A stretch of DNA of 44,410 nt from Phycisphaerales bacterium. GTDB lineage: Bacteria > Planctomycetota > Phycisphaerae > Phycisphaerales > UBA1924. A program made the translations under genes and the position numbers. The notes beneath the pieces are model-generated. The model was not told the DNA's origin and searched no databases. It saw only the letters and a list, made by a program, of their open reading frames with translations. How positions within the stretch are numbered: position 1 is the first letter of the stretch; each line of letters begins with the position of its first letter. The DNA is taken from NCBI GenBank assembly GCA_029260495.1, contig JAJDDD010000018.1:1-44410 (forward strand). The letters run 5' to 3'. Below are positions 1-44,410 of this stretch, piece by piece.

Positions 1-1107
1 TGCAGATTCGTTTGCGGCGTAGATGAACCGATCGTTGACGGAGACGAGCCTGCTGTTGCGGAACTGATACTCGATGGAGATGCGATCGATCCATTCGACC
101 TGGATGAAGCCAGTGCTCGGGTTGGCGATGTCTTCAAGCTCGATAGAGAACTGAATAAAGCCTTTGTCGTCGGGGTCTACTGCAGGATCTTTGAGCTCAA
201 TGCGCACAAACTCTGTAAACTGGGGTGGGAAAAAGGGGGGGGAGTCTGTGTTTCGATTGGCCACGGTGGCAGCAAAGAGGTCGTCATAGCTCTGATCGAA
301 GCCTTGTCCATTACCAATTGTGCTTTGACCCGGAGGCGGTTGTAAGCCGGTGGTGGCAAAATCAATTGGATCGCCTGCAGACTGGAGGACGATGGAGCGG
401 TAGGGTTGCGCTCTGTTGGGGGCAGCGTTGACTTGAAAAGCGCGGACGGTGAAATTCACAATGGCGTCTGCCGGAGAGCGCGTGCCCTCACTGAAGCTGA
501 AATACTCGCCACTTCCATCCACGGGGCCTTGATACAGGCCCTTTTCGACAGTGACGGTGATGTTGACGGGATGGATGCGCGAGTTTGGAAGCGAGAAGAA
601 CTTCGCAAAGTTGATTCCTTCAGTCGCTGCGCTGGTGACGAAGAAAGGATCGTTGTAGTCGCCGGCGCCGAGCCCTCCGCGATCGGTATCGCCTGGATTA
701 GGCATCGAGAAAGGCGCTTCGTAGATATCGAAGGAAGCGGCGTCAATGACGGCGTAGAGGGATTGATCGTTGGCGGCGAATGCGAGGGCGTTATCAGTGA
801 TTTGTGAAACGGTTTGGCGCCATTCGCCGGGGGCGTTGTTGATTGCGGTGAGGCCGGGACCCTGGAGATCGCCGAGCTTGCGCGAGAGGAGCGCTTCGGC
901 GTTGCGGGATTGGCCGACGGCGATATTGACCTCGGTGGAGCGTTGCTGCTGGCCGGCGGCGCCGGCGAAGAGGGCGATGAGTCCGAGGACGCCAAGCCCG
1001 AGGATGACGGTTGCGAGCATGACTTCAATAAGAGTGAAGCCAAGACGTTGTGAGCGCTGCGTGGTGATGCGCGAGCGAGCTGTCGTAAACACAGGCATGC
1101 TGCTCAT
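1..1107 (-). CDS. prepilin-like protein, 3' end cut off by window edge
   Basis: The frame stays open from 1107 to base 1 (369 codons), so the C-terminus lies outside the window. Residues 23-45 form a class III prepilin signal, G-FTLIEVMLA, followed by a hydrophobic helix; the preceding arm is basic (R/T/Q rich). Cleavage by a PilD-type peptidase would fall before Phe, and Glu at mature +5 is present. The rest is a long, polar, proline- and aspartate-containing domain with no family I recognise. The start overlaps the previous gene's stop as ATGA, arguing for translational coupling; a second in-frame ATG three codons later has better spacing from the AGGAG at 1111-1115 and could be the true start. 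The IEVMLATVILGLGVLGL helix resembles PilV/GspI-type minor pilins, but this assignment is inference. Confidence 0.85.
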   Translation of the reverse strand, partial: MSSMPVFTTARSRITTQRSQRLGFTLIEVMLATVILGLGVLGLIALFAGAAGQQQRSTEVNIAVGQSRNAEALLSRKLGDLQGPGLTAINNAPGEWRQTVSQITDNALAFAANDQSLYAVIDAASFDIYEAPFSMPNPGDTDRGGLGAGDYNDPFFVTSAATEGINFAKFFSLPNSRIHPVNITVTVEKGLYQGPVDGSGEYFSFSEGTRSPADAIVNFTVRAFQVNAAPNRAQPYRSIVLQSAGDPIDFATTGLQPPPGQSTIGNGQGFDQSYDDLFAATVANRNTDSPPFFPPQFTEFVRIELKDPAVDPDDKGFIQFSIELEDIANPSTGFIQVEWIDRISIEYQFRNSRLVSVNDRFIYAANESA

Positions 1108-2210
1108 TGCCTCCTGGTGGTTTCGCCGGTGTAGCGATTGAAAGCGAGAACTTCGGCGTTGCGTGTGATCCAGTCGTTCATCCGCTGGATGGTGTTGTTG
1201 GGGGTGTCGCCGAGTTCTGCATTGGTGAGGAATCGAGTATTTGGCGCATTTTTGAGCGCCTGAGATGAATCTGGGCGGAGAAGCCAGGGGAGTTCGACGC
1301 CGGTTCCGTCAGCCAGGCGCGTGAGATCGATGACGGCGAGCTGGCTGACTGTGCGCAGGAGCACCTCTGGATTGGTCGTTGGGTTCACGGGCGCCGGCGA
1401 GGGGCTGGCCTCGGGATCAAAGCGGATGGGGTCGTCGTAGACTTCCTTGTCGGGGTCGTCGAGGTCGTAGGGGAGGTCGGTGAACTCGAGGTAGAGATCC
1501 TGGTTGTTGGGGCTGGCGCCGATGGAGGCGCTGTCGACGATGGAGCCGTTTTCGTTAAAGACGATGCAGAAGGAGTTGGCGTGGCGGACGGCGTCTTCCT
1601 GAACATCGAGGCTGCCATCATCATCGCGCCAGGGATCCTGGCCTTGCCTGAGGAAGACGCGCGGGTCGTTGCGTGGGAAGAGCCAGGGGGTGAGGTCGGC
1701 GCTGCCTCCGACGCTGAACATATTGCCGGCGTACCAGGCGAAGGTGTCGGTGTCGATCATGGGAGCGTCTTCATCAGCGATGTTGAAGGAGAGGCCGAAG
1801 ACCGCAGTTCCCTTGGGAAGCTGGACAGGGGTGATGTTGTCCATAGGCCGGAGGGCCCACTGACCTGAGGTCATGGTGGCAGCGTTGGTCGAACTGAGGC
1901 GTTCTTTGCTGAGCGTGACCGCGGTGGCGTGCTGCTGGACAGTCAGGAGTGTGTAGGTGCGTTTTTCGATATCGAAGAGGAAGACAACGCCGGCGGGTTT
2001 GCCGGTTTGCATTGCTTTGGTGCGCGCGTTGCCCAGCGTACCGCGGACAGCGTTGACGGCGGCGGAGTAGTTGGCGGATTCAATAATGCGTCCGACCGCA
2101 GGAACGGTGACGATAATGAGGATGAGCATGATCGCGACGACGACCATCAGCTCGATGAGCGTGAATGCGCCGCGTGAAGCAGCCCCCCGGAATGTATGTG
2201 TGCGTTTCAT
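1104..2210 (-). CDS. prepilin-like protein (GspH-like)
   Basis: 368 residues. Basic leader, then A-FTLIELMVVVAIMLIL at about residues 15-31, the class III prepilin cleavage/methylation motif, with Ala rather than Gly before the cut and Glu at +5. The helix continues to about residue 40 and is followed by SAAVNAVRGTLGNARTKAM, a pattern common in GspH/FimT-type pseudopilins. The remaining 300 residues are a large Asp/Pro/Asn-rich periplasmic or surface domain, much bigger than a classical pseudopilin head. It overlaps both neighbours by 4 bp (ATGA), so four pilin-like genes appear to be translated as one chain. Function as a minor pilin or pseudopilin of the machine encoded upstream is inferred from the motif and the neighbours. 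Confidence 0.88.
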   Translation of the reverse strand: MKRTHTFRGAASRGAFTLIELMVVVAIMLILIIVTVPAVGRIIESANYSAAVNAVRGTLGNARTKAMQTGKPAGVVFLFDIEKRTYTLLTVQQHATAVTLSKERLSSTNAATMTSGQWALRPMDNITPVQLPKGTAVFGLSFNIADEDAPMIDTDTFAWYAGNMFSVGGSADLTPWLFPRNDPRVFLRQGQDPWRDDDGSLDVQEDAVRHANSFCIVFNENGSIVDSASIGASPNNQDLYLEFTDLPYDLDDPDKEVYDDPIRFDPEASPSPAPVNPTTNPEVLLRTVSQLAVIDLTRLADGTGVELPWLLRPDSSQALKNAPNTRFLTNAELGDTPNNTIQRMNDWITRNAEVLAFNRYTGETTRRQ

Positions 2211-2968
2211 CGATGCATTGAGTTGAAGTTCGTGGTGAGGATGGGCGGATCGACCGGGTAGGAGTAGATGTTGTCCTTGAGCGCCTTGGTGGCGCGCTCG
2301 ATCGCGTCAACGCTGGAGCCGAACTCCGCGGTCAGGCCGTAATGCTGATCTGGTCCGGCGGAGAAGAAGTAAGGCCGGCGGTTGACGCACCTGCCGTACA
2401 GCGCCTGGGCGAGATCGTTGTCAGGGTGGACGTAGTAGATGAGTTGTTGCCTGGCGACGGGGTATTGTTCTCCAGCGGAGGAAACAGGCCAGCTGCTGGC
2501 GTCGCCCCAGGGATCGACGATGGAGGGCGTGATGTCTGGGTCGTCATCCGTGCTTGTAATGACAAGAAACTGTTCGGGGAGGTCGTTGATGATGCCCTTG
2601 CCACCCTGGACAGCATTCGCCTGCTTGATGAAGACGGCGGCGTCGGGCCTGCGGGAGTGTTTGATTCCGTTGTAGGGGTCTGACTCGAGATCGTTGTCCG
2701 AGCCGGGCACTTCGTCATATTGCACTGCTTCGCCATCCAGCACGATGTACTTGGGGATAGCGCCATGTTCTGTGACGTACTCTTCGAGGGCGCGATCAAG
2801 CGTGCGCAACAGATTCTCAGTGAGCGTGACGCGCTGGCGGCGCAGCACCGCGGAGCCCGCGGTGACGGAGAGACCGGCGAGAACCGCGATGATGGAGATC
2901 GCCACAAGCAACTCAAGGATGGTGAAGCCCGGGGCAGCGGCGCATTGATGTGGCGTGCGGCGGGTCAT
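2207..2968 (-). CDS. prepilin-like protein (GspG-like)
   Basis: 253 residues. Prepilin motif G-FTILELLVAISIIAVLAG at residues 14-31 with the conserved Glu at +5. After the helix comes LLRTLDRALEEYVTEHGAIPK, which resembles the alpha-C region of GspG-type major pseudopilins where a long helix ends at a short 'G.IP/YP' turn. The C-terminal part (ITPSIVDPWG, RPYFFSAGPD) also matches the GspG theme of 'DPWG...Y...S.GPD', which in characterised family members surrounds a calcium site; calcium binding here is only an inference. Coupled by ATGA overlaps to the genes on either side. Confidence 0.88.
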   Translation of the reverse strand: MTRRTPHQCAAAPGFTILELLVAISIIAVLAGLSVTAGSAVLRRQRVTLTENLLRTLDRALEEYVTEHGAIPKYIVLDGEAVQYDEVPGSDNDLESDPYNGIKHSRRPDAAVFIKQANAVQGGKGIINDLPEQFLVITSTDDDPDITPSIVDPWGDASSWPVSSAGEQYPVARQQLIYYVHPDNDLAQALYGRCVNRRPYFFSAGPDQHYGLTAEFGSSVDAIERATKALKDNIYSYPVDPPILTTNFNSMHR

Positions 2969-3972
2969 GGCGTGAACCTCACGTTGTCATCAAGGCTTTC
3001 GATCAGGAGACGCCAGGTGCGACTCTCTTCGGCGCTGGGCATAGAGCCTGGAATCAGAGTGGCGAGTTCATCAAGCAGGTTATAGTTCTCCGGCAACGCA
3101 TCGCGACCGATTGGGGCGTCGGCGAAGACGCCGCCCGAGCCCGCGGAGAGAAGCGCAAAGGAGCCGGAAGCGTTGAGAAGATCGCGATCAACATCGGGCG
3201 CGAGTTCTTCTGCAGCGCCGAGGTTCTTAAGAGTCTCAGCATTGAAGAGTTCAATCGGCGCCCCGCCAAGCCAGCGATTCTGGCGATTGGCCGGATCGCG
3301 TGTAGGCCAGCGTCTGTAGTAGCGGATGGGGTTGTCCCATCGATCCCTGAAGACGTAGAGACGGCTGATGCGAGTTTCATCGATGTCGTGATCGCTCTCG
3401 GTCAAGAGGTTGACGCGATCGGAGAGTGTGGCGTTGCGAATGCTGTCGCCGGAGCCGATATCCATGTATGGGCCGTAAGTGCGCCCCGCGCGGCTGGCGC
3501 GGTGATCGTCGCGCTCGAGCGCGCCGCCCCATGAGCGATCAATGCCCGGATCCCGGAAGCCGGCGCCAGTCACGCCATCATCCAGGCCTTCATCATCAGG
3601 ATCAGCAAAGCCGTCGAGATCGCCGATGCCGATGAGATACAAGGGAAGTGTATAGATGCTTGCGTAGCGATTTTCGCGGAGTTCTTCGTCAAGATCGCTG
3701 GCGTCCGGCTGCGCTTCGGGAGAGTGCAAGCCGTCATCAATAAGCGGGGGGTAGTAGTTGAAGTCAGTCTTAAACTGTTCGATAGCGAAGCCGATATTGC
3801 CAAGATATTGCGAAGTTGCAGCTTCGCGGGCATTGCGGAAGGCGCCTGAGAACACCACTCCAAGCAGGCCAATGAGCAGCCCGAGAATCCCAATCACCAC
3901 GAGCAACTCGATAAGCGAGAAAGCGCTGCGACTGGAGCGGCAAAAATCAGGATGTGCTGGTCGGCGGTTCAT
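2965..3972 (-). CDS. prepilin-like protein (GspG-like, large)
   Basis: 335 residues; first of the four pilin genes after pilC in transcription order. Basic arm, then A-FSLIELLVVIGILGLLIGLL at residues 18-37, a class III prepilin signal with Ala at -1 and Glu at +5. The following EAATSQYLGNIGFAIEQFKTD and NYYPP turn resembles GspG. The C-terminal half carries VFRDRWDNPIRYYR and SFALLSAGSGG, again like the 'D.WG.P..Y' and 'S.G.DG' elements of that family. The start at 3972 has no strong Shine-Dalgarno, and there are 43 bases to pilC. Several pilins with the same organisation side by side suggest a multi-component pseudopilus tip rather than redundancy, but that is inference. Confidence 0.87.
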   Translation of the reverse strand: MNRRPAHPDFCRSSRSAFSLIELLVVIGILGLLIGLLGVVFSGAFRNAREAATSQYLGNIGFAIEQFKTDFNYYPPLIDDGLHSPEAQPDASDLDEELRENRYASIYTLPLYLIGIGDLDGFADPDDEGLDDGVTGAGFRDPGIDRSWGGALERDDHRASRAGRTYGPYMDIGSGDSIRNATLSDRVNLLTESDHDIDETRISRLYVFRDRWDNPIRYYRRWPTRDPANRQNRWLGGAPIELFNAETLKNLGAAEELAPDVDRDLLNASGSFALLSAGSGGVFADAPIGRDALPENYNLLDELATLIPGSMPSAEESRTWRLLIESLDDNVRFTP

Positions 3973-4015
3973 GTTTGGTTGATTGGAAACGTCCTTTGGT
4001 GAGAGTTGCAGAAGC

Positions 4016-5302
4016 TCATGCTTGAAGTTGGTTGATCATCGCGACCATGGGCATGAACATCGCGACGACGATGGTTCCGACGATGCCGCCGAGAACGATG
4101 ACCATGACGGGTTCAAGGAGAGAGACGAGCGATGAGACAGCGACATCAATTTCCTCGTCGTAGTTGTCAGCGATCTTCATGAGCATGGAGTCCATGTCAC
4201 CGGTTTCTTCGCCGACGTCGATCATGTTGACGACGAGTGCGTTGCAGACTTTGGTTTCGCGAAGTGGAGCAGCGAATGTTTCGCCTTCGCGGATGGAGTC
4301 GTGGACTTTGGTGAGAGCGCGTTCGTAGACCCAGTTGCCGCAGGTGTCGCGGGTAATGGTGATGGCTTCGAGGATGGGAACGCCGGCGCTGATGAGTGTG
4401 CCAAGCGTGCGCGTGAAGCGCGAGATGACAGTCTTGCGGACGAGCCCGCCGAGAATTGGGATGAGCAGCGTGACATAGTCAAACGTGGCGCGGCCCGGGG
4501 GGGTCCGGCGCAGAAGCTTGAAGAAGATGAAAACAACGAAGGGGGAGGCGAGAAGGATGATGGCGCCGGGGATTTTTTGATCAGGCGAAGCGGAGCCAGC
4601 GACCCACTTGCTCACAGTGACGAGCATGAGTGTGATCTGAGGGAGCTCGATTTCCATATCCTCGAAGATTTCCTGAAACTGCGGGATGATGAAGTACATA
4701 ATGCCCGTCACAATGATGATCGCGACGAAGATCACGGTGACGGGGTAAACCATCGCGCCGATGACTTTGCGCTTGAGCGCCTGAGCCTTTTCCATGAACT
4801 CACTGAGACGCTGGAGGATGACGTCGAGCACGCCGCCGATTTCGCCGGCAGCGACCATTTTTGTGTAGAGACGGCTGAAGACGCGTGGGTGTTTGGCCAT
4901 CGCTTCTGAGAGGCTCATGCCGCCTTCAACATCATCGCAGACTTGTATGAGAACATTCTTGAGCTTGCCGGGTTTGAGCTGGTTTTCGAGAATTTGAAGA
5001 GAACGGAGCAGCGGGAGGCCGGCGTCCTGCAGTGTGGAAAGCTGGCGTGTGAAAAGTGTGAGGTGTTTGGTGCTGACCCGGCCGATGGTGATGCCGCCGC
5101 CTTTTTTCTTCTTCTTGACGGTGTCACTGGCGCTTTTGCCTTCGCCGGCAGCGGTTTTCTTGACCTTCTGCTCGCGCACCGATGTTGGGAAGTAGCCCTG
5201 GTGCTTGATGCGCTGGATAGCTTCCTCACTGGAGGCGGCGTCGATGGCGCCTTTTTGTGGTTCGCCGTTGGCGTTCAGAGCTTCAAACTGAAAGGTGGGC
5301 AT
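4016..5302 (-). CDS. pilC: type II secretion / type IV pilus platform protein
   Basis: 428 residues, the usual size for PilC/GspF. This inner-membrane platform protein couples the cytoplasmic ATPases to pilin polymerisation. Two T2SSF domains are visible (about residues 90-215 and 295-415). Each ends in membrane helices, for example VIGAMVYPVTVIFVAIIIV near 185-205 and LEPVMVIVLGGIVGTIVVAM near the C-terminus; a third hydrophobic stretch is at 245-262. The family signature 'GG.S...A...P..F......V..GE..G.L...L' is clear in the first domain (GGMSLSEAMAKHPRVFSRLY, then MVAAGEIGGVLDVIL). A lysine-rich linker (KKTAAGEGKSASDTVKKKKK) separates the N-terminal domain from the first T2SSF domain. Start at 5302 has GAGGCG upstream. 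Lies between the ATPase and pilin genes as in most pil/gsp operons. Confidence 0.95.
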   Translation of the reverse strand: MPTFQFEALNANGEPQKGAIDAASSEEAIQRIKHQGYFPTSVREQKVKKTAAGEGKSASDTVKKKKKGGGITIGRVSTKHLTLFTRQLSTLQDAGLPLLRSLQILENQLKPGKLKNVLIQVCDDVEGGMSLSEAMAKHPRVFSRLYTKMVAAGEIGGVLDVILQRLSEFMEKAQALKRKVIGAMVYPVTVIFVAIIIVTGIMYFIIPQFQEIFEDMEIELPQITLMLVTVSKWVAGSASPDQKIPGAIILLASPFVVFIFFKLLRRTPPGRATFDYVTLLIPILGGLVRKTVISRFTRTLGTLISAGVPILEAITITRDTCGNWVYERALTKVHDSIREGETFAAPLRETKVCNALVVNMIDVGEETGDMDSMLMKIADNYDEEIDVAVSSLVSLLEPVMVIVLGGIVGTIVVAMFMPMVAMINQLQA

Positions 5303-5362
5303 GGGAAGCGCCTCGCTGTTTCACACAAAGTCGCTCACGGGCTGCAAGCGACGACAATTGAT

Positions 5363-7096
5363 TCATTCTTCGATGGTTTCTCGAACGACCTCGTCGATGG
5401 TCGTTTGTCCTTCATAGATGGCCTGGAGGCCCGACTCACGGAGGGACTTCATCCCGCGCCGGCGGGCGGCGTCGCGCAGTTTGTTGGTGCTGGCTTCCTG
5501 CATGACGAGATCGCGCAGGTCGTTGTCCATAACGAGGATTTCAAAGATCCCGAGCCTGCCTTTGTAGCCTGAGCCGTGACAGTTATCGCACCCGCGCCCG
5601 CGGTAGAACTCCCGGCCTTTGACCTCTTCAGGAGTAAGGGCGAGCTCCATGAGCTGCTCTTCGGTGGGGCTGAAGGGCTCTTTGCACTTGGCGCAGATTT
5701 TTCGCACCAGGCGCTGCGCCACAATGCCTTCGATGGTGGCGGTCAGCAGGAACGCCTCGAGCCCGAGATCAAGCAGGCGAATGATCGAGCTGGGCGCGTC
5801 GTTCGTATGCAGCGTCGAGAAGACAAGGTGGCCGGTGAGCGATGCCTGCACCGCAATTTCAGCAGTTTCAAGATCGCGAATCTCACCGACGAGGATGATG
5901 TCCGGATCCTGACGCAGGAAGCTGCGCAGGCATTTTGCAAATGTAAGGCCGGCGTCAGTGTTGATCTGACACTGACATAGGCCGTCAATATCGTATTCGA
6001 CGGGGTCTTCAGCGGTAAGGATCTTGGTTTCGACGTCGTTGAGCGAGCTAAGGGCGGCGTAGAGCGTTGTGGTTTTGCCTGAGCCGGTGGGCCCGGTGAC
6101 GATGACGATGCCGTTGGGCTTGTGGATGAGTCCGTCAACGATCTTGACGTCATCATCGCGCAGGCCGACGCGATCAATGCTCATCTCGACGTTGGAGCGA
6201 TCGAGAACGCGCATGACCACGGATTCCCCGTGCATGGTTGGAAGTACACTGACGCGCAGATCAATCGGATTGCCCCCGACGACCAGCTCGACGCGACCAT
6301 CCTGAGGGAGGCGGCGTTCGGCAATATCGAGATTGCCCATAACTTTGACGCGACTGACAATCGCAGGCCCAAGATACGCCGGCGGCGGAACCATCTCGTA
6401 GAGGACGCCGTCGATTCGATAGCGCATCTTGAACTCATCCTCGAAGGGCTCGAAGTGAATGTCCGATGCTTTGTCCCGGATCGCCTGGAGCAGCACCAGG
6501 TTCAGAAGCTTGACGACCTTGTTGTCTTCAGCGACTTCAAGGACAGCGTCAAGATCAAGGGAGTCCCCGCGGTCAGCCAGCGCAGCGAAGCGGTCGTCAC
6601 CAGCAATATCGCTGACAACGTCAGAGACGGATTCACCCTTGCTGTAGAACTTCTTGATTCGAGCATCGACCTGGGCTTCATCTGCGATGAAGGCTTCGAC
6701 CTTGAACCCCATGAGCAAGCGAAGGTCATCGACAGCCCGGAAGTTATCCGGACTCTTCATCGCGATCTTGACCCGCTTCGTCTTGGGATCGAAGGCGAAG
6801 GGGACGACCTGGTAGGCCTGGGCGGTCTCCGCTGGGAGCGAGCCTCGCGTCTCATCATCGATTTCGACGGACTCAAGATCAATGAAGCCCATGCCCGCCT
6901 GGCCGGCGACGGCCTCCTTCACATCGACTTCGCTAACGTGTCCCAACTCGACGAGCAACTCGCCGATCGGGGTCTTGCGCTCCTTCTGCTTCTGGATCGC
7001 CAGGGCCTCATGGACCTGCTCGCGCGTCACCTTCCCCATCTTGGTGAGGACACGGCCGAGTTTTCGGCCCTTCAGTTCTTGTAGGTCGACGCCCAT
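5363..7096 (-). CDS. pilB: type IV pilus / T2SS assembly ATPase (PilB/GspE)
   Basis: 577 residues. N-terminal MshEN/T2SSE_N-type domain at about 9-160 (KLGRVLTKMGKVTREQVHEAL, then GELLVELGHVSEVDVKEA), which in related ATPases can bind c-di-GMP. The AAA+-like secretion ATPase core follows: Walker A GPTGSGKTTT, Asp box (LTAEDPVEYD), Walker B ILVGEIRD and His box (GHLVFSTLHTNDA), then the zinc tetracysteine CAKC...CDNC near 465-510. All catalytic motifs are intact, so this is an active polymerisation motor by family knowledge. The start is preceded by AGGTGA. It sits directly upstream of pilC and 266 bases downstream of pilT. Confidence 0.95.
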   Translation of the reverse strand: MGVDLQELKGRKLGRVLTKMGKVTREQVHEALAIQKQKERKTPIGELLVELGHVSEVDVKEAVAGQAGMGFIDLESVEIDDETRGSLPAETAQAYQVVPFAFDPKTKRVKIAMKSPDNFRAVDDLRLLMGFKVEAFIADEAQVDARIKKFYSKGESVSDVVSDIAGDDRFAALADRGDSLDLDAVLEVAEDNKVVKLLNLVLLQAIRDKASDIHFEPFEDEFKMRYRIDGVLYEMVPPPAYLGPAIVSRVKVMGNLDIAERRLPQDGRVELVVGGNPIDLRVSVLPTMHGESVVMRVLDRSNVEMSIDRVGLRDDDVKIVDGLIHKPNGIVIVTGPTGSGKTTTLYAALSSLNDVETKILTAEDPVEYDIDGLCQCQINTDAGLTFAKCLRSFLRQDPDIILVGEIRDLETAEIAVQASLTGHLVFSTLHTNDAPSSIIRLLDLGLEAFLLTATIEGIVAQRLVRKICAKCKEPFSPTEEQLMELALTPEEVKGREFYRGRGCDNCHGSGYKGRLGIFEILVMDNDLRDLVMQEASTNKLRDAARRRGMKSLRESGLQAIYEGQTTIDEVVRETIEE

Positions 7097-7362
7097 TGTC
7101 TGAGATCACCTCTTCTTGCTGACACGTTCGATCCGCCAAACAGCCCCGGAAGCCGGATCGGGCCTCGCACTCATGGCGAGGGGTGGCGAGCCCGGAAGAA
7201 CCCGCCATAAGTATCTTCGCTGACTCTACGGTGCTTGTTCCGAAGAAACAACGGGTTTACATGGAATGGGAGCGTTGTGACACCGTGGTTTCAATACATC
7301 AAGATAGCGTTGGACCAAGGGAAACAGCCCTTGGATAACTCCAGATGGGCTACTACAGCCGA
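7097..7362 (-). other. 266-base gap between pilT and pilB with two hairpins
   Basis: No gene. On the transcribed (minus) strand there is a perfect 7-bp hairpin CCAAGGG-CTGTTT-CCCTTGG at 7334-7315, starting about 29 nt after the pilT stop, with no following T-run. A second hairpin, TTGTTTC-TTC-GGAACAA, lies at 7251-7235 and pairs fully only on the minus strand (one G-U). The gap is much longer than the others in this cluster, so pilB may have its own leader. I see no convincing -35/-10 pair. Confidence 0.4.
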
Positions 7363-8484
7363 TTACTCAGCCGGCTTTTCTTCCGCTTCATCGAGCTCTG
7401 CTCTGCCGATTGTGTGGCCCGCCTGATGGACCTTGTCGGTGAGGGTCTGGGGGTTCTTCCCCTTGTCCACCATCTCCTCAGCAGCAATCATCCCCTTGGA
7501 GTACAGAGACCAGAGATGGTCGTCGAGGAGCTGCATGCCGAACTTCTTGCCGGTCTGGATCGAGGAGTCGATGCGGAAGCTCTTGTTGTCTCGGATGAGA
7601 TTGGCGATGGCGGGGGTGACGAGGAGGAACTCGTAGCCGGCGACCATGCCCTTGGTGTCAATCCGCGTCAGGAGCACTTGGCTGAGCACCCCGATCAGGG
7701 CGGTGGAGAGCTGGACGCGAATCTGGTTCTGCTGGGTGACGGGGAAGGCATCGACGAGGCGGTCGATCGTCTTGGCGGCGCCTGTGGTGTGGAGCGTCCC
7801 GAAGACAAGGTGGCCCGTCTCGGCGGCCCGGACGGCGGCTTCGATGGTTTCGAGGTCGCGCATTTCACCGACGAGGATCACATCCGGATCCTGACGAAGG
7901 GCCCGGCGGAGGGCCTCGGCGAAGTTGGGCACGTCTGATCCAACCTCACGCTGGTTGACGATGGATTTCTTGTGATGATGGTAGTACTCGATGGGGTCTT
8001 CCATCGTGATGATGTGGCGTTCATAATTGGCGTTGACGTAATCAACCATCGTGGCAAGCGACGTAGTCTTGCCCGAGCCTGTGGGGCCGGTGACGAGAAA
8101 GAGCCCGCGCGGCCGGCGGATCAGATCCTGGCACATTTGAGGCAGGCCGATCTGCTCGAATGTGAGGAGTGTGTTTGGGATTTGTCGACAGACGATCGCG
8201 AGATCGCCGCGCTGGCGAAAGACAGAAACGCGGAATCGGGCCGCTTCTCCATATGCAAACCCGAAGTCGGTGCCGCCAGCTTCCTGAAGCTCCTGCTGAT
8301 TGCGTTCAGGCGTGATTGACTTCATGAGGGCGACCATGTCGTCAGAGTCAATGACTTTGGTCTGGAGATTGCGAAGCCCGCCGTGCAGACGGAGCGTTGG
8401 CGGGCGTCCGGTGGTGAGGTGGAGGTCGCTGGCGCCGAGCTTGACGACGGTGTCGAGCAGGCGGTCGATCTGCATTGTGGACAT
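7363..8484 (-). CDS. pilT: pilus retraction ATPase PilT
   Basis: 373 residues from the chosen ATG at 8484, preceded by GGGAGA at a good distance; an upstream in-frame start would add a 12-residue tail without similarity. The N-terminus MQIDRLLDTVVKLGASDLHL and RLHGGL match the PilT PAS-like domain. The ATPase core has Walker A GPTGSGKTTS, Asp box (ITMEDPIEY), Walker B ILVGEMRD and His box (GHLVFGTLHTTGA), and the PilT C-terminal region (GMVAGYEFLLVTPAIANLIR) is present. It lacks the zinc tetracysteine, as expected for PilT rather than PilB. PilT depolymerises type IV pili, so its presence argues that this cluster makes retractable pili rather than only a type II secretion pseudopilus. Confidence 0.95.
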   Translation of the reverse strand: MSTMQIDRLLDTVVKLGASDLHLTTGRPPTLRLHGGLRNLQTKVIDSDDMVALMKSITPERNQQELQEAGGTDFGFAYGEAARFRVSVFRQRGDLAIVCRQIPNTLLTFEQIGLPQMCQDLIRRPRGLFLVTGPTGSGKTTSLATMVDYVNANYERHIITMEDPIEYYHHHKKSIVNQREVGSDVPNFAEALRRALRQDPDVILVGEMRDLETIEAAVRAAETGHLVFGTLHTTGAAKTIDRLVDAFPVTQQNQIRVQLSTALIGVLSQVLLTRIDTKGMVAGYEFLLVTPAIANLIRDNKSFRIDSSIQTGKKFGMQLLDDHLWSLYSKGMIAAEEMVDKGKNPQTLTDKVHQAGHTIGRAELDEAEEKPAE

Positions 8485-8584
8485 CAGCGGGGTCTCCCTA
8501 TTGGTGTGGGCGGCGCACAAGGGCGCGGATCGTGTGTTGTTCGACGAGCGTCAGGCCGGCGTGAGGCTCGCTTGTTTCAGTAGG

Positions 8585-10318
8585 TTATTCGGATTCTTCA
8601 AAGGAGACGATCCCCTCGACCTGGGCAATGCGGGCGATTTCAGCGGGCGCGGTGACGCCTTTGAGAATCTTGATCTTGCCGTCAAGGAGCAGAGGGCGCA
8701 TGCCATTGGCGATCGCAGCATCGCGGAGCTTGCTGACGGGGGCCTGCTGGAAGGCGAGTTCGCGCAGCTCGTTATTCATGACCATGAGCTCGAAGATCGC
8801 CTGCCTGCCCTTGTAGCCGCTCCCGTAGCAACGATCACAGCCGTTGGGCTTGTAAATCGTGTTCTTCTCCTGATCTTCCTTGGTGATGTTGGTGAGCGCC
8901 AGGAATTTGGGGTCGGGTTTGTCGTCGGGCTGCTTGCATGTGCAAAGCACACGGATGAGGCGCTGGCCCATGACCGCTTGAATGGAGGAGGCGACGAGGA
9001 AGGGCTTTACGCCCATGTCAACAAGGCGTGTCATCGCGCTGGGCGCATCATTGGTATGCAAGGTGGAGAAGACGAGGTGACCGGTGAGGGCTGCCTGGAT
9101 CGCGACTTCCGCGACTTCCTTATCACGAATTTCACCCACCAGAATAATGTTGGGCGCCTGGCGCAGCATCGTGCGCAGGATTGTCGAAAAGTCCAGCCCA
9201 ATGCTCTCACGCACCTGGCACTGATTAATGCCAGCAAACGAGTATTCAACCGGGTCTTCCGCGGTGATGATTTTTTTGTCAGGCCGATTGAGAATGTCAA
9301 GAGCGGAATAGAGCGTCGTGGTTTTACCCGAGCCGGTGGGGCCGGTGACAAGAAAAATTCCGTTGGGCCTGCGGATGATGCGATTAAAGAGTTCAAGGTG
9401 ATCGGGCTCAAAGCCAAGGTTTGCCAGGCCGATCCGGACAGCGTCCGGTCGAAGAATACGTAGAACGATGGATTCGCCGTGATATGTAGGACATGAAGAG
9501 ACACGGAAGTCAACGACGGAGTCATCAACAGGAATCTTGATGCGCCCGTCCTGTGGAATGCGCTTCTCGGAGATGTTGATGCCCGCCATGAGCTTCATAC
9601 GCGCGAGCACTGCGTTTTGCATGCGCTTGGGCAAGTTGTCGCGTTCGATGCAGACGCCGTCAATGCGATAGCGCAGCCGCACGCGGTTATTCATAGGCTC
9701 AATGTGAATATCCGAAGCGTTCATTTTGACCGCTTCGATAAGCATGCGATTGCAGAGCTTGATGATGGGGGCGTCATCAGCTTTTCGGTCGATGGAGGCG
9801 TCAACGGACTTGTCCACCGACCGATCAATCGTGCGATCGATGGATTCGGTGACGAGCGACTCGCTGGCTTCAACCATGCGCGGCGAGCCGCCTTCGAAAC
9901 GCTGCTCAATGAAGCTCTTAATTCGACCCTTGGCAGCGATGCGCGGCTCGATCTCAGCGTTGAGACGGAATCGGAGCATGTCCATCAGCTCCAGGTCCAT
10001 CGGATCGTGAACGATGAGCTGCAGGCGACCGTTCTGCTTGGCGAGCGGAAGGATTTGATGTTTGCGGATGAGTTCTTCGGGGATGAGAGAGGTGTCGATC
10101 TGATCGCCGACCTTGGCGAGATCGACAAAGTCCATGCCGAACTGGGCTGCGAGGGCGGCGGCGATTTGGTCCTCACTCGCGTGCCCGGCTTCGACGAGGG
10201 CCTCGCCGATCCGCTTGCCCGAGCCTTGCGCGAGCTTCATCGCCGCCTGGATCTGGTCGGCGTCAATGACCCCCATGCCGGCGAGAATCTGTCCGAGTTT
10301 CTTTCGCGATCGCGCCAT
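8585..10318 (-). CDS. second PilB/GspE-family assembly ATPase
   Basis: 577 residues from ATG 10318. The open frame reaches 10552, but the first 78 residues look non-native and the conserved MshEN domain begins at the chosen start (SRKKLGQILAGMGVIDADQI). The core is intact: Walker A GPTGSGKTTT, ITAEDPVEYSF, Walker B ILVGEIRD, GHLVFSTLHTNDA. Two oddities stand out. The first zinc pair is written CTC (CxC) instead of CxxC, while the second is CDRC. Between the MshEN domain and the core lies a run of four-residue units of the type (S/T)(I/V)D(R/K), about residues 170-190. First gene of the cluster, 64 bases upstream of the pilT open frame and with pilB the second ATPase. It could be a PilB dedicated to a different pilin subset, or an MshE/GspE-like motor. 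Confidence 0.93.
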   Translation of the reverse strand: MARSRKKLGQILAGMGVIDADQIQAAMKLAQGSGKRIGEALVEAGHASEDQIAAALAAQFGMDFVDLAKVGDQIDTSLIPEELIRKHQILPLAKQNGRLQLIVHDPMDLELMDMLRFRLNAEIEPRIAAKGRIKSFIEQRFEGGSPRMVEASESLVTESIDRTIDRSVDKSVDASIDRKADDAPIIKLCNRMLIEAVKMNASDIHIEPMNNRVRLRYRIDGVCIERDNLPKRMQNAVLARMKLMAGINISEKRIPQDGRIKIPVDDSVVDFRVSSCPTYHGESIVLRILRPDAVRIGLANLGFEPDHLELFNRIIRRPNGIFLVTGPTGSGKTTTLYSALDILNRPDKKIITAEDPVEYSFAGINQCQVRESIGLDFSTILRTMLRQAPNIILVGEIRDKEVAEVAIQAALTGHLVFSTLHTNDAPSAMTRLVDMGVKPFLVASSIQAVMGQRLIRVLCTCKQPDDKPDPKFLALTNITKEDQEKNTIYKPNGCDRCYGSGYKGRQAIFELMVMNNELRELAFQQAPVSKLRDAAIANGMRPLLLDGKIKILKGVTAPAEIARIAQVEGIVSFEESE

Positions 10319-10631
10319 GTGCGTGAATGCCTGCCTATTGGTTGTCGCGCGAGCGGCTGATCGCTCGGCGTTGTCGATTTCGTGTCCGCCCGTTTGGGGC
10401 TGAAAATCCCCGCCGGCCTCATGGTTGAATACGCTCTGATTGGCCGGTGAAGCGGAGAAATCCGCACATGGCCTCGTGTGCATTATGCTGCGGCTCCCCT
10501 GTGGCGGCAATGAGCCTGCGATAATACTAGGGCGATGTCTCCGCGTAAGCACGCCGGCGGGATGTTCGGGTTGGCGTCAGAATCCGAAGACTGCTCGTCA
10601 CCCAACCTTCTTGCGAGTTGCCAGGCAGAAT
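10319..10631. other. divergent intergenic region, pilus cluster / coaB
   Basis: 313 bases between the divergent starts of the PilB paralogue (minus) and coaB (plus). Open frames cross it on both strands but with no recognisable protein. It should carry promoters for both directions. I found only weak candidates (for example GATAAT at 10518-10523 with no matching -35) and make no call. No repeat or terminator seen. Confidence 0.4.
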
Positions 10632-11321
10632 ATGAGCGAAACACACCACAGACTCCTGATTACCGCCGGCCCGACCCAGGAGCCCATTGACGCCGTGCGC
10701 TATTTGGGGAATCGCTCGTCCGGCCGGCTTGGGGTCGCGCTGGCGGAGACGGCGGCAGATCGCGGATGGCGGGTGACCCTGCTGCTCGGGGAAACGGGCA
10801 GGACGGTGGATCACCCGCATGTCCGCGTCGTTCCATTCCGAACGACGGCTGACCTCCGCGCGGCGCTGGCTGAATACAGCCCCGAGTGCGACGCACTGGT
10901 CATGGCGGCGGCGGTCGCGGATTACACGCCCACGGCGGTCGGGCCGCCGGGCGACTTGCAGCCGGTTCGTGAGGATTCGAGCGGGCAGAAGATTCGACGA
11001 GTTGGCGAGAAGCTCATTATCGAGCTTGAGCCCACGCCGGACCTTCTCGCGGAGGTCGTCTCGCGCCGGCATCCGGGGCAGCTCATGGTTGGCTTTGCGC
11101 TTGAGCCAGCCGACAGATTGGTCGAGTCGGCGATGCGGAAGCTCAAAAAAAAGGGCGTGGACCTCATCGTCGCCAATCCGCTGGAGACGATGGACGCGAC
11201 CGTGATCGAGGCGAAACTCATCGGCCCCGAGGGCGCGGTGGCGCAGACTGATGGCGCGATTCACAAGCGGGCGTTCGCGGAATGGCTGCTTGAGAAGCTT
11301 GAACCTCGCATCAAGTCCTAA
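10632..11321 (+). CDS. coaB: stand-alone phosphopantothenate--cysteine ligase
   Basis: 229 residues from ATG 10632 (MSETHHRLLITAGPTQEPID). The protein corresponds only to the CoaB half of the usual CoaBC (Dfp) fusion. It joins cysteine to 4'-phosphopantothenate, the second step of CoA synthesis from pantothenate. Diagnostic features are the N-terminal TAGPT.EPID.VR.L.NRSSG nucleotide-binding loop, AAVADYTP in the middle, and the KKKGVDLIVAN segment near residue 170 whose lysine and asparagine correspond to key residues of CoaB. No flavoprotein CoaC domain is attached or adjacent, so decarboxylation must be encoded elsewhere. An upstream in-frame start would add 64 residues that look like antisense of the neighbouring region. 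The SD is weak (AGGCAG). Confidence 0.92.
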   Translation: MSETHHRLLITAGPTQEPIDAVRYLGNRSSGRLGVALAETAADRGWRVTLLLGETGRTVDHPHVRVVPFRTTADLRAALAEYSPECDALVMAAAVADYTPTAVGPPGDLQPVREDSSGQKIRRVGEKLIIELEPTPDLLAEVVSRRHPGQLMVGFALEPADRLVESAMRKLKKKGVDLIVANPLETMDATVIEAKLIGPEGAVAQTDGAIHKRAFAEWLLEKLEPRIKS

Positions 11322-11394
11322 GAAAGACTCTGCTCGCGTCCTGCTCAGGATCGGTGGCGTGTGTAGCATTGGCCAGCGAGGAGGTTGGTTGGCG

Positions 11395-11802
11395 ATGGCT
11401 GTGCAGATGGAGTTATCTCGAATCCTGATTCGCGAGTTGAACGACTTTCAGCTCATCGAGCTGCGCGAACTCGCTGGCGAGCGATCGTTTCCAATTGTGA
11501 TCGGCATGGCTGAAGCGCAGGCGATCGAGCGCCGGCTTAAGGGCATTGAGATCAAGAGGCCGCTCACGCACGAGCTGATGGCGAGCCTGATTAACGAAAT
11601 GCGCGGGACGTTGGAATCGGTGACGATAATTGATTTGTCTGAACATACGTTTTTCGCCACCCTGGATATTCGTAAGGATGACGGCGAGCTGATCCATCTG
11701 GACTCGCGCCCGAGTGACGCGATCGCGCTTGGGGTCGGGCTTGATGCGCCGATCTTCGTCGAAGATCATGTGCTCGATGAAGCGATGAGTGAAGAGATTT
11801 GA
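11395..11802 (+). CDS. bifunctional nuclease family (DUF151) protein
   Basis: 135 residues from ATG 11395, preceded by AGGAGG at 11380-11385. The family hallmark is near the C-terminus (HLDSRPSDAIALGV), with GERSFPIVIGMAEAQAI earlier; both are typical of the BFN/DUF151 domain. In plants a member shows RNase and DNase activity; in bacteria the role is poorly defined. Lies 73 bases after coaB and 9 bases before truD, same strand, so probably co-transcribed. Confidence 0.9.
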   Translation: MAVQMELSRILIRELNDFQLIELRELAGERSFPIVIGMAEAQAIERRLKGIEIKRPLTHELMASLINEMRGTLESVTIIDLSEHTFFATLDIRKDDGELIHLDSRPSDAIALGVGLDAPIFVEDHVLDEAMSEEI

Positions 11803-11811
11803 GCGGCGCCC

Positions 11812-13119
11812 ATGCCTGAAGCCGCTGCACACTCATCACGGTTCGACTTTGACCCGAGTCTGACGCCGCAGGTCTACCTGACGGCGGACATTGCAGGGAT
11901 TGGCGGGCGGATCAAGGAAAGACACGAGGATTTTCTGGTCGAAGAGCAGCCGCTTTATGCGCCCGTCGGTGAGGGTGAGCATATCTACATGCTCATCGAG
12001 AAGCGCGGGCTGACGACGACGGAGATGGTGCGCCGGCTTGCGCGCAAAATTGGCATGCGCCCGCGCGACATCAGCTACGCCGGGCTCAAGGACAAACATG
12101 CGATCACACGGCAGATAATTTCGATCCACGCGCCGGGCAAGCCGACGGAGTCGCTGCCTTCTATTGATGATGATCGCATGAGCGCGCTGTGGGTGGACCG
12201 GCACACCAACAAGCTCAAACGCGGGCATCTCAAGGGCAATCGTTTTTCAATCAAGATTCGCGGGGTCGGCGCCGGCGAGTCCATCCGCGCGCAGTCGGCG
12301 CTTTCACAACTTGCAAGCTCCGGCGTTCCCAATCGTTTCGGCGAGCAGCGGTTTGGTTCACACCGGACCAACCATCTGATCGGCCGCGCCATGGTGCGGG
12401 GTGACGCAGAAGAGGGGCTGCGCTGGCTCCTGGGGCCCATCGAAGGTGAGGAATCGCATTCGGAGGCGCAAAGCCGGGGACTTTTCGCTGCGGGGCAGTA
12501 TCAAGAGGCGCTCGACAAGTGGCCTGGCGGGGCGAGCGCCGAGCGTCGGGCGCTGCAGAGTCTGAGCGCGGGCGCGACACCGGAGCAAGCATTCGGGCGC
12601 ATCGACACCACCCAGCGCACCTTCTGGCTCAGCGCGTTGCAGTCAGCCATCTTCAATCACGTGCTGGATGAGCGCATCAGCAGCAGGCTCTTTGCTCAGC
12701 TCGACGTGGGGGACATCGCGTGCAAGCTTTACAACAATGCTCTCTTTGACGTTGGCGCCGAGGAGTTGGCAGCTGGCGATCTCGTTGAACGTATGGACCG
12801 ATTTGAGATCAGCCCGACGGGTCCGTTGTGGGGGCCGAAAATGAAGAGATGCGCTGGCGCTCGCGATGAGGTTGAGCTGCGCGCTCTCGAACAAGCCGGC
12901 GTGACAGTGGAAGATCTTGTGCGCATGAATCGCGGCGCTCCGGGTGCGCGCCGGGCGCTGCGCGTTCCTCTTATTGATCCTGACTTGGAAGCAGGCGCTG
13001 ACGAGCATGGCGAATACATTCGCATCGCCTTTGAGCTTTCTGCTGGATCATTTGCGACTGTTGTCTTGCAGGAAATCATGAAGCCGGAGCGTGTGCAGGC
13101 AGGCGATAAGAAAACGTGA
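11812..13119 (+). CDS. truD: tRNA pseudouridine synthase D
   Basis: 435 residues. TruD converts U13 of certain tRNAs to pseudouridine. Visible: the N-terminal RIKERHEDFLVEE element, the catalytic motif GLKDKHA with the presumed nucleophile Asp94, and NRFGEQRFG in the middle, followed by the inserted TRUD domain. Length is somewhat above that of the E. coli protein (about 350), with extra sequence in the central and C-terminal parts. Start at 11812 lies 9 bases after the BFN gene; the stop overlaps the next gene's GTG start (GTGA). Confidence 0.95.
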   Translation: MPEAAAHSSRFDFDPSLTPQVYLTADIAGIGGRIKERHEDFLVEEQPLYAPVGEGEHIYMLIEKRGLTTTEMVRRLARKIGMRPRDISYAGLKDKHAITRQIISIHAPGKPTESLPSIDDDRMSALWVDRHTNKLKRGHLKGNRFSIKIRGVGAGESIRAQSALSQLASSGVPNRFGEQRFGSHRTNHLIGRAMVRGDAEEGLRWLLGPIEGEESHSEAQSRGLFAAGQYQEALDKWPGGASAERRALQSLSAGATPEQAFGRIDTTQRTFWLSALQSAIFNHVLDERISSRLFAQLDVGDIACKLYNNALFDVGAEELAAGDLVERMDRFEISPTGPLWGPKMKRCAGARDEVELRALEQAGVTVEDLVRMNRGAPGARRALRVPLIDPDLEAGADEHGEYIRIAFELSAGSFATVVLQEIMKPERVQAGDKKT

Positions 13120-13778
13120 GCGCCGGGAGCCGGATTGAGTCGCCGAGGCCTGTGCGCATTGTGTGCTTTGATCTGGGCGGCGTGTTGGTGCGCATTTGCC
13201 GATCGTGGGAAGAGGCGTGCGCACGAGCTGGGATTGATGTGCGTGATGGCTACCGCGACTCTGCGCACGCCGAAGATCGCCGGCGGATCGTCGAGCTCTA
13301 TGAAGTGGGGGGCGTAAAGACGAATGAGTACTACGAGCGGATTTCACATTCGATCAGCGGTCTGTATGCGCCGGAGGAAGTGCGTAAAGTGCATCTGGCG
13401 TGGTTGCATGGGGAGTACCCTGGCGTGCGCACTGTGCTGGAGCGTATTCGGGTTGCGGGTCGCGCCAAGGCTGCCTGTCTGAGCAATACAAACGAAGATC
13501 ACTGGCGGCTTATGGAAAGCTGGGGCGCTCTTTCACTTCTGGATCATGCGCACGCTTCGCACCTGCTTGGCGCGCGAAAGCCTGATGATGCGTGCTATGT
13601 GCGCTTTGAAGAGGCGGTTGGCGCGAATGGCGATGGCGTGCTGTTCTTCGATGATCTCCCGGCCAACATCGAGGCGGCCCGAGCGCGCGGCTGGCGCGCG
13701 GAAGTGATTGATCACACGGGAGACACCGCGGCTCAACTCACAGAACACTTGCTTAATCACGGTGTGATTGTCGGTTAA
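13116..13778 (+). CDS. HAD-superfamily hydrolase (YihX-like)
   Basis: 220 residues, starting at GTG 13116 that overlaps the truD stop (GTGA), so translationally coupled. HAD motif I is FDLGGVLV; motif II is in KAACLSNTNEDHW; motif III Lys is in LLGARKPDDACY; motif IV is LFFDDLPANIEAARARGW. The DLGGV form of motif I (Asp+2 is Gly instead of Asp) is common in the YihX / sugar-phosphatase branch, which still dephosphorylates small phospho-sugars. The substrate cannot be told from sequence. Confidence 0.9.
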   Translation: MSAGSRIESPRPVRIVCFDLGGVLVRICRSWEEACARAGIDVRDGYRDSAHAEDRRRIVELYEVGGVKTNEYYERISHSISGLYAPEEVRKVHLAWLHGEYPGVRTVLERIRVAGRAKAACLSNTNEDHWRLMESWGALSLLDHAHASHLLGARKPDDACYVRFEEAVGANGDGVLFFDDLPANIEAARARGWRAEVIDHTGDTAAQLTEHLLNHGVIVG

Positions 13779-13800
13779 ACGCGGGTTGTTTTTTGCATTG

Positions 13801-14208
13801 CTACAGGCCGGCCATTTTGCGCAGCAGCGTGTTCAGCTTGGGGGGGACGGGCATGGCGCTGAGCCGAGGCTCGCGCACCAGGGCGAAGCCTGCGAAGCGA
13901 CTGTCTGCTTTGACATCCGCAAGAGTGACGGACGTCGTGGCTCGCTTGACGGGTTTGACATCGAAAGCAATGAGCTTGTCATCATTTTGTTTGGGATCGG
14001 GATATGGATCCGAGGTGATCTTGGCGAGGCCGACGATGGCGCGTTCCTTGCCGGTGTGATAGATGAAAGCTTCGTCGCCTTTCTTGGCGCCGCGCATGTG
14101 TTTGAGGGCGGCATTGCTGGCGACACCGTCCCAGATGGTTTTTTTGTCGCGCACCAGATCGTCATAGGAGTAGCTGGTCGGTTCGGTCTTGAGAAGGAAT
14201 GTGGTCAT
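13801..14208 (-). CDS. EVE domain-containing protein
   Basis: 135 residues, the usual size for single-domain EVE (PUA-like, THYN1 type) proteins. Features are MTTFLLKTEP.SYS.DDL at the start, TIWDGVASNAALKHMR (the 'WdGVRN..A...mr' motif) and GDEAFIYHTGKERAIVGLA, with DPYPDP after it. EVE domains are thought to read modified bases in nucleic acids; the partner here is unknown. Convergent with the HAD gene (22 bases between stops). Confidence 0.93.
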   Translation of the reverse strand: MTTFLLKTEPTSYSYDDLVRDKKTIWDGVASNAALKHMRGAKKGDEAFIYHTGKERAIVGLAKITSDPYPDPKQNDDKLIAFDVKPVKRATTSVTLADVKADSRFAGFALVREPRLSAMPVPPKLNTLLRKMAGL

Positions 14209-14263
14209 GGCAAGATTGTGCGCAGTTGGAGAGCGATTGTCTTGGCAGAAGCGTAAACAAGCA

Positions 14264-14303
14264 CAAAGAAAAACCCCGCGATCCCATGTAGAGAACGCGG
14301 GGT
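14264..14303 (-). terminator. intrinsic terminator of the Cys-rich protein gene
   Basis: On the minus strand, an 8-bp GC-rich perfect stem ACCCCGCG/CGCGGGGT (14303-14296 with 14280-14273), 15-nt loop, followed directly by TTTTTCTTTG. It lies 28 bases after the stop of the 14332-15306 gene and is oriented for it. Confidence 0.85.
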
Positions 14304-14331
14304 GAAGATTCAGTTCTTAAGCGTGAAAGTC

Positions 14332-15306
14332 TTACTCGCTGATGCAGCAGGCAAGCTGGCAGTCCGGGCCGCACGCTTTGGTGTTCTCAACTGCGACAGC
14401 GTCGACGGCCTTCGCGGCCTTCTTTGATTCGCAGCAGGTGGAGGAGGCAGCAACGGCCTCGGCGCATTCGGCGCCCGTCGCGCATTCAGTGGTCGCTGCA
14501 TTGACAGCGATGACATTTGTCGCCTGGGTTTCACAGGAGGACTCTCCGCCGCACGTGCCGGCAGCGATGACCTGCTTGGTGGAGCAGATCGAAGCGACCG
14601 AGCAGTCAGCAGCGACGGCGCCGCACTCATAGTGGAAGACGGGCATCGCCATGGGGAAGCCTGCGGATGCGAGCGTCCAACTGGCGTTGGTTACAGGGAT
14701 GGCCTGGGTTTGAGCAACCTGATTTGTGTCAGAGCACGTCTTGTTTGCGGAGCACTCGGAAGGCGCAGCGGCGACAACTTCAGTCGCCTGCGCAGCCTTG
14801 CTGGCGCAGCATTCTGACGGAGCGGCGGCTACAACCGCAGTTGCTTCGCTTGAGCATTCAGATTTGAGGGAGCATTCAGAGGGAGCAGCGGCGACAACGT
14901 TGGTCGCTTGAGCAGCCTGGCTGCACTCACTCTTGGTTGAGCATTCTGAGTTTGATGCAGCGATCGCTTGCGCGGCGAAGGGGCATTCTCCACAGTCTTC
15001 GGCGTTCTCAGTCGCAGCGGCGTTGACCGCGACAACCTCGGTTGCCTTGCTTGAGCATTCAGACTTAGTTGAGCACTCAGAAGGAGCGGCGGCGACAGTC
15101 GCTTGCGCTGCAGCACTTTTGAGGGCGCAGCATGAGTCGCCGTCAGTGCTGGCGACAGATGAGACTTGCGCGCCGGAGTCACAAGAGCCGACAAGGCTAC
15201 AGAGCGTGTTGCCGGTCATGTACGAATAGCCGCCCACGCCGAGCGCCGTGACGCCGGCGATCGCCCATACGACTGTGACGATTGCTGATCCAGAACGAAC
15301 CTTCAT
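14332..15306 (-). CDS. membrane-anchored cysteine-rich SEC-repeat protein
   Basis: 324 residues from ATG 15306, which has GGAG about 9 nt upstream; an in-frame start 105 bases earlier is less likely. One hydrophobic segment at about residues 8-30 (AIVTVVWAIAGVTALGVGG) acts as signal anchor; the rest is outside the cytoplasm. The ectodomain has about 29 cysteines and is built from imperfect repeats of the form AAPSECS-xKSECSS-A-VVA, with Ala/Val/Thr spacers between the Ser-Glu-Cys triplets. CC pairs occur in four places (SCC, ECC, TCC, ACC). There is no CxxCH haem motif and no zinc-ribbon spacing. I do not recognise a family. Plausible roles are metal sequestration, disulfide cross-linked envelope material or redox buffering; none is proven. 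Monocistronic, with its own terminator. Confidence 0.8.
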   Translation of the reverse strand: MKVRSGSAIVTVVWAIAGVTALGVGGYSYMTGNTLCSLVGSCDSGAQVSSVASTDGDSCCALKSAAAQATVAAAPSECSTKSECSSKATEVVAVNAAATENAEDCGECPFAAQAIAASNSECSTKSECSQAAQATNVVAAAPSECSLKSECSSEATAVVAAAPSECCASKAAQATEVVAAAPSECSANKTCSDTNQVAQTQAIPVTNASWTLASAGFPMAMPVFHYECGAVAADCSVASICSTKQVIAAGTCGGESSCETQATNVIAVNAATTECATGAECAEAVAASSTCCESKKAAKAVDAVAVENTKACGPDCQLACCISE

Positions 15307-15762
15307 GTTGCAAACTCCATTGAAGTGATATTTCTCGTCTCTTTGGGGACGGGCCCCTCTCCTCATGTCGGCGCCAGGAATCGACCAGGATCGATCCAGC
15401 AATCCACGCATAGCTTAGTCCAAACGCCCTGGAGAACCCAGAGCCATTCGGGGATTGGCTTGCGACCCAACCAAGATTGGGAAGAAAACATAAGCCGCCC
15501 GCATACTGTGAACCGCTGATCATCGGGCAGGATTCCCTGAAATCGGCGATATTAATCGAGAAAAACACCGTGTTGAAACCATGCGGCAGCCTGTTATTCG
15601 GACGTTTGGAAGGGCGTTTGGGGTTCGGGTGCAAGGCGAGTACAAAAATACCAAACATTATCCGATCAAACCATTGACAGGCGCCCGATACCCTACTATA
15701 ACCCAACCGTAAAGAGCCCGAACAAATGTGGGTGGGCTCGGAACAAGCATGGAGGCCTTCCA
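15307..15762. other. intergenic region between divergent genes
   Basis: 456 bases between the Cys-rich gene (minus) and the helical unknown (plus). Apart from the plus-strand promoter at 15674-15702 and a 6-bp GAGCCC/GGGCTC hairpin in its leader (15714-15719 with 15734-15739), I see nothing convincing. Open frames crossing it on either strand have no coding character. Confidence 0.5.
15674..15702 (+). promoter_or_regulatory. sigma-70 promoter, TTGACA-17-TATAAC
   Basis: Perfect -35 TTGACA at 15674-15679, 17-bp spacer, -10 TATAAC at 15697-15702. The expected transcript starts near 15709, about 54 nt before the ATG at 15763. Confidence 0.8.
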
Positions 15763-16365
15763 ATGATGACCGCCCAACGAATCGACAGGTTGCTTGCTGG
15801 AAGCCAGCACGATCATGTTCTCAATCTGATTCTCGATAACGGCCGACCCGTGCCGCTCCGGGCCCGCCTGCTGCTGACCAACGACGCCCGATCGCTGGGC
15901 GCCTCAGCGATAGGGCTGGGGATTCAGCGTTGTCTGGAGCTTCGAGACCATCGCCAGGGGGAACGCATGCCGCGTTTGATTCTTGAGCTTCTGGATCTGC
16001 AGGCTCCGGAGGGGTCATTCGGCAATGTGGCGACCTCAAGCATCGCGATCGCCGCCCTGCTCTGCGCGAGGAAGGAGTTGGCGCAATTGTGCATCAGCGA
16101 GGAGTTATCAAGGCGAGTGGAAGATGCGATTGACCTTGGCCTGCACGCTTTGCATGCGGGGTGTGTCCGGGGGGTTTCTGCGGTTGAGGCGGCGTTTGCA
16201 ATGTGGCAGCTCAGCGGGTGGGAATCAGCCCGCGTTCGGCTTCCGGAGGGCGCCCTGCGCGAAGCGATCACCGCCGCCGACGCTGACGATGGCGAGATTG
16301 CTACGGCGATCCTCGCGTTGGGCGGTTTGGCGACGAATGTCGGGCTGATTCGGCGGGCTGCGTGA
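15763..16365 (+). CDS. helical protein of unknown function
   Basis: 200 residues from ATG 15763 (GGAGG 8 nt upstream; the next codon is also ATG). Mostly alpha-helical, rich in Ala and Leu. The segment LELLDLQAPEGSFGNVATSS followed by an alanine-rich helix resembles a single QW-type repeat of the alpha/alpha-toroid prenyltransferase/terpene cyclase fold (Q..DGSFG..). The protein is too short to be a full enzyme of that type and I assign no activity. It has a strong promoter and lies 90 bases before trpD, so it may be the first gene of a two-gene unit. Confidence 0.75.
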   Translation: MMTAQRIDRLLAGSQHDHVLNLILDNGRPVPLRARLLLTNDARSLGASAIGLGIQRCLELRDHRQGERMPRLILELLDLQAPEGSFGNVATSSIAIAALLCARKELAQLCISEELSRRVEDAIDLGLHALHAGCVRGVSAVEAAFAMWQLSGWESARVRLPEGALREAITAADADDGEIATAILALGGLATNVGLIRRAA

Positions 16366-16455
16366 TTTGAGGAGAGGGAGGCGGGGGGGCGCCGCTTGCG
16401 CGTGGGCGGCGCTCTTTTCGCGTCCTCAACGATCTCAGTTCGATACGCTCAGTGC

Positions 16456-17490
16456 GTGCAGGAGATACTTCGCCAACTTGTTGCAGGCCAGACGCTTTCT
16501 GAGAGCGAGGCGGAACGAGCGCTGGAGACGATTCTCACCGGCGGCGCGAATGAAACACAGATCGGCGCTTTTCTTGCATTTCTGGCTTCGCGCGGACCGA
16601 CCGCTGATGAGCTGATCGGCTCCGCGCGCGTCATGCGCCGTCATGTGACGGGCGTTCCGACCGATGTTCTGCCGTCCGGTGCGCGAGTCATTGATACTTG
16701 CGGCACGGGCGGGGCGCCGAAGACATTTAACATTTCCACAGCGGCTGCGCTCATCGCCGCTGCGATCGAGGCCCCCAATGCGCCGGTGGTCGCAAAGCAT
16801 GGCGGGCGTTCGCGCTCGGGTCGGGGATCGGCGGAGGTGCTTGAAAAGTTGGGTGTGAATATCGACGCGAGTCCTGAGACGCAGGCTCGCTGTTTGCGCG
16901 AAGCTCGGGTTTGTTTTAGTTTTGCGATTCAGCATCATCCAGCCATGAAGCACGCTGCGGGCCCGCGGAAGTCGCTTGGTTTTCCGACGATCTTTAATTT
17001 GCTTGGGCCACTGACGAATCCGGCTGGGGCCCGGAGACAACTGCTTGGTGTCTATGACGCGGGTTACGCCCAACTGATGGCGGATGCGCTGAATGAACTT
17101 GGCTGTGAGCGAGCAATGGTCGCGCATGGCGCCGACGGGCTCGATGAACTGACAACGACTGGGCCGACACAGGTGTGGGATGTACAGGGCGGCCGCGTAA
17201 AGAAACGCACGGTTGATCCGGAATCACTTGGGCTTGTTCGCGTGTCGCTTGCGGATATTCAGCAGGCGGGTGATCTTGATGGCGCGGCGAGACTAATTCG
17301 ATCAATTCTTGACGGCGAAGCAGGGCCGCCGCGCGAGATTGCGGTTCTAAATGCCGCGGGCGCGGCAGTTGTCGCGGGCGCGTGTGATGACTTGCGCGGA
17401 GGCATAGAACTTTCCAAACGCGCGATCGACTCCGGCGCCGCTGCGCATCGACTTGAACAACTTGCTCAGCTTTCGCACGAAGACAGCTGA
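16456..17490 (+). CDS. trpD: anthranilate phosphoribosyltransferase
   Basis: 344 residues from GTG 16456, where the TrpD similarity begins (QEILRQLVAGQTLSESEAE) and giving the normal family length. The frame opens earlier, at TTG 16396, but those 20 residues have no counterpart; the start is therefore uncertain. TrpD transfers phosphoribose from PRPP to anthranilate in tryptophan synthesis. Diagnostic: IDTCGTGGAPKTFNIST (PRPP-binding glycine loop), KHGGRSRSGRGSAEVLEKLG, and the LLGPLTNPAGA.RQLLGVY segment. No other trp gene is adjacent. Convergent with the LmbE-like gene; a 6-bp GACAGC/GCTGTC hairpin spans the two stops. Confidence 0.94.
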   Translation: MQEILRQLVAGQTLSESEAERALETILTGGANETQIGAFLAFLASRGPTADELIGSARVMRRHVTGVPTDVLPSGARVIDTCGTGGAPKTFNISTAAALIAAAIEAPNAPVVAKHGGRSRSGRGSAEVLEKLGVNIDASPETQARCLREARVCFSFAIQHHPAMKHAAGPRKSLGFPTIFNLLGPLTNPAGARRQLLGVYDAGYAQLMADALNELGCERAMVAHGADGLDELTTTGPTQVWDVQGGRVKKRTVDPESLGLVRVSLADIQQAGDLDGAARLIRSILDGEAGPPREIAVLNAAGAAVVAGACDDLRGGIELSKRAIDSGAAAHRLEQLAQLSHEDS

Positions 17491-17498
17491 AGCGCTGT

Positions 17499-18182
17499 CT
17501 ACATCAGGACGCTGTCGAAACCTGTCAACCCGATCGGCTCCTTGGTAAAGAAAGGCTCGGCGGCGCTTGAACCAATGCGAGAGCCGAAGTAGGTCGCTGA
17601 CGCTTCGACCCATTCGACAATGAAGCGGTTTTTTTCAGGCAAGACGAACTGTGTGTGATAGGCGCGAATGCTCTCAATCTTGCGCTCGACGCAACCGGAA
17701 ATATCCAGGCAAAAACTCGGGTTCGCCACCCAGCGGAGATGAGTCGCGTAGTAATAAAAGAGCCAGCGCGGGTAGACGGGGTCACCCGGGAGGTCAATCT
17801 TGCTGAGCTTGGAATCAAACCGCGCGTCTTCAACAATGCGCGTCACGGCGCGATGATCGGGGTGCGAATCCTCGAAATAGGGTGTGAACACAATGTCCGT
17901 TTGATGCTCGCGCATAACTCCTGCGATGAGATGGCGCGATTCGATGGTGTGTTCGACGAACCGATTGGGCAGATCGAGGAGCCGGCGCTGGACGCCGAGT
18001 ATTTCAGCAGCTTGGGCGGCTTCTTTGGCGCGAGTTTCAGGATCGCCGTGGGGCGTTGGCTCGCCGTTGGTGACATCGAGCAGCAGGACGTTGTGCCCCT
18101 GATCCGCAAGGCGCGCGATCGCGCCGCCCATTCCAAGCTCCTGATCATCCGGGTGCGGCCCGACAACGAGGATGTTCGCCAT
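17499..18182 (-). CDS. bshB1: LmbE/PIG-L family deacetylase (BshB1-like)
   Basis: 227 residues from ATG 18182 (AAGGTGGAG upstream); a GTG five codons earlier overlaps that SD and is rejected. Zinc motif GPHPDDQELGMGG near the N-terminus (His-Pro-Asp-Asp), HPDHRA in the middle, and the C-terminal H.SQF-like segment (RAYHTQFVLPEKN). The ending with YFGSRIGSSAAEPF is typical of BshB1, which deacetylates GlcNAc-malate in bacillithiol synthesis. No bshA or bshC is in the window, so the exact substrate remains an inference; another N-acetylglucosaminyl compound is possible. Confidence 0.85.
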   Translation of the reverse strand: MANILVVGPHPDDQELGMGGAIARLADQGHNVLLLDVTNGEPTPHGDPETRAKEAAQAAEILGVQRRLLDLPNRFVEHTIESRHLIAGVMREHQTDIVFTPYFEDSHPDHRAVTRIVEDARFDSKLSKIDLPGDPVYPRWLFYYYATHLRWVANPSFCLDISGCVERKIESIRAYHTQFVLPEKNRFIVEWVEASATYFGSRIGSSAAEPFFTKEPIGLTGFDSVLM

Positions 18183-18279
18183 GTGCTTTTGCTCCACCTT
18201 TCGTTTACCTGGCGTCAGCCCAGTGGCGGGCGACTTCTGGCGCCAAGTATGTGTCTAACAACTGGCTGGTTCGACCAGA

Positions 18280-20355
18280 TTATTCAAGCTCTTGTAGCAA
18301 CTCACGGGAAAGTCGTGTGGCTTGTTCGTTCAGATCATCCATCACGCCCGCGCGGAACTTGCCGCGCAGCGATTCTCGCTGGGCCCAAACGTAAGACAAG
18401 TCTGCGAGGGACTCGTGATGTTTGCGGTGCGGGGAAGAGTCAAGTCGAGGATGCACGAGGAGGGACGTCCAGCTCGCGCAGGCATGTTCGTCAAACTCCT
18501 GAATCACTGCGTCGCGCAGCAATGTCGCGATGAGGAGCGCTTCTGGATGACTCACTTCAAGCTCCCGGAGTCTTGGGCCGAGTGTATGCAGCGACTGTTC
18601 CTGGGAAAGCAGTTCGTTCAGCCTTTGGGAGAACGCAGAGTAAAGACGCTCAAGTAAAGCTGGCGGCACGCGCCAAGCCGCCCATTGAATTACACTTGGT
18701 TCGTCGAGTTGATTTGCAAGAACATCGGCGCTGGCGCTCAACTGCTGTATGTTGTGAAATGTGCGCATTGCTTTGGCAGCGCTTTCATCCTGCGTTTTCC
18801 TCCCGAATGCATCCAGCCAGCTTTGCGCAGCTTGCTGCAACTGGTCAACATATCTTGCTTCAGATGAATCCGGCGTCGCCGCTCGCGCCATCTCAACGAT
18901 CTGCGCAGGCTCGAAGATGAACTCAGTCTGCAAGCGGGCGAGTTCCTCCATCGCAGCCTTGCGCTGGGTCTCATCGTTCAGCAGCTTTTCAAGCTCCCAC
19001 ACCCGGCCCATCACGCGCCCCTGCGCGGGCCAAACCATCGGCGGCCACGTTCCAATGCGCTGATCGACGGTTCGAGCCAGTTCAAGGTCTTCAGCGATCG
19101 CAGTGTGTTTGGCGATGAGGCTGATCATCGCTGGGTTGCGCAAAAGTTCGAGCGAGCGCGCGATCCGAGCCCATTCCTTGGCGAGATGGTCTTCACGCTG
19201 TTCCGCTTCAATGTGCATCCGCCTCCATCCATTTTTCAGATCGGGCGAAAGAGTCTCATCGCGTTGCTGCGATCGGCGCTTCGCAGCAGTGCGCAGTGTT
19301 TGGACAAAAGCGCGCATGGTGATCGGCGCGTCAGAATCTATTTCTTTACCGTCGTTATAAAGGCGATCCCAAAGATCCATTGTTATCCGACGCAGTCGTC
19401 CGGGCTCCTCGCCAAGCTTGATGAGTTCGCTTTGAACGTTCAACACGCCTGCAAACGCAGTGAATGCTTCAAGGCGCGTCAAGGCAGCATTTCGAGTCGG
19501 CCTGCGGGTGTACATTTCAGCGATTTGCTTGGCGCCTTGCGCTGCGGCTTCAAGTCGTCGATCTCCAAGCCAATCGCTGTGCGCAGCGATGGTTTGGTGA
19601 GCTTGAACAAGCTGAGAAAAGACCATGGCGTGCTGATCAGCCAGCCGGCTGAGGACGGGTCGGTCTTGTGCAGATGCGATTGCATCGAGAAATGTGTCAA
19701 TGTTGTGCTCACTGCCAACAAGTTGATGAATGCCCCGGGCATCAAGATTGACATTGAGAATGGAAGCTTCCTGACGATCGCCCCATCGCGCCGCTCCAAC
19801 CCCGCTTCGGGACGCCGTCGCGAGTATGTGAACATCCAGGAAGATATCGCGCAGCATTACGTCCAGTTCGTCAACAGTGCGCACTGGATTCTGACTGGCG
19901 CGATCGGCCGCAAGAGAGAAGGATGTCAGTGTGCGCCGGGCGTCTGAAGTTTGGCCCTCTTCCGAGCTTGCAAGCGCCTGAATGAAGAACTCATCGAGCT
20001 TCGGCAGCGCATCGACAAGATGGAGTGAAGCGAGGGCCGCCGCAAGCCGCACGTCCGCCGGCTGAATCGGATAGGTAATCAGACTGCTCGCTAGACGTCG
20101 CGCTCCAACCATCGCTTCGATTGCGACGGCTCGATTCGCATCCGTGCGGCGGTTATGTAGTTTTTCAATCTGCGCCTCAAGACGCTCGGGCATTGTGGTT
20201 CGCAGCGACCAGGCGCCCTCAAGCAACTCCGGGTCTGAGTCGAAGTTGAGCACTTGTGCGTTCGTCGCCCCGGGGGAGATCAAGAGCAGCAATGCAAGGA
20301 TGACGCGCACAAGGAGCAACACCGCTCGTCTTGAAGTCATGCTCGCCCATTTCAT
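18280..20355 (-). CDS. large secreted helical protein of unknown function
   Basis: 691 residues. Sec signal at 1-34 (basic MTSRRAVLLLVRV, hydrophobic LILALLLLISPGA, likely cut after TNA). The mature part is almost entirely charged alpha helix with many Leu, Glu, Arg, Gln and Trp residues and no cysteine-rich or repeat module I can name. It overlaps the truA stop by 4 bases (ATGA), so it is coupled to truA in the same transcript. Function unknown; a periplasmic or planctomycete compartment protein by location only. Confidence 0.8.
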   Translation of the reverse strand: MKWASMTSRRAVLLLVRVILALLLLISPGATNAQVLNFDSDPELLEGAWSLRTTMPERLEAQIEKLHNRRTDANRAVAIEAMVGARRLASSLITYPIQPADVRLAAALASLHLVDALPKLDEFFIQALASSEEGQTSDARRTLTSFSLAADRASQNPVRTVDELDVMLRDIFLDVHILATASRSGVGAARWGDRQEASILNVNLDARGIHQLVGSEHNIDTFLDAIASAQDRPVLSRLADQHAMVFSQLVQAHQTIAAHSDWLGDRRLEAAAQGAKQIAEMYTRRPTRNAALTRLEAFTAFAGVLNVQSELIKLGEEPGRLRRITMDLWDRLYNDGKEIDSDAPITMRAFVQTLRTAAKRRSQQRDETLSPDLKNGWRRMHIEAEQREDHLAKEWARIARSLELLRNPAMISLIAKHTAIAEDLELARTVDQRIGTWPPMVWPAQGRVMGRVWELEKLLNDETQRKAAMEELARLQTEFIFEPAQIVEMARAATPDSSEARYVDQLQQAAQSWLDAFGRKTQDESAAKAMRTFHNIQQLSASADVLANQLDEPSVIQWAAWRVPPALLERLYSAFSQRLNELLSQEQSLHTLGPRLRELEVSHPEALLIATLLRDAVIQEFDEHACASWTSLLVHPRLDSSPHRKHHESLADLSYVWAQRESLRGKFRAGVMDDLNEQATRLSRELLQELE

Positions 20356-21230
20356 GGCGACACCTCATGATCGTCTTTGGCTATCGCGATCGTCGTTTGC
20401 TCCTGAGCAGTCGGTTCGCGGTACTTGATCCACTCCAATCGCAGCCCCTTGGCTGGGAGAGTTGGGCCTGCACGCCTGCGGTCGCCGGTGGCAAGAGCTT
20501 CTGTCACATCGTTGATGGTCAGTCTGGCGCGACCGACATCGTGGAGTGTTCCAGCGATGATGCGCACCATGTTGTAGAGAAATCCTGTGCCGGAAATGTC
20601 AATCGCAATCACGCGATCATCAATCTGCTCAACATCACAGCTGAGCACTGTGCGCACTGTTGTAAGCCGGCCATGTCCAGCGTTGGCGAAGCCAGCGAAG
20701 TCGTGCTCGCCTACAAGTGCGGCGGCCGCCTCGCGCATGGGTGCGATATCCAATTCATGCCAGGTGTGATGCGACCAGCGGCGCTCCCACAGCGGGCGCT
20801 CGGGTCCGGTGTGGATCAAATAGCGATACCCCTTGCAGACACAATCGCTGATCGGATCGAACGATTCCCAGGTGGGCTCGCAGCTTCGCACAAGCACATC
20901 GGGCGCCAGTCGGGAGTTGACCGCGAGCGCCAGCCGATCATCCGTCGGGCCGCGTCGATCAATGGAACTTGAAAAGGCAGCAATCTGGGCGTTGGCGTGC
21001 ACGCCTGCGTCCGTGCGGCTCGCGCCTTGCAACACCACGGGCTCGCGGACCACATGCTGCACAGCTTGTTCGATCGTCTGCTGGACAGTGCGCAGGGGCA
21101 CGCGCCCCTTATCGGCGCTCTCGGTTTCAGCAGCGTTGGGCAGGGCGGCAGAGTTTGCGGGCACATCCTGGCGCTGCCAGCCGTGAAAGTGGGTTCCGTC
21201 ATAGGCGATGGTGAGCTTGTAGCGGGGCAT
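20352..21230 (-). CDS. truA: tRNA pseudouridine synthase A
   Basis: 292 residues from ATG 21230 (PRYKLTIAYDGTHFHGWQRQ); the longer open frame upstream runs through the structured RNA region and is not protein-like. TruA makes pseudouridine 38-40 in tRNA anticodon arms. Catalytic motif GASRTDAGVHA with Asp74; KGYRYLI and GTGFLYNMVRIIAGTL are family blocks. Oddity: about 25 extra residues (roughly 22-46, Ala/Glu/Asn rich) are inserted between WQRQ and the RTVQ..IE helix that normally follows directly. Confidence 0.94.
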   Translation of the reverse strand: MPRYKLTIAYDGTHFHGWQRQDVPANSAALPNAAETESADKGRVPLRTVQQTIEQAVQHVVREPVVLQGASRTDAGVHANAQIAAFSSSIDRRGPTDDRLALAVNSRLAPDVLVRSCEPTWESFDPISDCVCKGYRYLIHTGPERPLWERRWSHHTWHELDIAPMREAAAALVGEHDFAGFANAGHGRLTTVRTVLSCDVEQIDDRVIAIDISGTGFLYNMVRIIAGTLHDVGRARLTINDVTEALATGDRRRAGPTLPAKGLRLEWIKYREPTAQEQTTIAIAKDDHEVSP

Positions 21231-21271
21231 GAGGTTGGAACACGATAGCCGGGCTGGCAAAAATCTTCGCG

Positions 21272-21553
21272 GGCATGGAACCGGGCGGAGTGTGCTTGCG
21301 AACAGTTTGGCGACAGACACGCGAGCCGCCCGCTCGCCTCCAGTCGCCGGCTTCGCCCCGCACGGGGAACGGCAAGCAGATTCGAGGAGACAGGGCCTCA
21401 CTGTCTGGCACGGCGTTTTGCTTGGTCAAGGCCTCGCCGGGTGAAGCCGGGGGCCGTCCGAAAGTCCCTTCGGACGATCTCATACACACAGAATGTCCTT
21501 CTCAGGACTTCCGCTTAGGTCCGGTTCCTGCCGCGTGGAACCGGGCCTTTTTT
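21272..21553 (+). ncRNA. candidate structured non-coding RNA, unidentified
   Basis: A gene-free stretch with several long perfect stems readable by eye. P1: GGCA-(U)-GGAACCGG at 21272-21284 with CCGGUUCCUGCC at 21521-21532. P2: GGCGG 21284-21288 with CCGCC 21326-21330, continued by GUGU/ACAC. P3: CCGGCUUCGCCC at 21347-21358 with GGGUGAAGCCGG at 21439-21450 (12 bp, one G-U). P4 inside P3: CAAGCAGA 21373-21380 with UUUUGCUUG at 21416-21424. P4a: AGACAG 21388-21393 with CUGUCU 21401-21406. P5: CGUCCGAA/UUCGGACG near 21455-21476. P6: GUCCU/AGGAC near 21495-21508. It ends in a strong intrinsic terminator. No plus-strand gene lies upstream or downstream, so it is neither a 3' UTR nor a leader. It does not match the conserved cores of RNase P RNA, tmRNA or SRP RNA that I know. 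The 5' end is inferred from P1; no promoter identified. Confidence 0.6.
21517..21553 (+). terminator. strong intrinsic terminator of the candidate RNA
   Basis: 12-bp stem AGGTCCGGTTCC (21517-21528) with GGAACCGGGCCT (21537-21548), one G-U pair, 8-nt loop, followed by six Ts (21548-21553). It works only on the plus strand: the minus strand has no T-run after the stem. Confidence 0.88.
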
Positions 21554-21583
21554 AATGCTGGAGCGAGATTTGCGAGTGTTATT

Positions 21584-21955
21584 TCACCGGTTGACCGAGC
21601 CATCATCAGCGGGTTCTGGCGCCAGTTCGTACCCGCATTCGGGGCAGCGGCGCTGCCGGCGAAGATCAATCGGGTAGGCGCAGGACGGGCACGCGGGGGC
21701 ACTCATCGGGACGATCCATCGCGCCAGCCGTTTGTCTCCGAGCCAGCATATGAGGGCAGCGAGGAGAAAAAGTGGGGCGTTAATCATGTTCCAGTCATAG
21801 AAGGCGAAGTCGAAGAGATCGCCCGCAAAGATGCCGGTGATGAGCCACGTTGCGAGTGTGCGCACGCCGAGAAAAGCGCTGACGAGCGCAAAGATGCGCA
21901 GGATCATGATTGCGAGGTGTCGCCGGCGAAGAATGTCTTTGGCGGAGATTGGCAT
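21584..21955 (-). CDS. small membrane protein with C-terminal zinc ribbon
   Basis: 123 residues. Two hydrophobic segments (about 15-42 and 58-72: NAPLFLLAALICWLG) are followed by a C-terminal CPSC-x12-CPECG rubredoxin-like zinc ribbon. Short proteins of this design are very common in planctomycetes; none I know has an assigned role. An acidic tail (APEPADDGS) follows. It stands downstream of the 22002-23108 gene on the same strand (46-base gap). Confidence 0.85.
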   Translation of the reverse strand: MPISAKDILRRRHLAIMILRIFALVSAFLGVRTLATWLITGIFAGDLFDFAFYDWNMINAPLFLLAALICWLGDKRLARWIVPMSAPACPSCAYPIDLRRQRRCPECGYELAPEPADDGSVNR

Positions 21956-22001
21956 GGCGCCGGCTCAAGCCTCCAAGCGGCTGCGCACTGAAAAGGCGAA
22001 C

Positions 22002-23108
22002 TCAATGCCCGAAGAGATTCGTAGTCGCATACATGCCCTGCTCTTCGAAGTACTTCAGCGTTTCTTCAACAGAGCGAAAGACCCGTGTCGCTGTCTCTGT
22101 AATGAAGGGCGAAGGGTTTTTCTTGGGTTTCCAGACGACGTACACCTCTTTGGTGTGCTCGAAAGCGTGGTGGAGTTCGCGCTCGACTCCTGAGGAAAGC
22201 CCGGGGACGCCGCCGGGGAGTTCCGGCACGAAGCTCACAATCATGTCCGACTGATCGATCAGCTTGAAATCGCGCATGTAGATTTGCCCGTCCACATCGC
22301 CCGCGATATCAAGCACTTCCCGCACTCGCACGCGCATGCCGTCAGGCGCTGCAGGCGATGGGTCCACATCAACGAAATCGTGTCCGTCTTTCGCTGCTTC
22401 AATCGCCCGATCCAGGAGCAGCTTCTCATCCACATCTCCGGGATCAAACGCAATGAAGCGCTCTGCGAGGGCTGCGCGGAAGGCGTCGATCTCCGCCATC
22501 ACGTCAGGCATGTCGACGACGTGGCTCATCGGGAAGCTCGGATACACCTTGCGCATGTCAGGTCGGCACAGAAGCCGGAACATGGTCTCTGTTGTGTTTG
22601 CGTGCCGGCCGCGACTGACTATGAAGAACTTTCCATCCGCTGCCTGCGCCATAATCTCTGTCGCGAGAAGCTCCTCCTCGCGCCACACCATGCAGTCCTT
22701 GAGCGTCGCATCGACATCGTGCTCAGCGTGCAAGCGGTGATGCACTGTCTCGATGTTGTCAACAAGGCAGATGAAGAGATCAATATTCAGCTTTTCGATC
22801 TGATCGAAATCAAATGCGCGAAACAGCCCATGGCGCCAGCGGAAGGTTGCGTGGGTGTTGACGATGAGGTTTTGGGCGCCCTTCGCCTCTGAGATGATGT
22901 CCTTGAACGCCGCCCGCCGGAGTGTGTCGAGCCGAGACCACGGCAGATCGAGAATCCGCCCGTGGTGGATGTCCGGCGCCTCGTTGTACATCAGATCGCC
23001 GACATGGAAGAGATCAATCGACTCCCCCTGAGCCCCGCCGAAAGCGACGATCTGTTCGAGATACGGCTTTTTCTCCATCCCCACCTGACCAGTGACAATC
23101 GCGCGCAT
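22002..23108 (-). CDS. P-loop-like protein with deoxyribosyltransferase-like C-terminus
   Basis: 368 residues from ATG 23108, with GAGGAG 7 nt upstream. The N-terminus MRAIVTGQVGMEKK resembles the beta1-P-loop of adenylate-kinase-like NTPases, but the loop reads G-Q-V-G-M-E-K-K where GxxGxGK(S/T) is expected: the lysine is kept, while Gly is Glu and Ser/Thr is Lys. The central region (NTHATFRWRHGL, LFICLVDNIETVHHRL, WREEELLATEIMAQ) follows the layout of an AdkA-like kinase. From about residue 280 the pattern DQSDMIVSFVPELPGG-GLSSGVERELHHA-KEVYVVWKPKKNPSPF resembles nucleoside 2-deoxyribosyltransferase-like folds. Both similarities are weak and read by eye. Divergent from sucD. Confidence 0.75.
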   Translation of the reverse strand: MRAIVTGQVGMEKKPYLEQIVAFGGAQGESIDLFHVGDLMYNEAPDIHHGRILDLPWSRLDTLRRAAFKDIISEAKGAQNLIVNTHATFRWRHGLFRAFDFDQIEKLNIDLFICLVDNIETVHHRLHAEHDVDATLKDCMVWREEELLATEIMAQAADGKFFIVSRGRHANTTETMFRLLCRPDMRKVYPSFPMSHVVDMPDVMAEIDAFRAALAERFIAFDPGDVDEKLLLDRAIEAAKDGHDFVDVDPSPAAPDGMRVRVREVLDIAGDVDGQIYMRDFKLIDQSDMIVSFVPELPGGVPGLSSGVERELHHAFEHTKEVYVVWKPKKNPSPFITETATRVFRSVEETLKYFEEQGMYATTNLFGH

Positions 23109-23185
23109 GGATAACTCCTCTTCTTTCGGAGAGGAGTATACCCACCGATTCAAGTCCCCTGCGCTGAATGACGAGGCTTTCCTCT

Positions 23186-23214
23186 TTGTCATCGTCCATA
23201 TGCGGGCGTATCCT
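23186..23214 (+). promoter_or_regulatory. sigma-70 promoter of sucD
   Basis: TTGTCA at 23186-23191, 17-bp spacer, TATCCT at 23209-23214. A start near 23221 would give a 37-nt leader containing the GAGGAG ribosome site. Confidence 0.65.
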
Positions 23215-23257
23215 GCCCATTCACCCAGCGGCCCAACCGACCGAGGAGATTCTCCAC

Positions 23258-24244
23258 ATGGCGATCCTGATTGACGCTTCCACACGAGTGATATGCCAGG
23301 GCATTACCGGCGCGTTCGGCGCCCTGCATACGCGCGGCTGCCTGCAGTACGCGCCGACCATCGTCGGCGGCGTCACGCCGGGCAAAGGAGGGCAGAAGGA
23401 CGAAAACGGGCTGCCAATCTTTAATACGGTTGCCGAAGCTGTCCGCGCGACAGACGCCAACGCCACCATGATCTTCGTTCCCCCGCCGTTCTCAGCCGAT
23501 GCGATCCTCGAAGCTGCGGGTGCAGAAATCCAGCTCATCTGCTGCATCACTGAAGGTGTGCCGGTGGCGGATATGGTCAAGGCGCGGGCGGTGCTGGATG
23601 AAATGAATCTTCGTCGCACTGAGCAAGACCGGATCCGCCTCGTTGGGCCCAACTGTCCCGGCGTCATTACGCCCGGCCCAAAGACCGGCGCCGGCGAGAG
23701 CGCGACTGATCCATACACCAAGCAGGGCTGCAAGATTGGCATCATGCCGGGCTACATCCACACGCATGTCTCCGAGGCGCCGACGGGCAAGGCGGTCGGC
23801 ATCGTCTCGCGCTCCGGCACGCTCACTTATGAAGCAGTTTGGCAAACCAGCAATCTCGGTCTGGGCCAATCAACATGTGTCGGCATCGGCGGAGATCCCG
23901 TGCGCGGCATGGGCTTCATTGATTGCCTTGAACTCTTTGAGCAGGATTCCGACACCGCCGGCGTACTGATGATCGGCGAGATCGGCGGAACCGATGAAGA
24001 GGACGCTGCTGCGTGGGCGAAGAAACATATGAGTAAACCCCTCGCCGCCTTCATCGCCGGGCGCACGGCGCCTCCGGGCAAGCGCATGGGTCATGCCGGC
24101 GCGATTATCTCGGGTGGTCAGGGCGGCGCCGATGACAAGATCAAGGCGCTGCGGGCAGCAGGCTTTTCGATTGCGGAAACACCTGCGGACATGGGCGCTG
24201 CGATGGCGCGGGCGATGGGCGTTGAAGTGGTCGCACAGGTGTAA
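23258..24244 (+). CDS. sucD: succinyl-CoA ligase, alpha subunit
   Basis: 328 residues from ATG 23258 (GAGGAG at 23243-23248). The alpha subunit carries the CoA site and the phosphohistidine of the TCA-cycle enzyme that makes ATP or GTP from succinyl-CoA. Seen: [33 protein letters not shown]-like ([10 protein letters not shown]), [32 protein letters not shown], and the active-site GHAGAI near residue 273. The sequence is somewhat longer than E. coli SucD (289), with additions around 130-180. The beta subunit gene sucC, usually directly upstream, is absent here. Confidence 0.95.
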
Positions 24245-24274
24245 ACGATGAAATTTGAGCAACGACGTAGCTAC

Positions 24275-26323
24275 TTACAGCGATGAAAGCGCTTTGCGCA
24301 AGAGCTTGAGTTGCCGTGCGTTCTCTGTGCGCGACATAAGATCTTGAAGCAGCGATTCTGCCGCCGCAACGCCGGACACGCGTTTCGTCGCGTGCGCCAG
24401 GAGCGCCCCGTCGACTCCGAGCGTTTCGTCGCGCATGCGACGGCGCAAAGTTTCGACAAGCAGCGGGCTGCGCGTGGTACTCAACTCTCCGCGCATCGCA
24501 AGCCAGAGGAGATCACGATAGAGAGGATCGCTCGCCACGCCTTCGCTCGCGGTCACGTAGGCATTGAAGAACAAATTCCGCTGTCCCGTGCGAAAAAGGG
24601 CAGGCAGCGCGGCATCTGCAATCTCACTGTTCCATAAGTTTGGTTGATCTCGCCGCACCGCTCTTACCAGCCGTGTTGCGTCCGCATCGCGCCCCAGCAT
24701 GACGAGAAACCGAACCCCCTCAGCGTACTGTCCATCGCGCAGCGACTCACTCATCAGCGCATCGATGGATTTTGCTCCATCGAGTTCAGGCGCCTCTGCG
24801 ATGCGCCGCGTGGGAGGTCCGCGCACAACATTCTGGGCGCCAACGGTGATGAGCGGATCTCCAATTAGCGCCAACTTCCATGCTCGCTGACCATCGAGCC
24901 GGACTGCTGCGCCAAGTGGCGCCGCGGAAAGAAGGCGCTGAACAAATGCGCCCGGCGTGTGAAACGCACTCAGGAACGGCTCATCGACGGCGCCGTAATA
25001 CGCGTAAGCGCCGTGCTCAAGCCAGCGCCCAGCAATTGATTCCCGATCACCAACATTCTGCGCCGAAAACGAATGGACGAAGTGAACAATCGCTGGCACA
25101 CGCAGCATCGGAATATCCGAACCAGCCGCCCGGCCTGGATTCAGCTTGAACCACCGCCGAAATCCAGATGAGTTCACATGAATGAGCCCTGCATTGGTCG
25201 GCCGCGCCGCCCGCGCCCGCCAATCATCCTCGCCGCCGTTCGGGAGCGTGTTGAGATCACTCCCGACTCCGATCTGTTCAAGGCGCTCAGCAGCTTGCTT
25301 GACATTGAAGGCAGAGTACGGCGGTTCATTCACATATCCATCAAACAGCCACGCACGCTCCGGTTGCAAGAAGAGCGCGCACATCGCGCGATAGGCAGCG
25401 ACAGATTCACTGCCTGGAACTTGCCCGCACCACGCATATCGTGATCCATCCGGATGCCGACCGAGAAGATCGGTCGTCGCCAGCACGTCTGACTCATCTT
25501 TAACGCGCATCGGCGTGTGCAAGCACAAGGAGAGCGCGTCCACCATATCCCCAAGTTGCTTCCAGTTGGCGCCGATGAACTCAAGGCCCGCGCGCACCTG
25601 TCGGTCGAGGTCGTCAAACTCCGCGCGTGACATTGAAGCTCCGAGGCGCCCCGGGATCGGTTCGATCCAAAGAAGCGGCTGCGCCCGCCCTGCTGCGAGC
25701 GCGAGCGCCGCAGTCCAGGCGGGATCATCTTCGGCAGCGATGACCACCCCCGGGGGCGGCAGGCGCAGCTCCATCCAACGCTGGCCGACAGCGCGATAAC
25801 TCTGGGCGCCCCACGCACGCGCAACCGCTGAATTCACCCGCGCCCGCAACGAGTCGTCATTGTCTTCGCCCTGTTCTTCGCTCTCTCGCGCGGTGTTCCC
25901 TTCCCAGAAGAGCATAATTTCAGGGAGAAACGCCCGAACAAACCGTCCGATATCTTCCTTGGCGCGCAGTGAGCCATCATCAATCAACACCGGGAAGCGC
26001 GCTTCGGGTGACCAATGCTTAATCGCCTCGATGTATGCATCGCCCGTGCGCACAATCACAACTGCAGCATGCACACGCAGCGATCGACGAACCATCTCAG
26101 TGCGCACGCCCAACTTCACCGCAGGAGGCAGGTCATCAAACGCCAACGCCTCAGATTCGCTCTTAGCGGGTTCTTCTTGCACTGGCGCGGTCGGCGGCGG
26201 AGGGTCTGTGGGCGCCGGCTGTTGCGCGGGCGCTGTGGCAGTGAGCATCATCAGGGCGCACGCCAAAGCAAGAAGCGCCAATCTTGTATGGAATTTTGCG
26301 TGGTTGGATTTATTTGCAAACAT
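24275..26323 (-). CDS. large secreted protein of unknown function (possible C25-like fold)
   Basis: 682 residues. Sec signal at about 10-33 (LALLALACALMMLTATAPAQ), then a Pro/Glu linker. The central part contains IPMLRVPAIVHFVHSFSAQN, then GRWLEHGAYAYYGAVDEPFL, and later WKLALIGDPLITVG. This order (His/Ser-rich strand, 'GA.A..G.V.EP', then 'GDPL') resembles the gingipain/C25 and TIGR03790-type secreted planctomycete proteins. I cannot identify an intact His-Cys catalytic pair, so no protease activity is claimed. The C-terminal 150 residues are helical. Convergent with sucD and 4 bases downstream of the MBL-fold gene. Confidence 0.8.
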   Translation of the reverse strand: MFANKSNHAKFHTRLALLALACALMMLTATAPAQQPAPTDPPPPTAPVQEEPAKSESEALAFDDLPPAVKLGVRTEMVRRSLRVHAAVVIVRTGDAYIEAIKHWSPEARFPVLIDDGSLRAKEDIGRFVRAFLPEIMLFWEGNTARESEEQGEDNDDSLRARVNSAVARAWGAQSYRAVGQRWMELRLPPPGVVIAAEDDPAWTAALALAAGRAQPLLWIEPIPGRLGASMSRAEFDDLDRQVRAGLEFIGANWKQLGDMVDALSLCLHTPMRVKDESDVLATTDLLGRHPDGSRYAWCGQVPGSESVAAYRAMCALFLQPERAWLFDGYVNEPPYSAFNVKQAAERLEQIGVGSDLNTLPNGGEDDWRARAARPTNAGLIHVNSSGFRRWFKLNPGRAAGSDIPMLRVPAIVHFVHSFSAQNVGDRESIAGRWLEHGAYAYYGAVDEPFLSAFHTPGAFVQRLLSAAPLGAAVRLDGQRAWKLALIGDPLITVGAQNVVRGPPTRRIAEAPELDGAKSIDALMSESLRDGQYAEGVRFLVMLGRDADATRLVRAVRRDQPNLWNSEIADAALPALFRTGQRNLFFNAYVTASEGVASDPLYRDLLWLAMRGELSTTRSPLLVETLRRRMRDETLGVDGALLAHATKRVSGVAAAESLLQDLMSRTENARQLKLLRKALSSL

Positions 26324-26327
26324 AAAG

Positions 26328-27008
26328 CTAGAACGGCCGTTTGGTTGGATTTACAGTGATATTGTCGCGCCCCGGGATGATCAAATCGGAAATCTCAATC
26401 ATCTCCATCAAGGACTCTTTCGCTTGCTCGACGTCTGCAGCATGTTGGAGCACTTTGCCTTGTTCAATGTGTTCGACTGTTGGCGCTGCGTCGCCGGCGA
26501 TCAGTGTGGTGTGCCGGGGTTCAGCGAGCAGCAACCCGCAGCTTCCAGGCGTGACACCCGGAAGTGGGAAGAGATCAACGCGCTCCGCGAGTTTGTCCGG
26601 CGCCGGAACACAGCGTTTGAGAAGCGCCACCTCTTGTTGCAAGCGCTCCATCAACTCCGGCTCATCATTCACTGATCCATCGCGCAGCGCCTGCGCCATC
26701 GGCACGCCGACACCCTCGCGCTCCATCTCGCTCACCCACCACACCGCGCGCTCGAACGCCATGATTCCCCGGAACATATCCGGCTTGAAAGCAGTGAGGA
26801 ATACATGGGTCACATCCCGTGGTTCGAGCCCGGCCCGCTCGCCCAGTCGCGCTGCGATCACTTGCGGCGGGAGCCCGGGATCGACAATGATTCGTTTTCC
26901 CTCAGAGTTAATCAACGTTGTCGTCGCGTGCCCGGTGCGCACGGGCGACCGCTCGCCCCACAGGGGATGCGCCGCGAGCGTGCCGATGCTGATGATGCGA
27001 AAATCCAT
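26328..27008 (-). CDS. metallo-beta-lactamase-fold protein lacking metal ligands
   Basis: 226 residues from ATG 27008, 23 bases after the coaD stop. The MBL scaffold is recognisable: GHATTTLINSEGKRIIVDPGL, VTHVFLT.F.PD.F.G, LPGVTPGSCGLLL, LIAGDA, and ISDLIIPG.D near the end. Every metal-binding position is changed. The HxHxDH motif reads A-F-K-P-D-M (only Asp kept), the 'PGHTPGS' histidine is Val, and the last 'PGHD' histidine is Arg. The reading frame is intact and the rest well conserved, so this looks like a retained non-catalytic MBL protein rather than a decaying gene. It follows coaD and uppP on the same strand. Confidence 0.85.
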   Translation of the reverse strand: MDFRIISIGTLAAHPLWGERSPVRTGHATTTLINSEGKRIIVDPGLPPQVIAARLGERAGLEPRDVTHVFLTAFKPDMFRGIMAFERAVWWVSEMEREGVGVPMAQALRDGSVNDEPELMERLQQEVALLKRCVPAPDKLAERVDLFPLPGVTPGSCGLLLAEPRHTTLIAGDAAPTVEHIEQGKVLQHAADVEQAKESLMEMIEISDLIIPGRDNITVNPTKRPF

Positions 27009-27031
27009 ACAGGAACTGCACTCTATCGCGT

Positions 27032-27592
27032 TCAGCCCTCGATGTCCGTCAGACTCTCGAGCAATGGATGCTTGGCGAGCTTCTTCTTCTTGAGTTGCTC
27101 CACCACTGGTGGCGGGCACATGGTTGAGAGAGCGTCGAGGTCTCTGCCCATCGCTGTGATCTGCTTAATCAGGCTCGAAGATGTGTACGCAAAGCTTTGC
27201 CCCGCGACGACGAAAACGCTTTCGAGCCCCGCGACCTCACGGTTGGTGATCGCTTGCTGAACTTCATTTTGCAGGTCCGAGAGATTGCGGATACCGCGCA
27301 GCATAGCACTGGCGCCAATCTCAACAGCAAAATCCACGGTGAGTCCGGAATAGCCTCGCACTTCAATATCCGCGCCGTCTGGTTCTTCTTGAACGACTTC
27401 TTCTATGAGCTGGTTGGCCATCTCGACGCGCTCTTCGAGTGTGAAGAGGTGGGCCTTGCTCGGATTGCTTCCGACGGCGACGATAAGCCGATCGAAAAGG
27501 CGCCGGCCGCGACGGATCACATCGAGGTGCCCGTGTGTCATGGGATCAAACGAGCCCGGGTACAGAACAAGATGGCTTCCATTGGCAGGCAT
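27032..27592 (-). CDS. coaD: phosphopantetheine adenylyltransferase
   Basis: 186 residues from ATG 27592; the longer open frame overlaps uppP in another frame and is rejected. CoaD transfers AMP to 4'-phosphopantetheine, the penultimate CoA step. YPGSFDPMTHGHLDVI holds the T/HxGH nucleotidyltransferase motif; AVGSNPSKAHLFTLEERVEM, LRGIRNLSDLQNE and YTSSSLIKQI (the ISSTxVR-like motif) are all in place. Slightly longer than E. coli CoaD (159) because of a C-terminal Lys-rich tail. Confidence 0.95.
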   Translation of the reverse strand: MPANGSHLVLYPGSFDPMTHGHLDVIRRGRRLFDRLIVAVGSNPSKAHLFTLEERVEMANQLIEEVVQEEPDGADIEVRGYSGLTVDFAVEIGASAMLRGIRNLSDLQNEVQQAITNREVAGLESVFVVAGQSFAYTSSSLIKQITAMGRDLDALSTMCPPPVVEQLKKKKLAKHPLLESLTDIEG

Positions 27593-27624
27593 AGGGTGTT
27601 TTGTCCCGCAGCGGTCGCGCCCTG

Positions 27625-28554
27625 TCAAGAAGGCGTGACATTGACGAGCCCCGCCAGCGCCAGTCCGCCGAAGAGTGCGCACAGCGCAATGCGATACCAC
27701 CCAAATGCTGCGAGCCCATGTGTATTCAGAAAAGCGACGAGCCATTTCACCGCGATCGCAGCCGATATAGTTGCGACGATGACGCCGATGATGACCGCGG
27801 GCGCCCCGAGATCGTTGAAAATGGTCAGCCCGGACTCGGAGGCCATGTAGTCCTTGCCCAGCGAGTAGACGAACGCCCCGCCCAGTGTGGGGAGCCCCAG
27901 GAGAAATGAAAACTCAGCTGCTTCTTTGGGTTTGAGTCCGAGGAGCGTGCCGCCGGCGATGGTCATCATCGAGCGTGATGTGCCTGGCCACATCGCGACC
28001 ACCTGGAAGAGGCCGATCGCCAGCGCCGTGCGCCAGGTCATGTCTTCAATGGTGAGCTGCGCGTGTTTCTGATCTGCAGGCGAGCCGTCCTCGTGAGAAT
28101 CCAGGTTGACGTGATGTTTCTTTCCGCGACCGAGCCAGATCATCCATATGCCGCCGACGAAGAGCGCCGCGAGAACCATCGGCACGTTGAAGAGTCGCGC
28201 CGTGATCTCTTCATGCAGGATCGGCCCAAGCATCGCTGCAGGGAGAAACGCGATGAAGAGATTGATCGCGAGCTTCAACCCGCCAGGATCGCGCCCGAAA
28301 ACCCCGCGAATCATGCGAAGAACACGAGGCCAGTACAGCCCGAGCACCGCGAGAATCGCGCCGCCTTGAATGATGATGAGATAAGTGTCAAGCGCAGCCT
28401 TCTGGTCGGGGGCGTCAAGGTCGAGCAAACTCGACGCGATAATCAAATGCCCTGTCGAACTGACCGGCAGATACTCCGTGATCCCCTCGACCAACCCCAG
28501 TATGACTGCTTGCCACCACTCCAAAGACGCTCTCCTTCTTGTCTCTATTCCCAT
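27625..28554 (-). CDS. uppP: undecaprenyl-diphosphatase (BacA family)
   Basis: 309 residues, about eight hydrophobic segments. It dephosphorylates undecaprenyl diphosphate so that the lipid carrier of cell-wall synthesis can be reused, and gives bacitracin resistance when abundant. The two catalytic blocks are intact: LVEGITEYLPVSSTGHLI at about 21-38 and MWPGTSRSMMTIAGG in the second half. A hydrophilic loop of about 30 residues (GRGKKHHVNLDSHEDGSPAD) between them is longer than in E. coli (273 residues overall). 32 bases separate it from coaD. Confidence 0.96.
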   Translation of the reverse strand: MGIETRRRASLEWWQAVILGLVEGITEYLPVSSTGHLIIASSLLDLDAPDQKAALDTYLIIIQGGAILAVLGLYWPRVLRMIRGVFGRDPGGLKLAINLFIAFLPAAMLGPILHEEITARLFNVPMVLAALFVGGIWMIWLGRGKKHHVNLDSHEDGSPADQKHAQLTIEDMTWRTALAIGLFQVVAMWPGTSRSMMTIAGGTLLGLKPKEAAEFSFLLGLPTLGGAFVYSLGKDYMASESGLTIFNDLGAPAVIIGVIVATISAAIAVKWLVAFLNTHGLAAFGWYRIALCALFGGLALAGLVNVTPS

Positions 28555-28578
28555 TGAGCCGCAGCGCGGGCTTCGTGC

Positions 28579-29955
28579 TCACCCTTGTCGAACCCATTTC
28601 ACCAATCCCACAAGTGTTGGAGGCTTGCCGTACATAAGGACGCCGATGCGGAAAATCTTCGCTGCGGTCCATACCGCGAGCGCCACGCCTGCGGCGCACA
28701 AGATCAAAGTCACCGCGATCTCCCACATTGGAATGTTGGCGCCAGGCTGACTCAATCGCACAGGCATGACGAACGGGGTCGTCGGCGGGAAGAAGCTCGC
28801 GACCTTATTAAACGTTGAGTTGGGATTGTCAATATTAAAGAAGACCATGTAGATCGGAATGATGATGATCATCCACACCGGGCCAAGAAGCGAGCTCGCC
28901 TCGCGCATCTCGGTGACGGCAGATCCGACAGCAGCAAAGACCGACGCAATCATGAAGTACGCCAGCACGAAGTACACCGCCAGGAGCGGCAGCAGATTCA
29001 TCGGGATAATCCCAGTCTGATCAAACTGCACCGCTGCCACAATTCCCAGGCCGCCATAGACGAGCAGCACGGTCAGCCCGACCATGCCCTGGCCGAGAAT
29101 CTTCCCCGCCATGAGTTGCATCGGGGTCATCGCTGAAAGCACCACTTCCATCACGCGGCTTGATTTTTCCTCAATCGTACTCATCAGCAAGTACTGCCCG
29201 CTCGTGAATACCGCTGTCAGCAGCAGCATGATGAAGACGATCGGCACCACAAACTGGGCCCACTCCTTGCTTTCCTCTTCGCCTGTCTCCGAAACAGTCA
29301 CGGTTCGCGCTTGTGGCGCCTTCACCAGTGCGAACACGCGATCCGGCTCCAGACCGCTTGTATTAATTCGCGCATCAATCACCGTTTCCTGAATCGCTTC
29401 ACGGATGCGGTCTGCAATTTTCCGATCCATCTCCGGCCCGACAAAGAGCTCATATTCATCACCAGGCTCATCCAACAGCTTCGGCGGAATATGGGCCACC
29501 GCGAGCATTTCCCCCGAGAGCACCTGCTGTTTCAACTCTTCAAGATCAGCGTCGATGGGCAACGCTGTAATCGTCACATTTCCGGCTTCAAGGCCGATCA
29601 GGCGCTCAGCCATATCCAGCGCCATGTCGGACGTTCCGCCGGGCATCATGTCGCTCGCCGGCGATTCATCCATCGCCTGCTGCATCTCCTGGCGTTTTTC
29701 TTTTTGCCGGGCTTCCTGCGCTTCTTTGCCGAGTCGTTTTTCTATCCCTTCCGCGAACACTTGACCGGGCGTTCCATCGGCGACGGCGATCGTTCCCTCC
29801 ATCACCGCGGGCTTTTCCGCAAAGAGTCCCAGTGTCACAACAAGCCAGATCGCCCCGCCAATCAACGCCGGCGCTATTACGACGCCAAAGAGAAACGCCT
29901 TCGTCAGCGCCGTCGCTTTATATTCCCGAATCGCAGCCAGAATCACATTACGCAT
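28579..29955 (-). CDS. ABC transporter permease, NatB / ABC-2 type
   Basis: 458 residues. One N-terminal membrane helix (about 19-42), a large extracytoplasmic domain of about 190 residues rich in Glu/Gln and Met, then five or six C-terminal helices, the layout of NatB-type ABC-2 permeases. GQYLLMSTIEEKSSRVMEVVLSA is the conserved stretch of this family before the last membrane block. It overlaps the ATPase gene by 8 bases and clearly forms an exporter with it. NatAB of Bacillus exports sodium; substrate here unknown. Confidence 0.9.
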   Translation of the reverse strand: MRNVILAAIREYKATALTKAFLFGVVIAPALIGGAIWLVVTLGLFAEKPAVMEGTIAVADGTPGQVFAEGIEKRLGKEAQEARQKEKRQEMQQAMDESPASDMMPGGTSDMALDMAERLIGLEAGNVTITALPIDADLEELKQQVLSGEMLAVAHIPPKLLDEPGDEYELFVGPEMDRKIADRIREAIQETVIDARINTSGLEPDRVFALVKAPQARTVTVSETGEEESKEWAQFVVPIVFIMLLLTAVFTSGQYLLMSTIEEKSSRVMEVVLSAMTPMQLMAGKILGQGMVGLTVLLVYGGLGIVAAVQFDQTGIIPMNLLPLLAVYFVLAYFMIASVFAAVGSAVTEMREASSLLGPVWMIIIIPIYMVFFNIDNPNSTFNKVASFFPPTTPFVMPVRLSQPGANIPMWEIAVTLILCAAGVALAVWTAAKIFRIGVLMYGKPPTLVGLVKWVRQG

Positions 29956-30943
29956 CAGCCGTCACCTCCACCGCTTCACCTTCGCTTTGGAGCGCCGCGC
30001 GGATGGTGTCTTCTGAACCATCCCGATCCACAAGCTGCACAAAAATATCTTCAAGAGTCGCCCGCCGCAGTTCCACCTTGGTCACCGGCGCCCGGGTCGC
30101 AGCCTCGCGTATCACTTCCTGCGGGTCTGCATCGACCTCAAGATGCAGTTCCAGCCCCGGGGCACGACCAGTCACACGCATGTGCGACACCGAATGCACG
30201 CCGACGATGTCCGCGAGCGATCTTTCCGACTGCCCGATCTCCGGCCCCTCGACCAGCACGGTCTTCGGATCAAAGCGCGCTCGCACGCCATCGATCGATC
30301 CATCCAGCACCTTTTTTCCGCGATCTATCAGGAAAATCCGGTCGCACACCTGTTCCGCTGACGCCAGCACATGTGTCGAAAAGATGATCGTTTTCCCTTC
30401 CCCGTGCAGCTCATCAATCAAGGATCGCAGCAGTCGCGCATTCACCGGATCCAGCCCGCTGAAGGGCTCATCAAGAATCACCAACTCCGGATCGTGCACG
30501 ATCGCAGCTAGGAATTGCACCTTTTGCTGCATTCCCTTGGAAAGTTCTTCACAGCGTTTCTTGTAGACGCCGGGCAGCTCCAGACGCTCCAGCCAATCTT
30601 CAATCTTCCTCTTGAGTCCGCCGCTCGGCACACCCTTGAGCCGCGCCAAGTAAGTCAGAAACTCGCCGACTTTCATTGTTCGATAGACGCCGCGCTCTTC
30701 CGGCAGATACCCGATGCGATCCTTCGACTCTGCTGCGCTCGCTTTATCCAACACGCTGATATTTCCCTCATCGGGATAAAAGATGGACATCACCATCCGG
30801 ATCGTCGTCGTTTTTCCAGCGCCGTTGGGCCCCAGAAAGCCGCACACCGATCCGGTCGGGACGACAAGATCCAGCTTGTTGACAGCTGTCTTCGTCCCGA
30901 ATCGCTTCGTCACGCCCTCAATCTTGATCGCTGCCTCTGACAC
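29948..30943 (-). CDS. ABC transporter ATP-binding protein, NatA-like
   Basis: 331 residues. Walker A GPNGAGKTTT at 39-47, signature LSKGMQQKV, Walker B ELVILDEPFSGLD, and H-loop FSTHVLASAEQ are all intact. After the roughly 220-residue nucleotide-binding domain is a C-terminal DUF4162-like extension ending in LEDIFVQLV, common in ATPases of ABC-2 exporters. First gene of the two-gene unit with the permease. Confidence 0.93.
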   Translation of the reverse strand: MSEAAIKIEGVTKRFGTKTAVNKLDLVVPTGSVCGFLGPNGAGKTTTIRMVMSIFYPDEGNISVLDKASAAESKDRIGYLPEERGVYRTMKVGEFLTYLARLKGVPSGGLKRKIEDWLERLELPGVYKKRCEELSKGMQQKVQFLAAIVHDPELVILDEPFSGLDPVNARLLRSLIDELHGEGKTIIFSTHVLASAEQVCDRIFLIDRGKKVLDGSIDGVRARFDPKTVLVEGPEIGQSERSLADIVGVHSVSHMRVTGRAPGLELHLEVDADPQEVIREAATRAPVTKVELRRATLEDIFVQLVDRDGSEDTIRAALQSEGEAVEVTADA

Positions 30944-31307
30944 ACTTTCCTCCGCTTGATCTGTTGTGATTTCTGCCGGTGGGGCAACGATACCTCGCGC
31001 CTCATTGTCGCGCCCGCGTTTATTTCAATCGTGACTGTTCCCGATCCGTCTCTTGAGGAAGCCGCGCGTCGCGGGCGGATGGTACCCGTTCGGGCGGCTG
31101 GCGCTTCGTGTCGCGCAGAGAACCGAGCCATCCGGCCGGACCCGTCTACTTGGGAGGAGCAACCGTGAGATTTCATTCACCCAGGCCCCCTGGCAGGCTA
31201 TTATCCTTTTATCCGAAAATAGCGATGAATCGAACTTGCCTCGCTCAAATGCCTAAGTTAGCATCACCTGCCACCTCCCAATCCCTGCCCCGTGAGGCCC
31301 ATACGCC
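30944..31307. other. divergent region between ABC exporter and metH
   Basis: 364 bases. The metH-proximal half can form several GC hairpins (for example CCGCG-CGT-CGCGG around 31064-31076 and CCCG-TT-CGGG around 31086-31095). I looked for cobalamin, SAM and SAH riboswitch cores, which commonly precede metH, and did not find their conserved boxes. No convincing promoter seen. Confidence 0.4.
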
Positions 31308-34300
31308 ATGCCCAGTCCTTTTCTGACCGCACTCGATCGCCGGGTTCTCTTCATTGACGGCGCCATGGGCACCTCCATCCATGACTGTGATTGTGATCTT
31401 CACCGCGATTATCTCGGCAAGGAAAACTGCACCGAAATTCTCGTTCAGACCCGCCCGGAGGTCATCCAGGGCATCCATGAGAGCTTCCTGGAAGTTGGCG
31501 CCGACATCGTCGAGACTGACACCTTTGGGGCCAACAAACTCGTGTTCAGCGAGTTCGATCTTGTCGATCAAACGCGCGAGCTCAACCGCCTGGCTGCTGA
31601 GGTGGCTCGCGCCGCCTGCGACAACCATACTTCCAAAGACAAACCCCGCTTTGTGCTCGGCTCGATGGGCCCCGGCACTAAGCTCATCACGCTCGGGCAC
31701 ACCGACTGGGACGAACTGCACGATTCATACGCTGAGCAAGCGCGCGGCCTGCTTGATGGCGGCGTCGATGCGCTCATCATCGAAACATGCCAGGATTTGC
31801 TTCAGATTAAGTGCGCTATCAACTCCTGCCTGACGGCGCTCGATGAGCACAACAAAACGCCGGATGATGTTCCAATAATGGTCAGCGTCACCATTGAAAC
31901 TACCGGAACGATGCTGCTCGGCACCGAGATCGCAGCAGCAGCCCGCGCGCTGCGCGGCTATCCGATCGCATCCCTCGGGCTCAACTGCGCCACCGGACCG
32001 ACCGAGATGGCGGAGCACATCCGCTGGCTGAGTAAGAATTGGCCGGGACGCATCAGCGTTGTTCCGAATGCAGGATTGCCCGCGCTGGTCGAAGGACGCA
32101 CGGAGTATCCGCTTAAGCCCCAGCCATTTGCCGACGCGCTCGCGCGGTTTGTCGAGCAGGATGGCGCCAACATTGTTGGCGGTTGCTGCGGCACAACACC
32201 GGAGCACATTCGCGCTATGGTCCAGACAGTGGGGGATCGCGCGCCGGCCCGAGTCGAGAAGACACCAAACAGGTCGGGCGCCGCTTCTCTCTACGCCGCC
32301 GTCGATTACGAGCAGGAAGCCTCCTTTCTGATCGTCGGTGAGCGCACCAACACCAACGGCTCTCGCAAGTTCAAGCGCCTGCTAAACGAAGAAGATTTCG
32401 ACGGCGTCGTCTCGATGGGGAAGGAGCTGGTTCGCGACGGGAGCCACGTCCTCGATGTGTGCGTTGATTACGTCGGGCGCGATGGCGTGCGCGACATGAG
32501 CGAAGTCGTCAGCCGTTTTGTTCAGCAGGTCGCAGCTCCGCTGATGATTGATTCCACGCAAATTGATGTTATGGAAGCCGGTTTGAAGCGGGCCGCTGGC
32601 AAGTGCGTCATCAACTCCATGAATCTTGAAGATGGGGAAGAGAAGCTCGGCGCGATATGCGCGCTCGCCAAAAAGTACAACGCCTCCGTCGTTGCAGGAG
32701 CAATCGACGAAGACCCCATCGAAGCGATGGCCAAGACCGCACAGCGAAAAATCGAAATCGCAGAGCGAATCCATGATCTTGCTGTGAACAAATACGAACT
32801 TGCGCCGGGGGACATCCTTTTCGATCCGCTCGTGCTTCCCGTGACGACCGGCGTCGAAGCGGACCGCAGGCTGGCGCTCGAGACTATCGAAGGCATCCGG
32901 CTTATTAGTGAGCGCCTCCCGCAGTGCCACACCGTGGTCGGTCTGTCCAACGTGAGCTTCGGACTCAAGCCGCCGGCCCGCGTCGTGCTCAACTCTGCCT
33001 TTCTTCACGAGTGCGTCGAAGCGGGCCTGACCGGCGCGATTGTGCATGCTTCGAAGATTCTTCCTCGCAACAAGATTGATGATGAAAAGTGGAATGCCGC
33101 CATAGAACTCCTCTATGATCGTCGGCGCGAAGGTTTCGACCCGCTGCATGAGTTCATCAAGCTCTTTCCGGATGATGCCCACGACGGCGCCGAGGAGAAA
33201 GCCACACTCAAGGATCTCCCCCTTGAAGAACGTTTGCGCCAGCACATTATCGACGGCGAGAAGCAAGACCTGGTTGAATCATTGGAAGAGGCGCTGACAC
33301 AGTATGAGGCGCTCGCGATCGTCAACGATCATCTGCTTGGCGGTATGAAGGTTGTCGGCGAACTATTCGGCTCCGGCCAAATGCAGCTTCCCTTTGTGCT
33401 GCAATCCGCCGAGGTCATGAAGATGGCCGTCGCCCATCTTGAGCCGCACATGCCCAAAATCGAAGGGCAAACTAAAGGCCGAATGATCCTCGCTACCGTC
33501 CAGGGCGATGTTCACGACATCGGCAAGAACCTTGTCGACATCATCCTCTCCAACAACGGCTATGACGTTGTCAACCTCGGCATCAAGCAACCTGTTTCAA
33601 GCATTCTCAGCGCTCTTGAAGAGCACGGAGCCGACGCGGTCGGCCTTTCGGGTCTGCTGGTCAAGTCCGTCGGGGTCATGCAGGACAACCTGCGCGAAAT
33701 GAGCCTGCGCAAGATTGGTACGCCCGTCATTCTCGGCGGCGCCGCCCTGACTCGCCATTACTGTGAAACCGAGCTTCGCTCCACTTACGAAACCGGCGAA
33801 GTCTTCTACGGGCGCGACGCCTTCGAGGGTCTGCGCCTGATGGACGCCATCCGCGCGGGTAAGTTCGATGACCTTCGCAGCGAAATCGAAGAGCGCCGCG
33901 CCAAGCGCGCCGTCGCTGACGAAAAAGTCCATGCCGCCCGCGCCAGCGCAGACGAAGCATCGCCGGCCGCCGCCACCGCGACTATCGCTGCTCCCGCGCA
34001 CTCCTCTGTGGCGACCGACATTGATATTCCGACAGCGCCTTTCTTCGGCACGCGCGTCATCGAGAGTCTTCCCCTCTCGGAAATCTATCCCTTCATCAAC
34101 AAGATCGCCCTCTTCCGAGGCCAGTGGCAGTTCAAGAAAGGTCGTAAGTCCGACGCGGAATATCAAGCTCAGCTTGAAGACGAAATCGAACCAATTTTCA
34201 GCCGCCTCAAAGCGCAGTGCGAAGCGGAGAACATCCTGCGCCCCGCCGTTGTGTACGGCTTCTATCCCGTCCAAAGTGCAGGTGAAGATCTCATTATCTT

Positions 34301-34820
34301 CGACCCCGAAGATCACGATCGTGAGATCGAGCGCTTCACCTTCCCGCGTCAATCTGCGCGACGCCGACTATGCATTTCCGACTTTTTCCGCTCTACCGAG
34401 TCTGGCGAAAAGGACATTCTCGCGATGCACTGCGTCACGATGGGAGATCAAGCCAGCCGCCGCGCCAAAGTCCTCTTTGAAGCCAACGACTACACCGAAT
34501 ACCTGTTCATGCACGGCATGGGCGTTGAATGCGCTGAAGCGCTCGCGGAACTCTGGCACAAGCGCATCCGCCAGGAGCTTGGCGTCGCCGACGATGATTC
34601 CCCCAAGATCCGCGACCTCTTCGTCCAGCGTTATCGCGGCTCGCGCTACAGCTTTGGCTACCCCGCCTGCCCCGAGATGAGCGATCAAACCAAGCTCTTC
34701 CGCCTGCTCCAGCCGGACCGAATTGGCTGCCGTCTCACCGAAAATCATCAGATCGACCCCGAGCAGAGCACCAGTGCGATCGTCGTCCACCATCCTGAGG
34801 CAAAATATTTCAACGTCTAA
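31308..34820 (+). CDS. metH: cobalamin-dependent methionine synthase
   Basis: 1170 residues, full length. MetH transfers a methyl group from 5-methyltetrahydrofolate through methylcobalamin to homocysteine. Domains in order: homocysteine/zinc domain (about 1-320) with zinc cysteines Cys227 (GLNCATGP) and Cys293-Cys294 (GGCCGT); pterin domain (about 335-620, GERTNTNGSRKFK); cap and B12 domain (about 640-890) with the cobalt ligand His736 in DVHDIGKN; a short Ala-rich linker; and the AdoMet-binding reactivation domain (about 920-1170, RQSARRRLCISDFF, GYPACPEMSDQ). GTGAGG precedes the start. No metF or metE nearby. Confidence 0.97.
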   Translation: MPSPFLTALDRRVLFIDGAMGTSIHDCDCDLHRDYLGKENCTEILVQTRPEVIQGIHESFLEVGADIVETDTFGANKLVFSEFDLVDQTRELNRLAAEVARAACDNHTSKDKPRFVLGSMGPGTKLITLGHTDWDELHDSYAEQARGLLDGGVDALIIETCQDLLQIKCAINSCLTALDEHNKTPDDVPIMVSVTIETTGTMLLGTEIAAAARALRGYPIASLGLNCATGPTEMAEHIRWLSKNWPGRISVVPNAGLPALVEGRTEYPLKPQPFADALARFVEQDGANIVGGCCGTTPEHIRAMVQTVGDRAPARVEKTPNRSGAASLYAAVDYEQEASFLIVGERTNTNGSRKFKRLLNEEDFDGVVSMGKELVRDGSHVLDVCVDYVGRDGVRDMSEVVSRFVQQVAAPLMIDSTQIDVMEAGLKRAAGKCVINSMNLEDGEEKLGAICALAKKYNASVVAGAIDEDPIEAMAKTAQRKIEIAERIHDLAVNKYELAPGDILFDPLVLPVTTGVEADRRLALETIEGIRLISERLPQCHTVVGLSNVSFGLKPPARVVLNSAFLHECVEAGLTGAIVHASKILPRNKIDDEKWNAAIELLYDRRREGFDPLHEFIKLFPDDAHDGAEEKATLKDLPLEERLRQHIIDGEKQDLVESLEEALTQYEALAIVNDHLLGGMKVVGELFGSGQMQLPFVLQSAEVMKMAVAHLEPHMPKIEGQTKGRMILATVQGDVHDIGKNLVDIILSNNGYDVVNLGIKQPVSSILSALEEHGADAVGLSGLLVKSVGVMQDNLREMSLRKIGTPVILGGAALTRHYCETELRSTYETGEVFYGRDAFEGLRLMDAIRAGKFDDLRSEIEERRAKRAVADEKVHAARASADEASPAAATATIAAPAHSSVATDIDIPTAPFFGTRVIESLPLSEIYPFINKIALFRGQWQFKKGRKSDAEYQAQLEDEIEPIFSRLKAQCEAENILRPAVVYGFYPVQSAGEDLIIFDPEDHDREIERFTFPRQSARRRLCISDFFRSTESGEKDILAMHCVTMGDQASRRAKVLFEANDYTEYLFMHGMGVECAEALAELWHKRIRQELGVADDDSPKIRDLFVQRYRGSRYSFGYPACPEMSDQTKLFRLLQPDRIGCRLTENHQIDPEQSTSAIVVHHPEAKYFNV

Positions 34821-34961
34821 AATCTCTCTTGGGCGCTAAAAAAATCGGCTTAATCGGCTCTCCAGCCGCCTGGATGCAAAACTCAGTCATTTACCCCCCT
34901 TGACGCCTGGTGGTTCAGAGGTCCGTTTTTCTAATTTTATGGAATCATCGTTCCGCATTAT

Positions 34962-34970
34962 TGGTATAAC
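34962..34970 (+). promoter_or_regulatory. possible extended -10 promoter (TGGTATAAC)
   Basis: TG-G-TATAAC at 34962-34970 forms an extended -10 element about 110 bases before the start of the His-rich protein gene. The -35 position (GAATCA) is poor. The rest of the 262-base gap after metH shows no other feature. Confidence 0.35.
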
Positions 34971-35082
34971 CATGCAGAACGCTGGCGTGCAGAGCCGAGA
35001 CGATTCCCCTCGAAGCGACCGCCTGTCTCCGCCGTGAGCACACAACCCGGCAACCTTTCAGCTATTCAAGAAAGGCGCAGAA

Positions 35083-36147
35083 ATGAAAAACTTCAGAATC
35101 GCCATCATCACCAAGGCCGCCCTCGCTGTCGGCGCCATCTCTCTCTTTGCCGCGCCGCCCGCCGACGCAGGCTCGTGCCCGACCTCTTCATATTCCTATG
35201 GCAGCTACGGACATCGCGGCCATAGCGGCTACGGCCATCATTACGGCGGGCATTCCCGTTCCCGATCACACGTTGGCTTCAGCTACAAATATGGTTCACG
35301 AGGCCACCACGGTTTCGGCATCCACATCGGAAAATCCTACGGCCACAGTAATCACCACTACGGCAGGTCTCACCACTATTCCGGCCGTCACTCATCACGC
35401 TACTACGGGAACAACCATCACAGCGGCTACTACGTCGCCCATCCCAAGAAGTCCTATGACCGCGGCGTCGGCACTTATGACAATGGCGGTCGTGTGTACC
35501 GTGAAACACGCACCACCACCACATACAACACCGGCGCCAGCTACAACACACCTAAGAAAACCTACGTTGTTGATTCTTCCGCCCAGTTGGATCGCGCATG
35601 GAATCTTCTCAGCGACGGTGAAAACTCCCGCGCTCTTCGCGCCTTCGGCTCCGTCGCGTCTTCAGATCTTGACTCCGGCCCGCCCAAAGTTGGCTACTCG
35701 CTCGCCGCTGCGCTCGCTGGTGATGAGAACACCGCAGTCTGGGCCATGCGCCGCGCCTTCAGCTTCGATCCCAACGGCCTCATGTATGTCCCTGTCGATG
35801 ACAGCTTGACCCGCAAGCTCGAACGCCTCGCGGAGCGCTACGAACGCCGCGCTGACAAGCACCACCGCGCTGATGACTTTTTCATGCTCGCCTCCGTCTA
35901 CCACTTCCTCGGCGAATCCGATCTCGCCCGCTTCGCCATCACAGAAGCGTCCGGCTATGGCGATAACTCGCTCGCCGCTCGCAATCTCGAGGCTCTTCTC
36001 CCGGCTCCCCCAGCTGAGAACAGCATGTACGAGACAGAGAACTCCGCTCCCAGTATGTACGAAACGGAGACCTCTGCTCCCAATATGTACGCCCCGGTTC
36101 AGGAAGAGGAAGTCGTCGAAGAGGACTACGAATCTTACGACGGCTGA
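35083..36147 (+). CDS. secreted His/Gly/Tyr/Ser-rich protein with helical C-terminal domain
   Basis: 354 residues. Sec signal at 1-29 (KAALAVGAISLFAAPPADA), likely cut after ADA. Residues about 30-130 are low complexity, dominated by His, Gly, Tyr and Ser (SYGSYGHRGHSGYGHHYGG and similar), then a Thr/Tyr linker. Residues about 165-305 form a soluble helical region (LDRAWNLLSDGENSRALRAF, then ADDFFMLASVYHFLGESDLA) that looks like degenerate TPR pairs. The tail repeats a unit SMYETE-SAP three times and ends very acidic. His-rich stretches can bind metals or phase-separate; no function is known. A clear terminator follows. Confidence 0.85.
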   Translation: MKNFRIAIITKAALAVGAISLFAAPPADAGSCPTSSYSYGSYGHRGHSGYGHHYGGHSRSRSHVGFSYKYGSRGHHGFGIHIGKSYGHSNHHYGRSHHYSGRHSSRYYGNNHHSGYYVAHPKKSYDRGVGTYDNGGRVYRETRTTTTYNTGASYNTPKKTYVVDSSAQLDRAWNLLSDGENSRALRAFGSVASSDLDSGPPKVGYSLAAALAGDENTAVWAMRRAFSFDPNGLMYVPVDDSLTRKLERLAERYERRADKHHRADDFFMLASVYHFLGESDLARFAITEASGYGDNSLAARNLEALLPAPPAENSMYETENSAPSMYETETSAPNMYAPVQEEEVVEEDYESYDG

Positions 36148-36180
36148 AATTCAGCCAATCCCAACTTCATTCTCTCCCAT

Positions 36181-36217
36181 ACGCGTCCTCCCCTTCAAAG
36201 GCGGACGCGTTTTTTTA
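36181..36217 (+). terminator. intrinsic terminator of the His-rich protein gene
   Basis: Stem ACGCGTCC (36181-36188) with GGACGCGT (36203-36210), 14-nt loop, followed by a T-run to 36217. It lies 33 bases after the stop at 36147. Confidence 0.88.
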
Positions 36218-36357
36218 TCCCGGCGATCCTGACCGCTGAATGAGTTGTGATTTCATTCTGCCCTCCGTTCGACGTGCGTCAGGCCGAACCGCGGACGCAT
36301 CGATCGCCCATTTCCGTGTTCGCCGCGTCCGCGGGTCACCTCCGCTAAACTCGTCCC

Positions 36358-37575
36358 ATGCTGCCATTGGTCATCTTCGATGATGGAACGGGCGCTCTCG
36401 CGCCGCTCGCCGACCTGCGCCCCGTCTTTGACATTCGTACAGGCGCTTTCACAACAATCGAGCGCCTTGAATGCGCCGTTGGCTCTCGTGCCAGCGCCCT
36501 GATCTGCCCGGATGACGTCGCGCCCCTCATCGAGAATGGCTCTGGTGTTCTCATCAATGAACTGCCCGATGCTGAGGAGCTGCTCCTTGTCAGCGCTCGC
36601 TGCGCTCTTCCGCCGGAAGGTCTTGCCGATCTCAAAGTTGGCGCCGCGATGGTTGAATCTGCTTCGGGCGATGTCGTCGCAGCGAGGCTTCTCCAGGTTG
36701 ATGCTCAGTATTTTCTCGATCGTCTCAAACTCCCGGAGAGCGCGCTTATTCGTGAGACGCCCGACCGATGCCTGCTCGCTCATCCCGAGGATGTCATCCG
36801 CTTCCGCGACGCTGCGCTGCGCTTTGATCTGGATGCGATTGTGCGCAAAGCGCCAGCAAACGCTTCGCAGCACCCCGGCGTCACAATTCTCGGCGAGTCA
36901 CCCGTCCTTATTGATGACGATGCGACCGTCCTGCCAACCGTCGTGCTCGATGCTGCCCAAGGCCCCATCGTGATCGCCGCCGGCGCCTTGGTTCGCCCGC
37001 GAGTCATCATCGTGGGGCCCGCCTACATTGGGCCCGGCGCCACCATCCTCGATGGCGCGCTCATCAAGGCCAACACATCCATCGGCCCGCAATGCAAGGT
37101 TGCTGGGGAAGTCGGTGGGACTATTTTTCAAGGATTTTCCAACAAATCTCACGACGGCCACCTCGGCGATTCTTGGATCGGCCAATGGGTGAATCTCGGC
37201 GCCGGCGCCACAAACTCCAACCTGCTCAACACCTACGGCGAAGTCTCCATACGCTCCGCCGCCGATGAGCCGCGTCGCCGCACCGAGCTCACCTTTCTCG
37301 GCGCTATCATCGGCGATCATGTCAAGATCGCGATCGGCACGCGCATCATGACCGGCAGCGTCTTCGGTCTCGGCGCCATGATCGCCTCTGCAGCGCCTCC
37401 GCCCACGTTCATCGAACGCTTCACCTGGCTCACCGATGACGGGGCTCAGTGGTATCGCTTTGAGAAGTTTATCGCTGTCGCGCGCACTGTCATGGCTCGT
37501 CGGGATATCGAGCCCGCCGAAGCCTACATCAATCAGCTCCAGCGCCTCCATCGGGCAGCAGCTCCCCATGTCTGA
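36358..37575 (+). CDS. alternative GlmU: GlcNAc-1-P uridylyl/acetyltransferase-like
   Basis: 405 residues. The N-terminus (LVIFDDGTGALAPLADLRPV, then FDIRTGAFTTIERLE) and the core QGFSNKSHDGHLGDSWIG and VNLGAGATNSNL match the TIGR03991-type protein that replaces classical GlmU in Bacteroidetes and several other phyla. The second half is a left-handed beta-helix of hexapeptide repeats (ILGESPVLIDDDATVLPTVV onward). By family it should supply UDP-GlcNAc for peptidoglycan and LPS; both activities are inferred. The last 8 bases overlap polA. Confidence 0.88.
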   Translation: MLPLVIFDDGTGALAPLADLRPVFDIRTGAFTTIERLECAVGSRASALICPDDVAPLIENGSGVLINELPDAEELLLVSARCALPPEGLADLKVGAAMVESASGDVVAARLLQVDAQYFLDRLKLPESALIRETPDRCLLAHPEDVIRFRDAALRFDLDAIVRKAPANASQHPGVTILGESPVLIDDDATVLPTVVLDAAQGPIVIAAGALVRPRVIIVGPAYIGPGATILDGALIKANTSIGPQCKVAGEVGGTIFQGFSNKSHDGHLGDSWIGQWVNLGAGATNSNLLNTYGEVSIRSAADEPRRRTELTFLGAIIGDHVKIAIGTRIMTGSVFGLGAMIASAAPPPTFIERFTWLTDDGAQWYRFEKFIAVARTVMARRDIEPAEAYINQLQRLHRAAAPHV

Positions 37576-40447
37576 GCCGCCAGGGCCGAAAACGCTCTAC
37601 ATCATCGATGGGCACGCCCAGTTTTTTCGCGCCTTTCACGCGATCCGCACCGCGATGACCTCGCCCGTCACCAAAGAGCCCACCAACGCGACGTTCGGCT
37701 TCGTTGGCATGATTCTCAAGCTCCTGCGCACATGCCATCCCGACTATCTCGCCGTCGTGATTGATGTCTCCGGTGATCAGGAGTCATTCCGCTCCGAGCT
37801 CTATCCCGCATACAAAGCCAATCGCGAGCCCCCCCCCGAAACTCTTCACCCGCAGGTCGAGCGCTGCGTCTCGCTGCTCCAGGAGATCGGCGTGCCCGTG
37901 CTCGGCGTCGAGCGCGTCGAGGCAGATGATGTCATCGCGACAATCGTTGAATCCCTCATCAGAGATCGCGATGATCTGCGCATCAGCATTGTGTCCAAGG
38001 ACAAAGACCTTCAGCAGTTGCTCATTCCCGGTCGAGTCCAGATGTATGACGTGCATACTGAGGAGGCGATCACTGTTGAAAAGCTCAAGGAAACCAAGGG
38101 CGTCGCTCCCGAGCAGGTTGTCGACATGCTCACGCTCATGGGCGACACCGTGGACAATGTGCCCGGCGTCGAAGGCATCGGTCCCAAGACCGCTGCCCAG
38201 CTCATCGCGCAATATGGCTCGCTGGACGAACTGCTCGCTCACGCTGACGAAATCAAAGGCAAGCGCGGAGAGCGCCTCCGCGAAGCCGCCCCCAGACTTC
38301 CTCTCAGTAAGCAACTCATCACACTCAAGCGCGATGTTGAAGTCGACTTCGATCTCGAAAATGCCAATACCGAGCGCTTCGATCTGTCCAGGCTCATTCC
38401 AATTCTCAAAGAGCTCGGCTTCAATCGCCACCAGAATGAAGTGCAGGAGCTGCTCGGGAGTGAGAGCTCCGATGATGAGCCGGCGCCGGCGCTATCGCCA
38501 GTTCGCTCGCGCTCTGCTCCACCTGAATATGGCGGCACGCTTTTCGATGTCACGCCGGAAATCGAACCTGCCGGCGAATACGCATGTGTGCGCACGGAAG
38601 ATGAACTTCGCGCGCTCATCGAGGAACTCAAGGCAGCAGATATTTTCGCCATCGACACCGAGACAACGGGGCTCTCGCCCCTCACATCTGATCTGGTTGG
38701 CCTCTCTTTTTCCACCCGGCCCGGGGTCGCAGCGTACGTTCCTGTGCGCTCACCAGAGCCGGAAACCCACCTTTCATGCGCACAGGCGATGGAAATGCTG
38801 CGCACAATCCTGGTCGATCCGGCGCACAAAAAGTGTGGTCACAACCTCAAATATGACCAGCTCATTCTCCGCAATCACGGCATCGAGCTGCGCGGCGTCG
38901 CCTTTGATTCCATGGTCGCGAGTTTCCTTATCGATGCCTCTCGCTCTTCGCACAGTCTGGATGCGCTTGCGCTGGCGCTTCTCAAGCACGAATGCGTCTC
39001 CATCAAAGAGCTGATCGGCGTCGGGAAAAATCAGCGCACCTTCGCTGAAGTTCCACTTCGGCAAGCAGTTGCGTACGCCGCCGAGGACGCGGACATCGCG
39101 TTGCGTTTGTGCCAAGCGATGGCGCCGCAGATTCGGGCTATGCAGTTGCAGGAGCTCTTTGACGACGTCGAAATGCCATTAGTCCATGTGCTGGCGGAAC
39201 TTGAGTGGAACGGTGTGAAGGTGGATGCGGATGAGCTTGATAGACAGGCGCTCGGCTTGCGCGCACGAATTGAGGAACTACGCGAAGAAATTGAAAAACA
39301 GGCGCCGAGACCGTTCAATCCGGATTCACCAAAACAGCTTTCAGCGGTGCTGTTTAATAAATCTGATGATGATGAGGCGCCGGGGCTGGGAATCAAGCCG
39401 ATCAAGCGGACGAAAACGGGCTATTCGACAGATGTTGAGGTGCTGGAAAAGCTGGCTGCGGATCCAGAAGTTGAAACTCCGATCCCGGGATTGGTGCTTG
39501 AGCATCGGCAGCTGACGAAGCTGGTGAGCACCTATCTGGTGGCGCTCAAGGAGGCGATCAACCCGAAAACTGGGCGCGTGCATGCGTCATTCCACCAGAC
39601 TGGGGCGGCGACGGGGCGGCTTTCTTCATCGGATCCCAATCTTCAGAATATTCCGATCCGCTCGGAGATCGGAAGGAAGATTCGGCGTGCGTTTGTGCCG
39701 GAAGATGGCAATCAGTTCATCGTTGCGGATTATTCGCAGGTCGAACTGCGTCTGCTTGCACACTTGTCGCGCGATGAAAACTTGCTGGCCGCGTTTGAGC
39801 GGGGGGCGGATATTCATCGTGAAGTCGCTGCCCAAATTAATAACGTTGCGATTGATGACGTGACGAGCGAGCAGCGGAGCGCTGCGAAGATGGTGAACTT
39901 TGGGATTGTGTACGGGGTGACGCCCTTTGGATTAGCGCGGCGGCTTGAGATCAGCGATGCGGAAGCGGGGCAGATCATTGATGATTACAAGCATCGTTTT
40001 CCTGGGATTACGACGTTTCTGCAAGAGTGTGTTGCGCAGGCGATTCGATATGGTTATGTCGAAACGATTCTGAAACGTCGGCGATCCGTACCGCAAGTTG
40101 AATCGCGCAGGCCGCAGGAACGGGCGATGGGCGAGCGCGTCGCGATCAACTCTGTGGTGCAGGGTTCGGCGGCGGACCTGATTAAGCTGGCGATGGTGGA
40201 TCTTCAGCGTTTGGTCGACGCTGGGAGAAGTGGGGAGGGAGGCGCGGAAGTCAGTGATGAAGCCCGGGCATTGGCAGGGACGAAGATGCTAATCCAGATT
40301 CACGATGAGCTTGTGTTTGAAACGCCGGCTGATCTTGCGCCAGGAGCGATGGGGGTGATCGTCGCGCGAATGGAAGGCGCGATGAAGCTTCGGACGCCGC
40401 TGAAGATTGACGCCAGCATGGCGAGTCGATGGTCCGAGGGGAAGTAG
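37568..40447 (+). CDS. polA: DNA polymerase I
   Basis: 959 residues from ATG 37568, overlapping the end of the previous gene by 8 bases; a longer frame upstream runs through that gene and is rejected. 5'-3' exonuclease domain at about 9-300 (LYIIDGHAQFFRAFHAI, ASIVSKDKDLQQL-like core, VEGIGPKTAAQLI). The 3'-5' proofreading domain looks active: DTETTGL with Asp363 and Glu365. Polymerase motifs are intact: motif A VADYSQVELRLLAHLSRDE with Asp721, O-helix RSAAKMVNFGIVYG, motif C QIHDELVFE with Asp913. Codon use changes midway: up to about codon 490 codons prefer C at third positions, after that G and T, with G far exceeding C on the coding strand. The protein itself shows no break. Confidence 0.97.
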   Translation: MSEPPGPKTLYIIDGHAQFFRAFHAIRTAMTSPVTKEPTNATFGFVGMILKLLRTCHPDYLAVVIDVSGDQESFRSELYPAYKANREPPPETLHPQVERCVSLLQEIGVPVLGVERVEADDVIATIVESLIRDRDDLRISIVSKDKDLQQLLIPGRVQMYDVHTEEAITVEKLKETKGVAPEQVVDMLTLMGDTVDNVPGVEGIGPKTAAQLIAQYGSLDELLAHADEIKGKRGERLREAAPRLPLSKQLITLKRDVEVDFDLENANTERFDLSRLIPILKELGFNRHQNEVQELLGSESSDDEPAPALSPVRSRSAPPEYGGTLFDVTPEIEPAGEYACVRTEDELRALIEELKAADIFAIDTETTGLSPLTSDLVGLSFSTRPGVAAYVPVRSPEPETHLSCAQAMEMLRTILVDPAHKKCGHNLKYDQLILRNHGIELRGVAFDSMVASFLIDASRSSHSLDALALALLKHECVSIKELIGVGKNQRTFAEVPLRQAVAYAAEDADIALRLCQAMAPQIRAMQLQELFDDVEMPLVHVLAELEWNGVKVDADELDRQALGLRARIEELREEIEKQAPRPFNPDSPKQLSAVLFNKSDDDEAPGLGIKPIKRTKTGYSTDVEVLEKLAADPEVETPIPGLVLEHRQLTKLVSTYLVALKEAINPKTGRVHASFHQTGAATGRLSSSDPNLQNIPIRSEIGRKIRRAFVPEDGNQFIVADYSQVELRLLAHLSRDENLLAAFERGADIHREVAAQINNVAIDDVTSEQRSAAKMVNFGIVYGVTPFGLARRLEISDAEAGQIIDDYKHRFPGITTFLQECVAQAIRYGYVETILKRRRSVPQVESRRPQERAMGERVAINSVVQGSAADLIKLAMVDLQRLVDAGRSGEGGAEVSDEARALAGTKMLIQIHDELVFETPADLAPGAMGVIVARMEGAMKLRTPLKIDASMASRWSEGK

Positions 40448-40624
40448 GGGGCTGGCGGGGGCTGAGCTTGTCAGGGTTTGCTCGGTGGGTGAATCGAAAT
40501 TGCATGCCTGCGTAGAGCGTGGTGAGGATGCATTGATGGCGTCACGAAAGCGAAGTTGACAATTTGGTTAAGCCTGGCTGAGATTGATAGAGGGTCGGCC
40601 GGCCGCGATCTTGGGCGGTGCTCC

Positions 40625-40652
40625 TTGACAGTCGCGGCGGGGCGGCTACATT
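40625..40652 (+). promoter_or_regulatory. sigma-70 promoter of tRNA-Asp
   Basis: TTGACA at 40625-40630, 16-bp spacer, TACATT at 40647-40652. Transcription would begin near 40659, about 31 nt before the mature tRNA 5' end. The remaining bases back to the polA stop (40448-40624) hold nothing I recognise. Confidence 0.7.
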
Positions 40653-40689
40653 TCCACGTTCCAGCGATGTGTTTTGGCTGGCGTTTGTT

Positions 40690-40763
40690 GGGGCGGTAGC
40701 TCAATTGGTTAGAGTCCCGGACTGTCGATCCGGAGGTTGCGGGTTCGATTCCCGTCCGCCTCG
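40690..40763 (+). tRNA. tRNA-Asp(GUC)
   Basis: Complete cloverleaf of 74 nt: acceptor GGGGCGG/CCGCCTC (one G-U), D arm GCTC...GAGT, anticodon stem CCGGA/TCCGG with loop CTGTCGA giving anticodon GTC, T arm GCGGG-TTCGATT-CCCGT, discriminator G73. CCA is not encoded. It has a promoter upstream and a terminator 5 bases downstream, and is the attachment site of the neighbouring integrase element. Confidence 0.97.
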
Positions 40764-42088
40764 CTTGATAAACCCCTGCAATGCAGGGGTTTATTTTTTG
40801 GCGCATCCGGTGCGTTACCCTTGAAAACGCCCGGTGCGTCTAAAGTGCGTCTTGAAGTGTCTGTCGCACCGTGTGTCAGGAAGTCGCTGAGCGACTCTCT
40901 CGCCACGTCCGCATCGCGTGATTCAGCAGCGAGGTAGAACGCCTGGGTCGTATCGATCTTCGAGTGCCCCATATATTCCTTGAGCACATGGATGGGAACG
41001 ACACGCGCCATGAACGTGCCGTAGGTCCTTCGGAGATCGTGAAGTGAACCCATTGGCCACAGCACGTCCTTGACCTCGGCTCCACGCCGATGGGCGAGCA
41101 GCTTGCGGGCCTCACGCTGGAGTGTGCGGAACCGCTTGGCGACGTTGTTCATCAAATCGAAGTTGGCCCTGAGCCCGTTGCTGGACAACCCCGCATCGAT
41201 TTTCGCGAGGCGGTCGAGAGAGAGGAACACATACGCAGACTCATCGCCGCCCTCTTGGAGTTCCATGAGCCGGGAGAGAGTCTCCTCGGGGACAGGGACG
41301 GTTCGTTCGTTATACGACTTCGAGGTCCACTCCAAGATGCGAAATTCGCCTCGGTCGGGCACAGTAAAGGTGCCGGGTCGCTTGGCGGCAACACGGACGG
41401 TGCCTCGCTCGAAGTCGATGTCCTGCCAGAGCAGATTGAGAAGCTCGCTCTTTCGGAGCCCGGTGCTTACAGCAAGCTGTACGAATGTCCGCAGCCACAG
41501 ACCGGAGGCGACATCGAGCATCGCGCCTACTTCCTCAGGCGAAAACACTCGTTTCGATCTTGCCTGTGTCTTGGGCATGCGGACCTTTGCAAAGGGGTTC
41601 TCTTGAAGGAACCCGTACCCGATCGCTCGGTTGAACATCGCTTTGAGAGTGCGAAGCGTCTTGGCAAGCGTTGCCGGTGCACAGCTTCGTTCCTCGATCA
41701 CGTACCGTTTGAGCAGGCCGATCGAGGCTTGATTGATCTTCGTCAGGAGAATGTGCTCGCCGAGCGCAGCCGTCGCGTGCTTGCCTGCATGCCGCATGCC
41801 TTGGAGGCTGTCGGGCTTCATGTCGAATGCGACCGCGTCCACGTCGTACTCGATGAAAGCGCTGAGGGTGATCTCGCGAGGCTTGTCTCTTGCGACTTGG
41901 CCAGCGTTGATCTTCGCTTCCTTCTCGCGTCGACGGGTTTCCGCTGCGTTGCGGGTCATCTTCCCAACTAGGCCGATTGACTCTGAGTAGCGGCGACCGT
42001 CCGATCCATACCACCGCAGCGTCCAGTACTGGGACTTGCCATTGGCCTTTGTGTTTTTCGTACGCTTTTGGAGTTGAACATTGATCAT
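40709..42088 (-). CDS. tyrosine recombinase / integrase
   Basis: 459 residues. N-terminal SAM-like core-binding domain (about 75-180) and catalytic domain with Arg in STGLRKSELLNLLW, the HxxR box HDLRRTYGTF, the GH pair in EYMGHSKIDTTQ and the nucleophile Tyr in AFYLAAES. It should catalyse integration and excision of the element next to tRNA-Asp. The frame reads on through the tRNA's terminator and stops inside the tRNA (stop at 40711-40709), so the last 30 or so residues (KNKPLHCRGL, then GNRTRNLRIDSPGL) are the antisense of terminator and tRNA. That arrangement places attL at the 3' part of the tRNA gene. Confidence 0.95.
   Translation of the reverse strand: MINVQLQKRTKNTKANGKSQYWTLRWYGSDGRRYSESIGLVGKMTRNAAETRRREKEAKINAGQVARDKPREITLSAFIEYDVDAVAFDMKPDSLQGMRHAGKHATAALGEHILLTKINQASIGLLKRYVIEERSCAPATLAKTLRTLKAMFNRAIGYGFLQENPFAKVRMPKTQARSKRVFSPEEVGAMLDVASGLWLRTFVQLAVSTGLRKSELLNLLWQDIDFERGTVRVAAKRPGTFTVPDRGEFRILEWTSKSYNERTVPVPEETLSRLMELQEGGDESAYVFLSLDRLAKIDAGLSSNGLRANFDLMNNVAKRFRTLQREARKLLAHRRGAEVKDVLWPMGSLHDLRRTYGTFMARVVPIHVLKEYMGHSKIDTTQAFYLAAESRDADVARESLSDFLTHGATDTSRRTLDAPGVFKGNAPDAPKNKPLHCRGLSSEADGNRTRNLRIDSPGL
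40724..40763. other. presumed attachment site (attL core) in tRNA 3' half
   Basis: Integrase and tRNA overlap at this end, and elements of this type usually recombine in the anticodon- or T-arm side and restore the tRNA 3' end. I looked for a second copy of the T-arm/acceptor sequence (GGTTCGATTCCCGTCCGCC) up to 44410 and found none, so attR would lie to the right of the window. The exact crossover cannot be read from one end. Confidence 0.45.
40768..40799 (+). terminator. terminator of tRNA-Asp
   Basis: 10-13 bp perfect inverted repeat ATAAACCCCTGCA / TGCAGGGGTTTAT (40768-40780 with 40782-40794), followed by TTTTTT to 40799. Read on the other strand it codes for part of the integrase C-terminus. 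Confidence 0.9.
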
Positions 42089-42129
42089 GGTGTGTGCCTT
42101 TACAGGCTAATGGGATCGGTGTTTGGGAT

Positions 42130-42519
42130 CTACTCCGCGGACTGTGACTGACCGTATCGCTCCGTTTGCTCAAGGACGAATCGTTGGAGTTCGGCACGCG
42201 CGAAGCGATTGTTGCGACCGACCCGACACGGGCGCAGTCTTCCCGAGTGGACCAGGTATTCGAGCGACTTGAGTGCATCGGCCATGTCGCGGCCTCCCTC
42301 ATCCAGGCGAAGGAAGACGACGGCCTCCTGAGCTGTCATGAGCGATGGCGCGATTCGTGGAGGATCGGTCGGCAGCCAGTCCGGACCAAACCCGTGCGTC
42401 TGTTGCCATGCGCCAGCATTGCTCGTTTCGCTGCTCAGTCGGGTTGGCTTGGTGTGTTCAAACATCGTGTGGTGGTTGTCAGCAGGCCTGCGAACAGGGT
42501 GGGCAAATAAAAGAGTCAC
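42130..42519 (-). CDS. excisionase-like DNA-binding protein
   Basis: 129 residues from GTG 42519 that overlaps the preceding stop (GTGA); ATG 42465 is an alternative start giving 111 residues. The C-terminal 70 residues (LMTAQEAVVFLRLDE, LEYLVHSGRLRPCRVGRNNR, FARAELQRFVLEQ) follow the MerR-like winged-helix pattern of excisionases and 'helix-turn-helix domain 17' proteins: 'T..EA...L......L..L..SG.L....G....F....L..F'. Its position between the repressor module and the integrase, 41 bases before the integrase start, fits a recombination directionality factor. Confidence 0.75.
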   Translation of the reverse strand: MTLLFAHPVRRPADNHHTMFEHTKPTRLSSETSNAGAWQQTHGFGPDWLPTDPPRIAPSLMTAQEAVVFLRLDEGGRDMADALKSLEYLVHSGRLRPCRVGRNNRFARAELQRFVLEQTERYGQSQSAE

Positions 42520-43265
42520 CTCGATTTCGACGAGTTGCCTTGCTCTCGGTGCGGAACGCCATCTCGAACAACAATTTCCGGCTCAGTAGGGTTCTCTGAA
42601 CGGAGCAGGCGACTCCGCACCTGTGATGGAATGAAAGGTCGCCCATCGGGCAGGCGTAACTCACTGAAGCGGTGCAGCATCGCTGCAAGCGATACATCGA
42701 ACGCTCGTGTCAATCGCGGCAGAATTCGTTTGCGCCACAGCCAGTCTGATTCCTCACAGTCCTCTATCAGCTTGGCGCAGCATGCTTCAGGATCGAGGGC
42801 GAAGTACTCACAGGCGTGCTGGACCTCAGGCATGACGGCGTCGGCGGGCATTAGAAATGCAGCCGCAAAGCGATCAGCCTGGCGTTCGATCTGGATTGGA
42901 GAGCCCGGTCCCTGCGACGAAGTCTCCCGAAAGTGCCTCTGTACCGAAGCGTGCAAGCGAAAATGCCCAAGCTCGTGGGCGGCGGTGAACCGCAGCCGCG
43001 CTGTGTTCTTCACCAGCTTTTCGCTCACGAGTATCTCGTTCTCGTCAATAAACGTGGCACCCAATACATCCGGTCCGTATTCGGACAGGTCAGCGATACC
43101 GAACTGAATGCCGAGGGGTTTCTCGATCCATCGTTCGACTGGAATCGGAAGCGGACACTCGTCAGTGCGGAGCGCATCGAGACATGCGTCGATGCAATCG
43201 TTGGCCGCTCGTTCCACGCGACGAACCCTTGGGCTGGGTTCCAAAATGGTCGGCAGGAAAGTCAT
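42516..43265 (-). CDS. ImmA/IrrE family metallo-endopeptidase
   Basis: 249 residues from ATG 43265, which overlaps the XRE stop as ATGA. The zinc protease motif is clear: TAAHELGHFRLH (HExxH), followed by ERQADRFAAAFLMP with the third-ligand Glu region (E.qAd.FAa.lLmP). Such peptidases cleave or inactivate their XRE-family partner repressors to switch mobile elements on, as ImmA does to ImmR in ICEBs1. A C-terminal extension of about 100 residues (WRKRILPRLTRAFDVSLAAM) is longer than in ImmA and may sense a signal. Coupled translation with the repressor supports the pairing. Confidence 0.93.
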   Translation of the reverse strand: MTFLPTILEPSPRVRRVERAANDCIDACLDALRTDECPLPIPVERWIEKPLGIQFGIADLSEYGPDVLGATFIDENEILVSEKLVKNTARLRFTAAHELGHFRLHASVQRHFRETSSQGPGSPIQIERQADRFAAAFLMPADAVMPEVQHACEYFALDPEACCAKLIEDCEESDWLWRKRILPRLTRAFDVSLAAMLHRFSELRLPDGRPFIPSQVRSRLLRSENPTEPEIVVRDGVPHREQGNSSKSR

Positions 43266-43663
43266 GATTCCTGGCCCTCTTGGTTGGCTCGTGTAGTGCG
43301 ATTCTTCGCTTCTGCGATGAGCGCATCCCAATCTGCCGAGGAGAGGTTCCGTGCCGTCCGGAGGAACTCGGGCACCTTCGCAGCTGAGGTCGCGTCTTGG
43401 GTGGCAACCTCGCCGACGATCGCATCGGGGCGATGCCAGCCAGCTCGAAGCTGGGCTACGTCAATGCGGTACACGTCTGCGATTCTCAAAAGCAACGATT
43501 CTGAGGGCGTCCGGCGTCCCTTCTCAAGGTCCGTGACATGCGCGGGTGCGACATTGAGAATCTTGGCGATGTCGCGGAGACCAATGCCTAGCACTTCGAT
43601 CCGCTGTTTGCGGAGAACGTCTCCGATGCGATTCGTCTCAGGATGGGATGGGGGCTGAGTCAT
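43262..43663 (-). CDS. XRE-family transcriptional repressor
   Basis: 133 residues from ATG 43663 (GGAG 6 nt upstream); 32 further residues upstream would read through the promoter and are rejected. A classical HTH_3 domain at about 13-70: RIGDVLRKQRIEVLGIGLRD, IAKILNVAPAHVTDLEKGRR, TPSESLLLRIADVYRID. The C-terminal 50 residues are helical and charged. By analogy with ImmR/CI-type regulators it should repress element genes and perhaps its own promoter; the following gene encodes the matching ImmA-type peptidase. Confidence 0.93.
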   Translation of the reverse strand: MTQPPSHPETNRIGDVLRKQRIEVLGIGLRDIAKILNVAPAHVTDLEKGRRTPSESLLLRIADVYRIDVAQLRAGWHRPDAIVGEVATQDATSAAKVPEFLRTARNLSSADWDALIAEAKNRTTRANQEGQES

Positions 43664-43686
43664 CAGAACTCCATGTGTACGCTGAC

Positions 43687-43714
43687 ATGCTAACAGCAAT
43701 CGTAGCCTTTTCAA
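43687..43714 (-). promoter_or_regulatory. promoter and possible operator of the repressor operon
   Basis: On the minus strand, TTGAAA (43714-43709), 16-bp spacer, TAGCAT (43692-43687), about 24 nt before the ATG at 43663. The -10 lies inside GCTG-N9-CAGC (43681-43697), a small inverted repeat that could be an operator; this part is speculative. Confidence 0.55.
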
Positions 43715-43896
43715 GGCAAAATCCTGGAAATTCTGTACGGCTCTTGATAGGATCGCCAAGTCAACTCGGGAGGGCTGACGGCGTCGTCCAGACGCCGACG
43801 CTTACAGCGTCGCTGAGACGAGGCAGCACACCTGGTAAACCAGCGCCAACTGGCTAAGGGCGAGGGATTCATCATCCTCGGCGTGCTGTTCTCGTA
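43715..43896 (+). other. hairpin-rich stretch upstream of domain V, probable intron remnant
   Basis: No gene. Four hairpins follow one another: GGCGTC/GACGCC (43780-43785 with 43791-43796), GACGCT/AGCGTC (43797-43802 with 43806-43811), CTGG/CCAG (43832-43835 with 43840-43843) and CGAGG/CCTCG (43861-43865 with 43876-43880). Lying directly before a group II domain V, they may be the residue of domains III-IV after loss of the reverse transcriptase gene. Confidence 0.45.
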
Positions 43897-43930
43897 GAGC
43901 CGGATGCGTGGAGACGCGCTTGTCCGGTTC
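43897..43930 (+). ncRNA. group II intron domain V (3' remnant of an intron)
   Basis: Exactly 34 nt with the canonical domain V fold: lower 9-bp stem GAGCCGGAT/GTCCGGTTC with the invariant AGC triad at 43898-43900, upper 5-bp stem GCGTG/CGCGC, GAGA (GNRA) tetraloop at 43911-43914, and the 2-nt bulge TT at 43920-43921. Domain VI should follow directly, but I could not settle its pairing. No reverse transcriptase lies upstream: only about 230 bases separate this from the XRE gene, so this is the 3' end of a truncated intron. Confidence 0.85.
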
Positions 43931-44022
43931 GACGGAGGCTCGTCAGCGTAATCCCCTCCCGGCGTGACATTCCAGTCCGCAGTGTGAGGGAGTAATCCTG
44001 GCGTTCGATCCGATGTACGTCC

Positions 44023-44410
44023 GTGCGATACCGGGCGACAGGGACATACGAAGGTTGGAAGGCGCCGGATGGCGTCTTTCATCATTCGATGTGGTGGGTT
44101 GAAGCGGGTGTAAATCCCGTGCGTGGGGTCCGGTCTACGGGCGTAATGCCTATGACCGTTCAACGCGCCTGGCGTGGGGAGCTCTCGACCTGGTGACAGG
44201 CGGGATCGCGTCCGAGACCGGACGCGGCGATCGGCCGAAACAGCCGACGGTGAAAAGCTCAACCATGAGAGGCCCGAAAGGGCTTGCCAGTAAGTGCTGA
44301 CGGAGACGGAGCCGAACCGCGAAGAACCATTGTTGAAGGGTAGAGGGGAGCTTTCGGTTTCTGCCCCTCGAAATCCGAGTGAATCACTCGGGAGACTATG
44401 CCGTTGCGGA
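44023..44410 (+). mobile_element. group II intron, 5' part (domain I), running off the window
   Basis: Starts with GUGCGAUA, the group II 5' splice-site consensus GUGYG, and continues as a dense, non-coding, structured stretch (for example GGCGCCGGATGGCGTC near 44060, GGACGCGG region, GAGAGGCCCGAAAGGGC near 44268). Its GAAGCGGGTGTAAATCCCG and CCTATGACCG blocks look like domain I of bacterial group II introns. Domains II-IV and any reverse transcriptase would lie to the right of the window. Same strand as the domain V 92 bases upstream. Open frames on the minus strand here are not credible genes. Confidence 0.75.

Follow-up and report, generated by a model that had tools for sequence, protein, structure and literature searches.

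A candidate small RNA gene with an ECF-type promoter-like element between truA and a zinc-ribbon gene of a Phycisphaerales bacterium

Introduction

Planctomycetes carry many ECF sigma factors. The closest described systems to the locus presented here are the sigma-E-dependent small RNAs (sRNAs) MicA, RybB, and MicL of Proteobacteria (PMC8103513), FoxI and FoxJ of Fusobacterium (PMC11005410), and GsrN of Caulobacter, which depends on sigma-T/EcfG (PMC5869019). According to excerpts of these papers, the -35 recognised by Caulobacter sigma-T is GGAAC (PMC5869019), and that of E. coli RpoE is GGAACTT (PMC8103513). For the PVC group, one review counts, in an excerpted passage, only 8 distinct Rfam-derived sRNAs (PMC9029176).

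The locus analysed here also presents a GGAAC-type box. It lies in a stretch of 44,410 nucleotides (the window) and probably corresponds to an sRNA gene on the plus strand, of about 245 nt, which extends from about 21303-21309 to 21553, is divergent from truA and ends in a terminator. The open-licence papers on small or structured RNAs of Phycisphaerae/Phycisphaerales and planctomycetes gave no description of this RNA among the matches listed.

Results and Discussion

Locus and gene content

The features of the locus, all on the plus strand, are as follows.

21256..21265, +, A-tract GGCAAAAATC, a possible UP-like element upstream of the -35 box
21277..21282, +, -35-like box GGAACC, from its recurrence upstream of truA in relatives
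21297..21302, +, -10-like box TGCGAA (consensus TGCGAAT), from its recurrence in relatives
21303..21553, +, probable small RNA, from the promoter-to-terminator interval, nhmmer homology to G009, and fold (z -3.51)
21328..21340, +, helix P1, 5' strand (GCCC-GC-UC-G-CCUC), from the hand alignment, the forced fold, and a descriptor
21384..21396, +, helix P1, 3' strand (GAGG-A-GA-CA-GGGC), from the same alignment and covariance model R2
21455..21476, +, local hairpin CGUCCGAA/UUCGGACG, from the minimum-energy fold of the window sequence alone
21507..21516, +, ACUUCCGCUU, directly 5' of the terminator and identical in G009
21517..21553, +, intrinsic terminator with a 12-bp stem and U run, from terminator prediction and two pairs changed on both sides relative to G009

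The sRNA locus is placed between truA and a zinc-ribbon gene, and no plus-strand gene follows it; the zinc-ribbon gene is convergent with the sRNA, which terminates before reaching it. The gene for an AAA_17-domain protein (AAA) is two genes from truA. The element is single-copy in its own genome (search at E 0.001). One ATG frame of some length starts inside it, with 20 aa and crossing the terminator, and the GTG/TTG frames have 25-46 aa; judged from frames alone, the sRNA is apparently non-coding. The original prediction of a stand-alone RNA with no adjoining plus-strand target is supported, and homologues and covariation are now added to it.

The RNA had been placed at 21272-21553, with about 280 nt. 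This extent needs revision, since the segment 21277-21302 looks like a promoter; the interval from 21272 to about 21302 is then probably upstream of the transcript, whose start would be nearer 21303-21309.

Promoter-like element

The whole element, GGAACC-N14-TGCGAA (21277-21302), resembles ECF sigma promoters, and it is this resemblance that suggests an ECF assignment. GGAACC...UGCGAA was initially read as belonging to the RNA; this was rejected because the spacing from GGAACC to (T)GCGAA is nearly constant. The spacer sequence is unrelated among loci. By eye, the sites in G070, G086, and G137 are likewise preceded by an A-tract, which some relatives lack.

The pattern GAACC-N15/16-CGAA, searched on the RNA's strand within 250 nt of truA, was present in 8 of the 14 loci with a gap between AAA and truA, the window included (G000, which is the window's genome, G009, G027, G001, G070, G086, G107, and G114), against 0 of 96 other truA loci, among which at least G005 and G022 are counted twice. 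It was missing from the remaining six gap loci (G016, G132, G106, G152, L170, and L189), and the reversed-order control of GAACC/CGAA matched 2/14 gap loci and 2/96 others. Before these sets were fixed, seven duplicate pairs were merged and three named loci with at most 150 bases upstream were dropped; L057, with 2 bases upstream of truA, and L111, from the same genome as L036, were left out. The 96 other loci comprise 17 with AAA directly before truA, 5 with AAA otherwise placed, and 74 with none in the stretch examined.

The wider pattern GGAACC-N4/32-GTGCGAA-N4/24-GAGAGA occurred in 8 of 163 family genomes, and its reversed control gave 3 matches in 2 genomes. The AAA-truA gap holds the site in four of the eight (G027, G070, G086, and G114), and in a fifth, G137, it adjoins a glycosyltransferase-like gene (named by eye); the matches in G081, G001, and G185 were taken for chance.

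The genome-wide pattern is hardly above control: in 13 genomes, most of them picked because they were already of interest, GGAACC-N13/14-TGCGAA gave 21 sites against 11 for the reversed control. Seven of the 21 are at this RNA or at the G137 RNA, and four of these seven have T as the next base. The same holds for 10 of the 14 sites elsewhere (binomial P 3.4e-4 at 25%), which suggests that TGCGAAT is probably a -10 also used at other places. Among six genes scanned behind these 14 sites, the window's own genome contributes a subtilase and sister genomes two N-methylated pseudopilin-like proteins; the others encode a Ser/Thr kinase, an FG-GAP protein, and a product without Pfam match.

Two genomes of the same genus retain the promoter-like element ahead of a gene for a pseudopilin-like protein (N_methyl; L126 of G107 and L136 of G106).

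Terminator

The strong plus-strand terminator of the original prediction was recovered at 21517-21553. Its stem keeps pairing relative to G009, with two pairs altered on both sides. At a limit of -12, all five gaps of one set (window, G009, G027, G016, and G001) have a hairpin followed by a U run on the strand of the RNA, with -24.4 kcal/mol in the window and -15.8 to -33.1 kcal/mol in the four others. At the stricter limit of -17, a terminator was present in 3/7 gaps (G070, G107, and G106) and was not found in those of G132, G086, G152, and G114; in G114 a U-run hairpin is visible by eye. A terminator also stands behind the promoter-like site of G139.

The closing stem proposed earlier, if it is the one formed by GGAACCGGGC and its complement (21277-21286/21519-21528, 10 pairs), takes up the -35 box and is in competition with the terminator. 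The sequence GGAACCGGGC occurs twice in the window, in the -35 region (21277-21286) and in the terminator 3' arm (21538-21547), which is not so in G009.

Folding and helix P1

The fold of 21250-21560 has z -3.99, and 0/100 shuffles were as good; that of the predicted RNA (21303-21553) has z -3.51 (0/200). Without the terminator (21303-21514), z falls to -2.35 (4/200), and the minus strand gives z -2.49 (1/100). Since the terminator carries part of the z value and the minus strand is also structured, structure by itself is weak evidence. The dense structure first described is upheld against shuffles, with part of it being the terminator's share. The low z of the body and the structured opposite strand are what would be expected of GC-rich intergenic DNA with an incidental terminator and hairpins and no functional RNA. 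We consider this explanation highly unlikely, as it is opposed by the recurrence of the promoter, the covariation of P1, the homology with G009, and the U run of the large hairpin, which is on the plus strand.

Helix P1 comprises an outer stem, an (A/G)C x CA internal loop, the pairs UC/GA, and an inner stem, and is located about 19-25 nt past the -10 box. In the window, the pairs are 21328-21331/21393-21396, 21334-21335/21389-21390, and 21337-21340/21384-21387. The helix is alignable in seven genera with covariation, as the letters vary and pairing is kept both in the outer stem (GCCC/GGGC, AUCC/GGGU, CCCC/GGGG, CUCC/GGAG) and in the inner stem (CCUC/GAGG, CUUC/GAAG, CGGC/GCCG, GCCC/GGGC). 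In a hand alignment made from folds, and for that reason biased towards pairing, 69 of 77 cells are paired across the seven genera. Among 5040 permutations of the intact 3' strands, 2 reach 69/77, the true one included, and by the double-change score the true one stands alone. A P1 descriptor, written after the RNAs had been seen, matched 5/12 RNAs (G000, G009, G070, G114, and G139); the expectation from shuffles, summed over the RNAs, was 0.72. Covariance model R2, built from five sequences, ranks the G114 homologue, which had been left out of it, next after its own members (E 0.023), and misses the G070 and G027 homologues.

The 12-bp pairing of the original prediction (21347-21358/21439-21450) is complementary at 12/12 positions, with one G-U, and occurs in the minimum-energy fold of the single sequence. 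Forcing P1 gives -113.4 kcal/mol against the minimum of -116.8 kcal/mol, a cost of 3.4 kcal/mol, and the two helices are mutually exclusive unless a pseudoknot is formed. In G009 the 5' arm of the 12-bp pairing is broken by an 11-column gap, and RNAduplex still finds a partner at -16.3 kcal/mol. Conservation favours P1, which is common to the relatives, and a start near 21303-21309, so that the architecture built on the 12-bp pairing is probably wrong. Covariation among relatives was found as compensatory changes in P1, a helix missed at first.

No accessible seed stands out in accessibility prediction, which covered one conserved 10-mer. This 10-mer, ACUUCCGCUU, does not have high predicted accessibility (mean unpaired 0.36 and 0.28), and it was rejected as an open seed since the prediction gave no support.

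Homologues and distribution

Homologues were sought by gene order, reading the gap wherever AAA and truA are neighbours with space between them; truA (PF01416) was located in 60/61 genomes and the AAA_17-domain protein in 153/163 family genomes. The nearest homologue is in G009, with nhmmer E values of 7e-9 and 1e-9 in the two directions. The window and G009 are identical at 143 of 245 aligned positions, with 42 gap columns, and share identical runs of at least 7 bases: TGGAACC, CCTCCAG, CGCCGGC, GATTCGAGG, ACTTCCGCTT, and, in the terminator, GCCGCGTGG.

Promoter and P1 occur together in the window, G009, G070, G086 (with a poor inner stem), G114, and G139. In G139, which has truA on another contig, about 1.1 kb separate the promoter from the 3' end of AAA. 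G132 has the P1 core without a recognised promoter; G027, G001, and G107 have the promoter with a differing or unclear RNA body; and G137 has a short 5'-like RNA with promoter. A longer signature gave 47 matches in the 163 family genomes versus 52 in controls; the six genomes with promoter and P1 are among the 47, and, given the control count, the remaining matches look like background.

The blastn matches in 60 relatives were many and weak; the best one outside the own genome (G052, E 8.1e-4) lies where a gene identified by eye as sucC-like begins, and looks like chance. With covariance model R1 (window and G009), the strong matches in the 163 family genomes were its own two members only. Its next match (G016, E 2.9e-5), which is not on the truA contig and spans only the model's variable part, was discarded; the E values for G086 and G141 were 0.38 and 2.67. 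With model R2, no match in 80 named truA loci had E below 0.5, and the best one in 40 AAA 3' flanks of other family members, hand-picked from the 153 genomes with AAA, had E 0.16. In these 40 flanks, the RNA's strand showed no GGAAC-type site, a single TGAAC match (L275), and a terminator in four of them; two GGAAC matches were on the opposite strand (L267 and L284). The promoter-anchored reading of gaps in relatives can reveal an RNA missed by blastn and by the two-sequence covariance model.

The RNA changes fast and was found in some genera of a single family only, the searches covering 163 genomes of that family and 80 named truA loci. In many other Phycisphaerae, AAA sits immediately ahead of truA and leaves no room for the RNA. 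Of the 25 named loci with AAA near truA, 16 have the AAA 3' end 6-76 nt ahead of truA and both genes on one strand, as does L058, which suggests that the adjacency is probably ancestral and that the RNA may have arisen in between. The close pairs (L058, L175, L185, L194, L200, L201, L204, L206, L207, L211, L213, L215-L219, and L222) have the appearance of an old gene pair; we know of no functional link between AAA and truA.

Other observations were made at these loci. L118 of G137 holds, at about 1430-1548 (-), a candidate for a short intergenic RNA that also has this type of promoter and a strong terminator; it has a 5' hairpin GGG-AGAGAGCAAA-CCC and adjoins the glycosyltransferase-like gene. 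In L139 of G001, at about 1501-1625 (+), another GGAACC-N14-TGCGAAT site precedes hairpins and, about 92 nt further on, a terminator. In G070, the AAA-truA gap (L101, 397-1256) also contains two weak homologues of the zinc-ribbon protein in tandem, with 31-32% identity to that of the window. Upstream of truA, L103 (G107) and L104 (G106), from one genus, share another 3' domain, CUUCCCUUUGC with a terminator, which may represent a diverged version of the RNA.

Comparison with house-keeping RNAs

The original prediction had recognised no RNase P, tmRNA, SRP, or 6S RNA and had suggested an Rfam search, which agrees: with Rfam 15 at gathering threshold, the window has no family at the sRNA locus. 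A permissive search of 21000-21800 (E 10) gave nothing credible, with a best E of 2.2, and at ten relatives' loci the best match had E 0.4 (21.7 of 70 bits), on the strand opposite to the G027 RNA. RNase P (RF00010) and tmRNA (RF00023) have no match at the locus and are above cut-off on other contigs of the genome (G000:C6:93130-93594 and G000:C3:67972-68325, respectively); ARAGORN found no tmRNA in the window, and SRP RNA has no Rfam match at the locus. The house-keeping role once considered is not supported for an RNA found in few genera of one family, in a genome with RNase P and tmRNA at other loci. Near the window end (43895-44014, +), a group II intron match is above the Rfam cut-off, with 48.8 bits.

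6S RNA is one long hairpin with a central bubble. The RNA could be a protein-binding or structural RNA, such as a 6S-like decoy, instead of a base-pairing regulator: P1 and its internal loop resemble a binding platform, the accessibility prediction provided no open seed, and the window's genome G000 has no 6S match (RF00013) at E 10. However, 21000-21800 lacks such a match even at E 10, G009 carries both this RNA and a separate 6S-like match below cut-off (34.5 of 46.4 bits), and the RNA does not present the single long hairpin with central bubble of the 6S definition. We regard this possibility as quite unlikely.

Proposed function

Computed support for the RNA comes from the recurring promoter-like element, the terminator, the homologues, and the covariation of P1. 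We propose, with moderate confidence, that an ECF-sigma-dependent, non-coding, trans-acting sRNA is the best explanation of the locus. An ECF-type alternative sigma factor would bind GGAACC-N14-TGCGAA (21277-21302), and transcription would start at the predicted 5' end, about 21303-21310, on the plus strand and away from truA. The 5' half of the transcript, of about 245 nt, would form a hairpin domain closed by P1 with its (A/G)C x CA internal loop, and the transcript would end at the intrinsic terminator (21517-21553). Since no plus-strand gene follows, action in trans is the most likely, and the RNA may pair with mRNAs or bind a protein elsewhere, forming the non-coding branch of a response, to envelope damage or stress, under ECF control. 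We infer transcription, ECF control, and action in trans.

A real terminator-ended RNA could also act in cis, with divergent transcription or a shared promoter region tuning truA or the convergent zinc-ribbon/AAA genes. The promoter-like element is 46-132 nt from the truA start in 8/14 gap loci, and the RNA converges on the neighbouring gene, as such an action would have it. Yet G139 has RNA and promoter near AAA with truA on another contig, the window RNA terminates ahead of the convergent gene, and interference needs no structured, covarying domain; we therefore hold action in cis to be unlikely.

If the trans-acting sRNA is confirmed, it would be a new RNA family in a group with few catalogued small RNAs. 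It appears to be a known kind of element without known relative by sequence. Tentatively, and with more doubt than confidence, it may be the first described ECF-sigma-controlled sRNA family of Planctomycetota, which would have arisen in the AAA/truA gap in one Phycisphaerales clade and would serve as an envelope/stress arm evolved independently of those of Proteobacteria and Fusobacteria. A recurring RNA gene with a testable promoter could help to find out whether such sigma-dependent arms have arisen repeatedly.

Relation to known systems

RNase P, tmRNA, and 6S RNA are similar to this RNA in size range and dense structure and differ in having no match at the locus. GsrN is similar in its -35 GGAAC, the circuit logic proposed here, and its sequence relatives limited to its own family, as given in the excerpted text (PMC5869019). 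The same excerpt describes a -10 of CGTT in GsrN, in contrast to TGCGAA(T) here, and a C-rich seed loop, whereas a comparable open loop was not found here. The candidate sRNA of this work is longer and more structured than MicA, RybB, MicL, FoxI, and FoxJ, belongs to another phylum, and has no sequence relation in the Rfam searches. From excerpts of their descriptions, MicA, RybB, and MicL (PMC8103513) are like it in a GGAAC-type -35 (here a -35-like box), the condition of orphan sRNA, and the circuit logic proposed here; FoxI and FoxJ (PMC11005410) are like it in the first two, and FoxJ also in the circuit logic. A further likeness to the sigma-E sRNA systems is the presence of envelope-type proteins among the genes behind similar sites here.
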